This document shows positions 1 through 64,000 of a DNA stretch of 64,000 nucleotides, piece by piece. The notes under the pieces were generated by a model. That model worked only from the letters and a program-made list of their open reading frames with translations, ran no database searches and was not told the DNA's origin. The first letter of the stretch is position 1. Each line of letters opens with the position of its first letter. Location of the stretch: contig JAJVHY010000031.1 in assembly GCA_022072455.1 (NCBI GenBank), forward strand, positions 85,761 to 149,760, read 5' to 3'. The DNA is from Verrucomicrobiia bacterium (GTDB lineage Bacteria > Verrucomicrobiota > Verrucomicrobiia > Palsa-1439). Made by a program: the position numbers and the translations under genes.

Positions 1-780
1 CGCCGGTAACACGAACTCCTGCTCCTTCACGATCATCGTCGTTGACCAAGAAGCCCCAACGATCACCTGTCCGGCCACCATCGTGACCAATACCGCCCCC
101 GGCCAGTGCGTCTCTGCGCCGATCACCTTCGCTCCGACCGTTGGTGACAACTGCCCCGGCACCACCGTCGTCAGCGTCCCGCCGAGCGGCTCCACCTTCG
201 CCAAAGGCACCAACATCGTCACCAGCACCGTCACCGACGCCGCCGGCAACACCAACTCCTGCTCTTTCACCGTCATCGTCGTTGACCAAGAAGCCCCCAC
301 GATCACCTGTCCGGCGAACATCGTGACCACCACCACCCCCGGCCAATGCGTCTCCGCACCGGTCACATTCACCCCGACCGTCGGCGACAACTGCCCCGGC
401 ACCTCAGTCGTCAGCGTTCCGCCGAGCGGTTCCACCTTCGCCAAGGGCACCAACATCGTCACCAGCACCGTCACCGACGCCGCCGGTAACACGAACTCGT
501 GCTCCTTTACCGTCATCGTCGTTGACCAAGAAGCCCCGACCATCACCTGTCCGGCGAACATCGTGACCACCACCACCCCCGGCCAATGCGTTTCCGCACC
601 GATCACGTTCGCCCCGACCGTCGGCGATAACTGTCCCGGTGCCACGGTCGTCAGCGTCCCACCGAGCGGTTCCACCTTCGCCAAAGGCACCAACATCGTC
701 ACCAGCACTGTCACCGACGTCGCCGGTAACACGAACTCGTGCTCCTTTACCGTCATCGTCGTTGACCAAGAAGCCCCGAC
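1..780 (+). repeat. 240-bp tandem repeats encoding HYR modules
   Basis: The same block recurs at exactly 240-bp spacing: GTTGACCAAGAAGCCCC begins at about 41, 281, 521 and 761, and GACAACTGCCCCGGC-like blocks at about 148, 388 and 628. The copies are nearly identical in nucleotide sequence, not only in protein, which points to recent duplication or gene conversion. The array continues upstream of the window. Confidence 0.9.
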
Positions 781-1480
781 CATCACCTGCCCGACGGACA
801 TTATTACCAACGCCACGAGTGCGGCTGGTACGGTTGTCACGTTTGCCGCGCCAGTCGTGAGCGATAACTGCCCCGGCGTGACCATTTCCAACGCTTCCGG
901 TTCGCTGGTCTCAGGCGACATCTTCCCCATCGGCACCACCATGGTCACCCGTTATGCCCGCGACGCTGCCGGTAATGTCACCAGTTGCTCCTTTACCGTC
1001 ACCGTCGGCGGCCCGCGTGATGATTTCGATACCGCCCGCGCCGAAATACAGGCCTTGCGAGACGAAACGACCGATCCAGCCGAGCTCAAACAACTGGATC
1101 GCGTCCTGACGCTCTTGACCTTGAGTGATACCTACTGGGATGACGAAGTGAACCTTGATGCCAAAGACGGCAAGAAAGTGTTCAGTGTGGTCAAGACCAC
1201 AATCAAGACGCTCGAAAAATTCATCGCCAAATCCCCCAACCTGCCCGATGCACCGATGCAGGCCGTGATCGACCGGCTGGTTGCTGCGGGTCGAGTCGTT
1301 GCCAATCTTGCCATCACCGAGGCCACGTCAGCGGGCGCTGACCCGGCCGCTCTCGCGAAAGCCAACGCGGCTTATGCTGCGGGACTATGGGAAATCAACA
1401 ACGGCACACCCGGTAACGCCAACAAGTACTTACAAAAGGCGTGGACGTTGGCGACCAAAGCGTTGGCAAAACTCGACTAG
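2..1480 (+). CDS. HYR-repeat secreted protein, 3' part (5' end outside window)
   Basis: The reading frame is open from the first bases, so the N-terminus lies upstream. The visible part holds consecutive HYR-type beta-sandwich modules of about 80 residues, each with the pattern VDQEAPTITCP, then a Cys-rich DNCPG, PSGSTF and AGNTNSCSFTV. A diverged last module ends near residue 335 of the visible part, followed by about 150 helical residues with no repeat (start GGPRDDFD, end KALAKLD). HYR domains are known as Ig-like modules of extracellular and adhesion proteins, so an exported or cell-surface role is inferred. No enzymatic motif is seen. The C-terminal helical tail resembles in style the tail of the HYR protein at 54367-56067. 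The stop codon shares CTAG with the stop of the convergent DUF1501 gene. Certain as a gene; function only general. Confidence 0.85.
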   Translation, partial: AGNTNSCSFTIIVVDQEAPTITCPATIVTNTAPGQCVSAPITFAPTVGDNCPGTTVVSVPPSGSTFAKGTNIVTSTVTDAAGNTNSCSFTVIVVDQEAPTITCPANIVTTTTPGQCVSAPVTFTPTVGDNCPGTSVVSVPPSGSTFAKGTNIVTSTVTDAAGNTNSCSFTVIVVDQEAPTITCPANIVTTTTPGQCVSAPITFAPTVGDNCPGATVVSVPPSGSTFAKGTNIVTSTVTDVAGNTNSCSFTVIVVDQEAPTITCPTDIITNATSAAGTVVTFAAPVVSDNCPGVTISNASGSLVSGDIFPIGTTMVTRYARDAAGNVTSCSFTVTVGGPRDDFDTARAEIQALRDETTDPAELKQLDRVLTLLTLSDTYWDDEVNLDAKDGKKVFSVVKTTIKTLEKFIAKSPNLPDAPMQAVIDRLVAAGRVVANLAITEATSAGADPAALAKANAAYAAGLWEINNGTPGNANKYLQKAWTLATKALAKLD

Positions 1481-2778
1481 ACAAACTTCAACTTATCGAA
1501 TTGCTGGCCGAGAATTGGCGCGCTCTTCGCGCCCAGCCAGTTCTCCAACACCGTGGCATAAACGCTGCGGAAGTCAGTGCTGAACCGCAGGTCGCCCCGG
1601 TCAAGATTCGTCAGGCTGGGATGGGTGCCGTAGAGCCCGGCCTTGAGTCGACCGCCAATCACGAATAACGGCGCCGCCGCCCCATGGTCAGTCCCATTAC
1701 TCGCGTTCTGCGCAACGCGGCGGCCAAACTCGCTGAATGTCACCGTCAAGACGCGGCCCGCCTGATCGCGCGCTTCCAAATCCCGTTGAAACGCGCTGAC
1801 CGCGTCGGCAAATTCACCCAGCAGTCGCTCGTGCGTGACCGGCTCGTTCGCGTGGGTATCAAATCCGCCAAACGCACAGTAATAGACCCGCGTGTTCAAC
1901 CCGCCGGTAATCATCTGCGCCACGATCTTCAATTGCCGGGCCAATCCGGACGTTGGATACGTCCCCGTCGCGCGGGCGCGCTTGGTGACATCCCGGATTC
2001 TGTCCGAGCTTACATCCGCATTCATCGCCACGCGCGAAAGGAAATCGAGGCGGGCGACCTGCGGATCATCAAGATTCTTGGCAACGATATTGTTTAATTT
2101 CTCAAATGTCGCCGAAGCACGTTTGGCGTCCGACTTTTCCTCGATCAATGGCTGCCACGTAAACGCATCGGGATTTTCCAGCGCAATGCTTCCGCCCCGC
2201 GCAGACTTCAACGCCACCGGCATGTCCCCGCCGATATTGATTCCGCCGAGTGGATTGACTTTCTTCGTCACCGGATCGCATCCCGGACAAGCATTGTCGA
2301 GATACCGGCCGAGCCAGCCGTGATTGACCACCTTGCTTTTCGGATCAGCCGTGTGCCAGATGTCCATCGAACGGAAATGTGACCGGTCGGGATTCGGGTA
2401 CCCCACCCCCTGCACCACTGCCACCTTGCCGGCGTCGTAAAGGTCTTTGAGTTTTGCCAACTGCGGATGCAGCCCGAGAGTATCGTTCAATTTCAATACG
2501 CGCGACTTCTCGATGCCCAACGTCGGCCGCACCCGGTAATACTCGTCCATTGCGTACGGCACAACCGTGTTCAGCCCGTCATTGCCGCCGCTCATTTGGA
2601 TCACAACCAGGATTCGGTCGTCTGGCACACCCGGCAAACTGCGCGTGCCGGCATTGGCCACGAGATTGTCGAGCGCCAACGCAGTGCGGGTGAGGAAAAA
2701 CGGCGCCGTCGCGCTGGCGGCGACGAAGTAGATGCCTTTGCGGAGAAACTCGCGACGGGTTTGGAGAATGTCACTCAT
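1477..2778 (-). CDS. DUF1501 family protein, Tat-exported
   Basis: A 433-residue protein with a twin-arginine signal: TRREFLRK at residues 8-15, then a hydrophobic stretch to about residue 36. The body has the DUF1501 pattern, including IQMSGGNDGLNTVVP near residue 60, a DTHANE segment near 310 and FSEFGRR near 350. DUF1501 belongs to the alkaline phosphatase/sulfatase-like fold; its substrate is unknown. It starts 7 bp after the DUF1800 stop, a pairing that is very common in Verrucomicrobiota and Planctomycetota, so the two probably act together in the periplasm. The stop overlaps that of the convergent HYR gene. Confidence 0.9.
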   Translation of the reverse strand: MSDILQTRREFLRKGIYFVAASATAPFFLTRTALALDNLVANAGTRSLPGVPDDRILVVIQMSGGNDGLNTVVPYAMDEYYRVRPTLGIEKSRVLKLNDTLGLHPQLAKLKDLYDAGKVAVVQGVGYPNPDRSHFRSMDIWHTADPKSKVVNHGWLGRYLDNACPGCDPVTKKVNPLGGINIGGDMPVALKSARGGSIALENPDAFTWQPLIEEKSDAKRASATFEKLNNIVAKNLDDPQVARLDFLSRVAMNADVSSDRIRDVTKRARATGTYPTSGLARQLKIVAQMITGGLNTRVYYCAFGGFDTHANEPVTHERLLGEFADAVSAFQRDLEARDQAGRVLTVTFSEFGRRVAQNASNGTDHGAAAPLFVIGGRLKAGLYGTHPSLTNLDRGDLRFSTDFRSVYATVLENWLGAKSAPILGQQFDKLKFV

Positions 2779-2785
2779 CGGTGCC

Positions 2786-4210
2786 TCAACAGAGTTGGTA
2801 ATCTGGCATGCTCATGATCAAGTGGGCAACGCGCACGACACGATCGCTCAGCCGGGAAGTCTCAGCTTGTTCGACGAGCCATTGACGGGCTTTGGCGTCG
2901 AGTTTGGTCTGGAGTAAGCGCGCCACCAACACGTCCACCAGTCGCGCCGGGTTATCCACAACTTCCGGACTGAGCAGGTCAGCCAGTTGGTTTTTTGGTT
3001 TCCCGAGCCGGTTCAACCGCGCACGGCTTCGCTGTGACACTGCCGCTGGGACCTGCCCGCTGAGCAGGAAACCGGCGAAGTTATACCGCAACAGCAGAGT
3101 CGTTGTGTTGATCCACGACTCGCCGGCTTCCCAGCCGTTGACATTCGGCGGCGCGAGCAAATCCTGTCCCAACCCGCGCATCGATATGGCCAACGCCCGC
3201 TCATCAATCGCGATATCGAGCAGGCGGGCCGACCCGACGACGAGTTGCGCAGGACTCTTGATTTGTGTCCGGTACACCTCGGTCGAATAAAAATACTGAC
3301 TTTGAAAAAGTGTTTGGAGGACTGGCTTAAATTTGTAGCCCGTCTTCCGGAGTTGAGCCGCCACGGCCTCCACCATCTCGGTCGGTGGATGGTCGGTCAC
3401 AAAATACTTCAGCAGCTTGTTCGCCATGAAGATGGCCGTGCACGGCTGGAGCAGAATGATGTCAATGATGTCTTCACCGTCAAACCGGCCGGTTTCACCC
3501 AGAAAAGTCTTGCGCCCAAAGTCGTGATGACCTTCACGGAAGACAAAATCTTCCCCCTCAAACGTCCAGCCGGTGAACGCGCGCGCGGCGTCCTTCACAT
3601 CCTCTTCGGAATAATTCCCAATGCCCATCGTAAACAACTCCAGCAACTCCCGGGCATAATTTTCGTTCGGATGCTCTTTGCGATTGGTGTTGTTGTCGAG
3701 ATAGCGCAACATCGCGGGATCTTGGCTGATCCCAACCAGCAACGTCCGAAAATCGGCGAAGCAATTCTTGCGGAAGAACGCGTTCTGGTTAAACATCAGC
3801 CGGGCGGCCTTCACTTCCTGCACGCTGCTGGTGAAATGCCCATGCCAGAACAACACCATCTTCTCACGCAACGGCCACCGGCTGCGGCGCATCCGGCTGA
3901 TCCACCATTTGCGGATGTCATCAACACTCTCGCGGTTGGCGCGCTGGAGCTCCTCCATTTTCTTCCGTCGTTCCTCGGCCGACAACCCGGAAAACTCCCG
4001 GCGGGGCTGATCGGGAATCTCCGGGGTATTGGGCAATGGAAAATCAGTACCCTCGTTTTCGGGACTCACCAGCCGCGTGACGGTTGTCTCCACCCCGTCC
4101 TTGACCGCTTGGTCAATCTCCGCCGGCAATGGCCCGAACCCGGTCCGATTCAAAAGGTGCGCCGCCAGCATCCAGTTCCACTTGCCACTGTATGATTCCA
4201 ACCCAGTCAT
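2786..4210 (-). CDS. DUF1800 family protein
   Basis: The frame is open far upstream, but homologous sequence begins at WNWMLAAHLLNRTGFG, so I place the start at the ATG at 4210 (474 residues), leaving 49 bp after the GH5 gene. Family hallmarks are the opening AAHLLNRTGFGP, LREKMVLFWHGHF, ENYARELLELFTMG and GWEAGESW. DUF1800 proteins are typically encoded next to DUF1501 proteins, as here; no reaction is established. No signal peptide is obvious with this start, so export could depend on the Tat-exported partner or on a different start. Called from motifs and neighbourhood. Confidence 0.88.
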   Translation of the reverse strand: MTGLESYSGKWNWMLAAHLLNRTGFGPLPAEIDQAVKDGVETTVTRLVSPENEGTDFPLPNTPEIPDQPRREFSGLSAEERRKKMEELQRANRESVDDIRKWWISRMRRSRWPLREKMVLFWHGHFTSSVQEVKAARLMFNQNAFFRKNCFADFRTLLVGISQDPAMLRYLDNNTNRKEHPNENYARELLELFTMGIGNYSEEDVKDAARAFTGWTFEGEDFVFREGHHDFGRKTFLGETGRFDGEDIIDIILLQPCTAIFMANKLLKYFVTDHPPTEMVEAVAAQLRKTGYKFKPVLQTLFQSQYFYSTEVYRTQIKSPAQLVVGSARLLDIAIDERALAISMRGLGQDLLAPPNVNGWEAGESWINTTTLLLRYNFAGFLLSGQVPAAVSQRSRARLNRLGKPKNQLADLLSPEVVDNPARLVDVLVARLLQTKLDAKARQWLVEQAETSRLSDRVVRVAHLIMSMPDYQLC

Positions 4211-4259
4211 CGTCGTAACTGAATCTATCAAACACACCGACCGCCGGAAAGTTCCGAAG

Positions 4260-5813
4260 TTAGTTCTCCTGGAGCAATTGCAGAAACTGGCGGTCGAGCT
4301 TGTGCCCCTCAAAATCCTCGTATCTGACATCCGTCCGCTCACTGTCCAGAATTCCAAAGCGGCCCCGGAAATTCCAGAGCGCCCAACCCCAGCCGGCTTC
4401 TTTCCAATTGGCGAGACAATCAGCCGCCCACCGCAACACAACCGAGTGCGGCGTGCGATGGTATGCACCCCATTCACCAACCATGACCCCCACCCCTGTC
4501 GCTTGTAGATTTTGCCACGGCGCGATGAACCGCTGCTGCAGCCACGCCCGATCCTGCCACTCACTCGTGTGGAACGGACCGGCAACCGCGCCGGGAGCAT
4601 AGCGAATCGGCCCTGTTTGGTTGCCCCACCCCTCCTTCAAGCGCAGGACATCTTCCGGCCCATTTGGCTCGGTCTTCAAACCAATCTCGCCAAGCCGCAG
4701 CCAATCGCCTTCCCTCACCCACAGCTGCACCTGCCTGCTCCCCGCCGGTATGACCGTCGTGTAATCGCGATCAAAGAATCCCTGATAAGTTCCCCACTTC
4801 GGCTGAAACTCCACTCGTTGCCACTCACCCGTGCCGGGACCACACTGGAACAACTTTTCCCAGATCGGCAGCTGGTCCGCCGCGACCACCAACCGGGCCG
4901 AGGTGGACACGGTATGCACTCGCAGCCGAAGAGTCGTCGCCACCATGAACGGCCCAGTCACCGTCAATGGTACGGCGTTGGACTCATGCACTGGCCCCCG
5001 CAGCACACCGAGTGGCGGGATCGGCTGTGGCCAGCGGGGCCGAAGAAATTGTGAACTATTTACCCAATTCGCGCCGTAGTGGCTAATCTCCATCGGTTGA
5101 TATCCACGCGTGGCTTGGGCGACGCGCAACTCTTTCAATTCCGGCACGGGTTGGTTGCCCCACTCCATGCCATCACAAATCACCAACCGGGCCGGGTCCT
5201 CCGCCCGAATGGCCGCCACGACCTGCCGACAAACCGCGAGGTAGTTGGATGCCGTGATGCCGTGCGGCTCGTTGAAGAGATTGAAACTCAGGCGCGAGTT
5301 CGGAATGCCTTGATACCGGCGGGCGAACATGGCCCAGTGATTCGCACACACTCGCTGCGCTTCGGGATCACTCCACAAACTGCGCGCCTCGGGTGGTTTT
5401 GCAACCGTGTAGCCGGGCGCGCGGTGGAAATTCAGGCAGACATGGATGCCGTACCGTTCGCCCCATGTAACCGCCTGGTCAATGTCACGCAGCGGTGCCT
5501 CATTGATTTGCTCCCAATCACCGCCTTTGATCCACACCCGGTAATCCATTGGCAGCCGGACAAAGTTGAAACCCAACTTGGCGATGAGCCGAAAATCCTC
5601 CTCGCGATATGGCTGCGCTGAATCCGCCTGGAATTTCTCCAACAGGTTGAATCCGCGCCAGCGCGGCAACTTCTCCGGCGTCGGCTCGTCCCCCGCTTGC
5701 GTGGCAGTGTGCCCGAGCAACAGCCACAGCGCGCTGACGAAATACGGCACAGCAGTTCTCATCACTGATGGCGCATTCACTCTACGCCGATGCGGAGCAA
5801 TCCTCAGTTTCAT
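4260..5813 (-). CDS. Glycoside hydrolase family 5 (cellulase-like), secreted
   Basis: A 517-residue protein with a hydrophobic export segment at about residues 20-41. GH5 signs: RGFNLLEKF near residue 53, FNFVRLPMDY, HVCLNFHRAPGY, the acid/base LFNEPHG (Glu182), ISHYGANW near 244, and a late GEWG whose Glu (about 447) fits the nucleophile. Between residues ~262 and ~405 an extra region rich in beta strands separates the two catalytic halves and may be a carbohydrate-binding-like insert. The family hydrolyses beta-glucans or mannans; substrate not deduced. The ATG at 5813 overlaps the cupin stop as ATGA, so I prefer it; ATG 5762, just before the hydrophobic segment, is an alternative. Confidence 0.85.
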   Translation of the reverse strand: MKLRIAPHRRRVNAPSVMRTAVPYFVSALWLLLGHTATQAGDEPTPEKLPRWRGFNLLEKFQADSAQPYREEDFRLIAKLGFNFVRLPMDYRVWIKGGDWEQINEAPLRDIDQAVTWGERYGIHVCLNFHRAPGYTVAKPPEARSLWSDPEAQRVCANHWAMFARRYQGIPNSRLSFNLFNEPHGITASNYLAVCRQVVAAIRAEDPARLVICDGMEWGNQPVPELKELRVAQATRGYQPMEISHYGANWVNSSQFLRPRWPQPIPPLGVLRGPVHESNAVPLTVTGPFMVATTLRLRVHTVSTSARLVVAADQLPIWEKLFQCGPGTGEWQRVEFQPKWGTYQGFFDRDYTTVIPAGSRQVQLWVREGDWLRLGEIGLKTEPNGPEDVLRLKEGWGNQTGPIRYAPGAVAGPFHTSEWQDRAWLQQRFIAPWQNLQATGVGVMVGEWGAYHRTPHSVVLRWAADCLANWKEAGWGWALWNFRGRFGILDSERTDVRYEDFEGHKLDRQFLQLLQEN

Positions 5814-6265
5814 TGCGGCCACTTATGGCCGGCAAGTTCTTTGGGTAATTGTGCTGGGTCAACTGGGTAGATAAGTGAGAGGTCCATCTTGGATTTCGAG
5901 CCTTGCAGGAATTCCAATTCCTCCGGTGCGCCGATAATCAACCACAGCACCTCGGCATCCGTGTCGTTGAACACCTGCCGCAATTGGTCCGGCCCAACCA
6001 GCACGCCGCCGTACTTCGGCACGGTCAACGTCTCCGCGCCCACGCGCAATCGGCCGGTGCCTTCGAGCACGAAGTAGAATTCTTCCGCGCGGATGTGTTT
6101 GTGGAGGGTGTTCGCGCTCTGGGGCGGCAACCGCCAGAGTCGTGCGCCGATGTTCTCGCTCCCGGTCCGCTCGAGATAATCCGCGTTTGGGATTTTCATC
6201 AAGTTCGAAGGCCGCCAGTGGAGATCTTCCGGCTTGATGAGTTGATAGCCTTGAAACGCCTTCAC
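5810..6265 (-). CDS. Small cupin-domain protein
   Basis: A 151-residue single-domain cupin. Motif 1 is visible as HKHIRAEEFYFVLEGTGRLRV and motif 2 as PDQLRQVFND, with a final tail KELAGHKWPQ. The start is the GTG at 6265, preceded seven bases earlier by GAGGT on the coding strand; the open frame upstream overlaps DUF4256 and is unlikely to be translated. Cupins of this size are sugar epimerases, isomerases or metal-binding sensors; nothing here decides which. The stop overlaps the GH5 start, so both may be translated together and could act on the same sugar, which is inference only. Confidence 0.8.
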   Translation of the reverse strand: MKAFQGYQLIKPEDLHWRPSNLMKIPNADYLERTGSENIGARLWRLPPQSANTLHKHIRAEEFYFVLEGTGRLRVGAETLTVPKYGGVLVGPDQLRQVFNDTDAEVLWLIIGAPEELEFLQGSKSKMDLSLIYPVDPAQLPKELAGHKWPQ

Positions 6266-6275
6266 CGATTCGACC

Positions 6276-6833
6276 TCACACCCGAAGCGACCCACGGAAC
6301 GCCCGGACGGCATAATACGACTGCGCCCCGTTATGCCCGACGAAGAGACGGTTGTAGCGGCGCTCACCATAGAGCGCGCCACCGAGTTTACGGATCGCCG
6401 CCGGCGTCTTTAACCAACTTGAAGTCTTCGTGTCGAACTCACCCAGTTTCTGCAACTCGAAATATTCTTCTTCCGTCAACAAGTCGACTCCCATTTCCGC
6501 GGCCAGATCCATCGCGGTGGTTTTCGGACGATGTTCTTTTCGGGACTCCCATCCTTCCCGGTCATAACAAACACTGACGCGGCCTTTGGGCGTTTCCGTC
6601 GAACAATCCACAAAGATGTATTCGCCGGTCTTCTTGTCCTGCCCGACGACGTCCGGCTCGCCACCCGTTTTCTCCATTTCATTGAGCGACCACAGCTTCC
6701 CGGCATCCGCTTCCAACCGGGCCTGCACCTTGCCCCAGACCAGTCCCATGTGACGATTTGGGTTCTTCTCAAACCGGTTCTTCAACGTCTTGAGCAGCTC
6801 GTCCCGCTGTTTCGCTGGCAATTCTTTTCGCAT
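6276..6833 (-). CDS. DUF4256 family protein
   Basis: A 185-residue soluble protein recognised as DUF4256 from the opening LLKTLKNRFEKN, a central GGEPDVVG, VSVCYDREGWESRKEHRP and the end SYYAVRAFRGSLRV. The family is widespread but has no known function. I choose ATG 6833, with AGGCGG a few bases before it, over the upstream ATG that would overlap thiC. It lies 13 bp after thiC and 10 bp before the cupin, so it is probably on the thiC transcript. Confidence 0.85.
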   Translation of the reverse strand: MRKELPAKQRDELLKTLKNRFEKNPNRHMGLVWGKVQARLEADAGKLWSLNEMEKTGGEPDVVGQDKKTGEYIFVDCSTETPKGRVSVCYDREGWESRKEHRPKTTAMDLAAEMGVDLLTEEEYFELQKLGEFDTKTSSWLKTPAAIRKLGGALYGERRYNRLFVGHNGAQSYYAVRAFRGSLRV

Positions 6834-6846
6834 GGCACCGCCTGTT

Positions 6847-8760
<1,914 letters not shown>

Positions 8761-8762
8761 TT

Positions 8763-8837
8763 ATCTCCCTCCGCCGGCATTACCCGGATCAGGTTTTGTG
8801 GGTGTTATCTCAGCCCCTTGACGGAGCACCCCGAGTC
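8763..8837 (-). promoter_or_regulatory. TPP riboswitch (THI element) of thiC
   Basis: Read on the minus strand, the leader contains the conserved pieces GGGGCTGAGA, then ACCTGATCCGGGTAATG and CCGGCG, in the order and spacing of the thiamine pyrophosphate aptamer, closed by GGGGTGC... on the 5' side. The element begins right after the hesB-like stop. GGAGGGAG, the likely ribosome-binding site of thiC, is at its 3' edge, so ligand binding could hide it and block translation. Confidence 0.95.
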
Positions 8838-8838
8838 T

Positions 8839-9156
8839 TCAATTGAACGATTTACCACAACCGCAGCTGGAATGGACGTTTGGGTTCTGAATTTTAAATC
8901 CCGAGCCTTGCAGGCTGTCCACGTAATCAATGACACTGCCCTTGAGAAAATTGCCGCTCATCGGATCAATCACCACCTCGACGCCGTCCTGCGCGATCAC
9001 TTCATCGTCCGGTTTCTTGTCGTCGAACGCCATGCCGTACTCCATCCCGGAGCACCCGCCGGCCTCGACGTAAACGCGCAACGGTTTCCCGATGGCGTTC
9101 TGTTCTTTTTGGAGCGTGCCAATTTGCTTCGTTGCATTACCTGTCAGTGTCACCAT
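8839..9156 (-). CDS. HesB/IscA/ErpA-type iron-sulfur assembly protein
   Basis: 105 residues, the typical A-type carrier length. The three family cysteines are present: VEAGGCSGMEYGM (Cys35) and the C-terminal SSCGCGKSFN pair. A-type proteins deliver Fe-S clusters or iron to apo-enzymes. It lies immediately upstream of thiC, whose product needs a 4Fe-4S cluster. Which subtype (IscA, SufA or ErpA) cannot be told from this sequence alone. Confidence 0.92.
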   Translation of the reverse strand: MVTLTGNATKQIGTLQKEQNAIGKPLRVYVEAGGCSGMEYGMAFDDKKPDDEVIAQDGVEVVIDPMSGNFLKGSVIDYVDSLQGSGFKIQNPNVHSSCGCGKSFN

Positions 9157-9192
9157 GTCTAAACCTTACCAAGCGCTACCGGCACTGTCAAA

Positions 9193-10011
9193 TCACTCAA
9201 TCACCACCGCGCCGTAACCGACCACCCGCTGGTAATCGCCGCTGACATCCCCGCTCGTCCGGTAATCCAGCAACTCCGCCCGTTTAGCCCCGAGCTTTTT
9301 GGCCGCCGTCAACACGATATACGTCGGCGCCACCCCGCACATCGACACGTCCACCTCTTTGACCCGCTGCATCAAACCATCCGGGTCAAGGCGCACGATC
9401 GCATCGAGCACGAGTTTGTCCTTCACGCGCGACGTCTCTTGATCTTCGTAGTGGTTCAAGTCCGTGGACGCCACGAGTAGTACCGGCCGACCAAACTCGC
9501 GTACAACTTCGGCGATCGCTTCACCAATCATCCGCAACTCGCCGCGTCCGCCCGCATCCGGCCACGCCCCGCCGATCAACACCGGCACGATCTGCACCCT
9601 GGGATTCGCCCGCCGCAACATCGGCACCTGCACTTCCAACGAGTGCTCCGCCCGATGCGCCCGATAATCTTCCGCCAACAACTCACACCGGTCGAGCAGT
9701 TCGGCGGCTAACGCCCCGGCAATCGGCACGTCCCCCACCGGCGTCCGCCACGCCCCGGCATCGTACACGGCATACGGACTTCCGCCGCCGCGATGATTCG
9801 GCCCAACCAAAATCACCCGTTCCGGTACGATAACATCCGAGTACGCCAGCCCGGCCGTCGTCCCCGAATACATCCAACCGGCATGCGGGACGACAATCGC
9901 AATCGCTGGCCGTAATCCGGTGGGCCGGATGAACCGGTCGAGCTGAACGTCCACTTCGCGCCCATCCGCCGGATAAAACTGTCCGGCAACCGCTGGTTCC
10001 CGTATCGTCAT
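9193..10011 (-). CDS. AmmeMemoRadiSam system protein B (MEMO1 family)
   Basis: 272 residues from ATG 10011, where conserved sequence REPAVAGQFYPAD begins. Family marks: VVPHAGWMYSG near residue 48, GPNHRGGG near 77, EHSLEVQVPML near 125, STDLNHYED near 185 and SGDVSGDYQRVVGYGAV at the end. MEMO folds resemble non-haem iron dioxygenases, with conserved His near the pocket; in bacteria the gene is usually beside AMMECR1 and a radical SAM gene, which are not seen here. Its start is only 3 bp from that of the divergent zincin gene. Confidence 0.88.
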   Translation of the reverse strand: MTIREPAVAGQFYPADGREVDVQLDRFIRPTGLRPAIAIVVPHAGWMYSGTTAGLAYSDVIVPERVILVGPNHRGGGSPYAVYDAGAWRTPVGDVPIAGALAAELLDRCELLAEDYRAHRAEHSLEVQVPMLRRANPRVQIVPVLIGGAWPDAGGRGELRMIGEAIAEVVREFGRPVLLVASTDLNHYEDQETSRVKDKLVLDAIVRLDPDGLMQRVKEVDVSMCGVAPTYIVLTAAKKLGAKRAELLDYRTSGDVSGDYQRVVGYGAVVIE

Positions 10012-10014
10012 GGC

Positions 10015-10371
10015 GTGAACTTTGAAAAGGAGGTCGAAGCCGCCCTGCAACTGATCCCCGCCGACTTGCGCCAGCACATTGACAACGTCCAGATTGTGAT
10101 TGAGGACGTACCCAGCCCCGAATTGCTGGCTGAGCTGGGCGTCCCGGCCGGCGAAACACTGTTTGGCTTGTACAGCGGCACGCCGTTGACCGAGCGCACC
10201 ACCGAGTATGCTGCGTTACCGGACTGCATCACCATATACCGTCAACCGCTCCTCGACGAATTTCCTGATCCCGTCGAACTCCGCACCGAGATCGCGCGCA
10301 CCGTCATCCACGAAATCGCCCATCACTTCGGCATTGACGACGACCGACTCGCCGCTCTCGGCTGGGATTAA
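10015..10371 (+). CDS. Zincin-like metallopeptidase family protein (PF06262 type)
   Basis: 118 residues, the normal size of this family of tiny neutral zinc metallopeptidases. The zinc site HEIAHHFGID (HExxHxxGxxD type) is at residues ~99-108. The N-terminal block FEKEVEAALQLIPADL is itself conserved in the family, so the GTG at 10015 is the only reasonable start. There is no clear Shine-Dalgarno before it, and the opposite gene starts 3 bp away, so translation may be leaderless. No substrate known. Confidence 0.85.
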   Translation: MNFEKEVEAALQLIPADLRQHIDNVQIVIEDVPSPELLAELGVPAGETLFGLYSGTPLTERTTEYAALPDCITIYRQPLLDEFPDPVELRTEIARTVIHEIAHHFGIDDDRLAALGWD

Positions 10372-10380
10372 GCCGCTGGT

Positions 10381-10436
10381 TGTGGGAGCGACATTCTTGT
10401 CGCGACCATGATCGGGGCAGGAATGCCCCTCCCACA
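10381..10436. repeat. REP-like palindrome pair (family A), intergenic
   Basis: TGTGGGAGCGACATTCTTGT is followed by CGCGACC and, inverted, GGGGCAGGAATGCCCCTCCC ACA. The two arms are inverted copies of the window-wide element GTGGGAGCGGCATTCC-TGCCGCGAC, whose inner GCGGCA/TGCCGC forms a stem. It sits between the zincin gene and the 3' end of bioA. Confidence 0.8.
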
Positions 10437-10451
10437 GCGGCTTCCCTGCGT

Positions 10452-11714
10452 CTAACCTACTACCGCCCGCACCGCTTCTGCAAGCCCGTCAAACACCCGT
10501 GCCAACTGCCCTTCCGTGATGCAATACGGCGGCATGATGACCACGACATTTCCGATTGGTCGCGTCAACACCCCGCGCTCACGCAGCGCCCGGCAGACCT
10601 TGACCCCCATCTGTTTCTCCAGCGCGAAATCGCCCAGCTCGATCGCGGCAATGAAACCGCACTGCCGGGTTGTCAGTGGCGCTAATTTCTTCAAATGCTC
10701 GCGCATCCAACCGATCTTCGTTTGTAACTTCACCAGCACTTTCTCTTCCTCGAACACGCGCAGATTCGCCAATGCCGCCGCGCAACCCAGTTGATTGCCC
10801 GTATAACTGTGCCCGTGGAAAAATGTTTTGAATTCGTGGTACTCGCCCAAAAACGCGTTGAAGATTTGCTCACTCGCCAGCGTCGCCGCCAGCGGCAGAT
10901 ACCCGCCGGTCAAACCCTTCGCCAACGCCAGCAAATCCGGGACGACGTTTTCCTGCTCGCACGCGAACATCGTTCCCGTCCGCCCGAACCCGGTCAGCAC
11001 TTCATCGGCAATCAACAACACATTGTGTTCCGTGCATTGCCGGCGCACTTCGGCCAACATCCCCGCCGGCCAGAGTTTCATCCCGGCGGCTCCTTGAATC
11101 AGCGGCTCGATACAAACCCCGACCACGTTGCCGGCATGCGCCTGCAACAACCGCTGCAAATCTTCCGCCGTGCTCGCCCGCAATACCTCGAACGTCAAGG
11201 ACCGGTACGCATCATGAAACAGCTTGATGCCGCCGACGCTCATCGTTCCAATCGTGTCGCCGTGGTACGCTTCTGTGAACGCGACAAACTTCGTGCGCCA
11301 AGCCTGCCCGCAATGCTGCCAATATTGCAGCGCCATCTTGAGCGCGACTTCCATCGCCGTCGAACCGTCGTCGGAGTAAAACACGCGCGGCAACCCGGTC
11401 AGCACGCTCAGTTTTTCCGCCAGTTCAATCGCCGGCAGGTTCGAGAGGCCGAGGAATGACGAGTGCGCCACCTTGTCGAGCTGGTCTTTGATGGCGTGCG
11501 TGATCGTCGGGTGACCGTGGCCATGGAGATTCGTCCAGATCGACGAATTCGCGTCGAGATATTCCTTCCCGTTCACGTCCACCAAGATCGCCTCGTGTCC
11601 CGACTCGATGATAACCGGCTCCTCCTCCATCCACTGTTTCATCTGCGTGAACGGATGCCAAAGGAACCGATGATCTTTCTCAGCGAGTGGATGCATGCGA
11701 TTCAATTCTAACAT
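10452..11714 (-). CDS. bioA: Adenosylmethionine-8-amino-7-oxononanoate aminotransferase BioA
   Basis: 420 residues. BioA is the PLP enzyme that converts KAPA to DAPA in biotin synthesis, using SAM as amino donor. Seen: LWHPFTQM near the N-terminus, SSIWTNLHGHGHP, FYSDDGSTAMEVALK, the motif LLIADEVLTGFGRTG, the Schiff-base Lys in LALAKGLTGGYLPL, and FFHGHSYTGNQLGCA. It follows the bioF-RAYT gene. ATG 11714 overlaps the RAYT stop and touches a REP element; ATG 11696 (MHPLAEKDHRF), closer to the conserved sequence, is an equally good start. bioB and bioD are not in the window. Confidence 0.95.
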   Translation of the reverse strand: MLELNRMHPLAEKDHRFLWHPFTQMKQWMEEEPVIIESGHEAILVDVNGKEYLDANSSIWTNLHGHGHPTITHAIKDQLDKVAHSSFLGLSNLPAIELAEKLSVLTGLPRVFYSDDGSTAMEVALKMALQYWQHCGQAWRTKFVAFTEAYHGDTIGTMSVGGIKLFHDAYRSLTFEVLRASTAEDLQRLLQAHAGNVVGVCIEPLIQGAAGMKLWPAGMLAEVRRQCTEHNVLLIADEVLTGFGRTGTMFACEQENVVPDLLALAKGLTGGYLPLAATLASEQIFNAFLGEYHEFKTFFHGHSYTGNQLGCAAALANLRVFEEEKVLVKLQTKIGWMREHLKKLAPLTTRQCGFIAAIELGDFALEKQMGVKVCRALRERGVLTRPIGNVVVIMPPYCITEGQLARVFDGLAEAVRAVVG

Positions 11715-13615
11715 GTGGGAGCGGCATTCCTGCCGCGACCGTGATTCTCAGGGATCCCTTCCATCCAATTCCAATCAATCTCATTCTCGTAATCCGGATG
11801 CGCTGTCGAGAACCGAAACTCATGTGGAAACTGTACCAAGCCACCGCGACACGGATTCTCATGCATATAATCGAGCCGGGTCTCAAAGTCGCGACGATCT
11901 CGCAACAAATGGTCATAGTAACCGTCCTGCCAGACCGGGCCTTCCATGCCACAGGACAGCTGCAGTTGCCGACTGGTGAAGCCCTTCCAAGATTTCATGA
12001 CTTCCGCCAAGGTCGCGACAGGAATGTCGCTCCCACATTCATTGGCGTCAGTAGTGGAATTGTGGGAGCGGCATTCCTGCCGCGACTGTAAAGCGAGTGC
12101 GACATGGACATGATCCGGCATGATGACAAATCCCAACAACCGAATCCTTCCCTCATCCCGCAACCACCGCAGCGCATCGATCACAATCTTCGCCGCTTCC
12201 GCCCGCGCCAATACCGGCCGCCTACCCTCGACACAAGTCGTCAAGAAATAGCATTCGTTCGGCACCGATACCCGGCCTTTTCGCAGCGCTGCGGACTGGG
12301 GCGCGGGTCGCAAAAGTCTTTTCTCGGAGACTATTGTGGGAGCGGTTTCCAACTGCGACCCTAGGACTTCTTTTCCAACAATTCCACGATCGCGGTTAAA
12401 AACCGCTCCCACAACATTCAGCAACCGTTGAATGTCTTCCTTTGTGTGCCCCGCACTCACTGTCACCCGCAACCGCGCCTTCCCTTTCGGCACCGTCGGA
12501 TAACGGATCGCGGGCACGAGGATGCCGGCATCCAGCAGCTTACCGGCGACTTCCATCGCGGCGCCTTCCTCGCCGATGATCAACGGGATGATCGGGCTGC
12601 GCGATTCGTTCTCGACTCCCAACGCCGACAAACCATTCTTCATTTCGCTCACATTGCGCCACAACTGATCGCGCCGCCGGTGACCCTCCGCGCTCATCAC
12701 AAAATCCACCGCTGCCGCTGCTGTTGCACAAACTACCGGTGGCAAGGCGGTGGAATAAATCAAACTCCGCGCCCGATTCCGCAGCCACTCAATCAAAACC
12801 TGCGAACCGACCACATAACCACCGGCAACTCCCAACGCCTTGCTCAACGTCCCAAGGGTCACGTCAACCTTGTCCTCCACCCCGGTCGCCTCCGCGATGC
12901 CGCGGCGATTCGTCGCGTACAACCCGGTCGCATGCGCTTCGTCAATCATCAACCACGCGCCATATTTTTCCTTCAACGCCACGATTTCCGCCAATGGCGC
13001 AAGATCGCCGTCCATCGAGAAAACCGTTTCAGTAACAATGAGAATGCGGCCCGGTCGCGGCGGAGACGCCGCTCCCACAACAGTTCCTTCTGGTGCCGTG
13101 GGAGCGGCGTCCCCGCCGCGACCGGGTGCCGTCACTTTCAACAACTCCTCCAACTTCTTAAGATTCCTATGCGGATACACGCGAATCGTCGCCCCACTCT
13201 GCCGCGCGCCGTCAATGATGCTCGCGTGATCGAGCTTGTCGAGAATGACCACATCGCCCTCACCGACCAACGCCGTGATCGTCCCGACATTCGCGGCGTA
13301 ACCGGACCCAAACACAATCGCCGCTTCCTTGTTTTTGAACCGCGCGAGCTTCTCCTCCAACTCCCGGTACGGTGCCAGATTTCCGCAAACCAACCGCGAC
13401 GCCCCGGCCCCGACGCCCCACCGCTCGATGGCCGCCACCGCGGCGTGTTTCAAGATCGGATCGTTCGCCAGTCCAAGATAATCGTTGCTCGAAAAGTTCA
13501 GCAACTCCCGCCCGGCAATGGTCACCCGCGGCCCTTGCGGACTGTCCACGTCACGAAGCTGCCGGTACAAGCCGGCTGTCCGCAACTCTGCCAACTCATC
13601 ACTCAGTTTTCGCAT
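11708..13615 (-). CDS. bioF: BioF (KAPA synthase) fused in frame to a RAYT transposase
   Basis: One unbroken 635-codon frame. Residues 1-~400 are 8-amino-7-oxononanoate synthase: NFSSNDYLGLA, GSGYAANVG, VILDKLDHASIIDGAR, WLMIDEAHATG and the PLP lysine in TLSKALGVAGGYV (~Lys259). Residues ~445-620 are a REP-associated tyrosine transposase (Y1/IS200-like): the HUH motif MPDHVHV (His502, His504), then VWQDGYYDHLLRD with the likely catalytic Tyr, and LDYMHENPCRGGL. REP palindromes encode residues 164-189 (inside BioF), 401-427 (the junction), 510-535 (inside RAYT) and 626-635 (the tail). Without the insert, BioF is near its usual 380 residues. RAYT might also start internally at a GTG (codon 451) preceded by AAAGG. 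Whether one polypeptide is made is unknown. Confidence 0.9.
   Translation of the reverse strand: MRKLSDELAELRTAGLYRQLRDVDSPQGPRVTIAGRELLNFSSNDYLGLANDPILKHAAVAAIERWGVGAGASRLVCGNLAPYRELEEKLARFKNKEAAIVFGSGYAANVGTITALVGEGDVVILDKLDHASIIDGARQSGATIRVYPHRNLKKLEELLKVTAPGRGGDAAPTAPEGTVVGAASPPRPGRILIVTETVFSMDGDLAPLAEIVALKEKYGAWLMIDEAHATGLYATNRRGIAEATGVEDKVDVTLGTLSKALGVAGGYVVGSQVLIEWLRNRARSLIYSTALPPVVCATAAAAVDFVMSAEGHRRRDQLWRNVSEMKNGLSALGVENESRSPIIPLIIGEEGAAMEVAGKLLDAGILVPAIRYPTVPKGKARLRVTVSAGHTKEDIQRLLNVVGAVFNRDRGIVGKEVLGSQLETAPTIVSEKRLLRPAPQSAALRKGRVSVPNECYFLTTCVEGRRPVLARAEAAKIVIDALRWLRDEGRIRLLGFVIMPDHVHVALALQSRQECRSHNSTTDANECGSDIPVATLAEVMKSWKGFTSRQLQLSCGMEGPVWQDGYYDHLLRDRRDFETRLDYMHENPCRGGLVQFPHEFRFSTAHPDYENEIDWNWMEGIPENHGRGRNAAPTC
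11714..11740. repeat. REP-like palindrome (family A), single copy at RAYT 3' end
   Basis: TGTGGGAGCGGCATTCCTGC followed by CGCGACC, the clearest copy of family A. The inner GCGGCA-TTCC-TGCCGC is a perfect hairpin with a GGAG-type foot, the layout known for RAYT-linked REP elements. It encodes the last ten codons of the fused frame and abuts the start of bioA. Confidence 0.85.
12011..12087. repeat. REP-like palindrome pair (family A) inside the RAYT domain
   Basis: An inverted copy (12011-12037) and a direct copy (12061-12087) face each other across 23 bp. They encode residues ~510-535 of the fused protein, between the HUH motif and the tyrosine region, and keep the frame open. In related transposases this stretch is shorter, so it reads as an insertion. 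Confidence 0.82.
12335..12413. repeat. REP-like palindrome pair (family A variant) at the bioF/RAYT junction
   Basis: A direct copy TGTGGGAGCGGTTTCCAACT (12335-12360) and an inverted copy ending CCGCTCCCACA (12388-12413) bracket 27 bp. The core differs from the other copies (GGTTT instead of GGCAT). The pair falls exactly where BioF should stop and encodes residues 401-427, so its insertion may have removed the bioF stop codon. Confidence 0.82.
13051..13124. repeat. REP-like palindrome pair (family A) inside bioF
   Basis: An inverted copy at 13051-13078 and a direct copy at 13097-13124 surround 18 bp. They encode BioF residues 164-189 (GRGGDAAPTA ... AASPPRPG), between the segments VTAP and RILIVTETVFSMDG that are adjacent in ordinary BioF proteins. 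The core here is GGCGTCCCCGCCGC or its complement. Confidence 0.85.
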
Positions 13616-14156
13616 TCGGAGCTTCCGTCAGGTAGATCACCACCGCATGCGATTCGACCCGGTATTTCAACCCGGCCAACTGCGTGACGTAATTCAACAC
13701 ATCGCCCAACGGCACCTTCTTCAAATTCAACGTCACCTTCCCCACTTTCGCATCCGGCGGCACCATCCAGACGATGTTCACTTCCGCCTTGTCCGCCGTC
13801 AGCTTCCCGCTCTCGGTTTGCAAATATTGCACCACGTCCAACGCCGTCGCCTCGCGAAAATTGACCGCCGGCATAATCGTCTCTGCCAACCGCCGCTTCA
13901 ACACGTTGACCGGCTCCGCCTCCCGCGCCTTCAGCTTCGACTGCACATCAGCCAACATCTCCTTGATCGTCGCCTGCTCCGGCTGCCAAACCGCCAACTG
14001 CTTCAACCGCACCTCCGCCTCCGCGTATTGCCGGTACTGCCGCAATAGCACCGCCTCCATGAACATCCGTTCCTGTTCCGCCGCAGTCGGAGGCTCGTTT
14101 GTCGCAGCGACCAACGTGGTCGCCGCCACCAGTAAGATCAAGGCATAGAGTTTCAT
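13599..14156 (-). CDS. Exported STN (secretin/TonB N-terminal)-like protein
   Basis: 185 residues with a classical signal peptide (MKLYALILLVAATTLVAA). Residues ~20-75 are helical with TPR-like character; residues ~85-180 have the STN/secretin short-domain pattern: INFREATALDVVQYL-like (here VNFREATALDVVQYL), VTLNLKKVPLGDVLNYVTQLAGL and YRVESHAVVIY. Such domains form ring or signalling modules in secretins and TonB receptors, but no secretin barrel follows, so this is a stand-alone periplasmic protein of unknown role. The start overlaps the amidohydrolase stop (ATGA) and its 3' end overlaps bioF by 17 bp, which places it in the same operon. Confidence 0.75.
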   Translation of the reverse strand: MKLYALILLVAATTLVAATNEPPTAAEQERMFMEAVLLRQYRQYAEAEVRLKQLAVWQPEQATIKEMLADVQSKLKAREAEPVNVLKRRLAETIMPAVNFREATALDVVQYLQTESGKLTADKAEVNIVWMVPPDAKVGKVTLNLKKVPLGDVLNYVTQLAGLKYRVESHAVVIYLTEAPNAKTE

Positions 14157-15322
14157 TCGCGCACCACGTTTCCATTGATCATCATAAACGAAACCGGCTG
14201 CTCCGCAAACACCACCGCTTCGTAAGGATCAAAGTTACCGGCCAGCGGCACCGCGATCAAATCCGCCACGGCACCGACCGAAATCTCACCGAGCTTGCCG
14301 GCACGCTGCAAAGCTTTCGCCGCGTTCGTTGTCGCCAACGGCAAAATCTGTTCCGCAGACCACCGGGGAAACTCCCGCGACAACTCCTGCATCTGCGCGA
14401 ACATGCTCAACGACTCCCCGCTGGCCAAACTATCCGATCCCAAACACACATTCACCCCGGCATGTTGCAACCGCTCAATCAACGGCATCCCTCGTCGAAA
14501 AAACCGGTGTGTCTGCGGACAATGCGCCACCGGCGTGCCGGTCGCCTGCAACAACATCATGTCCAACTCCGTCAAACAATTCGCATGCGCCACCAGACAC
14601 TCCGGCGTCAACACCTCGCACTCCCGCAACAACTGCACCGGCCCGACCCGCTTGCAATCCGCCATATCCCGCCCCGCCCGGCGGAACGAGTCATACATAT
14701 GTCCCGTCCCGCGGCGAAACATATCATCCTCTTCCTCCGACTCCGCCAAGTGCGTCGTGAAGACCCAATGCCGGCCCCGTGCATGCCGGGCCGCCAGCCG
14801 GTAAAGCTCCGGGCTGGCCGTATACGGCGCGTGCGGCGACAACCCGCCAATCCCCGGCCGCTGCAATGCCGCTTCCACCAATTTCTCCGCCGGTTCCTCC
14901 CGAAACAAGTCAATCAACTCCTCGCACCAGATAATCTTCAACGGCGTGGCCGGCAACTGCGGTATCAGGTTCGGCACGCTGGCGATATTCACCACCGTCG
15001 TCGTCCCGGCCGCCAGAGCCTGCTCGATACCGGCTTGGATGCCGGCGAGATAATCCGCCTCGGTCTGCTGCTTCTTCAGCTCCACCAGCAACATCAGCCA
15101 ATCCGCAAAACTCCCATGGAACGGCACCTTACCCTGCAAGTGAGAGTAATCGAAATGACAGTGGGCGTTAATCAATCCCGGTGCCAGCACCACCTCACCA
15201 AGATCGCGCCCTTCCCCGGTCGCCGGCCCAACCGCCACAATCGAATCGCCCTCCACCGTCACCGCCCCGTTCTCAATCGGCGGCGCGCTGACCGGCAACA
15301 CCCATTTGGCGCGGAGAATCAT
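14153..15322 (-). CDS. Amidohydrolase family deaminase (COG0402 type)
   Basis: 389 residues. Metal ligands are visible: HCH in LINAHCHFDYSHL (~residues 53-57), the SPHAPYTAS His, THLAESEEE His, and the Asp in CLGSDSLASGESL. These match the chlorohydrolase/aminohydrolase group that includes S-adenosylhomocysteine, guanine and aminodeoxyfutalosine deaminases. Aminofutalosine deaminase of the menaquinone pathway is a possible role, but no other mqn gene is here, so substrate is open. ATGA overlaps join it to ymdB upstream and the STN gene downstream. Confidence 0.85.
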   Translation of the reverse strand: MILRAKWVLPVSAPPIENGAVTVEGDSIVAVGPATGEGRDLGEVVLAPGLINAHCHFDYSHLQGKVPFHGSFADWLMLLVELKKQQTEADYLAGIQAGIEQALAAGTTTVVNIASVPNLIPQLPATPLKIIWCEELIDLFREEPAEKLVEAALQRPGIGGLSPHAPYTASPELYRLAARHARGRHWVFTTHLAESEEEDDMFRRGTGHMYDSFRRAGRDMADCKRVGPVQLLRECEVLTPECLVAHANCLTELDMMLLQATGTPVAHCPQTHRFFRRGMPLIERLQHAGVNVCLGSDSLASGESLSMFAQMQELSREFPRWSAEQILPLATTNAAKALQRAGKLGEISVGAVADLIAVPLAGNFDPYEAVVFAEQPVSFMMINGNVVRE

Positions 15323-16107
15323 GTTGGCATATACGGCACCCGCAGTCGGTGAATCGACTGCGCGAGCCCGGTATTCTCATCAACTTCAACGACAACGCCG
15401 CACAATTCAATCTTGCCGGCGGCGACTTCCAGTTTCTGCGGCATGCCGGAAACAAACCGGCGAATCACCGCCTCCACATCCCGCCCCAACACGGAATCAT
15501 GCGGCCCACACATCCCCGAATCGCTCAGATAGGCGGTCCCCTTCGGCAAAATTTGCTCATCGGCCGTCTGCACGTGCGTATGCGTCCCGACCACGAGACT
15601 CACTTGCCCATCCAGATACCGGCCGAGCGCGATCTTCTCGCTCGTCGCCTCCGCGTGAATATCAACCACGATGACACTCGTTTGCCGGCGGAGCTTGTTG
15701 ACCTCCGCTTGCACCGTCCGAAACGGACAATCATTGTTCGGCATGTACACGCGCCCCATCACATTGACGACGCCCACACGGGCTTTCTCGCCCACTTCCA
15801 CAATCACCGAACCGCGACCGGGTGCCGCGGGCGCAACGTTCAGTGGCCGGATCACCTGCGGCAGAGAATCAATCTCCTGCTCAAACCCTTTCTGATCCCA
15901 AACATGATCCCCGCCGGTAATGATGTCCACGCCCGCCGCCAACAGTTCCGTGACCGTGGATTTCGTCATCCCGGCGCCGTGGGCGCTGTTCTCGCCATTG
16001 GCGATGACGAAATCCAACTGATGTTCGCGTTTGAGTTTCGGCAGCAACCCGGTGACCGCTTGCCGGCCGGGTTTGCCGACGACATCGCCAATGAACAGGA
16101 TCTTCAT
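15319..16107 (-). CDS. YmdB-like metallophosphoesterase (TIGR00282 family)
   Basis: 262 residues. The dinuclear-metal motifs of this calcineurin-like group are clear: FIGDVVGKPGR at the start, ANGENSAHGAGMT, GGDHVWDQ, VDIHAEATSEK and GTHTHVQTADE. Members such as Bacillus YmdB act on 2',3'-cyclic nucleotides and influence biofilm and RNA turnover. The start overlaps the stop of the 5-FCL gene by ATGA and the stop overlaps the next start, so it is inside a translationally coupled chain. Confidence 0.9.
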   Translation of the reverse strand: MKILFIGDVVGKPGRQAVTGLLPKLKREHQLDFVIANGENSAHGAGMTKSTVTELLAAGVDIITGGDHVWDQKGFEQEIDSLPQVIRPLNVAPAAPGRGSVIVEVGEKARVGVVNVMGRVYMPNNDCPFRTVQAEVNKLRRQTSVIVVDIHAEATSEKIALGRYLDGQVSLVVGTHTHVQTADEQILPKGTAYLSDSGMCGPHDSVLGRDVEAVIRRFVSGMPQKLEVAAGKIELCGVVVEVDENTGLAQSIHRLRVPYMPT

Positions 16108-16640
16108 ACCGGAAATGTTTGCCTCTCCGTCACGACAAAGTCGAGCCGGACATCGTGCTGTTCCACCGGCAATTCCGCCACCACTTGAAAATCATGCGCC
16201 AAACCGATCTTCACGCCGCCGGCCGCGCGCAGCATCGCGTCGTAATAACCTTTGCCGCGACCGAGCCGGTTGCCATGCCGGTCGAAGGCCAATCCCGGCA
16301 CGAGCCACGCATCGGGAATTGCCGGGATAATGGACTTGGGCTCGAGAATCCCGTACTGGCCGGCAACCAAATCCGCGTCGAAATCCAAGATCTGTGCCGG
16401 CACGTATTGGCCGGCGAATCCCGGCACGCAAACACGGCGGCCTAAAGCCAGGAGTTGCCGGATCAGGCCGTGGGTTTCAATTTCATTACCTGTGGACACG
16501 TAAACACAAACGCAGTGTGCGCCGGTAAACCCCGCGAGGCCGGTCAGCCGTTCCCAGACAGCGGCGCTGTGGGCGCGCACGGTCCCGGCATCCAAGCCGG
16601 CCAACTCGCGGCGCACCCGTTCGCGGATTTCCTTCTTCAT
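16104..16640 (-). CDS. 5-formyltetrahydrofolate cyclo-ligase
   Basis: 178 residues. The enzyme uses ATP to close 5-formyl-THF to 5,10-methenyl-THF. Seen: KKEIRERVRRELAGLD at the start, VYVSTGNEIETHGLI, the late substrate/ATP segment LVPGLAFDRHGNRLGRGKGYYD, and LDFVVTE at the end. The ATG at 16640 overlaps the stop of the 22-codon lipoprotein frame as ATGA; the longer open frame to 16700 adds only residues that belong to that other frame, so 16640 is preferred. Confidence 0.92.
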   Translation of the reverse strand: MKKEIRERVRRELAGLDAGTVRAHSAAVWERLTGLAGFTGAHCVCVYVSTGNEIETHGLIRQLLALGRRVCVPGFAGQYVPAQILDFDADLVAGQYGILEPKSIIPAIPDAWLVPGLAFDRHGNRLGRGKGYYDAMLRAAGGVKIGLAHDFQVVAELPVEQHDVRLDFVVTERQTFPV

Positions 16641-16705
16641 TGGCAAGGACACAAGCCCTGACAGCCGGCCGCGGCCAACAGGGCGAGCAACAAGATCCAT
16701 TTCAT
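16637..16705 (-). CDS. 22-residue lipoprotein peptide, coupled in the rarA operon
   Basis: A 23-codon frame reads MKWILLLALLAAAGC and then QGLCPCQ before TGA. It is a minimal lipoprotein: Lys2, a leucine-rich core and the lipobox AAGC, leaving an eight-residue acylated mature peptide with three cysteines. Its ATG overlaps the rarA stop (ATGA at 16705-16702) and its TGA overlaps the 5-FCL start (ATGA at 16640-16637), the same joint used throughout this operon. The short size would hide it from ordinary gene callers. Function unknown; tiny lipoproteins such as entericidins act at the envelope, but no homology is claimed. Confidence 0.7.
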   Translation of the reverse strand: MKWILLLALLAAAGCQGLCPCQ

Positions 16706-17985
16706 TTTTTGAGCAACTGTTTCCATTTTTCCATGCGCTCCTTCACGCGAACTTCAAACCCTTGGTCGCTGGGTTCGTAGTATTTCTTTTTCTCCGGCAA
16801 GTGTTCCTGCGCGACGACGTGACCTTCGTAATCGTGCGCGTACTTGTAACCTTTGCCGTGGCCCAACCGCGCCGCGCCTTGGTAATGCGTGTCCTTCAAA
16901 TGGTCCGGCACGGCAAGCGTCCGGCCCGACTCGACATCGGCTTTCGCCGACCAGACGCCCTTCGCGCTCGCGTTCGATTTCGGCGCGGTCGCACAATAAA
17001 CGGTGGCCTCGGCGAGCACCAGTTCGCCTTCCGGCCAGCCGATGAATTCGACCGCATGATGTGCGGCCACGGACAACACAAGCGCTTGCGGATCGGCCAA
17101 CCCAATGTCTTCCGCCGCTAAAATACAAATCCGTCGCGCGATGAATCGCGGGTCTTCGCCGGCCACTACCATCTTCGCCAGCCAGTACAACGCCGCATCG
17201 GGATCGCTGCCGCGCATGGATTTGATGAACGCCGAGATCGTGTCGTAGTGCTCATCCTGGTCGCCATCGTAGACCACGGCCTTCTTCTGAATGGATTCTT
17301 CGGCGACCGCTTTCGTGATGCGACCCGATTCGGTTGTGAGCGCGCCGATTTCGAGTGAGTTCAACGCCTTCCGCGCGTCGCCATCACACGCCGTCGCCAG
17401 AAAATCGAGCGCATCCTCGTCGGCACGGCACTTCAATTCTTTCAGCCCGCGCTCCAGCAATGTCTTGATCTCGGCCGACGTCAGCGACTTGAGTTGAAAG
17501 ACCTGCGACCGCGAGACCAGCGGCGAATTGACATAGAAAAACGGATTATGTGTCGTTGCCCCAATCAACCGGACATTCCCATTCTCCACATCCGGCAACA
17601 ATACATCCTGCTGCGCCTTGTTGAACCGGTGAATCTCATCAATAAACAAAATTGTCTTCTGCCCGGTATTCGCCAACCGGTTCACGGCTGACGCAATGAC
17701 CCGGCGAATATCGGCGACATTGGACTCCACTCCGCTCAAGCGCTCAAACTTGCTCTGCGTGGCGTTCGCGATGACTTCCGCGAGTGATGTCTTCCCCGTG
17801 CCGGGCGGGCCGTACAAGATGATGGAACTAATCCGGTCCGCCTTGATGGCGCGCCAGAGGAGTTTCCCCTCGGCAAGAATGTGGCGCTGCCCCACGACTT
17901 CTTCGAGGGTGCGGGGACGCAAGCGGGTCGCGAGCGGTGCCGCCGCCTTGACTGCCGCTGGGTTGGAGAAAAGATTCTCGGTCAT
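16702..17985 (-). CDS. rarA: Replication-associated recombination protein A (RarA/MgsA)
   Basis: 427 residues, an AAA+ clamp-loader-like ATPase that acts at stalled replication forks. Motifs: LRPRTLEEVVGQRHIL, Walker A YGPPGTGKTS, Walker B ILFIDEIHRFNKAQQD, sensor 1 IGATTHNPFF, then the C-terminal family block ISAFIKSMRGSDPDAALYWL and GEDPRFIARR. It is the first gene of the ATGA-linked operon that runs to bioA. Confidence 0.96.
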   Translation of the reverse strand: MTENLFSNPAAVKAAAPLATRLRPRTLEEVVGQRHILAEGKLLWRAIKADRISSIILYGPPGTGKTSLAEVIANATQSKFERLSGVESNVADIRRVIASAVNRLANTGQKTILFIDEIHRFNKAQQDVLLPDVENGNVRLIGATTHNPFFYVNSPLVSRSQVFQLKSLTSAEIKTLLERGLKELKCRADEDALDFLATACDGDARKALNSLEIGALTTESGRITKAVAEESIQKKAVVYDGDQDEHYDTISAFIKSMRGSDPDAALYWLAKMVVAGEDPRFIARRICILAAEDIGLADPQALVLSVAAHHAVEFIGWPEGELVLAEATVYCATAPKSNASAKGVWSAKADVESGRTLAVPDHLKDTHYQGAARLGHGKGYKYAHDYEGHVVAQEHLPEKKKYYEPSDQGFEVRVKERMEKWKQLLKK

Positions 17986-18263
17986 GATGCTGGTTGAAAA
18001 AGAAATACCCCGCCGTAATGCCGTTGGAACGTTATCCTACGAACCCCTTAAATAAGGGGGTGCCTGGCCAACTGCTTCCGACTTCCTCAGAGAGGCGTGT
18101 CTTCCACAATCGAACTCAAGCTCCACTAACTGTTGTATTGGCTCGAGGAATCTTCGTTCGTCACGAACATGGCAGGGTATTTCGCGATTACGAAATCTTG
18201 CAAAGAACAGCGTCTCGACAACGCACTTATACCCCTCTTGGACTTGAGCTTCAAGCCGATTCC
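17986..18263. other. Intergenic stretch, no gene recognised
   Basis: About 280 bp between rarA and the 3' end of pheT. Short open frames run on both strands but none has a family pattern, a ribosome-binding site or a sensible start. It may be a decayed coding remnant. It probably also holds the promoter of rarA near 17990-18060. Confidence 0.4.
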
Positions 18264-20564
18264 TCAACTCACCCGAATTTCGCACGCCAACTTCGCCTGC
18301 AACTGCTTCTTGATCGCCTCATGCGCCGCGTTCACCTCGGTATCCGTCAACGTCCGGTCCGCCGCGCGAAACGTCAGCGAGTACGCTACCGACTTTTTCC
18401 CCGCGGGAATCGAACCGCCCCGGAAGACATCGAACAACGCCACCGCCTCCAAATTCTTCCCCCGCTCAATCGCGTCCAACACCTGCCGGTGCGTGACCGC
18501 CTCATCCACCACCAACGCGACATCCCGCACGATCGCCGGGAACTTCGGCAATTCCACAAACTGCTTCTCACTCACCGCCCGCGCCGGCAACTCGCATTCC
18601 GCCACATACACCGCATCGCGCAAATCCAGCTTCTTCGCCTTTTTCTCCGGTATCTCGGTGATCTCCGCATTCACCCCGAGCTGTTCCAGCGCGCCTTTCA
18701 GATCGAAATAATCCGACTTCTCCGTCCGCTCCCAATCGCCGGTCGTCCGTCGTCCCGTCGCCGCTAACGCCAACTTCAACGACTCCTTGCCGTCCGCCGC
18801 GAACACCCGGCCAATCTCAAACAACCGCATATCGTACTGATGCCGGGAAACATTCGTCCGCAAATTCTGGAGCAAGCCCGGCACCAGTGATTGCCGGAGC
18901 GCCGTCATCTCCGCGTTCAGCGGATTCTGCAATTTCACCGCGCCTTCCGAAACCATCGTCTGATTCAACGCCTCGTGAAACCCCAGCGCATTCAACGTCG
19001 CCCGCACCCGCCGCCGTTCGTCCCACTGCGCATCGAACGCCGACACCGCCGGCAAGGCCGGCAGCATCTTCGCCGGGATGTTCTCGACGCCATAAATCCG
19101 GCAAACCTCTTCGATCAAATCCGCCTCGCGTTCCAAGTCCACCCGGTACGTTGGAATCTCCACTTCAATGGAGGGCCACGCTCCGTCGTGGCCGAGAGCG
19201 CCGGACGGACGCGACGGAGCGCGTCCCTCCAAGACTTCCAAACCCAATCCCGTAAAAATCTTCTTTACTGTTGCCGGCGGCACTTCCACACCCAGCAACC
19301 GGTTCACCTGCGCATACCGGCATTTCACGCGACGCTTCTCGACCGGCTTGGCCAGCACGTCAACGAACCCGCCAATCGTCCCGCCGGCCAGTTGCTGAAT
19401 TAACAACGCCGCCCGGTTGCTTGCCCAAATCACCCCGCCAATATCCGCCCCGCGCTCGAACCGGTAACTCGAATCGCTCGTCAGAGAAAGTTGCTTCGAA
19501 GTCTTCCGCACATTTGCGGGTAAAAACCACGCGCTTTCCAACAGCACATCCGTCGTCGCGTCATTAATCTCGCTGTTCTGCCCGCCCATGATCCCGGCCA
19601 GCGCGACCGCCCGCTCCGCATCCGCAATCACCAGCATCTCGCCGGTCAGTTTGTGCTGACTCCCGACAATCGCCCCGAACTCCTCGCCATCCTTCGCGCG
19701 CCGCACAATGATCCGGTTGCCCTTCAGCAAATTGAAATCAAACGCATGCAACGGATGCCCGGATTCCAGCAACACGTAGTTCGTGATGTCCACGACGTTG
19801 TTGATGGAACGCAGCCCGACCTTTTCGAGAATGCTCTTCAACCAAGCCGGTGACGGCCCAATCTTCACCCCGCGAATCATCCGCGCGGTATAACGTGGGC
19901 AGAGGTCGGGGGCTTCGACTTCAACTAGTGGAAAGGGCGTCTCGCCCGTTTGTTTATTGGATGAACCGGGCGAGACGCCCGTTCCACTATCCGCCGGCAA
20001 CTTCAACGGATTCCCCGTCAACGCCGCGATCTCGCGCGCGATGCCAATGACGCTCAACCAGTCCGGCCGGTTCGGCGTCACCTCGATATCGTACACCGTG
20101 TCCCCTGGCCCGACATATTCAGAGAACTTCTTCCCCAACGGCGCATCCGCCGGCAAGATCAGCAAACCATCTTCCGCCTTCGGCAAACCAAGTTCCTCCG
20201 CCGAACACATCATCCCCTGCGAAAGAATCCCGCGCAGCTTCGATTCCTTGATGGTGAACCCCGCCCCCATCGCCGCCCCCGGCAACGCCAGCGGCACCTT
20301 GTCGCCGACCTTGTAATTTTTCGCGCCGCAAACGATCTGCCGTTCCCCCGTCCCATCGTTCACTCGGCAAACCGAAAGTTTGTCGGCATTCGGATGTTTG
20401 TCTGAGGAAAGTATCTGCGCGATGACAACTTGCTCCGGTATCTTCCCGCCGAGGGTGACGATGTCCTCGACCTCGATACCGGCAAAGGTGAGTTTCTCCG
20501 CCAATTCCTGCGGTGACCAATCGAAATCGACGTACTGCTTGAGCCAGTTGTAAGTGAATTTCAT
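18264..20564 (-). CDS. pheT: Phenylalanyl-tRNA synthetase beta subunit PheT
   Basis: 766 residues. The beta subunit of the alpha2-beta2 enzyme that charges tRNA-Phe. Seen: the N-terminal [15 protein letters not shown], tRNA-binding EMAP-like domain ([23 protein letters not shown]), B3/4 editing part ([22 protein letters not shown]), B5 and the C-terminal anticodon-recognition fold ([14 protein letters not shown]). Two pairs of palindromes sit in frame and encode residues ~192-213 and ~445-465, where ordinary PheT has shorter linkers. pheS is not adjacent. No ribosome-binding site is obvious at 20564. Confidence 0.96.
19170..19230. repeat. Palindrome pair (family B) in frame inside pheT
   Basis: Left arm GGAGGGCCACGCTCCGTCGT+GGCC (19170-19193) and right arm GGACGCGACGGAGCGCGTCC+CTCC (19207-19230). 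Each arm folds alone (GGCCAC/GTGGCC and GGACGC/GCGTCC) and the two loops GCTCCGTC and GACGGAGC are exact reverse complements. It encodes PheT residues ~445-465 in the linker before [12 protein letters not shown]. Confidence 0.85.
19927..19988. repeat. Palindrome pair (family C) in frame inside pheT
   Basis: Left arm AGTGGAAAGGGCGTCTCGCC+CG (19927-19948) and right arm CGGGCGAGACGCCCGTTCCA+CT (19967-19988) are inverted copies with one mismatch in 22, separated by 18 bp. Each arm contains GGGCG-TCT-CGCCC. It encodes PheT residues ~192-213, with no change of frame. Confidence 0.85.
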
Positions 20565-20697
20565 CCGGGCGCAGACTGTACCGGGTTCACGGCGAATCGT
20601 CTAGCTTGGACACACCGGTATTTGAACATGGCGACAGGGTTGACCGTTGCGCTGTGCCGGCGATTCTTGTATCTTGGCGCGTGTACATCACCTCATC

Positions 20698-20967
20698 ATG
20701 CCAGAACTTGCACGATTCTTTGGGATCATCATCCGGATGTACTCCGAGCCGTTTGCGCCCCATCACCAGCCGCACTTCCACGCGTACTACCAGGAAGCCG
20801 TTGCCATCATTGGGATTACGCCCGTGGCACTGCTTGCCGGTGGACTTCCGCTCCGGCAACAACGGCTCGTCGAAGCGTGGGCGGAGATCCATCAGGTCGA
20901 GTTGCTGGCTGACTGGCAGCGACTGCAGCAGGGACAACGTCCGCTGCCGATTGAACCGTTGAACTAG
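20698..20967 (+). CDS. DUF4160 domain protein
   Basis: 89 residues. DUF4160 is recognised from MPELARFFGIIIRMYSEPFAPHHQPHFHAYYQE-type opening (here IIRMYSEPF then PHFHAYYQE) and the end LVEAWAEIHQVELLADWQRL. These short proteins are nearly always next to a DUF2442 gene, as here, 9 bp downstream, and such pairs behave in genomes like accessory or toxin-antitoxin-type modules, although no activity is proven. Start ATG 20698 is the first residue of the conserved block. Confidence 0.85.
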   Translation: MPELARFFGIIIRMYSEPFAPHHQPHFHAYYQEAVAIIGITPVALLAGGLPLRQQRLVEAWAEIHQVELLADWQRLQQGQRPLPIEPLN

Positions 20968-20976
20968 AGTACCGTC

Positions 20977-21282
20977 ATGAGCCATCCGATTTATCAGGTC
21001 AAATCGTTCGAGATTGCCGGGGCGTACACGTTACACGTCCGCTTCGATGACGGCACGGCGCGAACGATAAACTTCCTCCCGGCCCTCCACGGCGAATTGT
21101 TCGAGCCATTGCGCGAGTTGCGGCTTTTCAACCAAGTCAGCCTCGATCCGGAAGTGAAAACGCTGGTCTGGCCCAACGGCGCCGACTTCGATCCCGCCAC
21201 GCTACACGATTGGCCTCCCGATGCCGCGGTGAATTACGAATCCCGACAAATGGAGCCGAGTATCGTACGCGAGAAGAAGTAA
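20977..21282 (+). CDS. DUF2442 domain protein
   Basis: 101 residues. The DUF2442 pattern is present: YTLHVRFDDGTARTINFLPAL, LFNQVSLDPEVKTLVWPNGADF, and a final DPATLHDW. It follows the DUF4160 gene after 9 bp and the two are surely co-transcribed. Partner genes of this type are often carried on islands; the region beyond is indeed accessory. Role not known. Confidence 0.88.
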   Translation: MSHPIYQVKSFEIAGAYTLHVRFDDGTARTINFLPALHGELFEPLRELRLFNQVSLDPEVKTLVWPNGADFDPATLHDWPPDAAVNYESRQMEPSIVREKK

Positions 21283-21375
21283 TCACTGCACCCTCCCTCA
21301 GCACCGCGTCGCGCATTCGCCATAATCGAGGACTGGAACGCGTGGGTAGTTGGGAGATGACCCCGGCGATCGGGT

Positions 21376-22014
21376 TCACTGTTCGGGCCGTGGCAGATTA
21401 GTTTGAGGCCGCAAGCGATTGCGCCTCACATATGCGTTCAACAGATGCGTATGGCTCCATCTTTTGAAGGTGTCCGCCCGATACATCAAGATTGCGGAGA
21501 TGATCAAGGCTGCGATAATTTCGATGATGGTCTTCAGGAGGTGCATCTGGCTGACAGACGTTAAACTGTAGATACCGGCAGCCAAGGCAAAAGACATGAA
21601 GGAAAGACTCAGGTTTGATGCGAGCCCCTTCATTGCAGACATTTGGTCTGCCTTGTCACGGGCCCGTGGGACATAAACATCCGCGTATGAGTAAATCGAA
21701 GCAAAATGATATTCGGGCAGTGCGTCCCGCGGGTTGTCAGTATTGAAATTTGTTAATACTCGAGTTTTCAAATCGCCGAGGACCTTGTCGGTTATTCGAG
21801 AAATAAATGCTTCAGCAATTGCGTCCGAAACGAATCCTGTCATATAAGCAATAACCGCAATGGCTAGCAGTGAAAATGTGGACAAGTGACGGAGGACATA
21901 AAACAACTCCGGACAGCTGCCAAAATCGAGTGCATAGGGAATGAGCAAGAGATAACTGAGACCTGGGATCAGGTAGGAAAAAATATCGAACACAGTCAAT
22001 CTTATGTTATTCAT
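21376..22014 (-). CDS. Four-helix membrane protein of an NTase/methyltransferase module
   Basis: 212 residues with four predicted membrane helices at about 9-29 (DIFSYLIPGLSYLLLIPY), 43-63, 133-153 and 160-178, a soluble loop of ~65 residues between helices 2 and 3, and a basic C-terminal tail. No enzymatic motif. The start overlaps the methyltransferase stop by ATGA, so it is made with it. The segment is AT-richer than its surroundings. In signalling-type defence systems a small membrane protein is often the cell-killing effector; that role here is only inferred from position and topology. Confidence 0.75.
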   Translation of the reverse strand: MNNIRLTVFDIFSYLIPGLSYLLLIPYALDFGSCPELFYVLRHLSTFSLLAIAVIAYMTGFVSDAIAEAFISRITDKVLGDLKTRVLTNFNTDNPRDALPEYHFASIYSYADVYVPRARDKADQMSAMKGLASNLSLSFMSFALAAGIYSLTSVSQMHLLKTIIEIIAALIISAILMYRADTFKRWSHTHLLNAYVRRNRLRPQTNLPRPEQ

Positions 22015-24296
22015 ATCGGTAGTAATTTCTGTGTTTTTGGTATTGCTTCGCGGGATTTTCGGGATAGGAAGTCGCTTCCAGCGAATTCCATCAGCATGGT
22101 TGCATTGACTTGGCCTAGTTCCTTCGGTTCAAGCTTATAGAGGCCGCCACCGTATACCCTGCCGCTATTGCGAAGGTCTTCCTGTCGAATTGAATTTAGC
22201 GCCAGGAGAATTCGTTCGTCGAGGCCCGGTGTACAGCGAATCTGTTCAAGAAGCGACTCCTTGGGAAACAAAAGCAGGTAAACGTTTGTCGCTACAGCGT
22301 CAGAACGATTGAGGATGAATCGGAAAGGGGATCGAGTACTCGTACCGCGACCCATATAGGTACAGAGATACATGGGAATTGCGCGCGTTTCCTGCTTGTA
22401 CCACAGATGGCGGTTCTTCACCAAAAAACCATCGCGGACACCCAATTCCTTGGCAGTACTCAAGTATTTCCAGAGTCCCGGATACTGGGCTCGTATTGTC
22501 GTCTCTGGGAGATCACAGTCGAGAAGAACCAATTTCGGTTCGAGGAGCGGATGTCCACTGCGGTCCGTATTTACAATATTAGTATTAAGAAAGCGTGGGC
22601 TTGGGAGAATCGGTCGGTAAGAAGTCCGCGGAAAGTGGTGTTTTTTTGCAAGACCTAGTGTCAGGATAAAGAAGTCATTTGCCCCGGTCGCGATACCGCG
22701 TTGAATGCTAAAGAAGTCGCTTAGTGTCAGGGCGGGTTTTGGACCGACATCGAACTGTGCCATCGTTTCAGGCCATTTCGCAAGACTTCGAAGGTCGGAT
22801 ATCGATACTCTTCTCGATTCTAATGGGGTCGACAGACCGCCCCCTATGCTGTAGCGGGTCGAATGCTGCGGGTTAGGGACAGTATTAGTGAACAAAACAA
22901 TACATGACGCCGCCAACACGCCATCGAATTGTAAATCCTTCGGGTCAAATCGATGGATTACGTGCAAAGAGACGCGCGTAGTTAGGTACTCTCGGAGTGC
23001 GCTTCCGTAATCCGCGGCCATAAATTCTGAAGATACAAGCCAACACGCTACCGCATCAGATTGCATCCAATTATGACACAACATCATGAAGTATAAATAC
23101 AAACTCGAACGACCGCTGACAGTGATTCCGAGCTCGTCATAGACACGCTTCTGTAAGGCCCGTTTTTGAACATTTGACAGATATTGGTGGCGGACATACG
23201 GTGGGTTCGAGAGAATCAAATTACGCTTGTCTCTCAGCGATGTCGTAAAGAAGTCATCGTTAACAACTCGAAGACGTCGTTTCCCTCCCCAAACGCGCAT
23301 TGTTATTGATGCAATCGTTTTATCAATTTCGATTCCGACGGCAGAGACTAGCGTTTCAGGTGGAAATTCGTGCTGCAATGCTGCAAAAAACGTCCCGCTG
23401 CCGATACATGGGTCCCCAAAATCGATTCGATCAAGTTTGTTTTTGGCAAAAAGTCGAACATGCCGCACTATTTCGATCGCAAGCTCTGGGGGGGTCAAGA
23501 ATTGACCCAACAATCGGCGAATGCTACGCGGGTTCTTGGCGAGAGCCTCCGCGTGAATTCCTTTTTGAACAGATATTGTAGTTGCACTTCCCTTGTAGGT
23601 GTCCTTGATTTGTTCGAGAGTCTGAAGGGCGTGGTCGCTTTGAATTTCTAGCTTGCCCATGTGTGAAGCGTGAAATAGCCACCCTGGACCTGCCTGCTGA
23701 TGCAGGTAATCACATATAGACTTGATCCATTGCAGACGAGTCGATTCGGTGGCATCGGATACAGTATCAAAAGTTAATTCCTGCCCTATGATCTTCCGAA
23801 AGAGTATACAAGCCGCAACTGAGTAATTTCTCTCTGTTGGATTCTTTGTCTGGGAAGGACGGCGAAGCAGAATCCTCTTAAGCGACGCGTTGTGTGGTAG
23901 CTTAACCTTGATATGCCATGAGTATTCACGGAGGACATCGGCCACTTGGTGTGCAAAGCGGTTCGACTGTCCATCGTAAAGAGTAATGTGGGGCAAGCTG
24001 GTGATGTAGTCTGGTTTGTAGTGCAACCAAGCTGAACGCAATAGGTCACAACGGATGAAAACCGTATTTTGACTGGAAGGATTGGAGCTAGAGGAGGTAA
24101 ATAATCCTGGCTCAACTAGCTCAATTTCTGGGAAGTGTTCGTTCTGAAGAGTGAGAGTCCCTCTACTAATTGGACCGTAGACGGTAACATGCGGTTTTGA
24201 CTTGGAGGCCGGCTCGCATATGTTGCGGAGCAACTGCAGTACTGGAGTTACAAGCGGATCGTCAAGATACAGAACGTATATATATGAATGGGCCAT
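22011..24296 (-). CDS. 2H phosphoesterase-N6-adenine DNA methyltransferase fusion
   Basis: 761 residues. Residues ~1-130 match the 2H (RNA ligase/CPDase-like) fold: YIYVLYLDDP, then two HxT motifs, KPHVTVYGPI (His36, Thr38) and LPHITLYDG (His103, Thr105), the catalytic pair of that superfamily. Residues ~130-250 are unassigned. From ~262 comes an Eco57I/TaqI-like methyltransferase: GQFLTPPELA, SAM motif DPCIGSGTF (295-303) and catalytic NPPY (364-367). Residues ~510-740 resemble a TaqI-type target-recognition part (FFSIQRGIATGANDFF). No nuclease motif is seen, so this is not an obvious type IIG enzyme. Flanked by a nucleotidyltransferase gene (3 bp) and a membrane-protein gene (ATGA). Confidence 0.85.
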   Translation of the reverse strand: MAHSYIYVLYLDDPLVTPVLQLLRNICEPASKSKPHVTVYGPISRGTLTLQNEHFPEIELVEPGLFTSSSSNPSSQNTVFIRCDLLRSAWLHYKPDYITSLPHITLYDGQSNRFAHQVADVLREYSWHIKVKLPHNASLKRILLRRPSQTKNPTERNYSVAACILFRKIIGQELTFDTVSDATESTRLQWIKSICDYLHQQAGPGWLFHASHMGKLEIQSDHALQTLEQIKDTYKGSATTISVQKGIHAEALAKNPRSIRRLLGQFLTPPELAIEIVRHVRLFAKNKLDRIDFGDPCIGSGTFFAALQHEFPPETLVSAVGIEIDKTIASITMRVWGGKRRLRVVNDDFFTTSLRDKRNLILSNPPYVRHQYLSNVQKRALQKRVYDELGITVSGRSSLYLYFMMLCHNWMQSDAVACWLVSSEFMAADYGSALREYLTTRVSLHVIHRFDPKDLQFDGVLAASCIVLFTNTVPNPQHSTRYSIGGGLSTPLESRRVSISDLRSLAKWPETMAQFDVGPKPALTLSDFFSIQRGIATGANDFFILTLGLAKKHHFPRTSYRPILPSPRFLNTNIVNTDRSGHPLLEPKLVLLDCDLPETTIRAQYPGLWKYLSTAKELGVRDGFLVKNRHLWYKQETRAIPMYLCTYMGRGTSTRSPFRFILNRSDAVATNVYLLLFPKESLLEQIRCTPGLDERILLALNSIRQEDLRNSGRVYGGGLYKLEPKELGQVNATMLMEFAGSDFLSRKSREAIPKTQKLLPI

Positions 24297-24299
24297 GCA

Positions 24300-25289
24300 T
24301 CAAATCAGCATGTAGCGCATGCAGTTACTCTTCGCATCGACGCGCTTTAGCAATTTGAACATTTGGTCGCCATATGTACTAGCGCGCGTAAATGCGGCAC
24401 GTCGCTTTGGTTCATCAGCAAATAGATTTCGGAGATCGGGTGCGGGTAGCTCGGTTAAAGAAAGGAACCAGCTGTACTCCTCAAGAAGACGGTGAACAAG
24501 AGGGGTCGCGGATGGCTCGAACTTTGTTAAGTATTCAAGTCTCTCTCTAGGGGTTTGAAGGATTAGGTGTTTAATATATCGATCACTTACTGGGGCGGGA
24601 CGAGACAATGCGGCAAGAGTAGCAAAGCAGGTCGTCATCCGACTGAACTTGAGCTTAAAGTTTCTCACCTTGTGCTTGGTTATGGTCGATGGGTTATTAT
24701 AATGGGCGTATCTTTTATTCTCATAATTTAGACAGAGAGTCTTCCAATAACGAACTATATCGTTGACAAGGAAGACAGGGCGAAAGTCTCCTTGGTGCCG
24801 GGGAAAATCACGGAAATAACACTCGATGATGCTATCGACGGCGGACGAGTACAGTTGAGGATTTATGAGGGGCTTGCTCTCGAGCAGCAGCAACATGCGC
24901 GTCGTAAAATGGTTTCGGTGGTCATCACTGCGACCTCCCAACTGTAGTGCCATATCTTGAACATGGCGGATCTTCAAGTACTGACCGCGATTGGACGGAG
25001 GAGGGAATCCAAGTTCGCGCAATACTTGTCGTACTTGCCTAAAGAGGGCAAGTTCGTTGTACTTTAATCGTCGGAACTTCGGCGAGGTGTCGAGGAAGAA
25101 TAGATCGATGTCGGAATATTGACTTGCTTCCAATCTCGCATATGAGCCTGCAGCAAAAATGGTGAGATTGGGGAACTTTGAAAGGGCGGTGAGCCCCTGC
25201 AAGCGAAGCTGGAGTTCTCGGAGTCGGGAGCGAGAATACCTCGCGCGCTGAATAAATATTTTTCGAACTTTATCGTATTCGCGGGACAT
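24300..25289 (-). CDS. GlnD/DUF294-like nucleotidyltransferase
   Basis: 329 residues. A pol-beta-type nucleotidyltransferase site is clear: AAGSYARLEASQYSDIDLFF (GS at 48-49, Asp60 and Asp62). The following LKIRHVQDMALQLGGRSDDH and TTRMLLLLESKPL follow the layout of the second half of GlnD/DUF294 transferase domains. The C-terminal 150 residues are helical and unassigned; no HD, ACT or CBS domain is present, unlike true GlnD. First gene of a three-gene unit with the 2H-methyltransferase and the membrane protein. It could modify a protein, a tRNA or make a nucleotide signal. Confidence 0.82.
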   Translation of the reverse strand: MSREYDKVRKIFIQRARYSRSRLRELQLRLQGLTALSKFPNLTIFAAGSYARLEASQYSDIDLFFLDTSPKFRRLKYNELALFRQVRQVLRELGFPPPSNRGQYLKIRHVQDMALQLGGRSDDHRNHFTTRMLLLLESKPLINPQLYSSAVDSIIECYFRDFPRHQGDFRPVFLVNDIVRYWKTLCLNYENKRYAHYNNPSTITKHKVRNFKLKFSRMTTCFATLAALSRPAPVSDRYIKHLILQTPRERLEYLTKFEPSATPLVHRLLEEYSWFLSLTELPAPDLRNLFADEPKRRAAFTRASTYGDQMFKLLKRVDAKSNCMRYMLI

Positions 25290-25382
25290 AGGAAGAGCCG
25301 TAATCGTAAGTGCTACAGGTTTTTCGCGGATGAGTCAATGGCGCCGGTTGCACCTTAAACTTACGATTTAAATTTTCTATAG

Positions 25383-25590
25383 TTAATGCGCAGTTGTTGG
25401 CGGGTGTCCACCGCCCGACAGTACGACGCGTAGTCGCCTGCACTGGCAAAGCGCGTGAGCGGTACGGTCTCCAGCAGAATCGCGCCGAGAATGTTCCCCA
25501 CGCCCAGCAGCGTCAACAGCCGCCCTCAGGCCGCGGCTAACTTCACGCGGGCCATGACTTTCTTCTCTAGCACGTAAAGAGATTAGTCCT
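25383..25590 (-). pseudogene. Decayed IS110-family transposase fragment
   Basis: Translating the minus strand gives LLTLLGVGNILGAILLETVP, then LTRFASAGDYASYCRAVDTR, the typical C-terminal (transposase_20) part of IS110-type transposases, preceded by LEKKVMARVKLAAA and an in-frame stop. No complete frame, catalytic N-terminal domain or ends are left. The rest of 25290-26131 has no gene I can support: 25591-25868 shows only short open frames without family patterns. Confidence 0.7.
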
Positions 25591-25868
25591 CAATCTTGAC
25601 ACCATTTGGGCAACGCACCACACGGCGGGGCTATTCCAACCGTTTCCGTGCGGATGAACGGTGTCGAGCGCCTGATCCTCGGCGTCCAAGCAGGGGTTCT
25701 CGTTGACAGTCGCTTTCTCGAATTGAAGCCGGGCCGGCGCGAACAAATTGGAGTTCTCGGCTCTGAGATACCGGGCGATCCGTGGTTTACCCGACCAAAT
25801 TCATGCTTTTTTACCGCAAAAACATGCCCTCATTCGGTTTTTTCTTCATTGGAATCGTGTTTTGTTGG

Positions 25869-26099
25869 GTGACAAACGTCGCTTGTCACCTCAGTAACCA
25901 GTTTTCCGACATTGGTCCTGATTTTTCCGAGGTGACAAATGGGGTTTGTCACCTGAGAAACCGGATTTCCCAGATCATTCCGGACATTTCTGTGGTGACA
26001 AACCTCGTTTGTCATCTCGGAATCCGTGTTTCCACTGAGGGATTTCTGGTTTCCCATCTCGGTATCTCGCAGTAGCAGGTGACAATCGGCGTTTGTCAC
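25869..26099. repeat. Array of 21-bp palindromes on a 21-bp grid
   Basis: GTGACAAA-N5-TTGTCAC-type palindromes (21 bp each, arms of 7) start at 25869, 25932, 25995 and 26079; spacing 63, 63 and 84 bp. A worn copy lies between the last two, near 26043. The bases between copies also resemble each other (…TTTTCCGA, …TTTCCCAGA). Because all spacings are multiples of 21, the array is readable on both strands as a repeated VTN-x-VCHL peptide. Confidence 0.75.
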
Positions 26100-26131
26100 C
26101 ACGGGTATGACGAGTGCTTGAATGAATCTTC

Positions 26132-26761
26132 ATGAAGAAAGCCAAGTTACGCGCCACCCGAATTCCCGACGCCAAATTGCTCCTCGGCATAACCACCACC
26201 CGCAACGCGTTGCAGAAGAATGCGGCGCAGTTTTCCGACGCCGCAGCGATGATCGCGCAGTTGGAAGCGGTTTTGGAACCGTACGCCGAGGCGACCAGGG
26301 CCTTGGCGGAAGCAAAGAGCGAACTCAAGCATCGCGCCAGCGCGAAGAACGCCAAGCGCAAGCTCGCCGAATGCGCCTGGGGGATTGTGGCGTACCGAGT
26401 GGAAGCACAAGCCCGGAAGAACCCCCCCCTCCTCCACGCGGCCGGACTGCCGGTGACCAATGATCCTCGACCGGTTGTCATGACGCAGGTGCTCGGATTG
26501 CGACTCACGCCCAGCCGGAATGAAGGCGAAATCCTTGCCCGGTGGAAACCCATCCGTCGTGCCCGCGCTTATCAGGTGCAGATTTGCGCCGCTGAAGACA
26601 CCGCGCCGACCCATTGGCGATTCTATCGCACGTGCACGAAAACACGGTGCGCGCTCAATCAGGGACTGGAATCCGGGCGGAAAGTCTGGGTGCGCGTCCG
26701 GGCCTTCGGTGCCAGTGGCTTAGGGCCATGGAGCAACCCGGCGCGTCTGACGGTGCCGTGA
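26132..26761 (+). CDS. Fibronectin type III-like hypothetical protein
   Basis: 209 residues. Residues ~1-90 are helical and basic; residues ~120-209 look like one fibronectin type III module: LRLTPSRNEGEILARWKPI, RARAYQVQI, then TRCALNQGLESGRKVWVRVRA and FGASGLGPWSNPARLTV. No signal peptide is seen. Several Verrucomicrobiota encode similar short FN3 proteins, with no known function. It stands alone between the palindrome array and sua5. Confidence 0.7.
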   Translation: MKKAKLRATRIPDAKLLLGITTTRNALQKNAAQFSDAAAMIAQLEAVLEPYAEATRALAEAKSELKHRASAKNAKRKLAECAWGIVAYRVEAQARKNPPLLHAAGLPVTNDPRPVVMTQVLGLRLTPSRNEGEILARWKPIRRARAYQVQICAAEDTAPTHWRFYRTCTKTRCALNQGLESGRKVWVRVRAFGASGLGPWSNPARLTVP

Positions 26762-26823
26762 CGCTGGCCAGCAAGACTTAGAACCCATCTCAATACCACC
26801 GGCGGGTGGCGGAGGAATTCCTC

Positions 26824-26851
26824 GTGGGAGCGGCATCCCCGCCGCGACTGG
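26824..26851. repeat. REP-like palindrome (family A), single copy
   Basis: GTGGGAGCGGCATCCCCGCC followed by GCGACTGG. Same element as those around bioF, about 13 kb away, here alone in the gap before sua5. Confidence 0.8.
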
Positions 26852-27041
26852 TGCTGCTGAAAATCGTTGCCATACCGGTTTTGGGAGAGGTTCGAAGTCG
26901 CCGATCCCAAACCTTTCGATGGCAACCCGCCCAGTCCGGCTTTCCGCGCGGCACAGTTGGCGGTGATCTTTGGCGGAAACGGGAGCCACGCGCGCCGGAA
27001 CGATTGTCCACCGGTATGGCTTGTGTTACCGTGCGCGCGCT

Positions 27042-28094
27042 GTGGCCAAAACCACTCAACAAATCGTCAACCTCAACCCGGTCTTCCCGCAACGCATCCA
27101 CCTGCAGGCGGCGGCCACGATTCTCCGGCAGGGCGGACTCGTCGCGTTCCCGACCGAAACCGTGTACGGGCTGGGCGCGGATGCGTTGAACAAGGACGCC
27201 GTCGCAAAAATCTTCACCGCGAAAAACCGGCCAGGCTGGGATCCGTTGATTGTTCATGTCCGCGACATCGAAATGGCGAAGTCGCTCGCGAAAGAATTGC
27301 CGGCGCATTTCCTGACGCTGGCCGGTAAGTTCTGGCCGGGGCCGCTCACCTTGGTCGTCGAACGGTCGGCGCGGATTCCGGATGAGGTTACCGCGGGACG
27401 TTCGACCGTCGGGTTGCGCATGCCCAAGCACCCGGTGGCGGCCAGCTTGCTGGCGGAGGCCAGTTTGCCCATCGCCGCGCCGAGCGCCAACAAGTTCGGC
27501 CGGACCAGCGCCACGCGGGCGGAGCATGTGCTCGACGACCTCGGTAAGAGTGTGGACATGATTCTGGATGCCGGGCCGACCACGCTGGGCGTCGAGTCCA
27601 CCGTGCTGGATTTGACCCAGTCGCCCCCGGCCATCCTCCGCCCCGGTGGCGTGACTCGCGAAGAACTCGAAGCCGTCATCGGCCCGGTGACCCTCGCGCC
27701 GAGTGTGGCCGATGAATTGGCGAAGCGCGGCGTCGCCAGTCCCGGAATGACGACGCAACATTACGCGCCGCGCGGGCAGGTCGAATTGTTCGAGGGCGAC
27801 CGGGAGGACGTGACCAACCGGCTGATTGCGCGGGCGATTGATTTGCGGAACCGCGGCCACAAAGTGGCGGCGTACGTCAGTGATGAGATGGTGCCGGCGG
27901 TGACGCCAGTCACGGAATTGGTGTCGAGTTTCGGAAAATGGGGTGATTGGGAGCGGATGGCCCGGCGATTGTTTGCGGCGTTGCGGGTCTTCGACAAGCA
28001 GGAAATGGCCATCATCTTGTGTGTCCTGCCGCCAGCGACCGGGCTGGGCCTGGCCGTTCGCGACCGGTTACAACGCGCGGCTGGAAAAAAATGA
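27042..28094 (+). CDS. L-threonylcarbamoyladenylate synthase, Sua5 type
   Basis: 350 residues from the GTG at 27042 (an ATG at 26970 would add 24 residues of non-conserved sequence). The N-terminal YrdC domain makes threonylcarbamoyl-AMP for the t6A37 tRNA base: LRQGGLVAFPTETVYGLGADA, KIFTAKNRPGWDPLIVH, WPGPLTLVV and SANKFGRTSATRAEHV. A C-terminal Sua5 domain is present (SPGMTTQHYAPRG onwards), so it is the long Sua5 form, not the short TsaC. The stop overlaps the next ATG. Confidence 0.93.
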   Translation: MAKTTQQIVNLNPVFPQRIHLQAAATILRQGGLVAFPTETVYGLGADALNKDAVAKIFTAKNRPGWDPLIVHVRDIEMAKSLAKELPAHFLTLAGKFWPGPLTLVVERSARIPDEVTAGRSTVGLRMPKHPVAASLLAEASLPIAAPSANKFGRTSATRAEHVLDDLGKSVDMILDAGPTTLGVESTVLDLTQSPPAILRPGGVTREELEAVIGPVTLAPSVADELAKRGVASPGMTTQHYAPRGQVELFEGDREDVTNRLIARAIDLRNRGHKVAAYVSDEMVPAVTPVTELVSSFGKWGDWERMARRLFAALRVFDKQEMAIILCVLPPATGLGLAVRDRLQRAAGKK

Positions 28095-28270
28095 GCGCGG
28101 ACGCCCAAACCCTCACGAAGGCGCTGCAGTACGCGCTCGACCTGCTCGAAATCGAACCCGGCATGACCAAGCACAAGGCCACGGAGGAAGCCGCCAAGCA
28201 ATTTGATCTCGGCCCCATCGACGAGGAGTGGTTGTTGAATCATTTGACGGCGCCCAAGCCTGCGGAGTAA
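28091..28270 (+). CDS. Small helical hypothetical protein coupled to sua5
   Basis: 59 residues, rich in Glu and Lys, with TLTKALQYALDLLEIEPGMT then KHKATEEAAKQFDLGP. Its ATG overlaps the sua5 stop (ATGA at 28091-28094), which fixes the start and argues for real translation. No cysteines or membrane segment. I do not recognise the family; the pattern could be a small DNA- or protein-binding helix bundle. Located 14 bp before tRNA-Ser. Confidence 0.7.
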   Translation: MSADAQTLTKALQYALDLLEIEPGMTKHKATEEAAKQFDLGPIDEEWLLNHLTAPKPAE

Positions 28271-28284
28271 TGTGCGCGCAATCA

Positions 28285-28374
28285 GGAGGGGTGTCCGAGT
28301 GGTTTAAGGAGCACGCCTGGAAAGCGTGTGGGGTCGCAAGGCCCTCGCGGGTTCGAATCCCGCTCCCTCCGCCA
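28285..28374 (+). tRNA. tRNA-Ser (anticodon GGA), CCA encoded
   Basis: 90 nt with a long variable arm as expected for serine. Acceptor GGAGGGG pairs with TCCCTCC; anticodon arm CACGC-CTGGAAA-GCGTG gives GGA; T arm GCGGG-TTCGAAT-CCCGC; discriminator G and encoded CCA at 28372-28374. It directly precedes the NRPS gene, 70 bp away. Confidence 0.97.
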
Positions 28375-28444
28375 TATTCAAACCAGGTCAAAGCGTGGTA
28401 GCCAACCGGCCATTTCGATTACTCATCTCCCTGCACCACGACTC

Positions 28445-30208
28445 GTGAACGCGCCACCCAATCTCCATGATGAAATTGCCGCGCCGGTTTATCCAGTGCT
28501 ACCGCAATTGATCGACCGCTGGACGGGTGGTGCGCCGGCGGTGACGCAAGGCGACCGGGTGTGGAGTTATGCGGAGCTGGTGGGCACCGCCCAAGCGCTC
28601 GCGGCGAAGTTGCCGGCGGGTGAAGTGGTGGCGGTGACGGGCCGGCCAAGTTTCGGGTTGGTGGCAGCCATGTTGGCGGTGTTGTCGAGCCGGAATACGC
28701 TGCTTACGATTGATCCAGATTTGCCGGCTCGCCGGCAGCAGCTCTTGGTCGAACAAGCGGCGGCGCGGTGGGTGCTGTGCGTCGGAACAATCCCGGCCGC
28801 ACTGGCACAACACGCCTGGACCGGTCAGTTGACTGTCGCCTCCGACGCCAGCGACGCCGATTCGGCCGTCGTCACGCCACCCCAGCCGGCTGATCCCGCA
28901 TACATCTTTTTCACCTCCGGAACGACCGGAATGCCGAAAGGGGTTCGCGGTTGCCACAAAGGATTGAGTCATTTTCTGGTCTGGCAACACGAGACGTTCG
29001 GAATCGGACCGGGTGACCGGGTGGCGCAGTTGACGAACTTGTCGTTTGACGTCGTGCTGCGGTCCGTGTTTGTGGCGTTGGTTAGCGGCGCGACGTTGTG
29101 TTTGCCGCCAGCCGAGGTGAATTTGACGGCGGCATCGGTTTTGCCGTGGCTGGAGCGGGCCGGCATCACGATTTTGCACACGGTCCCCAGTCTGGCGCAA
29201 ACGTGGCTGACGGAACGTAACTTGCCGGCGTTGCGGTTGACGTTTTTTGCCGGTGAACCGCTCATGGATACACTCGTGCGCCGGTGGCGGAAGAGCTTCC
29301 CGAATTGCCAGGTCGTGAATTTCTACGGGCCGACGGAGACCACGATGGCGAAGTTCTACTACATCGTGCCGGCCGAACCGGATCGCGGTGTGCAACCGGT
29401 CGGCTGGCCGTTGCCGCACACGCAGGGGTTGGTGATGGACGACGAGATCGTGATTCGCACGCCGTTTCGGACGCTCGGGTACATTAACGCGCCCGCCGAG
29501 CAGGCCTTGCGCTTTGTTCCGAATCCCGCCCGCAACGATCCCACCGACTTGCTCTACCGGACAGGTGACCGCGGCCGGTATCGCGCCGACGGCGCGTTGG
29601 AAATTCTGGGTCGCCTTGATCACCAAGTGAAAATTCAAGGCGTGCGGATTGAGCCCGATGAAGTCAATGCTGTCATCGCCGGCCATCCAGCGGTGATGGC
29701 CAGCGTGGTGGTTGCGTCCGCGGGACCGGCCCTGGTGGCTTATGTGGTCGCCACGGGTTTGACGGCACCGGCGTTACGCGAATACCTGATCGCGCAATTA
29801 CCGGCGGCAATGGTGCCGCGGCATTTGGTGTTTCTCGACCGGCTACCCTTGACCGCCAACGGCAAAGTCGACCGGCAAGCCCTCCCCGCCCCACCGGCGC
29901 CACCGCCCTACGCGGCGCCGCGCAACGCGATCGAAAATCTACTGACCGGCTTGTGGCAGCAAACGCTCAACGTGCCGCAGGTGGGAATCGACGACAATTT
30001 TTTTGACTTGGGCGGCAATTCGCTCCGACTGACAGAAGTTCACGGGCAATTGCAGGAAGCGTTGCACCGAGAGGTGCCGATCGCCCAACTCTTTCAATTT
30101 CCAACCATCAAACTCTTGGCGGCTGCATTGACGCAACCGGCCGCGCCCTTGTCCGCGCAACAACGCGCCGCCCGGCAACTCGCCGCGCGGGCCAAGCCCA
30201 CCGCATGA
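28445..30208 (+). CDS. NRPS loading module: adenylation-thiolation (A-T)
   Basis: 587 residues from GTG 28445; the frame is open upstream through tRNA-Ser, so a start after the tRNA is needed, and no strong ribosome-binding site marks it. Adenylation motifs: A3 FTSGTTGMPKG (~157-167), NFYGPTETT, LYRTGDRGRY, GRLDHQVKIQGVRIEPDE and the catalytic Lys in LTANGKVDRQALP. Thiolation site DLGGNSLRL (Ser ~526). No condensation domain, so it can load a starter amino or aryl acid. The binding-pocket residues (by eye DVRHFAFMAK) do not point me to a substrate. Its stop overlaps the next start, so the two proteins form one assembly line. Confidence 0.92.
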   Translation: MNAPPNLHDEIAAPVYPVLPQLIDRWTGGAPAVTQGDRVWSYAELVGTAQALAAKLPAGEVVAVTGRPSFGLVAAMLAVLSSRNTLLTIDPDLPARRQQLLVEQAAARWVLCVGTIPAALAQHAWTGQLTVASDASDADSAVVTPPQPADPAYIFFTSGTTGMPKGVRGCHKGLSHFLVWQHETFGIGPGDRVAQLTNLSFDVVLRSVFVALVSGATLCLPPAEVNLTAASVLPWLERAGITILHTVPSLAQTWLTERNLPALRLTFFAGEPLMDTLVRRWRKSFPNCQVVNFYGPTETTMAKFYYIVPAEPDRGVQPVGWPLPHTQGLVMDDEIVIRTPFRTLGYINAPAEQALRFVPNPARNDPTDLLYRTGDRGRYRADGALEILGRLDHQVKIQGVRIEPDEVNAVIAGHPAVMASVVVASAGPALVAYVVATGLTAPALREYLIAQLPAAMVPRHLVFLDRLPLTANGKVDRQALPAPPAPPPYAAPRNAIENLLTGLWQQTLNVPQVGIDDNFFDLGGNSLRLTEVHGQLQEALHREVPIAQLFQFPTIKLLAAALTQPAAPLSAQQRAARQLAARAKPTA

Positions 30209-33200
30209 GTGCGACTTCCATCGGCGACGTGGCCATCATCGGCATGGCGGGACGTTTTCCCGGCGCGCGCGACATCAATGCCTTCTGGCAGAACCTGAAA
30301 AACGGCGTCGAGTCCATCCGTTTTTTCACCGACGCCGAATTGCTGGCGGCCGGGGTGAGTCCGGAGTTGATCGCCAATCCGCTGTACGTCAAGGCGCGGC
30401 CGGTGCTCGCGGATATCGAGCAGTTCGATCCCGAATTCTTCGGCATCACCCCGCGCGAAGCGGCGTTGATGGACCCGCAACACCGGCTGTTTCTGGAAGC
30501 GGCGACTCACGCGCTCGACGACGCCGGCTATGACCCCGACCGGTACGACGGCGCGATTGGCGTGTACGGCGGCTCGTATCTCGACACCTACCTGCTCGCC
30601 AACTTGTGTCACGACCGCGAGTACATCGAGAGCGTGCTGACCGGGCAGGCGACTGGCGCGTATCATGTCGTGCTCGGTAACGACAAGGATTACCTGACCA
30701 CGCGCGTCGCCCACAAACTCAACCTCCGCGGCCCGGCCATCACCGTGCAGACGTCGTGTTCGACGTCGTTGGTCGCGATTTGCCAGGCGTGCCAGAGTTT
30801 GATTGACCAACAGTGCGACATGGCGCTGGCCGGTGGCGTCACGGTCATTGTGCCGCAAGATCGCGGGTACCTCGCGCAAGAAGGCGGCATGTTTTCGACC
30901 GACGGCCATTGCCGGCCTTTCGACGCGCAGGCGCAGGGAACGGTGTTCGGCAGCGGCGTGGGCGTCGTGCTGTTGAAGCGGTTGCCGGAGGCGCTGGCGG
31001 CGGGCGATCACATTTACGCCGTCATCAAAGGCACCGCCCTCAACAACGACGGCGCCGGCAAAGTCAGTTATACCGCACCGAGCGTGACCGGCCAAGCGGA
31101 AGTCGTCGCGCTCGCACAAGCGTTGGCCGGCGTGAGCGCAGAGACGATTTCCTACATCGAAGCCCACGGGACCGGCACGCCACTCGGCGATCCGATTGAA
31201 ATCGAGGCATTGACGCAAGCGTTCCGGCAGACAACCGACCGCACCGGTTTTTGCGGCATCGGTTCGCTCAAGGGGAATTTCGGTCATCTCGACGCCGCCG
31301 CCGGAGTAGCCGGGCTGATCAAGACGGCGCTGGCTTTGCAGCACAAGCTCCTGCCGGCCACGCTGCATTTCACCACGCCGAATCCAAAAATCAATTTTGC
31401 CGGGAGCCCATTCACTGTCATCGCCAAGGCGACCGAATGGACCGCCACGCCGCGCCGGGCAGGAGTCAGTTCCTTTGGCGTCGGCGGCACCAATGCGCAC
31501 GCCGTCCTCGAAGAAGCCCCGGCCCGTGAACCGGTCACGCCGTCGCGCCCCATCCAATTACTGACGCTTTCGGCGAAGACGCCGGCCGCGCTCGAGCAAG
31601 CCAGCGCCAATCTCGCGGCGCACTTGAAAGAGCACTCGGATCTCGATCTAGCCGACGTCGCCTTCACCCTCCAAGTCGGTCGCCGCGCCTTCCCGCACCG
31701 GCGCGTGCTCGTGGCGCGGGATGCCGGCGATGCGGTGGCGATCCTCGAACAGACCAACTCAAAGCGCAGTTTTACCGGGCAGGCAACCCGCCGGGATGCC
31801 CGCGTGGCGTTTCTGTTTCCCGGCCAAGGCGCGCAACAACTCAACATGGGCGCGGAGCTGTACGCCCGTGAGCCGGTCTTTCGCGAGGCGTTCGACCGGT
31901 GTGCGCGACTCGTGCCAGAACTCGATTTGCGGAACGCGACGGCCGAGCAACTCCGGCAGACGCGGTTCACGCAACCGGCGCTGTTCGCCATCGAGTATGC
32001 GCTCGCGGAATTGTGGATGAGTTGGGGAATTCGTCCGGCAGCGATGATCGGCCATAGCGTCGGCGAATACGTCGCCGCATGTCTGGCCGGGGTGTTCTCC
32101 CTCGAAGATGCCATGCGGATCGTGGCGGAGCGGGCCCGGTTGGTGCAGGCGCAGCCGCCCGGGGCGATGACGGCGGTGCGGCTGCCGGAAAATGACGTGG
32201 TGCCATTACTCGGGGCCGACCTATCCATCGCGGCGGTCAACGCGCCGGGACTCTGCATCGTGTCGGGACCGTTCGCTGCGATTGAAGCGTTCGAGTCGAA
32301 GCTGAAATCCGCCGGCACGGCGACCGTCCGCCTCCAGACTTCACATGCGTTTCACTCGGCGATGATGGAACCGGTCGTCGCGCCGCTGACCGCGTTGCTC
32401 CGGCAAGTCCACCTCCAAGCTCCACAAATTCCATACGTCTCCAATGTCACCGGCCAATGGAGCACCGGCACCGACGCGGACTATTGGGCCGGTCACGTGC
32501 GTCAGCCAGTGCGGTTCGCGCAGGGCATTACGAATTTGCTCGCGGACCCAGCGCTGGTTTTGTTGGAAGTCGGCCCCGGTCAAACTCTCAGCGCGTTGGC
32601 CCGGCAACACCCGGCCCGGCATTCGGAGCAAGTCGTGCTCAGTTCGTTGGGTCAACCCGATGAACAATCGGCAATGCTCACGGCGTTGGGACGATTATGG
32701 GTAGCCGGTGCGCCGTTGGACTCGGCCGCCTTGTTTGCCGGCGAACGGCGGCGGCGCGTCTCGTTGCCGGGCCATCCTTTCCAACGCCAGCGATGTTGGG
32801 TGGAAGCGCCGGGCCGCGCAGCCCCGACGACAGTCGCTCCCGTGATGGCGGCGACGAATGCCGGGACGCCGACCGGCACCCGACTGCGCGAACTGCTGCA
32901 AACGGTTACCGGGCGCGACTACGCGGCGGCCACTGACCAAACGACATTTGTCGAACTGGGATTTGAATCCCTCGCGTTGACTCAAGTGACGCTGGCGATT
33001 GCCAAAGAGTTCGGCGTCCGCGTTTCGTTCCGGCAACTGCTGGGCGACCTCGCGACGATTGGCGACCTGGCGGCCCATTTGGACGAACACCACGCCGAAT
33101 CGACTCCCGCGACGGCACCGGTGTCGCCACAATCCAGCGCGCCATTGACCGAAGCGCAACGGGAAGTCTGGTTGGCGGCGGCAGTCGGCAGTGCCACGAG

Positions 33201-36200
33201 TTGCGTCTTCAATCAATCAGCGCAATTGCGTTTGCGGGGGCCGTTGCAGGTGGTTCACATGGAGGCCGCCTTGCAGGATTTGGTGGACCGGCACGAGGGG
33301 TTGCGGATGCAATTCGCTCCGTTGGGCGAGCGGCAAACCGTCCTGCCCACACTGGTCATCTCGCCGGCATTCGCCGATCTCAGCGCACGAACGCCGGCGG
33401 AACGCGAGCAACAGTTGGCCGACTGGTTGCAGGCGGAGGCGAGCACGCCGTTTGATTTGGAGCACGGGCCGTTACTCCGCGCCCGCCTGGTGAAACTCGG
33501 CACCGTCGAACATGTCCTCTTGCTGACCGTGCAGCACATCGTTTGCGACGGCCGGTCACTGGCGTTGTTATGGCACGAACTCGGCGAGCTTTATACCGCC
33601 CGGTGCCGCGGTCGCGCGTCGCAGTTGCCGGTCGCCGGTTCGTTGTTGGCGTATGCGGTGACGGAAGCGCGCTTGACGCAAAGCCCGGAGTACGGCGACG
33701 CAGAGAAGTTTTGGATTGAGCAATTCGCGGACACTCCACCGCCATTGGATTTGCCGGCGGATTTGCCGCGTCCGGCAAAGAAGAGTTACCGGGCGGGGCT
33801 GCGCGGGATGGTTCTGCCTCCCGAACTGAGCCGGCAACTCAAGCAGATCAGCCAACGCCAAGGCGGGACGCTGTTCACGCTGTTGCTGGCGGCGTACTAT
33901 CATTGGTTGCAGCGTTTGTCCGGCCTCGATGACCTCGTGGTCGGGGTGCCGACCGCCACTCCCGGCGCGGAGGAATTTTCGGGATTGGTCGGACACACGG
34001 TAAATTTTCTCGCCGTCCGCGCGCAGTTGGACAGCCGGTTGCAGTGGCCCGATTATTGCCGGGCGGTGCAAGAATCGTTTCTTGATGCGTATGAGCACCG
34101 GCTGTTCACGTACGCCAGTTTGTTGCAGCGGTTGCGGGTGGATCGCGAGGCAGGACGACTGCCGTTGGTCGCCACGAGTTTCAATCTTGCGCAAGCCCGG
34201 CAGGCCCGGCACTTTCACGACCTCACCGTGACGCTGGAGGAAAACCCGTTCAGCTTCGCCAATCTCGATCTCGTGGTGGATGTCACGGATACCGGCACAC
34301 AGTTGGAAGTGGATTGCCGGTACGACGCCGACGCGTTCACTGCGGCGACGGTGGACCGGTGGCTGGGTTATTTCCAGACCTTGCTCGAAGCCATCGCCGG
34401 CAATCCGACCGGCCCCGTCGGCGATTTATCGTTTCTTCCCTCGCCCGAGCGCCGGCAAGCATTGGTCGAGTGGAACCCGCCAGCCACGCCAATCCCGCCG
34501 GTCTGTCTGCATGAATTGGTGGAGGCGCAAACCCGCCAAACGCCAAGCCGGGTTGCGGTGACTTTCGGAGCTCAGAGTCTGACATACGCTGCTCTGAATG
34601 AACGCGCAGACGCGGTGGCCGCGCAATTGCGTCAACTCGGTGTCGGTCACGAAACAGTCGTCGCGATTTACGTCGAGCGTTCGCTGGAGATGATTGTCGG
34701 GTTGTTGGGAATTCTCAAAGCCAGTGGCGCGTATTTGCCGCTCGATCCGGCTTTCCCGGCCGACCGGCTGGCGTTCATGATTGCCGACGCGCAACCACTC
34801 GCGATCGTGACACAACAGAAACTCGTGAACGCTCTTCCCGCGCACGATGCGCCGGTACTTTGCCTCGACGCATTGCCGGCTGCGCCCACTGCAAAACCCG
34901 GCACCGCAAAACCCGCCGATCTTGCCTACATCCTCTACACCTCCGGCTCCACCGGTAAGCCCAAGGGAGTCCAAATCCCCCACTCTGCAGTCGTCAATTT
35001 CCTGACGAGCATGCGCCGCGAACCCGGTCTGACTCCCGACGATGTCTTGGTGGCGGTCACCACGTTGTCATTCGACATTGCCGGGCTGGAAATTTTCCTC
35101 CCGCTCACGACCGGCGCGCGCGTCGTCATCGCCAACCGCGAAACGGCGGCTGACGGAGCCGCGCTGGCGGAGTTGTTACGCGCCAGCGGCGCCACTATGC
35201 TGCAAGCCACGCCGGTCACCTGGCGGCTGTTGCTGACGGCCGGTTGGCGCGGTGATTCCCGGCTGAAAATGCTCTGTGGCGGTGAAGCGTTGCCGGCGGA
35301 ACTGGCGGCGCAGTTGCTGCCCTGCGGCGCGGAACTGTGGAACCTCTACGGCCCGACGGAAACGACGATTTGGTCGGCCGCCACCCGGGTGATGCCCGGC
35401 GAACCCATTCGGTTGGGGCGTCCGCTTGCGAACACCACCCTCTACATTGTTGACCGGCACGGCCAGCTCGTTCCTACGGGAGTGCCGGGCGAACTGTTGA
35501 TCGGTGGGGCCGGTCTGGCACGCGGTTATCTGAAACGGCCTGAATTGACCGCGGAGAAATTCATCGCCAATCCGTTCGGGCCGGACCGGCTTTATCGGAC
35601 CGGCGATCTGGTGCGCCGGCACGCGGGTGGTTCCATGGAGTTTCTCGGTCGGCTGGATCAACAGGTCAAGATTCGCGGATACCGGATCGAGTTGGGTGAG
35701 ATCGAAGCCAGTCTGGCCCGGCATCCTGGAGTAAGAGTCGCGGTAGTCGTGGCGCGGGCCGACTCGTCCGGCGACCAGCGCTTGGTGGCGTATTTGACAA
35801 CCACTGACGCAGCTCCGCCGGCAATTGAATTGCGGGATTTTCTGACGGCCAGTTTACCGGACTACATGGTCCCGACGGCATTTGTATTCCTGAAAGAATT
35901 TCCGCTGACGCCCAACGGCAAGATCAACCGTAAAGCTTTGCCAGCCCCGGATCAGTCGGCCGCCGCGCGAGCGATGGAGTATGTCGCGCCGCGGACGCCT
36001 ACCGAAGAACGCCTGGCCGGCATCTGGCAGGAGGTTTTGCGGGTGCCGCAAGTCGGGACCACCGATAACTTTTTCCTACTGGGCGGGCATTCGCTTCTGG
36101 CTGTGCAAATCGTCTCGCGGGTGCGCGACTCGCTCGGCGTTCCGCTGTCGCTGGCGGACTTCTTTCAAAACCTCACCGTGGCCAGTCTTGCCGCGCAGGT

Positions 36201-36255
36201 CGACAAGCTCCAGGCATCGACCGGCAAAACTTTGGTCGAGGGCGAAGTTGATTAG
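30205..36255 (+). CDS. Hybrid PKS-NRPS: KS-AT-T-C-A-T
   Basis: 2016 residues. KS (~8-435): active Cys in VQTSCSTSLVAI, EAHGTGTPLGDP and GNFGHLDAAAG. AT (~534-830): GHSVGEY (Ser618) and HAFH at 714-717, the malonyl-type signature. Carrier 1 Ser ~922 (GFESLAL). Condensation (~979-1400): QHIVCDG at 1110-1116, catalytic His1111 kept, first His of HHxxxDG replaced by Gln. Adenylation (~1433-1900): YTSGSTGKPKG at ~1578, pocket residues by eye DILQLGLIWK, which I recall as glycine-like. Carrier 2 Ser ~1963. No ketoreductase, dehydratase, thioesterase or reductase, so a beta-keto product must leave by another route. ATG overlaps the A-T stop. Confidence 0.94.
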   Translation: MSATSIGDVAIIGMAGRFPGARDINAFWQNLKNGVESIRFFTDAELLAAGVSPELIANPLYVKARPVLADIEQFDPEFFGITPREAALMDPQHRLFLEAATHALDDAGYDPDRYDGAIGVYGGSYLDTYLLANLCHDREYIESVLTGQATGAYHVVLGNDKDYLTTRVAHKLNLRGPAITVQTSCSTSLVAICQACQSLIDQQCDMALAGGVTVIVPQDRGYLAQEGGMFSTDGHCRPFDAQAQGTVFGSGVGVVLLKRLPEALAAGDHIYAVIKGTALNNDGAGKVSYTAPSVTGQAEVVALAQALAGVSAETISYIEAHGTGTPLGDPIEIEALTQAFRQTTDRTGFCGIGSLKGNFGHLDAAAGVAGLIKTALALQHKLLPATLHFTTPNPKINFAGSPFTVIAKATEWTATPRRAGVSSFGVGGTNAHAVLEEAPAREPVTPSRPIQLLTLSAKTPAALEQASANLAAHLKEHSDLDLADVAFTLQVGRRAFPHRRVLVARDAGDAVAILEQTNSKRSFTGQATRRDARVAFLFPGQGAQQLNMGAELYAREPVFREAFDRCARLVPELDLRNATAEQLRQTRFTQPALFAIEYALAELWMSWGIRPAAMIGHSVGEYVAACLAGVFSLEDAMRIVAERARLVQAQPPGAMTAVRLPENDVVPLLGADLSIAAVNAPGLCIVSGPFAAIEAFESKLKSAGTATVRLQTSHAFHSAMMEPVVAPLTALLRQVHLQAPQIPYVSNVTGQWSTGTDADYWAGHVRQPVRFAQGITNLLADPALVLLEVGPGQTLSALARQHPARHSEQVVLSSLGQPDEQSAMLTALGRLWVAGAPLDSAALFAGERRRRVSLPGHPFQRQRCWVEAPGRAAPTTVAPVMAATNAGTPTGTRLRELLQTVTGRDYAAATDQTTFVELGFESLALTQVTLAIAKEFGVRVSFRQLLGDLATIGDLAAHLDEHHAESTPATAPVSPQSSAPLTEAQREVWLAAAVGSATSCVFNQSAQLRLRGPLQVVHMEAALQDLVDRHEGLRMQFAPLGERQTVLPTLVISPAFADLSARTPAEREQQLADWLQAEASTPFDLEHGPLLRARLVKLGTVEHVLLLTVQHIVCDGRSLALLWHELGELYTARCRGRASQLPVAGSLLAYAVTEARLTQSPEYGDAEKFWIEQFADTPPPLDLPADLPRPAKKSYRAGLRGMVLPPELSRQLKQISQRQGGTLFTLLLAAYYHWLQRLSGLDDLVVGVPTATPGAEEFSGLVGHTVNFLAVRAQLDSRLQWPDYCRAVQESFLDAYEHRLFTYASLLQRLRVDREAGRLPLVATSFNLAQARQARHFHDLTVTLEENPFSFANLDLVVDVTDTGTQLEVDCRYDADAFTAATVDRWLGYFQTLLEAIAGNPTGPVGDLSFLPSPERRQALVEWNPPATPIPPVCLHELVEAQTRQTPSRVAVTFGAQSLTYAALNERADAVAAQLRQLGVGHETVVAIYVERSLEMIVGLLGILKASGAYLPLDPAFPADRLAFMIADAQPLAIVTQQKLVNALPAHDAPVLCLDALPAAPTAKPGTAKPADLAYILYTSGSTGKPKGVQIPHSAVVNFLTSMRREPGLTPDDVLVAVTTLSFDIAGLEIFLPLTTGARVVIANRETAADGAALAELLRASGATMLQATPVTWRLLLTAGWRGDSRLKMLCGGEALPAELAAQLLPCGAELWNLYGPTETTIWSAATRVMPGEPIRLGRPLANTTLYIVDRHGQLVPTGVPGELLIGGAGLARGYLKRPELTAEKFIANPFGPDRLYRTGDLVRRHAGGSMEFLGRLDQQVKIRGYRIELGEIEASLARHPGVRVAVVVARADSSGDQRLVAYLTTTDAAPPAIELRDFLTASLPDYMVPTAFVFLKEFPLTPNGKINRKALPAPDQSAAARAMEYVAPRTPTEERLAGIWQEVLRVPQVGTTDNFFLLGGHSLLAVQIVSRVRDSLGVPLSLADFFQNLTVASLAAQVDKLQASTGKTLVEGEVD

Positions 36256-36272
36256 CGAGAGCAAACCACCCA

Positions 36273-36758
36273 ATGGAACTGCAAAACCGATTATTCCACT
36301 TTCTCCGCGCGCAACAGGTGCTGACGTTGGCGGTCATGGAAACCGAGGACTGCCCCTACGCGGCAGCCCTGTTCTACGCGGTGGACGATGGATTGCGATT
36401 TTACGTGTTGACCGATCCGGCCACGAACCACGGCCGGGCCATGCTGCGGCAGCCGGCCGTGGCCGGGACAGTTCATCTTGACCGGCAGGTGTGGCACGAG
36501 ATTCAGGGCGTCCAATTTCGCGGTGTCTGCCGGCAACTGGTGGACGAGCGACGCGCACAAGCGTGGACGATTTATACCGCCCGGTTTCCCTTCCTGCTGC
36601 AGCCAAATGTCATTCTGACACGGGCGTTGGCCAATACCGCCCTGTGGTGCATCGAGCCGACGTGGATCCGCTTGATCGACAGCCGGCTGGGTTTTGGTCA
36701 CAAGGACGAGTGGACCCCGCCGCCGGGTCAAGTCACGCCGAACGCGCGCAACACCTGA
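36273..36758 (+). CDS. Pyridoxamine-phosphate-oxidase-like flavin split-barrel protein
   Basis: 161 residues. The split-barrel pattern is visible: VLTLAVMETEDCPYAAALFYAVDDG, then LRFYVLTDPATNHGRAM and VAGTVHLDRQVWHEIQGVQFRGVCRQL. Such proteins bind FMN or F420 and reduce or oxidise small molecules; members of the YhbP/HugZ side are not true pyridoxal enzymes. It starts 17 bp after the PKS-NRPS stop on the same strand, so it may tailor or release the product, which is inference. The last 31 bp overlap the 3' end of feoB on the other strand. Confidence 0.8.
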   Translation: MELQNRLFHFLRAQQVLTLAVMETEDCPYAAALFYAVDDGLRFYVLTDPATNHGRAMLRQPAVAGTVHLDRQVWHEIQGVQFRGVCRQLVDERRAQAWTIYTARFPFLLQPNVILTRALANTALWCIEPTWIRLIDSRLGFGHKDEWTPPPGQVTPNARNT

Positions 36759-38686
36759 AACGTCACCAGTGCCGCGCCGTAGGCCAGCACGGTCATGTAG
36801 AGGAGTTGAAACACCGGCCACTTCCAACTGTTGGTTTCGCGGCGGGTGACGGCCTGCGTGGCCAGACATTGCATCGCCAGCACATAGAAGACCAGGAGGC
36901 TGACACACGTTGCCGTGGTGAACACTTTCGTGCCGTCAGTCCGTTCGGCCTTGCGGAGCGAATCATAGAGCGAGTCCGGATTTTCTTCCGCCACGTCCTC
37001 GCCGACACCATAAACGACGGCCAGCGTTGAGACGACGACTTCCCGGGCGGCAAATGAACTGATGATGCCGATGCCGATCTGCCAGTCGAAACCGAGTGGT
37101 TGCAATACCGGCTCGATCCAACGACCCACGCGGCCCGCCACCGAGTTTTCCAGCGCTGAACGGCCAATCAGCCGGTCGGCTTGTTTTTGTAACTCTTGCG
37201 CTTCAGCGCCGGTAAGTTTGGCGGCTTGTTCCTGAAGTGCGACTGCCTCGCGCGGCGGTTCACTCTTGGGATAGGTCGCCAACGCCCACAAGATAATCGA
37301 GATCGCCAGAATCACAGTGCCGGCGTTCTTGATGAAAACCCACGCCCGATCCATCGTCATCAACACCGCGGTCCGTAAACTCGGCAATTTGTAACTTGGC
37401 AACTCCAGCACCAGCGGCCGGGATTCACCCCGTAGAATCGTCCGCTTCAAAGCGAACGACACGACCAGCGCCGCCAACACCCCGAGCAGATACGCCCCGG
37501 TAAACACCACCGCCGCTTTCCACGCACTGTCCGCAAACAACAACGCCGCCAACATGCTGTAGACCGGGATCCGCGCCGAACAGGAAATCAGCGGCAAAAC
37601 CATGATCGTCATCAGCCGATCGCGTTTGTCCTCGATCACCCGCGTCGCCATGATGGCCGGAATCGCACAGGCGTGCGCCGAGAGCAACGGCACGAACGAA
37701 TTCCCCGGCAACCCGACGTGCCGCATCAGCCGATCCATCACGAACGCCGCCCGCGCCAGATAGCCGGTATCCTCCAGCAGCGCGAGACAGAAAAACAAAA
37801 TGCAAATCTGCGGTAAAAACACCAGCATCCCGCCGACCCCGCCAATCACCCCTTGGACGAGCAGTTCGCGCAGATCGTTCGCCGGCAAATGCTGGGCTAC
37901 CCAGGCGCCGGCTTGGCTAAACAACCCATCAATCAAATCCATCGGGATCGTCGCCATCTGGAAAATCAGGAAAAACACACCGAGCATCACCGCCACAAAC
38001 GCCATGACGCCAATGACCGGATGCGTCAAGACGTGATCGAGGCGTTCCGTTAATTTGTGGGTGGTCACGGACTGGTGGTGCATCACCCGCCCGGCAATCG
38101 CGTCCGTCCACGCGTACCGGGTCTTGAACCGGCAATCGTTGCACGCCCCGCAGGTTGTCGCCGGTGTCGCCACTGCGGGGCGGCGTATTGCGGCCCGCAA
38201 GTCGTCAAGTCCCCGACCCGAGCGCGCCACGATTGGAATGACCGGGCAGCCCAGTTCCTGCGCCAACTTGCCGGCGTCAATCTTCAACCCCGCTTCCTCG
38301 GCCAGATCCATCATATTCAGTGCCATCACGACCGGCACGCCGTGTTCGAGAATCTGGCTGGTCAGAAACAAACTGCGACTCAGGTTCAGCGCATCGGCAA
38401 CAATGATCACCGCGTCCGGTTTGGCAGTAATCACCCGCGCCGCGATCCGTTCTTCTTCCGACAACGCCTCCAAGTCATACAACCCCGGTAAATCAATAAT
38501 CTCCGAATCCTCAAATCGCCCGACCCGGCGTTCCACGGTCGTGCCAGGGTAATTCGCCGTTTGTGCGCGCATCCCCGTCAAGGCGTTGAAGAGCGTGGTT
38601 TTGCCGCTGTTGGGATTACCGGCGAGCGCAATGGTGCGGATCCCGCGGGCGGTGGATGTGGCCGGAGGACAACAACTGGCGCTCAT
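36728..38686 (-). CDS. feoB: Ferrous iron transporter FeoB
   Basis: 652 residues. N-terminal G-protein domain: G1 GNPNSGKT, G3 DLPGLY, G4 NMMD; then a Cys-rich linker (CGACNDC), and two Gate regions with many helices, including ISCSARIPVYSML and SSFAAREVVVSTLAVVYG. FeoB imports Fe2+ across the inner membrane. The extreme N-terminus SASCCPPATS is also Cys-rich. ATGA overlap with feoA. Last gene of the operon that begins with a TonB receptor. Confidence 0.97.
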   Translation of the reverse strand: MSASCCPPATSTARGIRTIALAGNPNSGKTTLFNALTGMRAQTANYPGTTVERRVGRFEDSEIIDLPGLYDLEALSEEERIAARVITAKPDAVIIVADALNLSRSLFLTSQILEHGVPVVMALNMMDLAEEAGLKIDAGKLAQELGCPVIPIVARSGRGLDDLRAAIRRPAVATPATTCGACNDCRFKTRYAWTDAIAGRVMHHQSVTTHKLTERLDHVLTHPVIGVMAFVAVMLGVFFLIFQMATIPMDLIDGLFSQAGAWVAQHLPANDLRELLVQGVIGGVGGMLVFLPQICILFFCLALLEDTGYLARAAFVMDRLMRHVGLPGNSFVPLLSAHACAIPAIMATRVIEDKRDRLMTIMVLPLISCSARIPVYSMLAALLFADSAWKAAVVFTGAYLLGVLAALVVSFALKRTILRGESRPLVLELPSYKLPSLRTAVLMTMDRAWVFIKNAGTVILAISIILWALATYPKSEPPREAVALQEQAAKLTGAEAQELQKQADRLIGRSALENSVAGRVGRWIEPVLQPLGFDWQIGIGIISSFAAREVVVSTLAVVYGVGEDVAEENPDSLYDSLRKAERTDGTKVFTTATCVSLLVFYVLAMQCLATQAVTRRETNSWKWPVFQLLYMTVLAYGAALVTFQVLRAFGVT

Positions 38687-38907
38687 GCGCGTTGTTCCAC
38701 GATGACATGCCGGGCGACCCGACTCGAAATCCCGACCCGCGCGCCTAGCAAACGCAGGATGAGCGGGTTGCCGTGCCGGACTACCTGAACTTCACGCCCA
38801 ACGCACAATCCCATCGCCATCAGCCGGTGCAACGCAGCGTCCGCGCTGTCAATCTTATGCACGACGGCATGCGCCCCCGACGGCAGTTCGTCGAGTCGGC
38901 GGTTCAT
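38683..38907 (-). CDS. feoA: FeoA ferrous iron transport protein
   Basis: 74 residues from ATG 38907, the first residue of the conserved block MNRRLDELPSGAHAVV. FeoA is an SH3-like small protein that supports FeoB; RLMAMGLCVGREVQVVRHGN and ILRLLGARVGISSRVA are typical. Its start overlaps the PhnE-like stop and its stop overlaps the feoB start (both ATGA), so the ABC transporter and Feo system are translated as one chain. Confidence 0.92.
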   Translation of the reverse strand: MNRRLDELPSGAHAVVHKIDSADAALHRLMAMGLCVGREVQVVRHGNPLILRLLGARVGISSRVARHVIVEQRA

Positions 38908-39692
38908 GATGTTACCGGGGCGGCTTTCGCTTCGCCATGCAACAACTGTTGCCGGAGCCAACCACTCAACCAATCCATGACAATTACGACCGCCAACAAC
39001 AGCAGCAACATCGTCGCCGCTTTCTGATAATCGAAGTTCCGCAGGTAAACGTAGAGGTAGTACCCCACCCCGCCCGCGCCGACCACGCCGAGAATCGTCG
39101 CCGCGCGGATGCTGTATTCCAAAATGAAAATCGTGTAATTCGCCAAGAGCGGCAACGACTGTGGCAGGATCGCGTATTGAAACACCTGCGCCTGAGTCGC
39201 GCCCGCCGTCCGCAACGCCTCCGCCGCCGAGTCATCCATCGCCTCGAACGTCTCATAATAAAACTTGCCGAGATAGCCGACCGTGTAGACGCTCAACGCC
39301 AGCACACCGGAAAACGGCCCCAGCCCCACCGCCGCCACAAAAAACAAACCCCACACAATGGACGGCACCGTGCGAATCAGATTCAGCAACCCGCGCCCGA
39401 TCACCGACAGCCATCGCGGCGACAAATTCCGCGCCGCCAATACCGCCAACGGCAACGAAATCAGCGCGCCGATGGTTGTGCCGAGCAACGCCATTTGGAT
39501 TGTTTCCCCCAACGCCGTAACCGCCGTCCCGGTCACGCTCCAATCCGGTGGTGCCAATCTTTTCAGAAAATCCCACGCATGCGGAAACGCCCCGGCCAAC
39601 TTGCCGGGTGCAAACTCCGCCCCGCGTAATGCCCACGCGTACAGCGCGACCACCGCCACGGCAAGGCCGACATACCAGACGCGCCGCCGCAT
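38904..39692 (-). CDS. Phosphonate-type ABC transporter permease (PhnE-like)
   Basis: 262 residues from ATG 39692 (TAATG overlap with the ATPase stop). Several membrane helices and the permease EAA-like loop AEALRTAGATQAQVFQYAILPQ. IRTVPSIVWGLFFVAAVGLG is typical of PhnE. In this setting, between iron genes and under a metal-regulator-linked operon, phosphonate is not the likely cargo; see the finding on the transporter. No other phosphonate genes are present. Confidence 0.88.
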   Translation of the reverse strand: MRRRVWYVGLAVAVVALYAWALRGAEFAPGKLAGAFPHAWDFLKRLAPPDWSVTGTAVTALGETIQMALLGTTIGALISLPLAVLAARNLSPRWLSVIGRGLLNLIRTVPSIVWGLFFVAAVGLGPFSGVLALSVYTVGYLGKFYYETFEAMDDSAAEALRTAGATQAQVFQYAILPQSLPLLANYTIFILEYSIRAATILGVVGAGGVGYYLYVYLRNFDYQKAATMLLLLLAVVIVMDWLSGWLRQQLLHGEAKAAPVTS

Positions 39693-40459
39693 TAGCTCAG
39701 AGTTTTCCAATCCAACTTCTCCTTCACAATTTCCTGCAAGTTCCGCGAAGAACCGTCGTACACCAACTCGCCCTGCTCCAATAACAACACCCGGCTGCAA
39801 TACCGCTCCGCCATCTCCAAATCGTGCAACACACACACCACCGTCAATTTCGTCTGCCGGTTCAACTCCCAGAACAACCCCATCACCTCGTTGGCCGTCT
39901 CCGCGTCGAGACTCGCGACCGGCTCATCCGCGAGCAAAATGGCCGGCTCTTGAATCAACGCCCGCGCCACCGCGACGCGTTGCTGTTCGCCGCCACTGAG
40001 TTTCCGCGCCGGCAAGTTCTCCCGACCCACCAACCCGACGCGTTGCAACCATTGCCGGGCCCGGGCTTTCTCGTCTGCCGGGAAGCCCCACACCGTCTGC
40101 CACGCGCTGCGTTCCCGCAGCCGGCCGCACAACACATTCGTCAACGCCGACAACTGCGGCACCAGCCGGTAATGCTGGAACATCACCGCGCGCCGTTGCG
40201 GCGACAGTCCGTGTTCCGCACAGCAGGGTTGGACACACTGATCGGTCCAATGGACATCGCCCACCGTCGGCGTCAACAAACCGGTCAACGCATGCATCAA
40301 CGTCGTCTTGCCGGCGCCGCTGCGTCCGAGAATCGCCACGGTCTCACCGGGCCGCACCGCAAATGACACTTGCCGGACGGCGGTGTGTGCGCCACGGCGC
40401 AACGTCAGTTGCCGGACTTCCAGCAGTGGCGCGACTGATTTTTGGACTTCGGTGATCAT
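39692..40459 (-). CDS. ABC transporter ATPase (PhnC-like)
   Basis: 255 residues. Walker [14 protein letters not shown]-loop region, signature [15 protein letters not shown], Walker [13 protein letters not shown] and the switch His in [14 protein letters not shown]. PhnC subfamily by similarity of order and partner genes. It energises the PhnE-like permease; start overlaps the binding-protein stop (ATGA). Confidence 0.9.
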
Positions 40460-41310
40460 TTCTTTTTCAGTGGATAATCCAGCCCGGTCACTTCAAGCGC
40501 ATGCGCCAAGGCACTGACGTGCTGGGTGTGCGTGACGGCGACGAACTTTTCGGCGCCGTAAACAGTTTTCAGCAATTCTTTGTTGTCGTTCAGTTTCAAT
40601 AGCGCGGCTTGCACCTTGGCGCGCAATTCTGGTGAGAGCGTGTTTTTCACGGCGACGCAATGCGTCGGCACCGGGCCTTGCCGAGAAATCACTTCGACTT
40701 TCGTTTGTTCGTCAGGTGTGAGGTATCGGGCAAACGCATAATCGCTGGCGGCAGCAAGTTCCACTTGGCCGTTGACGAGCGCTTTGAGCGCTTGTTCGTA
40801 CCCGCCGGCAAAGAGGACTTTGCCGAAGTACGTCGCCGGGTCGCCGCGCGCCGGCAACAGGCCGTCGTCCACGAGTTTTGCCAGCGGAAATAGATAACCG
40901 GAGGTGGAACTCGGCGCAGTGAACGCTGCCGGTTTGCCTTTGGCGTCCTTGAGCGAATGCACCGTGCCGGCCTTCAAGGCGTACCATTGCGAATGATAGA
41001 ACGTCTGGCCGGCCCGTTCCTCGGCGACGATGATTTCGACACCGGCCAGTTTGTGCGCCAACAGGTACGGCCACGCGCTGAAATACGCCACGTGCGCGTG
41101 CCCGGCCCGCAACGCCTCGACCACCGCCGCGTAGTCCGTCGGGAGATGAATCTTCACCGGCATGGCGAGTTCCTTCGCGAGAAACTCGGTCATGGTTTTG
41201 GCATTGAGCTGAAGCTTTTCCGGGTTCTCCTGCGGTTGGAACGCCACAACGAGCGTCGCCGGGTCGGCGTATGCCACGGAGGCCAGCAATAGAAAAAACA
41301 AGGTTCTCAT
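40456..41310 (-). CDS. PhnD-like periplasmic substrate-binding protein
   Basis: 284 residues with a signal peptide (MRTLLFFLLLASVAYA-like start; here FFLLLASVAYADP). PhnD-type features: LVVAFQPQENPEKL, then PVKIHLPTDYAAVVEALRAGHAHVAYFSAWPYL, SLKDAKGKPAAFTAPSSTSGYLFPL and LFAGGYEQALKALVNGQVELAAASDYAF. The family binds oxyanions such as phosphonate or phosphite, but related proteins bind other anions or metal chelates. Coupled by ATGA to the TonB receptor upstream and the ATPase downstream, so its cargo is likely to be what the receptor brings across the outer membrane. Confidence 0.88.
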   Translation of the reverse strand: MRTLFFLLLASVAYADPATLVVAFQPQENPEKLQLNAKTMTEFLAKELAMPVKIHLPTDYAAVVEALRAGHAHVAYFSAWPYLLAHKLAGVEIIVAEERAGQTFYHSQWYALKAGTVHSLKDAKGKPAAFTAPSSTSGYLFPLAKLVDDGLLPARGDPATYFGKVLFAGGYEQALKALVNGQVELAAASDYAFARYLTPDEQTKVEVISRQGPVPTHCVAVKNTLSPELRAKVQAALLKLNDNKELLKTVYGAEKFVAVTHTQHVSALAHALEVTGLDYPLKKK

Positions 41311-43487
41311 GGCAGCAGAATCTTCACTCCCGCGTAAAAATTACGCCCGTACGCCGGATCAATGCCATCGGCGCGAATGCGCGCGTAGTAATCTTCATCG
41401 AAGACGTTGTTGATGCCGGCCACGATGGAGACGACTTCCTTGTACACCCGCACTTCGCCGGTCAGATCCCAAACTCCGTATGCCGGAATGAAGCGGTCGG
41501 CCGGGTTGTTGTCGGCGGCGAAATGCTCGTCTACATATGTGCCGAGCATGCTCACCTTGACGCGGTCGCGCCACCGGTAGTTGACTCCCGTGCGCACGAT
41601 GAAGTCCGGCGCGTACTGCGGCGTGTTGCCGTTCTGCGGCCCGGCTTTGAATTCTGCGTCGAGCAACATCACGTTGCCGTACAGCGCGAACGACCCGATG
41701 GTATCAGCCACGTCGGTCGAGCGGCAGGCATCCAGCCACCCGATCACATCGAGTTCCGTCGCAGCTTCGACGCCGAGATGCAGGGCGCGGCCGACATTAT
41801 CAAGGGTGTTGGTGCCGCCGCCAATGGTGACGGTGCCGATTTGGTCGCTGATCTCCAACGCGAACACGCTCGCGTCCCACCAGAAATAGTTCGTCGGCTT
41901 GCCGCACACGCCGATCTCGGCCTGCCACGACTGGCTTTCATCAAGATCATTCGGCACAAGCGAGAGACCGCCCGTTGGCACGGATTGCGTGAACATTTTC
42001 GGCCGATAGCCCTGCGAGACGTTGGCGTAGAGTTCGTGCTGCGCCGGCAATAGATACGCGAGGCCGAGGCCGAACAACGGGACGAAGTCGTGTTCGTTTG
42101 CACTACCCAACGGGATACCGGCGGCGGTCTTGTCTGCGTTGATGGATTCGCTAACGCGCTGCCAGATGTTTTCCAGACGGACACCCGGGGTGATGGACAA
42201 GGGGCCGACGACGAACCGGTTCTCGACAAAGACCGGCACGTAGTTGACTTCCCGGTCGCTGCGGTTGCGGATGGGGCCGGTCGAGGCGTTGCTGGTGATG
42301 CCGCGCCGGTCCGTGCGCGGCGATTCGGTGCGGTAGTACATCAGGCCGGCGGCCAGTGTGTTTTTCTCGCCCCACGCTTCCCAGTCGTGCCGGAACCGGG
42401 CATCGAGGCCGGCGGTGTAAAACTGCTGGAGTTCGATGGTGTTACTGTCCGCGGCGGCACCGGTCGGCGTGGTGCCGAAACCGCCGCCGCGCTGGCGTTC
42501 GCTGTAGCGCTCGTAGTACCCCCCCCAACCGGTCAGGGTGAGCAATGTGTCTTCCGAAAGATCCTTCTCCCACGTCAGCGACGCGAAGTAGCGTTCGAGC
42601 GCAAACTGGTCGAATTGCCGGCTGTTGACGTTGCGGTTGTCTTCGTAAAAGACGCCATTGGCGGGCGGCGGGTTTGTGCCGGAGAATGCGCGACGGGTCA
42701 GGCCGCCCGGTTCGCCGTGATTTTCGGCGTAGGCATCCACGTTGAGAATCCAGCGGCTGTCGCTGGTCGCGTCGAGCACGAGTTTGACGCTGCCGGAGTT
42801 CACCTCAAAATCGCTATTGGCCCGACGGAAGCCGTCGCCTTGCCGGTGATGGAAATAGGCGTAGTAACCGAGCCGGCCAGTAGTGCCGTCGAACGCGTTG
42901 TACGTCCCGTAGAAGTTGTCGCTCCCGCCGGTGTGATGCGTGCGGAAGGAGAATTCCTTGTCGGTGCGCGGCATGTGGGTGACGTAATTGAGCGCGCCGC
43001 CGGGCTGCGGGCCGTACGCCAACGCCGCGCCACCGTGGAGGAAGTCCATGTGATGAACCTGTTCCAACGGCGGCGTGTAGTACGCTTCCGGGTAGCCAAA
43101 CATGTCGGCATGGATCGGGATGCCATCCTTGAGGACCTGGGTGAATTGCGAGCGGTGCGGTTCCAGCCCCCGGTAACCGAGACTCAACAGCGGTGAGGTT
43201 TCTTCGCTGAGCAACAACCCCGGCGTTTTCGCGAGCGCCTGCCGGTAATTGTTGTTCTGGATGGTGGGCGGCGATTGCAGGTCAATCACGGCCGTTTTCT
43301 TGCCGTCGTAAATATGCGGCCCCACAGTCGCCGGCAAGAACGGCGCGCCGACTTCCTGGCCTTCCGCCGTGCCGTACACCGTCACCGCCGGTAAGCGGGC
43401 GGGAGCGGTCACTGAATTTGTTTCGTCACTCATTGCTGCGTGTGTTGCCAAAACTGCTACGGTCATTCCTACGAACCATTGTCGCAT
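41307..43487 (-). CDS. TonB-dependent receptor of the phn-like/feo operon
   Basis: 726 residues, signal peptide at ~1-19 (FVGMTVAVLATHAAM). Plug domain: NNNYRQALAKTPGLLLSEE, LGYRGLEPHRSQFTQVLKDG and GGALNYVTHMPRTD; then a 22-strand-type barrel ending RNFYAGVKILLP. FecA/FhuE-like in style, so a ferric chelate is a fair guess. It heads the coupled chain receptor-PhnD-PhnC-PhnE-FeoA-FeoB. The 137-bp leader before it includes a 10-bp inverted repeat. Confidence 0.92.
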   Translation of the reverse strand: MRQWFVGMTVAVLATHAAMSDETNSVTAPARLPAVTVYGTAEGQEVGAPFLPATVGPHIYDGKKTAVIDLQSPPTIQNNNYRQALAKTPGLLLSEETSPLLSLGYRGLEPHRSQFTQVLKDGIPIHADMFGYPEAYYTPPLEQVHHMDFLHGGAALAYGPQPGGALNYVTHMPRTDKEFSFRTHHTGGSDNFYGTYNAFDGTTGRLGYYAYFHHRQGDGFRRANSDFEVNSGSVKLVLDATSDSRWILNVDAYAENHGEPGGLTRRAFSGTNPPPANGVFYEDNRNVNSRQFDQFALERYFASLTWEKDLSEDTLLTLTGWGGYYERYSERQRGGGFGTTPTGAAADSNTIELQQFYTAGLDARFRHDWEAWGEKNTLAAGLMYYRTESPRTDRRGITSNASTGPIRNRSDREVNYVPVFVENRFVVGPLSITPGVRLENIWQRVSESINADKTAAGIPLGSANEHDFVPLFGLGLAYLLPAQHELYANVSQGYRPKMFTQSVPTGGLSLVPNDLDESQSWQAEIGVCGKPTNYFWWDASVFALEISDQIGTVTIGGGTNTLDNVGRALHLGVEAATELDVIGWLDACRSTDVADTIGSFALYGNVMLLDAEFKAGPQNGNTPQYAPDFIVRTGVNYRWRDRVKVSMLGTYVDEHFAADNNPADRFIPAYGVWDLTGEVRVYKEVVSIVAGINNVFDEDYYARIRADGIDPAYGRNFYAGVKILLP

Positions 43488-43573
43488 TGTCAGTCCTTAT
43501 TCAAAGGTGGACTGGCACCATCCGGTCTGCTATTTTTTGTTTGCGAAGACGCACCTCGAATGCGTCGCTCGTC

Positions 43574-43614
43574 GAGGGCTGCGGTGCGGCGTGCCAAACC
43601 TGCTCGCAGCCCTC
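43574..43614. repeat. Perfect 10-bp inverted repeat between ferritin and receptor genes
   Basis: GAGGGCTGCG (43574-43583) and CGCAGCCCTC (43605-43614) can form a 10-bp stem with a 21-nt loop, in the leader of the receptor gene on the minus strand. No T-run follows on either strand, so it is not an ordinary terminator; a processing or attenuation hairpin is possible. Confidence 0.45.
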
Positions 43615-43624
43615 AAATATTTTC

Positions 43625-44056
43625 TTACTCCAACAACATCGAAATCTCTTGGACGTGCTCCGTTTCAACACCGATTTGTTTGCGGATGAAATCCTCGAGC
43701 ATCGGGTCGCCTTCAACGCGGGGGAGAAACTCTTTGTACGCATCGAGCGCCTGCTGTTCAAAGTCCAACGCCTCCGTGAGCGCTTCCTGTAATTTGACCG
43801 GGCCGCCGCCGAGCGAGAGCTGGATCTCGAGTTTCGGCGTGTGACCGAGAATGCGGATTTTGGTGGCGATTTCGGCGGCGTGCTCTTGCGTTTCTTCCAT
43901 CGCCGCTTTCATGAACTTGTCGGCAATTAAAAGGTCAGAACCGCGCAGCCGGTACCGTAGTTGGAAGTAACGCAGGTAGGCTTCGACTTCCTCGGCCATC
44001 AGGCGGTTCAATTCGTCAACGATCTCGTGCTTGTGTTTGTCGGCGGAAGTTTTCAT
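43625..44056 (-). CDS. Ferritin-like (bacterioferritin-type) protein
   Basis: 143 residues forming a four-helix bundle. Di-iron ligand pattern: EEVEAYLRYF (first helix), EETQEHAAE, then DFEQQALDAYKE and a late ETEHVQEI. These glutamates and histidines fit a ferritin-like di-iron site, for iron storage or oxidation. No heme-ligand Met is certain, so true bacterioferritin is not claimed. It follows the DtxR-type gene with no gap and shares its promoter. Confidence 0.85.
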   Translation of the reverse strand: MKTSADKHKHEIVDELNRLMAEEVEAYLRYFQLRYRLRGSDLLIADKFMKAAMEETQEHAAEIATKIRILGHTPKLEIQLSLGGGPVKLQEALTEALDFEQQALDAYKEFLPRVEGDPMLEDFIRKQIGVETEHVQEISMLLE

Positions 44057-44470
44057 TTAGTGATGAGCCGGCTTGTGTTCGTCCATGAACTGCGCGAGGC
44101 GCTCGCTGGTTTCTTCGCTGATGAGGTGTTCGATCTTGCAACTGTCAATCTCGGCCTGGGCCTCGGACACACCGAGCACGTCGATGAGAAAGGTTTTGAA
44201 TCCGGCTTTCTTGGATTTGACGCTGTTCGCCACTTCCAGTCCCTTCGCGGACAACTTCACCATGCGATGTTCATCCGTGACAACGTAACCCCGTTTCTTG
44301 AGAGCGCGCAGATTGATCGAGACGCTACCCCGCGTAATCCCGAGGTCTTTTGCAATATCAGAAACGCGCGCCCAACCGCCGTATTCCGCGCCGAGTTCGT
44401 GAATCGCAATCAAATGATGCGCCGCGCTATGCGTCAGCTCGTTGGCCTCGAATTCTTTCCAAGTTTCCAT
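44057..44470 (-). CDS. DtxR/MntR-family metal-dependent repressor
   Basis: 137 residues. Winged helix: WARVSDIAKDLGITRGSVSINLRALKKRGYVV (~33-64); metal/dimer region AQAEIDSCKIEHLISEETSERLAQF, which matches the family's ADACRIEH-V-S-ET pattern with likely metal ligands Cys, Glu and His. No SH3 tail, so MntR-like rather than full DtxR. Its own promoter carries the shared operator. The -10 ends 8 nt before ATG, so the mRNA is nearly leaderless. It probably represses itself and the iron genes here in response to Fe2+ or Mn2+. Confidence 0.9.
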   Translation of the reverse strand: METWKEFEANELTHSAAHHLIAIHELGAEYGGWARVSDIAKDLGITRGSVSINLRALKKRGYVVTDEHRMVKLSAKGLEVANSVKSKKAGFKTFLIDVLGVSEAQAEIDSCKIEHLISEETSERLAQFMDEHKPAHH

Positions 44471-44478
44471 GTGAGTTC

Positions 44479-44511
44479 TAAATACAGGTCAAATGTTTGG
44501 TATGTCAAACT
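44479..44511 (-). promoter_or_regulatory. Promoter with metal-repressor operator, before the dtxR-like gene
   Basis: On the minus strand: -35 TTGACA (44508-44503), 18 bases, -10 TATTTA (44484-44479), then 8 nt to ATG. The palindrome TGTTTGGTATGTCAAACT (44494-44511, plus strand) covers the -35. Same layout as the sites at 51266 and 52563. Confidence 0.75.
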
Positions 44512-44551
44512 ATTTCCATCCTTGCCAACCGATTTGACGGATTGAGTAAAA

Positions 44552-45058
44552 TCATTTTGCCTGCGGTTTGACGAGCCCTTTGTATTTGTCGGCCAAATCG
44601 TTGAATTGCTTCGTGCGCTCGTTCAAATCTTTCACCACCACGTTGTACTTCTCGACCAAGTCGTTGAACTTCGTCGCGATATCGTTGCGCTCGGTGTTCA
44701 ATGTCTGAATCTTCTCGTCGCGACTTTTCACGGCAGACTTCCATTCGGTCAGGTTCGCGCTCAGTTGATCGCGTTCGTTTGTCAACTGCTGCACCTGCTT
44801 ATCCAATTCCGCCAACTGCTTCTCGACCGCTTTGACTCGCGTATCAGCCGTGGCGACGTGTTGCCGGAACTCATCAAGATCAGCAATCGCCCCTGCTGCA
44901 TTCTTCTGCTCTTCCCGAAACTGTGTCTCCGATTTCAATTGCGCTTGGATCACTCGGTTGAGTTCCAGATTGGTCGCCCGGTTATTGCGCCATTGCACAA
45001 CGCACAAAGCCGCGAGCAAGCAGACACCCACCAGGTTGATCACCGGCAATCGTTTCAT
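44552..45058 (-). CDS. Membrane-anchored coiled-coil protein after exbD
   Basis: 168 residues: one N-terminal membrane helix (INLVGVCLLAALCVV) and a long coiled coil of heptad-like repeats (QLAELDKQVQQLTNERDQLS and the following VEKYNVVVKDLNERTKQFN). No motif to give an activity. The start overlaps exbD (ATGA), so it ends the TonB-ExbB-ExbD operon. A periplasmic tether or spacer for the energy complex is a guess. Confidence 0.75.
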   Translation of the reverse strand: MKRLPVINLVGVCLLAALCVVQWRNNRATNLELNRVIQAQLKSETQFREEQKNAAGAIADLDEFRQHVATADTRVKAVEKQLAELDKQVQQLTNERDQLSANLTEWKSAVKSRDEKIQTLNTERNDIATKFNDLVEKYNVVVKDLNERTKQFNDLADKYKGLVKPQAK

Positions 45059-45486
45059 GGCTGGTCTGACACCGGCCGAATTTCAAAACCGACCCTCTCG
45101 ATCCCGGCCGACCGCACCAAGTCCAACACATGAATCACATCGCCATGCCGCGCCTCAACGTCACCGCTGATGAAGACGCGCACGTTCGGGTTGACCTTGT
45201 GCGTGCCGGTCAATGCCATCACCAGTTCGCTCGGCCCGACCGGCTTTTTGTCGAAATAAATCATCCCGGATTTCTCGACCGAGATGCTGACAAAATCATG
45301 TTTCGAGTCCGGCGCGCCCGTCGTGGCAGTCGGTAAATTAACTTTCACGCTCTTCAGATTCACCATGCACAGACTCACCAGCATGAACGCCGCGAGCAGA
45401 AAAAACATGATGTCGATCAATGGGATGATCTCGATCCGCGCTTCCGGGTGCGACTGACCGGCGCTCCCTCCTAGCTTAACTGGCAT
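45055..45486 (-). CDS. exbD: ExbD/TolR-type proton-channel protein
   Basis: 143 residues with one membrane helix ([19 protein letters not shown]) carrying the essential Asp in PLIDIMF, and a periplasmic domain ending [15 protein letters not shown]. With ExbB it turns proton flow into TonB motion. Overlaps exbB by 11 bp. Confidence 0.92.
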
Positions 45487-46165
45487 ATTCCCTCACCTGT
45501 TGCGCCGGCACAGCTTGCCCCTTTGCGAACTTCTCCAGATCATGCCCATGATGCCGGGCAGACTCGACGAGCAATTCCACGTGATTAATCGTCCGCTCCA
45601 ATTCCGCGCGCAACCGCGCGACCCGCCGTTGAAAATAGTTGTACGGCAGCAACGCTGAAATCGCGATCCCCAGCCCGCACGCCGTCGCGATCAACGCCTC
45701 GGCAATTCCCCCGCTCACCTTCACCGCCGCCAATTCCTCGCCCCCGACAAAATTAAACGACTGCATGATCCCGATAATCGTCCCCAACAAACCCAACAAC
45801 GGCGCGAGCGTGATGAATGTACTCAACACCCACAGGTATTTCTCGCTCTGTTCGATTTCCTCCGTCGCCCGCAACTGCATCGCGCCGAGCAATGAATTAT
45901 GCGCGTGCGTCAACCCTTCATTCACCGTGCTCAGATACGGATCGTGGCTGCTCGCGGTCAACTCCGCCGCCCGGCTAAACTGCCCGGCCGCAATCGCCGC
46001 GAACGTCTCCCGCAACGCCGCCCGCACCACGCGCCGGTTATGCTTGAGCCACCACAAACTGCGCTCCAACACCACCACTGCCGCCGCCAGAAAACACACC
46101 AGCATCGGCCACATGATCGGCCCGCCCCGCAAAAATAGATCGAATACCACATTCGCTAAAATCAT
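45476..46165 (-). CDS. exbB: ExbB/TolQ-type proton-channel protein
   Basis: 229 residues, three membrane helices: [37 protein letters not shown] (with the conserved [11 protein letters not shown] pattern) and [20 protein letters not shown]. Partner of ExbD in powering TonB. It follows tonB after 10 bp. MotA/TolQ/ExbB subtypes are close, but the adjacent TonB decides the role. Confidence 0.92.
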
Positions 46166-46175
46166 CGTTTACTCC

Positions 46176-46940
46176 TCATTTCCGAATCTGAAACCGAATT
46201 GCCACTTCATACGACCGCAACGCCCCCGGCCGGAACCGCCACCGTTGCCGCACACAATGCACCGCCGCCTCATCCAACAGCGGCCACGCGCTTGACTCTT
46301 GCGCCTCCGCCGTCATCACGCGCCCATCTGTCCCCACCAACATTCGCACCTGCACCGTCCCCTCCTGCCCCGCGCGCAACGCCACACGCGGATAGTCAGG
46401 CGCCGGTTGCCGGCCATCGCCATGCCCGAACGTCAACGTCTGGACACCGGCCACTCCCGTCCCCGTCCCGCCCGGTACTCCGCCAATCATCGCCCCCGGC
46501 GCGTTCGACGGTGCCGCTCCCGAGTAACCAGCCCGCGCCACGTCCACAATCTCGACCGGCCCCTGCACCGGTATCGGGAACGCGATGTCCGGACTTGCCA
46601 ACGCCACCGCGACAGCGGCCGGCGCCGGGGCCGGCAAGGCCGCATCCGCCGGCGCACTCATCCCCATTGAACCCGCCGACTGTGATCCCCCGACCACCAA
46701 CGGCTCATCCGTCAATTCCACCACCAGTTTCTCCGTTTTGATCGTCTCCACCGGCGCAGCCTTGGCACGGGGCCGTGCGTACGGAAAAACCAAACCACAA
46801 AGTCCCACCGCCAAACACGTCACCCACAACACCAACGTCAGCAATCCCGCGCAACTCACATTCTCGCGTCGCCGCTCGAACCAAATCGGCGCGCGTGATT
46901 TCACCGCGACTGGTGGATACGTTTCAAGTACAGCTTGCAT
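46176..46940 (-). CDS. tonB: TonB energy-transducing protein
   Basis: 254 residues: an N-terminal membrane helix (GLLTLVLWVTCLAVGLCGLV), a Pro/Ala/Gly-rich spacer, and a C-terminal TonB domain (PDYPRVALRAGQEGTVQVRM then VGTDGRVMTAEAQESS and DEAAVHCVRQRWRFRPG). Spans the periplasm to energise the receptors at 41307 and 48668. Overlaps the PepSY gene by 17 bp. Confidence 0.92.
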   Translation of the reverse strand: MQAVLETYPPVAVKSRAPIWFERRRENVSCAGLLTLVLWVTCLAVGLCGLVFPYARPRAKAAPVETIKTEKLVVELTDEPLVVGGSQSAGSMGMSAPADAALPAPAPAAVAVALASPDIAFPIPVQGPVEIVDVARAGYSGAAPSNAPGAMIGGVPGGTGTGVAGVQTLTFGHGDGRQPAPDYPRVALRAGQEGTVQVRMLVGTDGRVMTAEAQESSAWPLLDEAAVHCVRQRWRFRPGALRSYEVAIRFQIRK

Positions 46941-47976
46941 GAACCTTCTCTTTCGATACCGGAACTACCGGTAAGTTCCCGCGGCGCCACGTCCAGAATC
47001 GCCGCCAACTCAACGCCAACCCCGTCCAAACCAGCACCACCGCCCCCGCCGATGCCAGCAACGCCACGACTTGTCCCACCGGCCCCGCCACCTCGCCGGT
47101 ATGAATGAATCGCGCCCACGCCCGCACCTGCCGACCGACCGGCTGCGACGTGAGCGTCTCCCACTTCACAACTTCACCGGTAGCCGGATCCAACGTCAGT
47201 TGCCCCCGCAAGTCCGGCCGCGCTCCATTCCCGGCATCAATCAGGAATGTATTCGGTAACCGCACCGTGATCGTCCGCCACCCCGGCATCTGTTGCGCCG
47301 CGCGTGGCCACAGCTTGTCCAAACCGTCTGCGAACACCGGCCCGCCCGGCCGACGCGGCGCCGAGGCCGTGCCGGTCAGACTGGGATACGAAATGAGTAC
47401 ACCCGCCAGCACGATGAGAAATAGCGGCACCGCACTCCACAGTCCGACAACGTTGTGCCAATTCCAATCCCGCGCTTTGCCGCGCAACCCGGCCCGAAAC
47501 CATTTCACCCCACCCTGCCACCAGATGTACGCACCCGAAACCACGAGAAATAAAAACGCCACGTTGGACGCCCCGGTCACCGCCCGTGCGATCGCACGAT
47601 TCTCGCCATGAACTCCCAACCACCGGTGAACATCCGTCACCACGTGAAAAACACTTCGGACTTTTTTCGAACCTTCGCCAAGAACATTCCCCGTATACGG
47701 ATCCACGAACGCAATTTGTTCCCGACCGAGATTGACAGTCACCGGCGCAGTTGGGTCGGCGCGGACGATCACGCCGGTCGCTTTCGCGTGAGCCGCGAGC
47801 AATTTCTCCAACGACATTCGTTCCCCAACCGGCTCACAGTGCATCGTCCCATCCGCCCAGCCGGTAATCTGCCGCTCAAACGCGAGCAACACGCCGGTGG
47901 CTGCCATGATCAGTACGACCACGCCGGCCACCACGCCCGCTATCAGATGCGTCCAGAATATCGTTTTTCGGAACAT
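46924..47976 (-). CDS. PepSY-associated TM protein (PiuB-like)
   Basis: 350 residues with about four membrane helices ([20 protein letters not shown] then LIMAATGVLLAFERQI; HRWLGVHGE, GASNVAFLFLVVSGAYIWW, WNWHNVVGLWSAVPLFLIVLAG and a final one near 315-335) and PepSY-like soluble parts. Such proteins accompany siderophore receptors and probably reduce or release iron from the chelate. TAATG overlap with the PKHD gene. Confidence 0.88.
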   Translation of the reverse strand: MFRKTIFWTHLIAGVVAGVVVLIMAATGVLLAFERQITGWADGTMHCEPVGERMSLEKLLAAHAKATGVIVRADPTAPVTVNLGREQIAFVDPYTGNVLGEGSKKVRSVFHVVTDVHRWLGVHGENRAIARAVTGASNVAFLFLVVSGAYIWWQGGVKWFRAGLRGKARDWNWHNVVGLWSAVPLFLIVLAGVLISYPSLTGTASAPRRPGGPVFADGLDKLWPRAAQQMPGWRTITVRLPNTFLIDAGNGARPDLRGQLTLDPATGEVVKWETLTSQPVGRQVRAWARFIHTGEVAGPVGQVVALLASAGAVVLVWTGLALSWRRFWTWRRGNLPVVPVSKEKVHASCT

Positions 47977-48656
47977 TACATCTCAGCCCATTGCCGGAGC
48001 AGATTGTGATAGACGCCGGTCAGTTGTACCGCCGAGGGATGCTCGGGGTGATCGTGATTGAGGCGTTGAATCGCCGAGTCGAGATCGAACAATAGCGTCC
48101 GCTGCCCATCGTCGCGCAGCATGCTTTGAATCCAGAAAAATGCGCAGATCCGCGCGCCCCGGGTCACAGGACGTACGTGATGCAAGCTCGTGGACGGGTA
48201 GACGACCATGTGGCCGGGCGGCAGTTTCACGCTGTGCACGCCGTAGGTGTCTTCGACGCACAACTCACCGCCGTCGTATTCTTCCGGTCCCGCAAAAAAT
48301 AATGTGGCCGACAGATCGGTGCGGATCCGGTGGGGCGTGCCGGGCACTTGCCGGATGGCGTTGTCAACGTGCGTGCCGAACGACTGCCCGCCCGTGTACC
48401 GATTGAACAACGGCGGAAAGACCCGCAGCGGCAGGGCTGACGAAAGAAACAACGAATTTTTTCCGAGCGCCGCCACGATCATGTCGCCGAGTTGCCGCGC
48501 GGCCGGTGAGCCTTCCGGCAACTGCATGTTGTCCTTGGCGCGAGCGGACTGGTAGCCGGCGGTCACTTTGCCGTCCACCCATTCCGCCTTGTCGAGGATT
48601 TGCCGGGCTTGTGCGACTTGCTCGGTGGTGAGGACATCAGGAATGCTTAATAACAT
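47976..48656 (-). CDS. PKHD-type Fe(II)/2-oxoglutarate dioxygenase (PiuC/YbiX-like)
   Basis: 226 residues. Iron ligands: His and Asp in [11 protein letters not shown], His in [17 protein letters not shown], with the 2OG-binding Arg following. [13 protein letters not shown] and [12 protein letters not shown] are typical of the PiuC family, which is usually paired with a siderophore receptor as here (11 bp downstream of it). Its substrate is not known. Confidence 0.93.
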
Positions 48657-48667
48657 TGGCCCCCTCC

Positions 48668-50938
48668 TTAGAACTGCACACTCGCGCTTAAGACTGCTGA
48701 CCGGCCGGCACCGGGGACAAAGTGGCCACCGCCGACCCGGTCGATGTATTTCTCATCGGCTAAATTGTAGACATTGAGCCGCAGGGTGACGTTCTCGTTG
48801 ACATGGTACGCAATCAACCCGTCGAACAACCAATAGTCCGGCGCGGTGCGAATGTTGGTGGTCGTGCCGTTCGTGCGTTTGCCAACATATTGGGTGCCGC
48901 CGCCGAGTTCGAGCCCCCACGGGAACCGGTACGTCGTCCAGAGACTGAACGAATGTTTCGGAGCGTTACTGAGCTCGGCCCCCTCTTCGATGGCGGTGTT
49001 GGATTCCTTGACCTCAGTATCCATGAATGTGTAACCGGCAAACGCCTGCCAGTTGTCAGTGATATTGCCGGTGAAGCCGACTTCAACGCCTTGAACAATT
49101 TGTTCGCCATCAAGAACTGTGACCGGATCGCCGGGATTGACACCGGGGGTTCGGGCGTTGGTTTTCTCAGTGCGGAACAATGCTAGTGTCGCAAGCAACC
49201 GCTCCTTGAACAATTCCCACTTCGTGCCGACTTCCAAGGTGAACGTCTCTTCCGGCTTGAGACTCACTGAGTTCGTCGCCAACGCCATGCCGACGTTGCC
49301 GTCAATGGATGGATTGAACGACGTACCGGCCCCGAAGTAGATGCTGCCTTTCTCGACCGGCTTGTAGACGACCGCGCCGCGCCAGCTCACCATGTCGTCC
49401 GTCCGTGATAACCGGTTCGTCGCGCTCTTGAATTCCGATTCAACGTGATCGTACCGGACGCCGCCCACCAATTCCCAATGTTCGCCGATCTTCAACGTCT
49501 CGAACGCATACACCGCCACTGTGTCGGCGCGGGCATCGTTGGGCACGCCCGTATTGGCAGGCATGTTCGCGCCGGTTGGTTTGTCATGCGGATTGGGATT
49601 GAAGATGTCAGTCAATGGCTGGCCCGCTGTTTGCGCGGAGTTTCGATTGTCCTGATCCTCGCGCGTCAGTTCCACACCTCCGACCAACGCGTGCGCCAGG
49701 GGTCCCGTTTCGAATTTCCAAGTCGCATCCAACTGGTTGGCGAAGATTTGGTTTTCAATATCGCGGCGTTGCAGCTGCCGGTTGATGGTGGTGTCAGACA
49801 CTACTCCCGCACCTGGATCCAAATCCGTAAAACGCGGAGCGGTAATCGCCGAACTGCGGTCGGTTCGGCCGACGCGAGACAGGTTGCGAATCGTCAACGA
49901 GTCGCCAATCTTCTGCTGCAGTTGAACGGTGCCGACATCGGTCTCCACATGCTCATAATCGTAGCCAACAAGACCATAGAAATTCTTGTAGCTGACCGGC
50001 GGGGCTTTGTTGATACGACTCGCAAGCACGGCATTGGTGTTGCCGACAGGTACCCACGGGATCCCATAATCCGGGATATTGTTCTGCTGCATGTGCATGA
50101 AGCTCACTGTGACTTCCGTCGGCTGATCAATGCCAAATGCCAACGACGGGGCAATCCCCCAGCGCGAATTGTGAACGACCTCGCGCCCCGGCTGATCGGC
50201 CTCCGTCCACATCAAATTCAAGCGCGCTGCCGAATGCGGAATGAAAGTGATGGGCTGGTTCACATCTACCGTCGAGCGAATAAACTCGTCCGTCCCCAAC
50301 CCGAACGTGCCGCCATACGCCGGCTCTTCGTGGGGGGATTTCGTCACGAGATTAATCGAACCGCCGGTCGAGCCGCGGCCCGAGTACGACGAGGCCGGAC
50401 CTTTCGAAACTTCGACTTGCTCCGTGTTGAATGGATCGCGCGAATACGCACCGTAATCGCGGACGCCGTCCACGTAGATATCCGTGCGCGCATTGAAACC
50501 GCGAATAGAAAGATTGTCGCCTGGCAACCCGCCGCCGCCTTCACCGGCCTGCATGCTGATGCCCGGCACATTGCGAAGCACGTCGCGCAACGTGGACGCA
50601 CCTTGATCTTGGATCACCGTTTGCGGAACAATGGTGATGGTCTGCGGAATGTCGCGAACCGGCTCCGTGTACTTCGGCGATTCGACACGCTCCGGCATGT
50701 ATGTTTCCTTCTTCTCCTCGACGACGACGTCCGGTAAACGTGCGGATTCATTCGTGCCGCCGGCAGTGACGGCCGGGGCATTTGTGTCTTGGGCGCAAAC
50801 CGTTCCGGCCATCATGATCGAATTAACCAAAGCCAACGTTGCCGCTGACGCACAGTTCCGTGCGGTGAATGTCCCGGCCCGGCCAATGCGCGGTTCCAAT
50901 TGAGGCACAACTTTGCTCTTTGTCTTTTCTCGTTTCAT
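48668..50938 (-). CDS. TonB-dependent siderophore receptor
   Basis: 756 residues from ATG 50938, which has GGAGA six to nine bases before it. Signal segment ~25-50 ([19 protein letters not shown]). Plug: [20 protein letters not shown], then [37 protein letters not shown] and [17 protein letters not shown]; the barrel ends with [10 protein letters not shown]. Close in style to FhuA/Fiu catecholate or hydroxamate receptors. It leads the piuC-piuB-tonB-exbB-exbD chain and probably shares the metal-responsive promoter at 51266-51298. Confidence 0.93.
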
Positions 50939-51079
50939 ACCAATCTCCATCGTCACCAAGGCTCAGCTACGAAATCCCACGACCCGTCCGTTGCATCACC
51001 GCGTTACGCCTCAACTTTTTCCTGCCTCGCAGAAAACCGTTAGTCGTCCCAATCACTGGCGCTCATCGAGCGCACCCAT

Positions 51080-51238
51080 TTACCGCTCGCGAAGCGCTCC
51101 CAGCTTCCGCGACTTAAATGAACTCTTCGTCTCTTCTAACACCCGAATCGCATCCACGATGACCACTTCCAACCGGCGCGTCCGTGCTCCCTGCTGCGCC
51201 AGGCTACGCAACGCGTTTTTCAATTCATCATCGGTCAT
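51080..51238 (-). CDS. 52-residue hypothetical protein behind the metal-responsive promoter
   Basis: A 53-codon frame starting MTDDELKNALRSLAQQGART and ending KLGALRER; mostly helical and basic, no cysteine or membrane segment. It is the first frame after the shared promoter (27 nt after the -10) and precedes the siderophore receptor by 141 bp. No clear ribosome-binding site. It could be a small regulator, a leader peptide or simply untranslated leader; I do not recognise it. Confidence 0.45.
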   Translation of the reverse strand: MTDDELKNALRSLAQQGARTRRLEVVIVDAIRVLEETKSSFKSRKLGALRER

Positions 51239-51265
51239 GGTCGTCTGAAAACTCGACGGTCAGCG

Positions 51266-51298
51266 CATATACAGAACATCTGTTTGATATGTCAAACA
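51266..51298 (-). promoter_or_regulatory. Promoter with metal-repressor operator, before the siderophore receptor operon
   Basis: On the minus strand: -35 TTGACA (51295-51290), 18 bases, -10 TATATG (51271-51266). Operator palindrome TGTTTGATATGTCAAACA at 51281-51298, the best of the three copies. It drives the 52-residue frame and most likely the receptor-to-exbD operon. Confidence 0.78.
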
Positions 51299-51392
51299 TT
51301 TATTCGCAGTATCAACCTATTCTTTCTCCCAATACTGTAGGGGGTGTTATTGAGCGAACACAATCACCTGAGCGACACCGCGACCAATCGGG

Positions 51393-52556
51393 TCAGTCCT
51401 GCACCCTGCATGTCTGCTGCAATTCTGCTAATCGGTCCTCAACGAGACGTAGATCGCGGAGTTGTTTTAACAATTCATCATACGGCGGGGTGTGGGGCGA
51501 CTGCGCCCCGGTGTTTTGGATTTGCCGGAAGCTACGCCAGATTGATTCCAGTGCGGCAGCGTGAATCTGGGGATCACCGACAAACGAGCTGGACGAGCGC
51601 GCGGGGTCGAGATTCTCCAGGAGAAATTCGCTGAGAAAGTGCGGTTGGGACATTTGGTAGATTCGGGCACCAAAGTGAAAGAGGTCTTGCGCCACCGAAC
51701 GAAATTGTGTGACGCCCTGCTGTTCCCAACTCCGAGCCAAGGCGAGGCCGTTATCCACTGCGTCCGACGCCTCCGCGAACAGATCGTCGCTGATTGGATC
51801 AGTCGTGGTGAGTGGGGCGAGCAACTGGGCGATGGCTTGACAAAGAATATAGCGCGCTTTGAGGCGGACTTCTGTCATCGCCAAATCTTGGAGCTGGGCT
51901 TGATCCGCCAATGCCACCGCTTGTTGCGCCATGACCCGGGCCTGCGCGGGTGATCCGCCGGGGGCGCCGCGGACGAGTGCGTTGGCGTGATTCATTTGGG
52001 CGGCGGCAAGAAGATAATCCCGGTCCACAATCTCGGCAGCATTCCCACCGTGTAACACAGCGGAGGCCGTTTCAAAAGACCGCCCCGCTTCCAGCAAGGC
52101 AGCGGCGGTGTTCTGCGCCTGCAAACTCAGCCCGCGGTTTGACCAGGCGATCGCCAGTCGCCGACGAAACAAGGGGTTCGCCTCCACTGGCAAGTCACGC
52201 AGTGTTTCCAGCGCGGCATCGTAAGAACGAACCGCGTCGGCCAGATTTTCAGCGGAGCCAAGTCGTGTGAGCGCGTCGCCACGATTCATCCAGCCGGCTG
52301 CCAGTCCGTACCGGAAAATGGGATTGGCGTCCAGTGGCAGCTTACAGCGCAAGGCAATCGCTTGATCAAAATCGCCAATGGCTTCCTGCAGTTCGGCCGG
52401 TGCGCCGGCTTCCAGTCGCGCGATGCCGCGTTTCATCCAGACCGATGCTTCGTGGTTAATCGCCTCCACCGACCCGCCGTCGGGCGGATTTGTTGCCACA
52501 TCGTTCATAATTCGCTTATCAGTTCTTCCGTCAACGCCCTCCGCCGGATTCGCCAT
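51393..52556 (-). CDS. Helical-repeat (TPR-like) protein in the metal regulon
   Basis: 387 residues. Repeated 34-45-residue helical pairs with TPR-like spacing: EAIGDFDQAIAL, MNRGDALTRLGSAENLADAVRSYDAAL, WSNRGLSLQAQNTAAALLEAGRSF and AQMNHANAL. No signal peptide. The ATG at 52556 is 6 nt after a -10 box, so translation is likely leaderless. The shared operator upstream implies control by the DtxR-type protein, but nothing else hints at its job. Divergent from the Xer gene. Confidence 0.75.
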   Translation of the reverse strand: MANPAEGVDGRTDKRIMNDVATNPPDGGSVEAINHEASVWMKRGIARLEAGAPAELQEAIGDFDQAIALRCKLPLDANPIFRYGLAAGWMNRGDALTRLGSAENLADAVRSYDAALETLRDLPVEANPLFRRRLAIAWSNRGLSLQAQNTAAALLEAGRSFETASAVLHGGNAAEIVDRDYLLAAAQMNHANALVRGAPGGSPAQARVMAQQAVALADQAQLQDLAMTEVRLKARYILCQAIAQLLAPLTTTDPISDDLFAEASDAVDNGLALARSWEQQGVTQFRSVAQDLFHFGARIYQMSQPHFLSEFLLENLDPARSSSSFVGDPQIHAAALESIWRSFRQIQNTGAQSPHTPPYDELLKQLRDLRLVEDRLAELQQTCRVQD

Positions 52557-52562
52557 TAGTTC

Positions 52563-52596
52563 TGTATACAGAACGAATGTTTGATATGTCGAACAC
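52563..52596 (-). promoter_or_regulatory. Promoter with metal-repressor operator, before the TPR-like gene
   Basis: On the minus strand: -35 TCGACA (52593-52588), 18 bases, -10 TATACA (52568-52563), then 6 nt to ATG. Operator-like TGTTTGATATGTCGAACA at 52579-52596. A second perfect palindrome GTTCTGTATACAGAAC (52559-52574) covers the -10. Confidence 0.72.
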
Positions 52597-52641
52597 ATCT
52601 TTACCATTTCGGTTTCGCTCCAGACTGATTATCCTCTGGCC

Positions 52642-53553
52642 GTGCAACATCTCGTGGATGCCTTCCTCGATTACCTGACTGTCGAGCGTGGTTTGGCGAC
52701 CAATACGCGCTCCGCATACCGGGAGGATCTCGCTGAGTTTTCCCGCTTCGTGCAAGACCGGAAGATTGAGCCGATCCAGTCCATCCAGCATCAACACATC
52801 ACTGATTTCTTGCTCGCCCAGCGCAAGCCCGGCACGACCGCCCGTGGCAATCCGCGGGCTACCGGATTATCCGTCCGCTCGGTCGCGCGGCGCTTGGCGG
52901 CTATTCGCATGTTCTTCCGGTTTCTGGTGCGTGAAAAATTTCTGACTGTTGACCCCACCCAGAACATTGACACACCGAAACTCTGGCGTTCCCTACCCAA
53001 TGTCCTCGACTATGGCGAAGTCGAACGCCTCTTGGCCGCACCAAAGCCAGACACGAAACTCGGCCTACGCGACCGGGCGCTGTTTGAGTTGATGTATTCA
53101 AGCGGCCTGCGCGTCAGTGAAGTCGCGAAGCTCACGTTGAACGAACTGAATCTCGAAGCCGGTTTCCTGCGCACCACCGGCAAGGGCAAAAAGGAACGCA
53201 TCGTCCCCGTCGGCAAAACCGCCGCCGACTGGTTGCGCCGGTATCTGGCTACTGACCGACCGGCGCGCGCCGAGGTTTTTCTTTCCACGCGCGGTCGGGC
53301 CCTAAGCACGAAAACCATCTGGCATCTCGTGAAGAAATACGCCCGTGGCGCCGGCATCCAGAAGAACATCAAACCCCACACCCTTCGTCATAGTTTTGCG
53401 ACGCACCTGCTCGACAACGGCGGCGACCTCCGCGTGATCCAGGAAATGCTCGGCCACGCCGATATCTCGACAACGCAGATTTACACCCACGTGGATCAAG
53501 GTCGGCTCAAAGACACCCATTACCGGTTTCATCCCCGGTCGGGTCGCCGGTAA
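52642..53553 (+). CDS. Tyrosine recombinase XerC/XerD
   Basis: 303 residues from GTG 52642. N-terminal SAM-like domain (VDAFLDYLTVERGLATNTRSAYREDL) and catalytic domain with Arg in YSSGLRVSEVAKL, Lys in TGKGKKERIVPV, HTLRHSFATHLL (His-x-x-Arg), LGHADISTTQIYTHV (His and the Tyr nucleophile). Resolves chromosome dimers at dif. XerC and XerD cannot be told apart here. Divergent from the TPR-like gene, sharing an 85-bp intergenic region with the metal operator. Confidence 0.93.
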   Translation: MQHLVDAFLDYLTVERGLATNTRSAYREDLAEFSRFVQDRKIEPIQSIQHQHITDFLLAQRKPGTTARGNPRATGLSVRSVARRLAAIRMFFRFLVREKFLTVDPTQNIDTPKLWRSLPNVLDYGEVERLLAAPKPDTKLGLRDRALFELMYSSGLRVSEVAKLTLNELNLEAGFLRTTGKGKKERIVPVGKTAADWLRRYLATDRPARAEVFLSTRGRALSTKTIWHLVKKYARGAGIQKNIKPHTLRHSFATHLLDNGGDLRVIQEMLGHADISTTQIYTHVDQGRLKDTHYRFHPRSGRR

Positions 53554-53666
53554 AGTTCGGGCTGGCTTTCCGGCGAGCATTTTACTAGCTTCGCGGCGGT
53601 GCAGTTGGATTTCCGCTCCGAAAGATTCGTGGCCAAAATCCCACCGCACACCGACAACGGGTGCAT

Positions 53667-54362
53667 ATGCCAGCGAAACGATTGGAGAAAATCATCGGCC
53701 ATGCTTTCAAGCGGCCGGAACTTCTGGAAGAAGCCCTCACCCACCCCTCGCTCGCCCACGAGCGTGGCAATCACGGCTCTCAACACAACCAGCGACTCGA
53801 ATTTCTCGGCGACGCGGTCCTGCAATTGACGTTGACCGACCGGATTTACGAGCAGTACCCGAATTTTCCCGAGGGCAAACTCACCCAGGTCCGCGCCCAC
53901 CTTGCCAATCGGCACACCCTCTGCCGGCGGGCGCAAGCCATCGAACTCGGCCACTATCTCTTGCTCGGCAAGGGCGAAGAAGCCAGTGGCGGCCGCGACC
54001 GCCTCTCCAATTTGGCCGATGCCTATGAAGCCCTGCTTGGCGCAATCTACCTCGATGGTGGCATCCGGGCAGCCCGCAAATTTGTGGCCGCGCAATTTGG
54101 CCCCGAGTTGAAGCAACTCAAAGAAACCTCACCCCGGCAAAACCCCAAGGGCGAACTCCAAGAACTCCTCCAAGCCCGCTCCTCCGCCAACCCCATCTAC
54201 CGGGTCGTTCACGAAACCGGCCCCGACCATCATAAGCACTTCGAAGCGGTTGTTGAATGGCAGGGGCGTGAGATTGGCCGCGGCACCGGTGCCAGCAAGA
54301 AACTGGCGGAAATCGCCGCCGCCGAAGCCGCGTTGCAAGGCTTGGAAAAAGCCGGCAACTGA
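53667..54362 (+). CDS. rnc: Ribonuclease III
   Basis: 231 residues from ATG 53667 (a GTG two codons earlier is possible). RNase III cleaves double-stranded RNA. Seen: HPSLAHERG, the signature QRLEFLGDAVLQL, LADAYEALLGAIYLDGG and a C-terminal dsRNA-binding domain (NPKGELQELLQARSSANP then GRGTGASKKLAEIAAAEAAL). Metal-binding Glu and Asp of the two signature boxes are present. Confidence 0.95.
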   Translation: MPAKRLEKIIGHAFKRPELLEEALTHPSLAHERGNHGSQHNQRLEFLGDAVLQLTLTDRIYEQYPNFPEGKLTQVRAHLANRHTLCRRAQAIELGHYLLLGKGEEASGGRDRLSNLADAYEALLGAIYLDGGIRAARKFVAAQFGPELKQLKETSPRQNPKGELQELLQARSSANPIYRVVHETGPDHHKHFEAVVEWQGREIGRGTGASKKLAEIAAAEAALQGLEKAGN

Positions 54363-54366
54363 CGCT

Positions 54367-56067
54367 CTACTTGCCGGTGTTGATCAACACAACACGGCTA
54401 CTCTGCTGGCAGCCGGTCGCTGTAATGACGGCCCCGCCCTGATCCGGCCCGGTCGTCACACACAACTCGACGCGGTTGCTGTAGACCGCTGGCCCCTGAA
54501 TGATATTCAAGCCCACTGATTCCGGGAAATTCTCAATGCTGATCGTGACCGGATTACAATTGGTCAGACCGTTGCCGGTGAAGGCGGTCACCTTGTAACA
54601 CACGATAGTATCCGGCAGATGAAACCCCGTCTTTCCCTTGGTTTCGGTCAGCACAAGATAGGGGTAAAAGTTCCCAAGTTTCAGGAAGAGACTTTCGACC
54701 TTGAGGCCAGTCCCGGTATGCTTGAGCAATGCCTTCAACGCCTTCGCATTGTCCGCCGGCAACGGCACATTGAGTTTCTTGGCCCAAGCCGCAATCTTCT
54801 TCGCCAGCTTGCCGGCGGTCTTGGCCCCGAGGGCGGTGCTGGTTGCCGGTGATTGCGCGCTCGCCACTAGGTCATTGGCCAACGCGATACAACCATTGAA
54901 TTGTGCCACCGCTCCCGCTTGATCCTGCGCCAACAACCGCAAACCCACCTCCCCGAGACATTGCCGGAGCGTGCTGATTTCTTCCTGCAGAACCACCAAC
55001 CGGTCCACCGCGTTGGTGCTCGGCAACGAACTCACCGTCACCGTGAAAATACAGGTGTTCGTGAGATTCGCGGCATCCACCACTGTGCAGAGCACTGGCG
55101 TTTCGCCCAACGGGAAACTGCTCCCGGAAGGTGGGTCGACCGTGACGGATTGCAGGCTGCAATTGTCGCTGGCGACGGGCGCTGAAAAGTTCACGGTGGC
55201 GAATGTCTGCCCGGCCGGAATCGCAACGGCCACGTTTGCCGGACAAACGATGCCGGGTGCCGTTATATCGCGGACGATGACCGTCCCGGCGCAAGTGTTC
55301 GTGCCACCCCGGTCATCCGCAACAATCAACGTCGTGGCGTTCGTCCCCAGCGGAAACGGCCCCGGCGGGTTCAAAGTTCCGGTAATCGGATCGCCATCGG
55401 AATCGTAAGACCCATTATTCACCTGATTGGCGGTAACAATTGCCTGACAGTTGGCATTGGCAGAGACTGTCACCGACCGGCAAATGGCCACCGGGTTGTT
55501 ATTGGAAAACGCACCCCCGAGATCCGTGTCTGGGTAAAAACCAGTCTCCCCCGCTGTGCGCGGCCCACGATAAGTGCTGTCGCTGGGGTCGAGCGCGAAT
55601 GTGAGCGGTGGCGGCGGAGTTACCCAATCCGGCGACGGCACCACGATGGCTGAATTCGAAACAATCCCGAACTTGGTCGCCGCGCCGATGCTTGGGGCGT
55701 TGAAAAACCGCACCCCCAGCGGGGCCCCAACTGCCCCCGCCAACACATTACTCGGCACCGCGCTGGCCAGTTCAAAAAATCCATCCGCAAACGGCGCCAA
55801 TGCGCCTGGCACATCACCGATCGTGGCCGAGGCCAAGAGGTAATTCGTCCCGCCTTGCAGCGCGATTAAATCAATCCGACAGCCATCGCCGGCCACATTC
55901 GCATTGCCGCCGCTCAAGAGTGTCGCACCTGTCACATCGGTGTACAACGGCCCCGCGTTGCCGGTCACAATCCCGTCGTTGGACCACTCAACCGGTGCGG
56001 CGCCACCGGCACTGACCTGATGAACAAGAATCACGCAACTAACCATCCCCAAAAGTAATGTTCTCAT
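54367..56067 (-). CDS. Secreted HYR-domain protein
   Basis: 566 residues with a signal peptide (MRTLLLGMVSCVILVHQVSAG). Residues ~22-170 are an unassigned beta-rich domain; ~185-260 hold a Cys-bearing segment, ~265-350 one HYR module (DITAPGIVCPANVAV, then FSAPVASDNCSL, LVCTVVDAANLTNTCIFTVTV-like); ~355-450 are helical (VDRLVVLQEEISTLRQCL), similar in style to the tail of the HYR protein at the left end; a last domain of ~110 residues follows. Surface or extracellular role inferred; no catalytic motif. Confidence 0.78.
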   Translation of the reverse strand: MRTLLLGMVSCVILVHQVSAGGAAPVEWSNDGIVTGNAGPLYTDVTGATLLSGGNANVAGDGCRIDLIALQGGTNYLLASATIGDVPGALAPFADGFFELASAVPSNVLAGAVGAPLGVRFFNAPSIGAATKFGIVSNSAIVVPSPDWVTPPPPLTFALDPSDSTYRGPRTAGETGFYPDTDLGGAFSNNNPVAICRSVTVSANANCQAIVTANQVNNGSYDSDGDPITGTLNPPGPFPLGTNATTLIVADDRGGTNTCAGTVIVRDITAPGIVCPANVAVAIPAGQTFATVNFSAPVASDNCSLQSVTVDPPSGSSFPLGETPVLCTVVDAANLTNTCIFTVTVSSLPSTNAVDRLVVLQEEISTLRQCLGEVGLRLLAQDQAGAVAQFNGCIALANDLVASAQSPATSTALGAKTAGKLAKKIAAWAKKLNVPLPADNAKALKALLKHTGTGLKVESLFLKLGNFYPYLVLTETKGKTGFHLPDTIVCYKVTAFTGNGLTNCNPVTISIENFPESVGLNIIQGPAVYSNRVELCVTTGPDQGGAVITATGCQQSSRVVLINTGK

Positions 56068-56119
56068 ACTCGCTTAACGTGAAACTCTACCAGAAACCGC
56101 CACCGGCGCGAGCCAGAAA

Positions 56120-59014
56120 TCAATCCACCGGCCACAACCTCTCAAACAAAGCACGCACCTGCGCGGTCACACTCTCGAACTTCGCCCGAAACGCCGCCGC
56201 AGTCGGCAACCCCAACCGGCGCGCCAGCTGGCCCTGCTCCACTTCGTCCGCCGGCAACCGCGCCACACTTGTGTTCTCAACGCGCCGCAACACTGACTCA
56301 ACCCGCCGCAAAAACAAATAATGCTGCCGGAGTTGAATCGCGTCCGTCTCCTCAACCAATCCCAACGCCGTCAACCGATTGAGCGCCGCGAGCGTATGCG
56401 CCGTTCGCAGCGGCGCATGCGCGGCCCCGTGCCGGAGTTGCAGCGCCTGCACCAGAAACTCGACATCCATCAGCCCCCCGGGGCCGGTTTTGAGCGGCTG
56501 ATCCGTGCGTTCTGTCTCGATGCGTGCGCGCATCGCCCGAATCTCGCCCGCTTCCCGCGGCGTCAAGGCCGCGCCATACACCCACGCCTGCGCGACCCGC
56601 ATGAACTCCGCCCCGATGGCCGCGTCGCCGGCCACCACCCGCGCTTTCGTCAACGCCTGCCGCTCCCAAGTTTCACCGCGCTGCCGGTAATAGTCCCGGT
56701 GAGCCGCGACCGGACTCGTCAGCGGGCCATCCTTCCCATCCGGCCGCAAGCGCGCATCCACCACGAACAACTTCCCGGCATCCGTCGCCCGCGCCATCAA
56801 CTCGATCACGGCCGCCGCCAGTTTGGTGCCGGCCACTGTCTCACCCACAAACAACACATCCAGATCCGCGCCATACCCGAGTTCCTGGCCACCCAGTTTT
56901 CCGAGACCGATGATCGCGAACGGCAGCTTCTTCAACTTGAGTTCGCGGCGCGCCTGCGCCAGTGCCAACTGCAGACACCCCTCGGCCAGATTCGTCAACT
57001 CCCCATGCACCCGCTCGAGATCCGCCACCCCCAACACATCCGCAATCCCAATTCGCAGCAACTCCGCCCGCTTCCACAACCGGACGTCGGTGCCGGCCAC
57101 AAACGGTTGCGGTTCATCCACGGCCGCCCCGCGGCAGACTTCATCAAACAAATCCGGCTGTTGCGCCAGTGTCTCCGCGAAAAACTTGCTCGCATCGCCC
57201 AACCGCAACAACATCTCCACCAACTGCGGATGCCGCGCCAACAGTTCAAACAACAACCCCCGCGACCCGTAAGCACTCACAAATTTCGCAAACCGTGCCA
57301 ACGCCACATCCGGATCCGCCACCAAGGTCGCTGCGCCAAGAATGACCGGCGTCAACCGCGCCACCAATTCTTGCGTGCGCGGCGCGACATGGCCGACACC
57401 GGTCCCGTGCCCCAACTCCAGTAAGATCCTGACCGCTGCTTCCCCATCCGCAAACCCGGCTTTCGACAACTGCCCGGCCGTCGGCAATGCCGGCGGCGCG
57501 GTTTCCTCGGCGTCGGCCAGAACCGCCTGATAAATCCGCCGGACCGCGCCGGTATGACTGTTTTGTCGAGCCTGAAATTCGGCCACCGTGGCAAACCCCA
57601 TCGCCCGCGCCAGCCGGTATTGCGCGTGGTCTTCATCCGGAATGGTATGCGTCTGCAATTCCATTTCCATCTGCAACCGGTGTTCGACGTTGCGCAGAAA
57701 CCGGTACGCCTCGGCCAACGTGCGCGCCTCCGCTTCGCGCAACAGTTTTGCTTTCACCAGCAACGGCAGCGCGGCCAGCGTACTGCGGTGGCGGAGTGCG
57801 GGATTGTGACCACCCCGGAGAACTTGGAACGACTGGACGATGAATTCGATTTCGCGGATGCCGCCAACGCCGAGTTTGACGTGCCGCGTGAGCCGGTCAG
57901 CGCGGACGACCTCGGTTTCAATGCGCTGTTTGATCACCGCCATCTGTTGAATGACCTGCGAGCCGGCATGCCGCGAGTAGACAAATGGCTGCACCATTTG
58001 CACGAACTCGTCGCCAAGCGCCGCATCGCCGGCCACCCCCCGCGCTTTGATCAACGCCATGCGTTCCCACGTCTCGCCCCACTCGGCGTAGTAGTTCTCA
58101 CAACTTTCGAGTGACCGGACCAGCGGGCCGCTCGCCCCTTCCGGCCGCAGCCGCAGGTCAATTCGAAAGAGGGTGCCGGCGGCGCTCTTCGCGCCGACGA
58201 CGCGGACGATTTCCTCGGCAAGCTTGGTGCAGAATTCATGACGGGTCAGGGTCGGCGTGAGCTGGGCTTCTTCGTCGTAGACAAAGATCACATCCACATC
58301 GCTGGAGTAGTTCAATTCCTGCCCTCCGAGCTTGCCCATGCCGATAACCGCGAACCGCGAATCCGGAACCTTGAACTCTGAACACAATTTCTGCAGCGCA
58401 ATTTCGTAGACCGCCTGCAAACACACGTCGGCCAGATTCGCGAGTTCGCGGATGGTTTCCTCGACGGTGGCGCAGCCGGTCAGATCGCGGGTCCCGATGC
58501 GGAGCGTTTCGCGACGCCGGAACTGTCGGATCGCGTCATACTGGGCCGCCGGTAAGCGCAAAGGGAGGAGCACGCGTGCCAGTTCCGCCGCCAGCCATTT
58601 CTTGGTCCGCGGGGCCTTCAGGGTTTCCGGCGCGATCAGAAAATGAAAATATTCGGCGTTGCCCGCCAGCGTGTCGGCCAAGGCTTGCGAATGGGCAAAG
58701 ACTTTCACGAGCAGATCCAAGCGGTCCGGGGCGGCTTGGAGGTAGTGGTAAAACATGCTCGGGTTTGGCAGGGCAGCCACGAGCCGCTCGAAATTAATCA
58801 CCGCCCGGTCGCCATCTGCCGCCGCCGCGCAGGCACGGAGGAGATGGTTAAAAATCTTGGCGAGACTGGCGCGCTGGAGTTCATCGGAATGGAGCCGTGT
58901 CAGGGCACTGTGAACTCGCGCTGGATCACGAAAGCCGTGGGCGCGCAGCAATTGCTGGGCGGTCGTCGGGGCCGGCGGACGTTTGGCGATCAGCGATGAA
59001 AGCGGTCGCTTCAC
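56120..59014 (-). CDS. glnE: Bifunctional glutamine synthetase adenylyltransferase/deadenylase GlnE
   Basis: 964 residues, full length. Two nucleotidyltransferase halves: GMGKLGGQELNYSSDVDVIF (N half, deadenylase) and GLGKLGGQELGYGADLDVLF (C half, adenylylase), each followed by its helical domain (GVGGIREIEFIVQSFQ and GPGGLMDVEFLVQALQ). It adds AMP to, or removes it from, glutamine synthetase in reply to nitrogen status. Start overlaps the rhomboid stop (ATGA). Confidence 0.95.
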   Translation of the reverse strand: MKRPLSSLIAKRPPAPTTAQQLLRAHGFRDPARVHSALTRLHSDELQRASLAKIFNHLLRACAAAADGDRAVINFERLVAALPNPSMFYHYLQAAPDRLDLLVKVFAHSQALADTLAGNAEYFHFLIAPETLKAPRTKKWLAAELARVLLPLRLPAAQYDAIRQFRRRETLRIGTRDLTGCATVEETIRELANLADVCLQAVYEIALQKLCSEFKVPDSRFAVIGMGKLGGQELNYSSDVDVIFVYDEEAQLTPTLTRHEFCTKLAEEIVRVVGAKSAAGTLFRIDLRLRPEGASGPLVRSLESCENYYAEWGETWERMALIKARGVAGDAALGDEFVQMVQPFVYSRHAGSQVIQQMAVIKQRIETEVVRADRLTRHVKLGVGGIREIEFIVQSFQVLRGGHNPALRHRSTLAALPLLVKAKLLREAEARTLAEAYRFLRNVEHRLQMEMELQTHTIPDEDHAQYRLARAMGFATVAEFQARQNSHTGAVRRIYQAVLADAEETAPPALPTAGQLSKAGFADGEAAVRILLELGHGTGVGHVAPRTQELVARLTPVILGAATLVADPDVALARFAKFVSAYGSRGLLFELLARHPQLVEMLLRLGDASKFFAETLAQQPDLFDEVCRGAAVDEPQPFVAGTDVRLWKRAELLRIGIADVLGVADLERVHGELTNLAEGCLQLALAQARRELKLKKLPFAIIGLGKLGGQELGYGADLDVLFVGETVAGTKLAAAVIELMARATDAGKLFVVDARLRPDGKDGPLTSPVAAHRDYYRQRGETWERQALTKARVVAGDAAIGAEFMRVAQAWVYGAALTPREAGEIRAMRARIETERTDQPLKTGPGGLMDVEFLVQALQLRHGAAHAPLRTAHTLAALNRLTALGLVEETDAIQLRQHYLFLRRVESVLRRVENTSVARLPADEVEQGQLARRLGLPTAAAFRAKFESVTAQVRALFERLWPVD

Positions 59015-59919
59015 CGCCGGTGCTTTTGCATGAACTCTTTGGCAGATTCAAGAATTTTGCGTTCTTCGCGGGTCAGGCTCTGCATGCCTTCGCGGGAGAT
59101 TTTGTCGAGAATCGGATCGATCTGGTTCTGCATGAATTCGTCGTGCGACATGGCCCGGGGTGGTGGAGTGGCGGTGGATGGCCGGCGCGGTTGCGGGCCG
59201 TGGATCCACATCAACCACCGCGGGGTGGTGCCGTAGCCCAACGATTTGATGTAGAGGTACCCCAACGCCGCGCCCCCCAGATGCGCCAAGTGCGCCACAT
59301 TGGATTGCGAGTGCGTCAGCAGCGGCACGATGTCGAAGGCAATCGCGATCAGCGCCATATATTTCGCGCGCAGTGTGACCGGCACGACAAAGAATATCAG
59401 GAATGTCAGTTCCCGTTCCGGGAAGAGTGTGGCAAAGGCAATCACACAGCCCAAGACCGCCGCCGAAGCCCCGACCAAGGGCGAGTTGGTGTTGAAATTA
59501 AACACCAACCACAACGCGCCCCCCAGAGTCCCGGCCAGCAAATAAAGTTTCGTGAACGATTTCGGCCCGATGAAATGCTCAACCTCACGCCCGAACATCC
59601 AAAGCAACAGCAGATTGATCAGGATGTGCCAGATACCGCCATGCAACAACATGTAGGTGACTGGTTGCCAGATCAAGCCACTCGCCAGCCGGTCGCCATT
59701 CAGGCCAAAGACGTAGTCCATCACCCGCACCGACCACCCACCAGCATCACGCACGTCCCAGCGGAGAAATTCACAGATCAATTGAACGACAAAGACTGTC
59801 GCCGTAAGGAAAATGATGAAGTGCGTGACCGAACCAAACCGCCCCAACCAACCGCGAAACGAATCGCCAAACCGGTCGCGCCGGCCCCAGACAGGAGATT
59901 GGTTCCACGAACTCCGCAT
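59011..59919 (-). CDS. Rhomboid-family intramembrane serine protease
   Basis: 302 residues from ATG 59919; the open frame beyond runs through tRNA-Lys and is not coding. Six membrane helices. Rhomboid marks: HGGIWHILINLLLLWMFGREVE, GTLGGAL, the catalytic Ser in VGASAAVLGC and the His in HLAHLGGAALGYLY. The C-terminal ~70 residues are soluble and basic (MSHDEFMQNQIDPILDKISR region). ATGA overlap joins it to glnE. Confidence 0.92.
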   Translation of the reverse strand: MRSSWNQSPVWGRRDRFGDSFRGWLGRFGSVTHFIIFLTATVFVVQLICEFLRWDVRDAGGWSVRVMDYVFGLNGDRLASGLIWQPVTYMLLHGGIWHILINLLLLWMFGREVEHFIGPKSFTKLYLLAGTLGGALWLVFNFNTNSPLVGASAAVLGCVIAFATLFPERELTFLIFFVVPVTLRAKYMALIAIAFDIVPLLTHSQSNVAHLAHLGGAALGYLYIKSLGYGTTPRWLMWIHGPQPRRPSTATPPPRAMSHDEFMQNQIDPILDKISREGMQSLTREERKILESAKEFMQKHRR

Positions 59920-59981
59920 TGTGGCGCACGATAGACCAAACCGCGCTTTGCCGCAAATTGGAAATCGTGGAATCTGAAAAA

Positions 59982-60057
59982 TGGTGAGTCGGCTGGGATT
60001 TGAACCCAGGACCCACGGCTTAAAAGGCCGTTGCTCTACCAGCTGAGCTACCGACTC
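59982..60057 (-). tRNA. tRNA-Lys (anticodon TTT), CCA encoded
   Basis: 76 nt. Acceptor GAGTCGG pairs with CCGACTC; D arm GCTCAGCTGGTAGAGC; anticodon loop CTTTTAA gives TTT; T arm with GTTCAAATC; discriminator A and encoded CCA at 59984-59982. Confidence 0.97.
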
Positions 60058-60187
60058 GAAAATTGCAGGGCAATCAGATAGTCGAACCACTCCCGGAAAT
60101 CAACCCTCTTTCCGAGAATCTATGAATCGCTCCTTGCAATGCGCCCCACCGCCTGTCAGAGTTGTCTTTCACTTCGAATCCAATTAC

Positions 60188-60207
60188 CGGGAATCACTTG
60201 ATTCCCG
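60188..60207. repeat. Perfect 20-bp palindrome before infA
   Basis: CGGGAATCACTTGATTCCCG: a 9-bp stem with a two-base centre. It ends 9 bp before the infA ribosome-binding site, so it may be an operator or an RNA hairpin in the leader. Confidence 0.55.
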
Positions 60208-60227
60208 CAGGCACACAAAGGAGCAGT

Positions 60228-60440
60228 ATGGAAGATTTGTTAAATGTGGAGGGGACCGTCCTCAAAGTCCTGCCGGGAACAATGTTTCACGTCGAACTAC
60301 CCAACAAACGCCAGGTCCTCGCCCACATCTCCGGTAAAATGCGAAAACGCTTCATCCGCTTGAGCATCGGTGACCGCGTTAAACTGGAGATGACCCCCTA
60401 CGACTTGTCCAAGGCGCGAATCGTTTACCGGTTGAGCTGA
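60228..60440 (+). CDS. infA: Translation initiation factor IF-1
   Basis: 70 residues, the S1/OB-fold initiation factor. [42 protein letters not shown] and [11 protein letters not shown] are family blocks. The ribosome-binding site AAAGGAG is at 60217-60223, five bases before ATG. The 3' end overlaps the convergent desaturase by 16 bp. Confidence 0.97.
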
Positions 60441-61477
60441 GCGCGCTGTTGCCGGCGCAAGGCGCGCAGGTGGCCATAGCCGACCAATTTACGCCGCTGT
60501 TCATCCCAGAGACGAAACGTAAACGATTTGAAGCTCCCAAAAAACGTGACAGGTTTCACCGTTTGAAACAACGGCTCTGATTTGTGGGCCTTCTCCAAAT
60601 GATAATTGGGGATGCTCGGACTGAGATGGTGGATGTGATGGAAACCGATATTCCCGGAGAACCATTGCAGGATCTTCGGTAACTTATAGAACGAACTGCC
60701 CTGCAACGCTGCGGTCGCATAATCCCAATTCTCGCCGCGTTCCCAATACACGCCCTCGAATTGGTGCTGCACGTAGAACAACCACACACCGGCCGAACTG
60801 GCCACCGCAATGACCGCGACCTGTAATATCAGGTACGCTTTCCAGCCAAAAATCGCGCTCATTCCCAGCGCCACGACTAGAATGCCGAGATTGGTCCAAT
60901 GCACCGAGTTGCGCTCGCGCCGGCTCGACTTCTTGGACGGAATCCGATGAACAATCAAAAACAACACGACCGGCGCCACCACGAAGACTATGAACGGATT
61001 GCGCGCCAGCCGATACGCAAACCGCCGCCACCGCGACGCCTCCAGATATTCCTGCACCGTCATCGTCCACATATCCCCGGTGCCGCGCCGATCCAAATCA
61101 CCGGAACTGGCGTGATGTATCGCGTGCTCCCAACGCCAGAGGTAATAGGGCGCAAACGTCAGCACCCCCGTGATGTATCCCCACGTGTCATTCGCGCGCC
61201 GCGACCGGAAAAACGAGCCATGCCCGCAATCATGAAAAATAATGAACGTCCGCACCATGAAGCCGGCCTGCAGAACGATCAGCGGCACCGTCAGCCAGTA
61301 GGAAACCGACAAACACCAGTACATTAACGCCCACAGAATCGCCGTCGGCCCGAGCGTATTCACAATCTGCCACGTACTGCGCCCCAGCGAGGGCGTCTGG
61401 TATTTGACCACGATCTTTTTCCAAGCCTGCGGGTCAGGTTTGCTATCCACGGGATCAATTGTTGAATCTGTAACCAT
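60425..61477 (-). CDS. Membrane fatty-acid desaturase
   Basis: 350 residues from ATG 61477, with GAGG six bases before. Three histidine boxes of integral desaturases: HDCGHGSFF (~86), HAIHHASS (~120) and [10 protein letters not shown] (~285). Several membrane helices ([38 protein letters not shown] and more). Likely acts as a delta-9 or delta-12 type enzyme (DesA-like); the exact position cannot be told. Confidence 0.92.
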
Positions 61478-61841
61478 CAAAATCCTCAAACCTCCTTCGT
61501 GTTGGCACCGAGAATTGAACCATCCACGTTGTGTCGGCACCTCTCTATACCCCCATGCGCCGGCATTCGCAACACACAAGACTGGGTTTCCGAACATTTT
61601 CCACGGCGGGCTCCAAAAAGAGCTGAGGCGCGGCGGTTGGTCGAGCCAACTTCCGCGCCTCATTTCAGCTCTTCAAACGCGAGGGACTCATACTGCCCTG
61701 CGTGACTCATTCTTTAGCAGCACCCATGCCAGGCACGGAACACCACCAAAATCCACTACAACTCAGCCATTCTGCCAGGGCTCCGTGCAATTTCGTTTCC
61801 GCCGCGTTCAAAAACAACCGCCCCTTGACCAGATTGTCACT
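61478..61841. other. Intergenic stretch, no gene recognised
   Basis: About 360 bp between the desaturase start and the 3' end of the WxPGYW gene. Only short frames without family patterns. It should hold the desaturase promoter near 61490-61560; no obvious consensus boxes or hairpins are seen. Confidence 0.4.
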
Positions 61842-63512
61842 CTACCGGCGGCCCGGTGCTTGTTGGTCAGCGTCCTTATTCCTGTCCCCCCGGCCATCGC
61901 CCCGCCGCTCGCCGCGTCCTTCCCCGCGCTCCTCGCCCTTCCCGCTTTCGCGTGGCATGTCTGTGAGTGGGTTTGGCGCCGGCGACAGTTCACGATTGAC
62001 CGGCGGCTGTGGTTGCGGTTGCGGCGTGGGTTCGCGGCGCTGGAAATTCTGGCGCGGCGGGGGAAGTTCCCGTTGCTGGGGGCGGATGTTTTCCGGTTCC
62101 CGACGGGACGGTGGTTCGACAGCTTGCCGGACATCCCGCCGCCCCGACCGGTCCAAGCTGGGGTTTTCCGGTTGTTGACCACCACCGCGAATCACGGTCG
62201 GCTCGCTGCGTTTGGGAACGACGGGGGCCGGGGCAACAATCGGTGATTGGGGCTGCTTTCCGGTCGAGGGCTGAAATTTGCCAGTGGACACCGGCCTTTC
62301 CAACGCGCGCCGTTCGTCACGGGTTTGCCGGATCTCCTGCCCGCGTTGGATGATCTGTTGTTTTTCTTCCTTGGCTACCGGCTGGTAACGCACGCGACTG
62401 TCCGGCCGTTTGGCGATTTGCTCGAAGGAACTTGCCACGCTCAGGTTTCGGTCACTGGCCACTGCCGTCGCGCTGATCGAGCGTTGCGCGGTCCACGTGC
62501 GCGGCGGTCGCGCAGCCACATTGTCGCGCCGGTATTTGTAATCATTGGCAACGCGGTTTTCCCAGCCGCGGTCATGCCGGTTGACCCACCGGCGATGACA
62601 GTAAATCGGATCGTACCCATACCGGCGGGACTGGAAGGTGTACGAGGCGTAGAACCCCGACCGGTAGTAACTGACGGCGTAGTAATCACCAAAGTAACAA
62701 TGGCTGTACCGCGGCCGGTAAAACAGGTGGGTCGGGAACACCGCGAGATCAATCACAATGCGGGGCGAATAATAGTAACCACTCCGCACGTAAACGCGGG
62801 GACCAAAGTAGACCGGCGCAAAGAGCACGCCGCGGTATTCGACTGAATAATCCCAAAACCCGTCCACATAAACATACCCACGTGGTGTCCAAGTGTAATA
62901 CGCCGGACACCAAACGCGATCCGGTTGGCCCAGCACCCAGTAACCGGGCCGCCACGCATACCGGCCGTCGTACCAAACCCAGTAACCGGGCGTCCAAAAG
63001 TAGTCGGGCGAAGGCGCTTCAATATTCGGCCCGTGTTCGAGGGTGGCCGGCGGGGCCGGCAGGTATGTCGTCTCGCGCACGCCGGCATCAGCCCAATAGC
63101 CGGCCGTCCATTGATAGCCGGTGGCGGCTTTGACCCAATAACCCGGAATCCATTGGCGGCCCGGCGGCAGGGCGCGCCAGACGCCGCTGACCCAGACAAA
63201 ATCGTCCCGTTCATCGTCCCAAGCCCAATAGCCGGCAATCCACACGACATTGTCGCCGGCAGGTTTCTCATCCGGCGGCACCTCTTCGATGGGGGCCGGG
63301 GGAGCTTTGGCGATGACAAGGCCCGGCGTGGGATTGTAAACGACGACACCGGAAAACGCTTCGTGGACGGGACCGCGGGTGAGGACTTCGCCCGCCGGTT
63401 CATCCGCCGACTCAGCCGCCCAGCTCATGGGGCCGACGAGGCAACCCGCGCCAAGAAACAGCAGCGCTGCCGTGACTTGCAAAGGTTTGGCAATGACTTG
63501 TGGCGTATTCAT
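61842..63512 (-). CDS. WxPGYW (YXWGXW) repeat exported protein
   Basis: 556 residues with a signal peptide (~10-32, LLFLGAGCLVGPMSWAAES; the Cys in LGAGC suggests a lipoprotein). Residues ~70-230 have repeated W-x-PGYW units: AGYWAWDDE, VWRALPPGRQWIPGYW, YQWTAGYW, YFWTPGYWVWYDGRYAWRPG and WCPAYYTWTPRGYVYVDGFW. The middle is Tyr/Arg-rich; the last 150 residues are Pro/Gln/Arg-rich and end in GERGEGRGERRG-type low complexity. A cell-envelope role is likely; family function is unknown. Confidence 0.82.
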   Translation of the reverse strand: MNTPQVIAKPLQVTAALLFLGAGCLVGPMSWAAESADEPAGEVLTRGPVHEAFSGVVVYNPTPGLVIAKAPPAPIEEVPPDEKPAGDNVVWIAGYWAWDDERDDFVWVSGVWRALPPGRQWIPGYWVKAATGYQWTAGYWADAGVRETTYLPAPPATLEHGPNIEAPSPDYFWTPGYWVWYDGRYAWRPGYWVLGQPDRVWCPAYYTWTPRGYVYVDGFWDYSVEYRGVLFAPVYFGPRVYVRSGYYYSPRIVIDLAVFPTHLFYRPRYSHCYFGDYYAVSYYRSGFYASYTFQSRRYGYDPIYCHRRWVNRHDRGWENRVANDYKYRRDNVAARPPRTWTAQRSISATAVASDRNLSVASSFEQIAKRPDSRVRYQPVAKEEKQQIIQRGQEIRQTRDERRALERPVSTGKFQPSTGKQPQSPIVAPAPVVPKRSEPTVIRGGGQQPENPSLDRSGRRDVRQAVEPPSRREPENIRPQQRELPPPRQNFQRREPTPQPQPQPPVNRELSPAPNPLTDMPRESGKGEERGEGRGERRGDGRGDRNKDADQQAPGRR

Positions 63513-63681
63513 AATGTAACCCTACGATAACAGACGTTCAGGTGCGAACGGTTATTCACGAGCGGTTGGCCGGGAGTCAGCGGGACTATTCGGCTTGTTT
63601 TTTGCCGCTTGACGCTATCCGGGGCTGCTACTAGTATTCGCGCGTTTTCCAGCAGGTTGAATTGCAAAACAGGAGGTAGCC

Positions 63682-63831
63682 ATGGCTCAAGCCTATTGCG
63701 TAAAGTGCAAAGCTAAAAAAGAAGTCGCCAAACCCGAAACGGTCACGATGAAAAACGGGCGGCCGGCCATCAAGGGTGTTTGCCCGGATTGCGGCACGGG
63801 GCTGTACTGCATCCAAGGCGGAAAAAAGTAA
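63682..63831 (+). CDS. DUF5679 zinc-ribbon protein
   Basis: 49 residues, two Cys pairs (YCVKCKAKKE and VCPDCGTGLYC) that fit a zinc ribbon; MKNGRPAIKGVC is the family core. Ribosome-binding site AGGAGG at 63671-63676, five bases before ATG. A likely terminator follows. Function of the family is not known. Confidence 0.88.
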   Translation: MAQAYCVKCKAKKEVAKPETVTMKNGRPAIKGVCPDCGTGLYCIQGGKK

Positions 63832-63857
63832 TCGCACCAACGACGTTTTCTCAACGG

Positions 63858-63897
63858 CTGCCCCACGCCGGCCCTGTGCTTGCGGGGGCGGTTTTTT
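63858..63897 (+). terminator. Probable intrinsic terminator after the DUF5679 gene
   Basis: CTGCCCCACGC (63858-63868) can pair with GCGGGGGCGG (63882-63891), with a small bulge, followed by TTTTTT (63892-63897). Confidence 0.6.
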
Positions 63898-63905
63898 AGG
63901 ATGAC

Positions 63906-64000
63906 ATGACGAACGACGAATTGGCTTACGTTTTAATCAACCCCTACACGATTTTTAAGTCGCGCACGGGCGGCGTGATTGTGCGTCTGTTCACCCGGAC
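63906..64000 (+). CDS. N-terminal fragment, possibly nucleoside-diphosphate-kinase-like (cut by window end)
   Basis: 31 residues visible: MTNDELAYVLINPYTIFKSR then TGGVIVRLFTRT. The pattern AYVLINPYT-KSRTGG-I-RL reminds me of large nucleoside-diphosphate-kinase-like proteins of Verrucomicrobiota, but there is too little to be sure. ATG 63906 follows the terminator by 8 bp. Confidence 0.45.
   Translation, partial: MTNDELAYVLINPYTIFKSRTGGVIVRLFTR

Follow-up and report, generated by a model that had tools for sequence, protein, structure and literature searches.

The locus

The window, i.e. the whole stretch of 64,000 nucleotides that was analysed, contains a row of palindromes between a small fn3-like gene and a divergent block with a methyltransferase and a nucleotidyltransferase-like gene. 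The features that concern us here are the following.

21376..22014, minus strand: open reading frame of 212 aa in the methyltransferase block, without a Pfam match (ORF list, Pfam)
22011..24296, minus strand: Eco57I / N6-adenine DNA methyltransferase of restriction-modification (R-M) type (PF07669, E 2.4e-11; PF02384, E 3.2e-7)
24300..25289, minus strand: nucleotidyltransferase-like gene, divergent and 5' of the array (PF01909 slightly under the cut-off, E 0.00068)
25847..26099, no strand: 21-bp-phased array of 12 slots with a dyad-symmetric unit profile (identity at 21-bp lags)
25869..25889, no strand: palindrome 1, GTGACAAACGTCGCTTGTCAC (motif search)
25932..25952, no strand: palindrome 2, GTGACAAATGGGGTTTGTCAC, with perfect arms (motif search)
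25995..26015, no strand: palindrome 3, GTGACAAACCTCGTTTGTCAT (motif search)
26036..26062, no strand: worn copy, in register (63% identity to the reference copy)
26079..26099, no strand: palindrome 4, GTGACAATCGGCGTTTGTCAC (motif search)
26132..26761, plus strand: cassette gene, 209 aa, with a helical N-terminal and an fn3-like C-terminal domain (model; weak Pfam fn3 match, E 0.0011, below the cut-off)

The four palindromes of the form GTGACAAA-N5-TTTGTCAC start at 25869, 25932, 25995 and 26079 with 0-1 mismatches each, i.e. at distances of 63, 63 and 84 bp; motif search thereby confirms the arrangement given in the first-pass annotation, including its worn copy, which starts at 26036 and is 63% identical. 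When up to three mismatches are allowed, the motif is matched four times, whereas shuffles gave 0.23 matches on average and never more than 2. Divided at 21 bp, the array gives 12 slots, and those lying between the strong palindromes are weak copies as well. A strong palindrome occupies each third slot until 26015 and the final one follows four slots on; TRF reports a period of 63 bp for 25868-26022. Shuffle tests bear out the 21-bp register that had been claimed: mean identity at lags of 21, 42 and so on to 147 is 0.473, compared to 0.258 +/- 0.015 (maximum 0.317) in 2000 dinucleotide shuffles, and all other phase offsets give at most 0.31. For the unit profile, dyad symmetry is significant (p 0.0005) and mirror symmetry, the control, is not (p 0.86). 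The array is nevertheless a weak one, with a gene-flank self-match of 14.6 at lag 42 where other loci exceed 100.

One open reading frame on each strand crosses the array, at 25782-26075 (plus) and 25830-26102 (minus). Two such read-through frames are expected because a 21-bp period repeats a stop-free unit, and neither gave any indication of being a gene; no Rfam family matched at the array. The array adjoins an accessory block with a methyltransferase, consistent with its earlier placement at the border of an accessory island. No empty site was found when the neighbouring Sua5-type gene was followed into nine relatives and six stretches were inspected; in these six stretches pheT and the other window neighbours were not found beside the Sua5-type gene, and the gene order of the window is not kept. 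Elsewhere in the window, a tandem repeat stands at the window edge (1-801; unit 240 bp, 3.3 copies, 91%), a TPP riboswitch (8749-8843) and a 6S RNA (18003-18181) are matched on the minus strand, and large open reading frames at 28328-36255 resemble adenylation and polyketide-synthase modules, as judged by eye from the translation.

Arrays across the class

In the 4.8-Mb genome from which the window derives, the motif with at most two mismatches comprises the four array sites and one further match, the latter with two mismatches; with at most one mismatch, it was found at this locus only among the 11 family genomes searched. The same genome holds paralogues of the 26132-26761 gene, several of which are preceded by tracts with a 21-bp period of quite other sequence: units of CAAGC..GCTTG type at L009 and L010, GCRTTTGC at L008, and others at L007 and L012. 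The motif search recommended by the first-pass annotation, in the genome and its relatives, therefore gives a divided answer: the motif is private to the locus, whereas the arrangement recurs once the search is anchored on the gene. It is this anchoring that makes a class-wide family visible, as the motif by itself would suggest a local curiosity.

Of 384 genomes of the class, 65 contain matches to a search profile built from six paralogues of the fn3-like gene, weak generic fn3 hits included. At most eight candidates per genome were scored, and 60 of 67 further listed candidates were taken up. The 113 located loci correspond to 105 distinct proteins, and 96 of these were analysed, three having been dropped for less than 250 bp upstream and the remainder since their match began past profile position 40. 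Self-match was measured at lags of 10-60 over up to 1000 bp upstream. The best upstream lag is 21 or 42 at 75 of the 96 loci (21 at 44, 42 at 31), with several loci per genome, so that the counts are not independent; 73 of the 75 exceed their own shuffle maximum. The other 21 members have a different best lag, or none; a best lag of 22, 43 or 44 occurs at 7 of the 96 loci, and 22-bp arrays exist. In the gene bodies, used as control, lag 21 or 42 is best in 12 of 96, and a score of at least 25 is reached in one, compared to 66 of 96 upstream.

In a set of named genomes, mostly Verrucomicrobia MAGs with some labelled Acidobacteria, 27 of 38 loci were used and 25 had enough upstream sequence; 21 of these 25 regions are best at lag 21 or 42, in a set that partly overlaps the first (e.g. 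L189 resembles L016, L193 L119, L204 L114, L205 L095 and L200 L064). A second gene family, found via the genome of origin, matched in 20 of 188 genomes, and its upstream regions are best at lag 21 or 42 in 16 of 19 cases. Around the cassettes, 19 hits at lag 21 or 42 were detected in 322 kb, against six in 332 kb of control sequence (at four of 20 loci); behind two of these four stand small proteins that seem to be of the same type when inspected by eye and that have no Pfam hit. Random stretches of the genome of origin (240 kb) gave four hits at these lags in three places, namely a remnant of a known array, a position before a second-family gene, and a short one. Family members also lie on contigs labelled as Acidobacteria MAGs (L198, L210 and L216, with 21-bp arrays at L198 and L210), hinting at transfer between phyla or at mis-binning.

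The spacing, which the first-pass reading required to persist in relatives, is accordingly kept elsewhere in the gene family. What that reading overlooked is that the array goes with the gene that follows it and belongs to a class-wide family keeping geometry, not sequence.

What the arrays conserve

Three things are conserved, i.e. an exact 21.0-bp period, dyad symmetry and position, and sequence is not. In a pool of 66 arrays, identity is 0.62 for units one step apart (lag 21) and 0.55 for those eight steps apart (lag 168), compared to 0.24-0.31 when the lag is off by 1-3 bp to either side; such persistence between sharp flanks fixes the step at exactly 21 bp. Of 72 arrays, 53 are dyad-symmetric at p<0.05, compared to 5 in the mirror and 10 in the direct-complement controls. 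Median array length is 276 bp, and the median distance from array end to gene start is 188 bp (minimum 37). The arrays hold about 10-20 units at a step of 21 bp or, in some few cases, 22 bp, and lie between tens and a few hundreds of bp upstream of the gene. The period, the symmetry and the association with a gene were all observed directly.

The sequence, by contrast, turns over. In one genome, the leaders of L011, L032 and L012 are 90-98% identical and their arrays differ; among 16 pairs with alike leaders, the arrays of four are more similar than those of 95% of unrelated pairs and the arrays of 12 are not, by a score that ignores indels. One subfamily retains a recognisable CCGTCACGGAC-like motif in several named genomes.

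It had also been counted against a non-coding element that the repeat might prove part of a coding gene in relatives. The arrays do not look coding. A coding repeat was rejected because the six frames are about equally open (23 to 35 of 66), with few open up to the gene start, and because 22-bp arrays exist; counting towards coding, 2.46 of six frames are open compared to 1.55 in column-permuted arrays, with none open in 11 of 72. DNA curvature by A-tracts was likewise rejected, as A/T content lacks a 10.5-bp harmonic. A 7-bp A/T harmonic (0.206 against 0.100) weakened under a run-preserving control, with 38 of 66 arrays above the null, and is not interpreted.

The cassette protein and companion genes

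The model of the fn3-like protein (mean pLDDT 86.5, pTM 0.53) consists of a helical domain followed by fn3. Among the matches listed, solved structures match it through the fn3 domain alone, and viral structure models likewise match mainly via this part. NCBIfam has no family for the protein, PHROGs gave weak tail-protein matches only (E 0.007 and 0.002), and no DNA-binding family was matched by the window gene in the Pfam, structure and NCBIfam searches. The cassette proteins tested contain no Rep domain.

Clustering of small proteins in 30 contexts returned the fn3-like family and one other family without a Pfam hit, and no more. Several cassettes (L132:11046-11699, L126:1021-1917, L128, L129 and L145) have beside them a gene of a second recurrent family, which is of MPFNP... 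FTGLKDLIDA type and without a match in Pfam; in several copies, the homologous stretches break off at the stop codon of this gene, give or take about 2 bp. In the leaders of L007, L009, L012, L092 and L097, a short open reading frame with aromatic W/Y-D-x-x-G repeats lies between array and gene. An apparently truncated tyrosine recombinase gene (Phage_int_SAM_4; L132:14148-15209) is located about 1 kb from the L007 array.

Phage and plasmid records gave no protein match to the cassette family, and none was confirmed in viral contigs. A scan of viral contigs for the spaced half-sites yielded 79 loci. Many of the 80 loci checked, which include the contig with the L109 palindrome, self-match at 21, 42 or 63 bp; these are mostly long 63-bp repeats, which are taken to be coding, plus one Rep3 iteron row. 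Two contigs of the viral collection carry 21-bp rows: about four iteron units before a Rep3_N initiator gene at L264:2207-2963, probably a plasmid, and four copies of ACAATTTGTCACCCCCCCCTG, a GTGACAAATTGT-type row, at L304:14300-14414.

Discussion

Based on the survey and the array statistics, we tentatively read the window array as a degenerate case of an array type that occurs across the class, acts in cis and makes up the non-coding 5' portion of small cassettes of fn3 type. As a working model of equally tentative standing, we propose that such an array is a platform of dimer-binding sites on one face of the DNA, through which a putative binder would control the cassette. Each dyad would constitute a site for a symmetric, dimeric DNA-binding protein, and two helical turns per unit would place all dimers on the same face, allowing co-operative binding. 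The dimers could then coat roughly 200-300 bp over the cassette promoter or leader and thereby silence or switch the cassette. The arrays have what a cooperative-dimer operator array has, namely dyad-symmetric sites in helical phase. The earlier suggestion that all sites share one DNA face stays plausible, with the 21-bp spacing recurring before relatives throughout the class. Because the arrays maintain their geometry while the sequence changes, the binder would either read shape and symmetry with loose sequence needs or co-evolve with its own array. The protein and its function are inferred, and that geometry outlasts sequence is the odd part of the finding.

Several observations speak against such a platform. 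No DNA-binding gene recurs in the cassettes among the 30 contexts, and the solved structures listed meet the protein model in its fn3 domain alone. Unrelated motifs within one genome fit poorly with a single sequence-specific regulator, and 18-19 of 72 arrays, the most uniform ones included, are without significant dyad symmetry. A/T content shows no 10.5-bp harmonic, the 21 members with another best lag or none stand outside the pattern, and arrays are found near other genes, too.

Alternatively, the arrays may mark a site of recombination or mobility, around which cassettes and defence cargo are gained, lost and exchanged while the array is renewed by unequal exchange; we consider this unlikely, although part of the data points that way. 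L126 (1021-6268) and L127 (1658-6680), at different chromosomal places, share one end of 1192 bp at 98.8% identity, comprising array, small open reading frame and fn3 gene, and, about 3 kb away, a second of 833 bp at 96%. Between these near-identical ends lie a C5-methyltransferase with EcoRII-C and Vsr in one case and a large N6-methyltransferase protein in the other, and the outer genes differ. In the genome of origin, 7 of the 9 DNA methyltransferases found are within 5 kb of a cassette. They comprise four of the genome's seven N6 hits, which are close to fn3 cassettes (0.14 expected), C28 near a second-family gene, the sole C5 enzyme found and the window's own. C10 (N6) and C3, a 281-aa frame that may not belong to R-M, have no cassette nearby. 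The link is weaker elsewhere: the 122 N6-methyltransferase hits in 28 further genomes include 8 that have a cassette within 8 kb, compared to 1.7 expected. Against exchange at the array itself, the identity of the duplicated unit begins about 126 bp before the array and not within it. Moreover, no recombinase is common to the cassettes, most cassettes elsewhere are without R-M neighbours, and neither an empty site nor a kept gene order was seen in the relatives' stretches described above. Association with R-M as the main function was rejected for a similar imbalance, being enriched in the genome of origin while R-M genes are few in neighbour sets elsewhere: the neighbours of 20 loci (116 proteins) include few, by a count of families and not of loci. 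Among the 25 of 49 PADLOC families listed for the control neighbours (120 proteins), no R-M family appears, while Cas12b and others do.

A functionless satellite, grown from a 21-bp seed through slippage or unequal crossing-over and subject to decay, is less probable still. Uniform centres with worn edges at L057 and L124, the fast turnover of motifs and the presence of the most uniform arrays among the least palindromic would all suit it. The first-pass annotation had named a decaying tandem repeat as its alternative, which is partly right, the window copy being degenerate, with a low self-match; the spacing is kept class-wide. A neutral process would also have to account for a period that is nearly always 21 or 22 bp before the same small-gene families, and for the dyad symmetry of most arrays. 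L079 and L083 speak against it as well: in these loci of one genome, the proteins are 84% and the flanks 81-88% identical, and the arrays are equal in length and place with unrelated units, i.e. length and position were kept despite complete sequence change.

The palindromic units directly before the gene could in principle act as a row of hairpins in the leader, in transcribed RNA or folded single-stranded DNA, which we regard as very unlikely. Covariation between the arms is near nil overall (4964 against 4900 expected, z 1.8; arm match 1.3% above chance), and although z exceeds 2 in 11 of 70 arrays, L109 and a few others covarying, it falls below -2 in 6 of 70; such near-absence of covariation fits protein sites better than hairpins. 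Least probable of all is a decoy that mimics repressor operators of phages or mobile elements and titrates the repressors, with an arms race driving sequence turnover: quick turnover, nearby R-M genes and a window half-site that presumably resembles repressor operators would agree with it, but the window palindrome (18 fixed bases) has no exact hit in viral contigs, and that of L109 occurs in one viral contig, where the sequence looks like a terminator.

Returning to the dimer-site platform, known systems resemble the arrays in part. Plasmid iterons, e.g. of Rep3-type origins, likewise form tandem rows of 20-22-bp units that are in helical register and lie immediately 5' to a gene, and Rep proteins co-evolve with their iterons. 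The arrays share the helically phased direct repeats and not the adjacent replication initiator; they are chromosomal, palindromic and of about 10-20 diverged units, with a downstream protein lacking a Rep domain. Minisatellites or VNTRs are tandem units with turnover, as are the arrays, which are set apart by a constant period of 21 bp, by dyad symmetry and by their fixed gene partner. CRISPR arrays consist of near-identical repeats parted by unique spacers, whereas the units here are continuous and without spacers. Integron attC sites are single folded sites 3' of each cassette gene, unlike the multi-unit arrays 5' of the gene. RptR operators in an R-M promoter comprise three repeats of 9 bp with a single fixed palindrome, the 6-bp TAGCTA (PMC12255303). 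Alike in being repeated palindromes close to restriction genes, they differ from our arrays, in which the motif varies by locus and an fn3-like gene stands behind; the window unit is 21 bp long and has another palindrome. An RptR-type operator would be followed by a small helical repressor as its first gene; the gene behind the window array starts with a helical domain, ends in fn3 and matched no DNA-binding family in the searches described above. REP/BIME elements are extragenic palindromes of about 20-40 bp (PMC3733652) and thus comparable, but REPs have the same sequence at high copy, while the sequence in the window is confined to a single locus. The open-access literature searched gave no description of arrays of this sort, the closest paper encountered being that on RptR, and the array type is widespread in Verrucomicrobia and seemingly undescribed.

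In conclusion, it is possible, if somewhat doubtful, that the arrays represent a new kind of element, i.e. cassettes with a 5' control or identity region selected for geometry, meaning the exact 21-bp step, the dyad symmetry, the length and the place, and not for sequence, each with a private, renewable array that either a factor sensing symmetry or shape or a co-evolving partner would recognise. If this is true, many Verrucomicrobia would hold phased arrays of palindromes linked to a protein family that recurs but has no name and, in the genome studied here, to most of the DNA methyltransferases found. The arrays would then offer a natural case of selection on DNA geometry rather than sequence, and a handle on the control or exchange of such cassettes.
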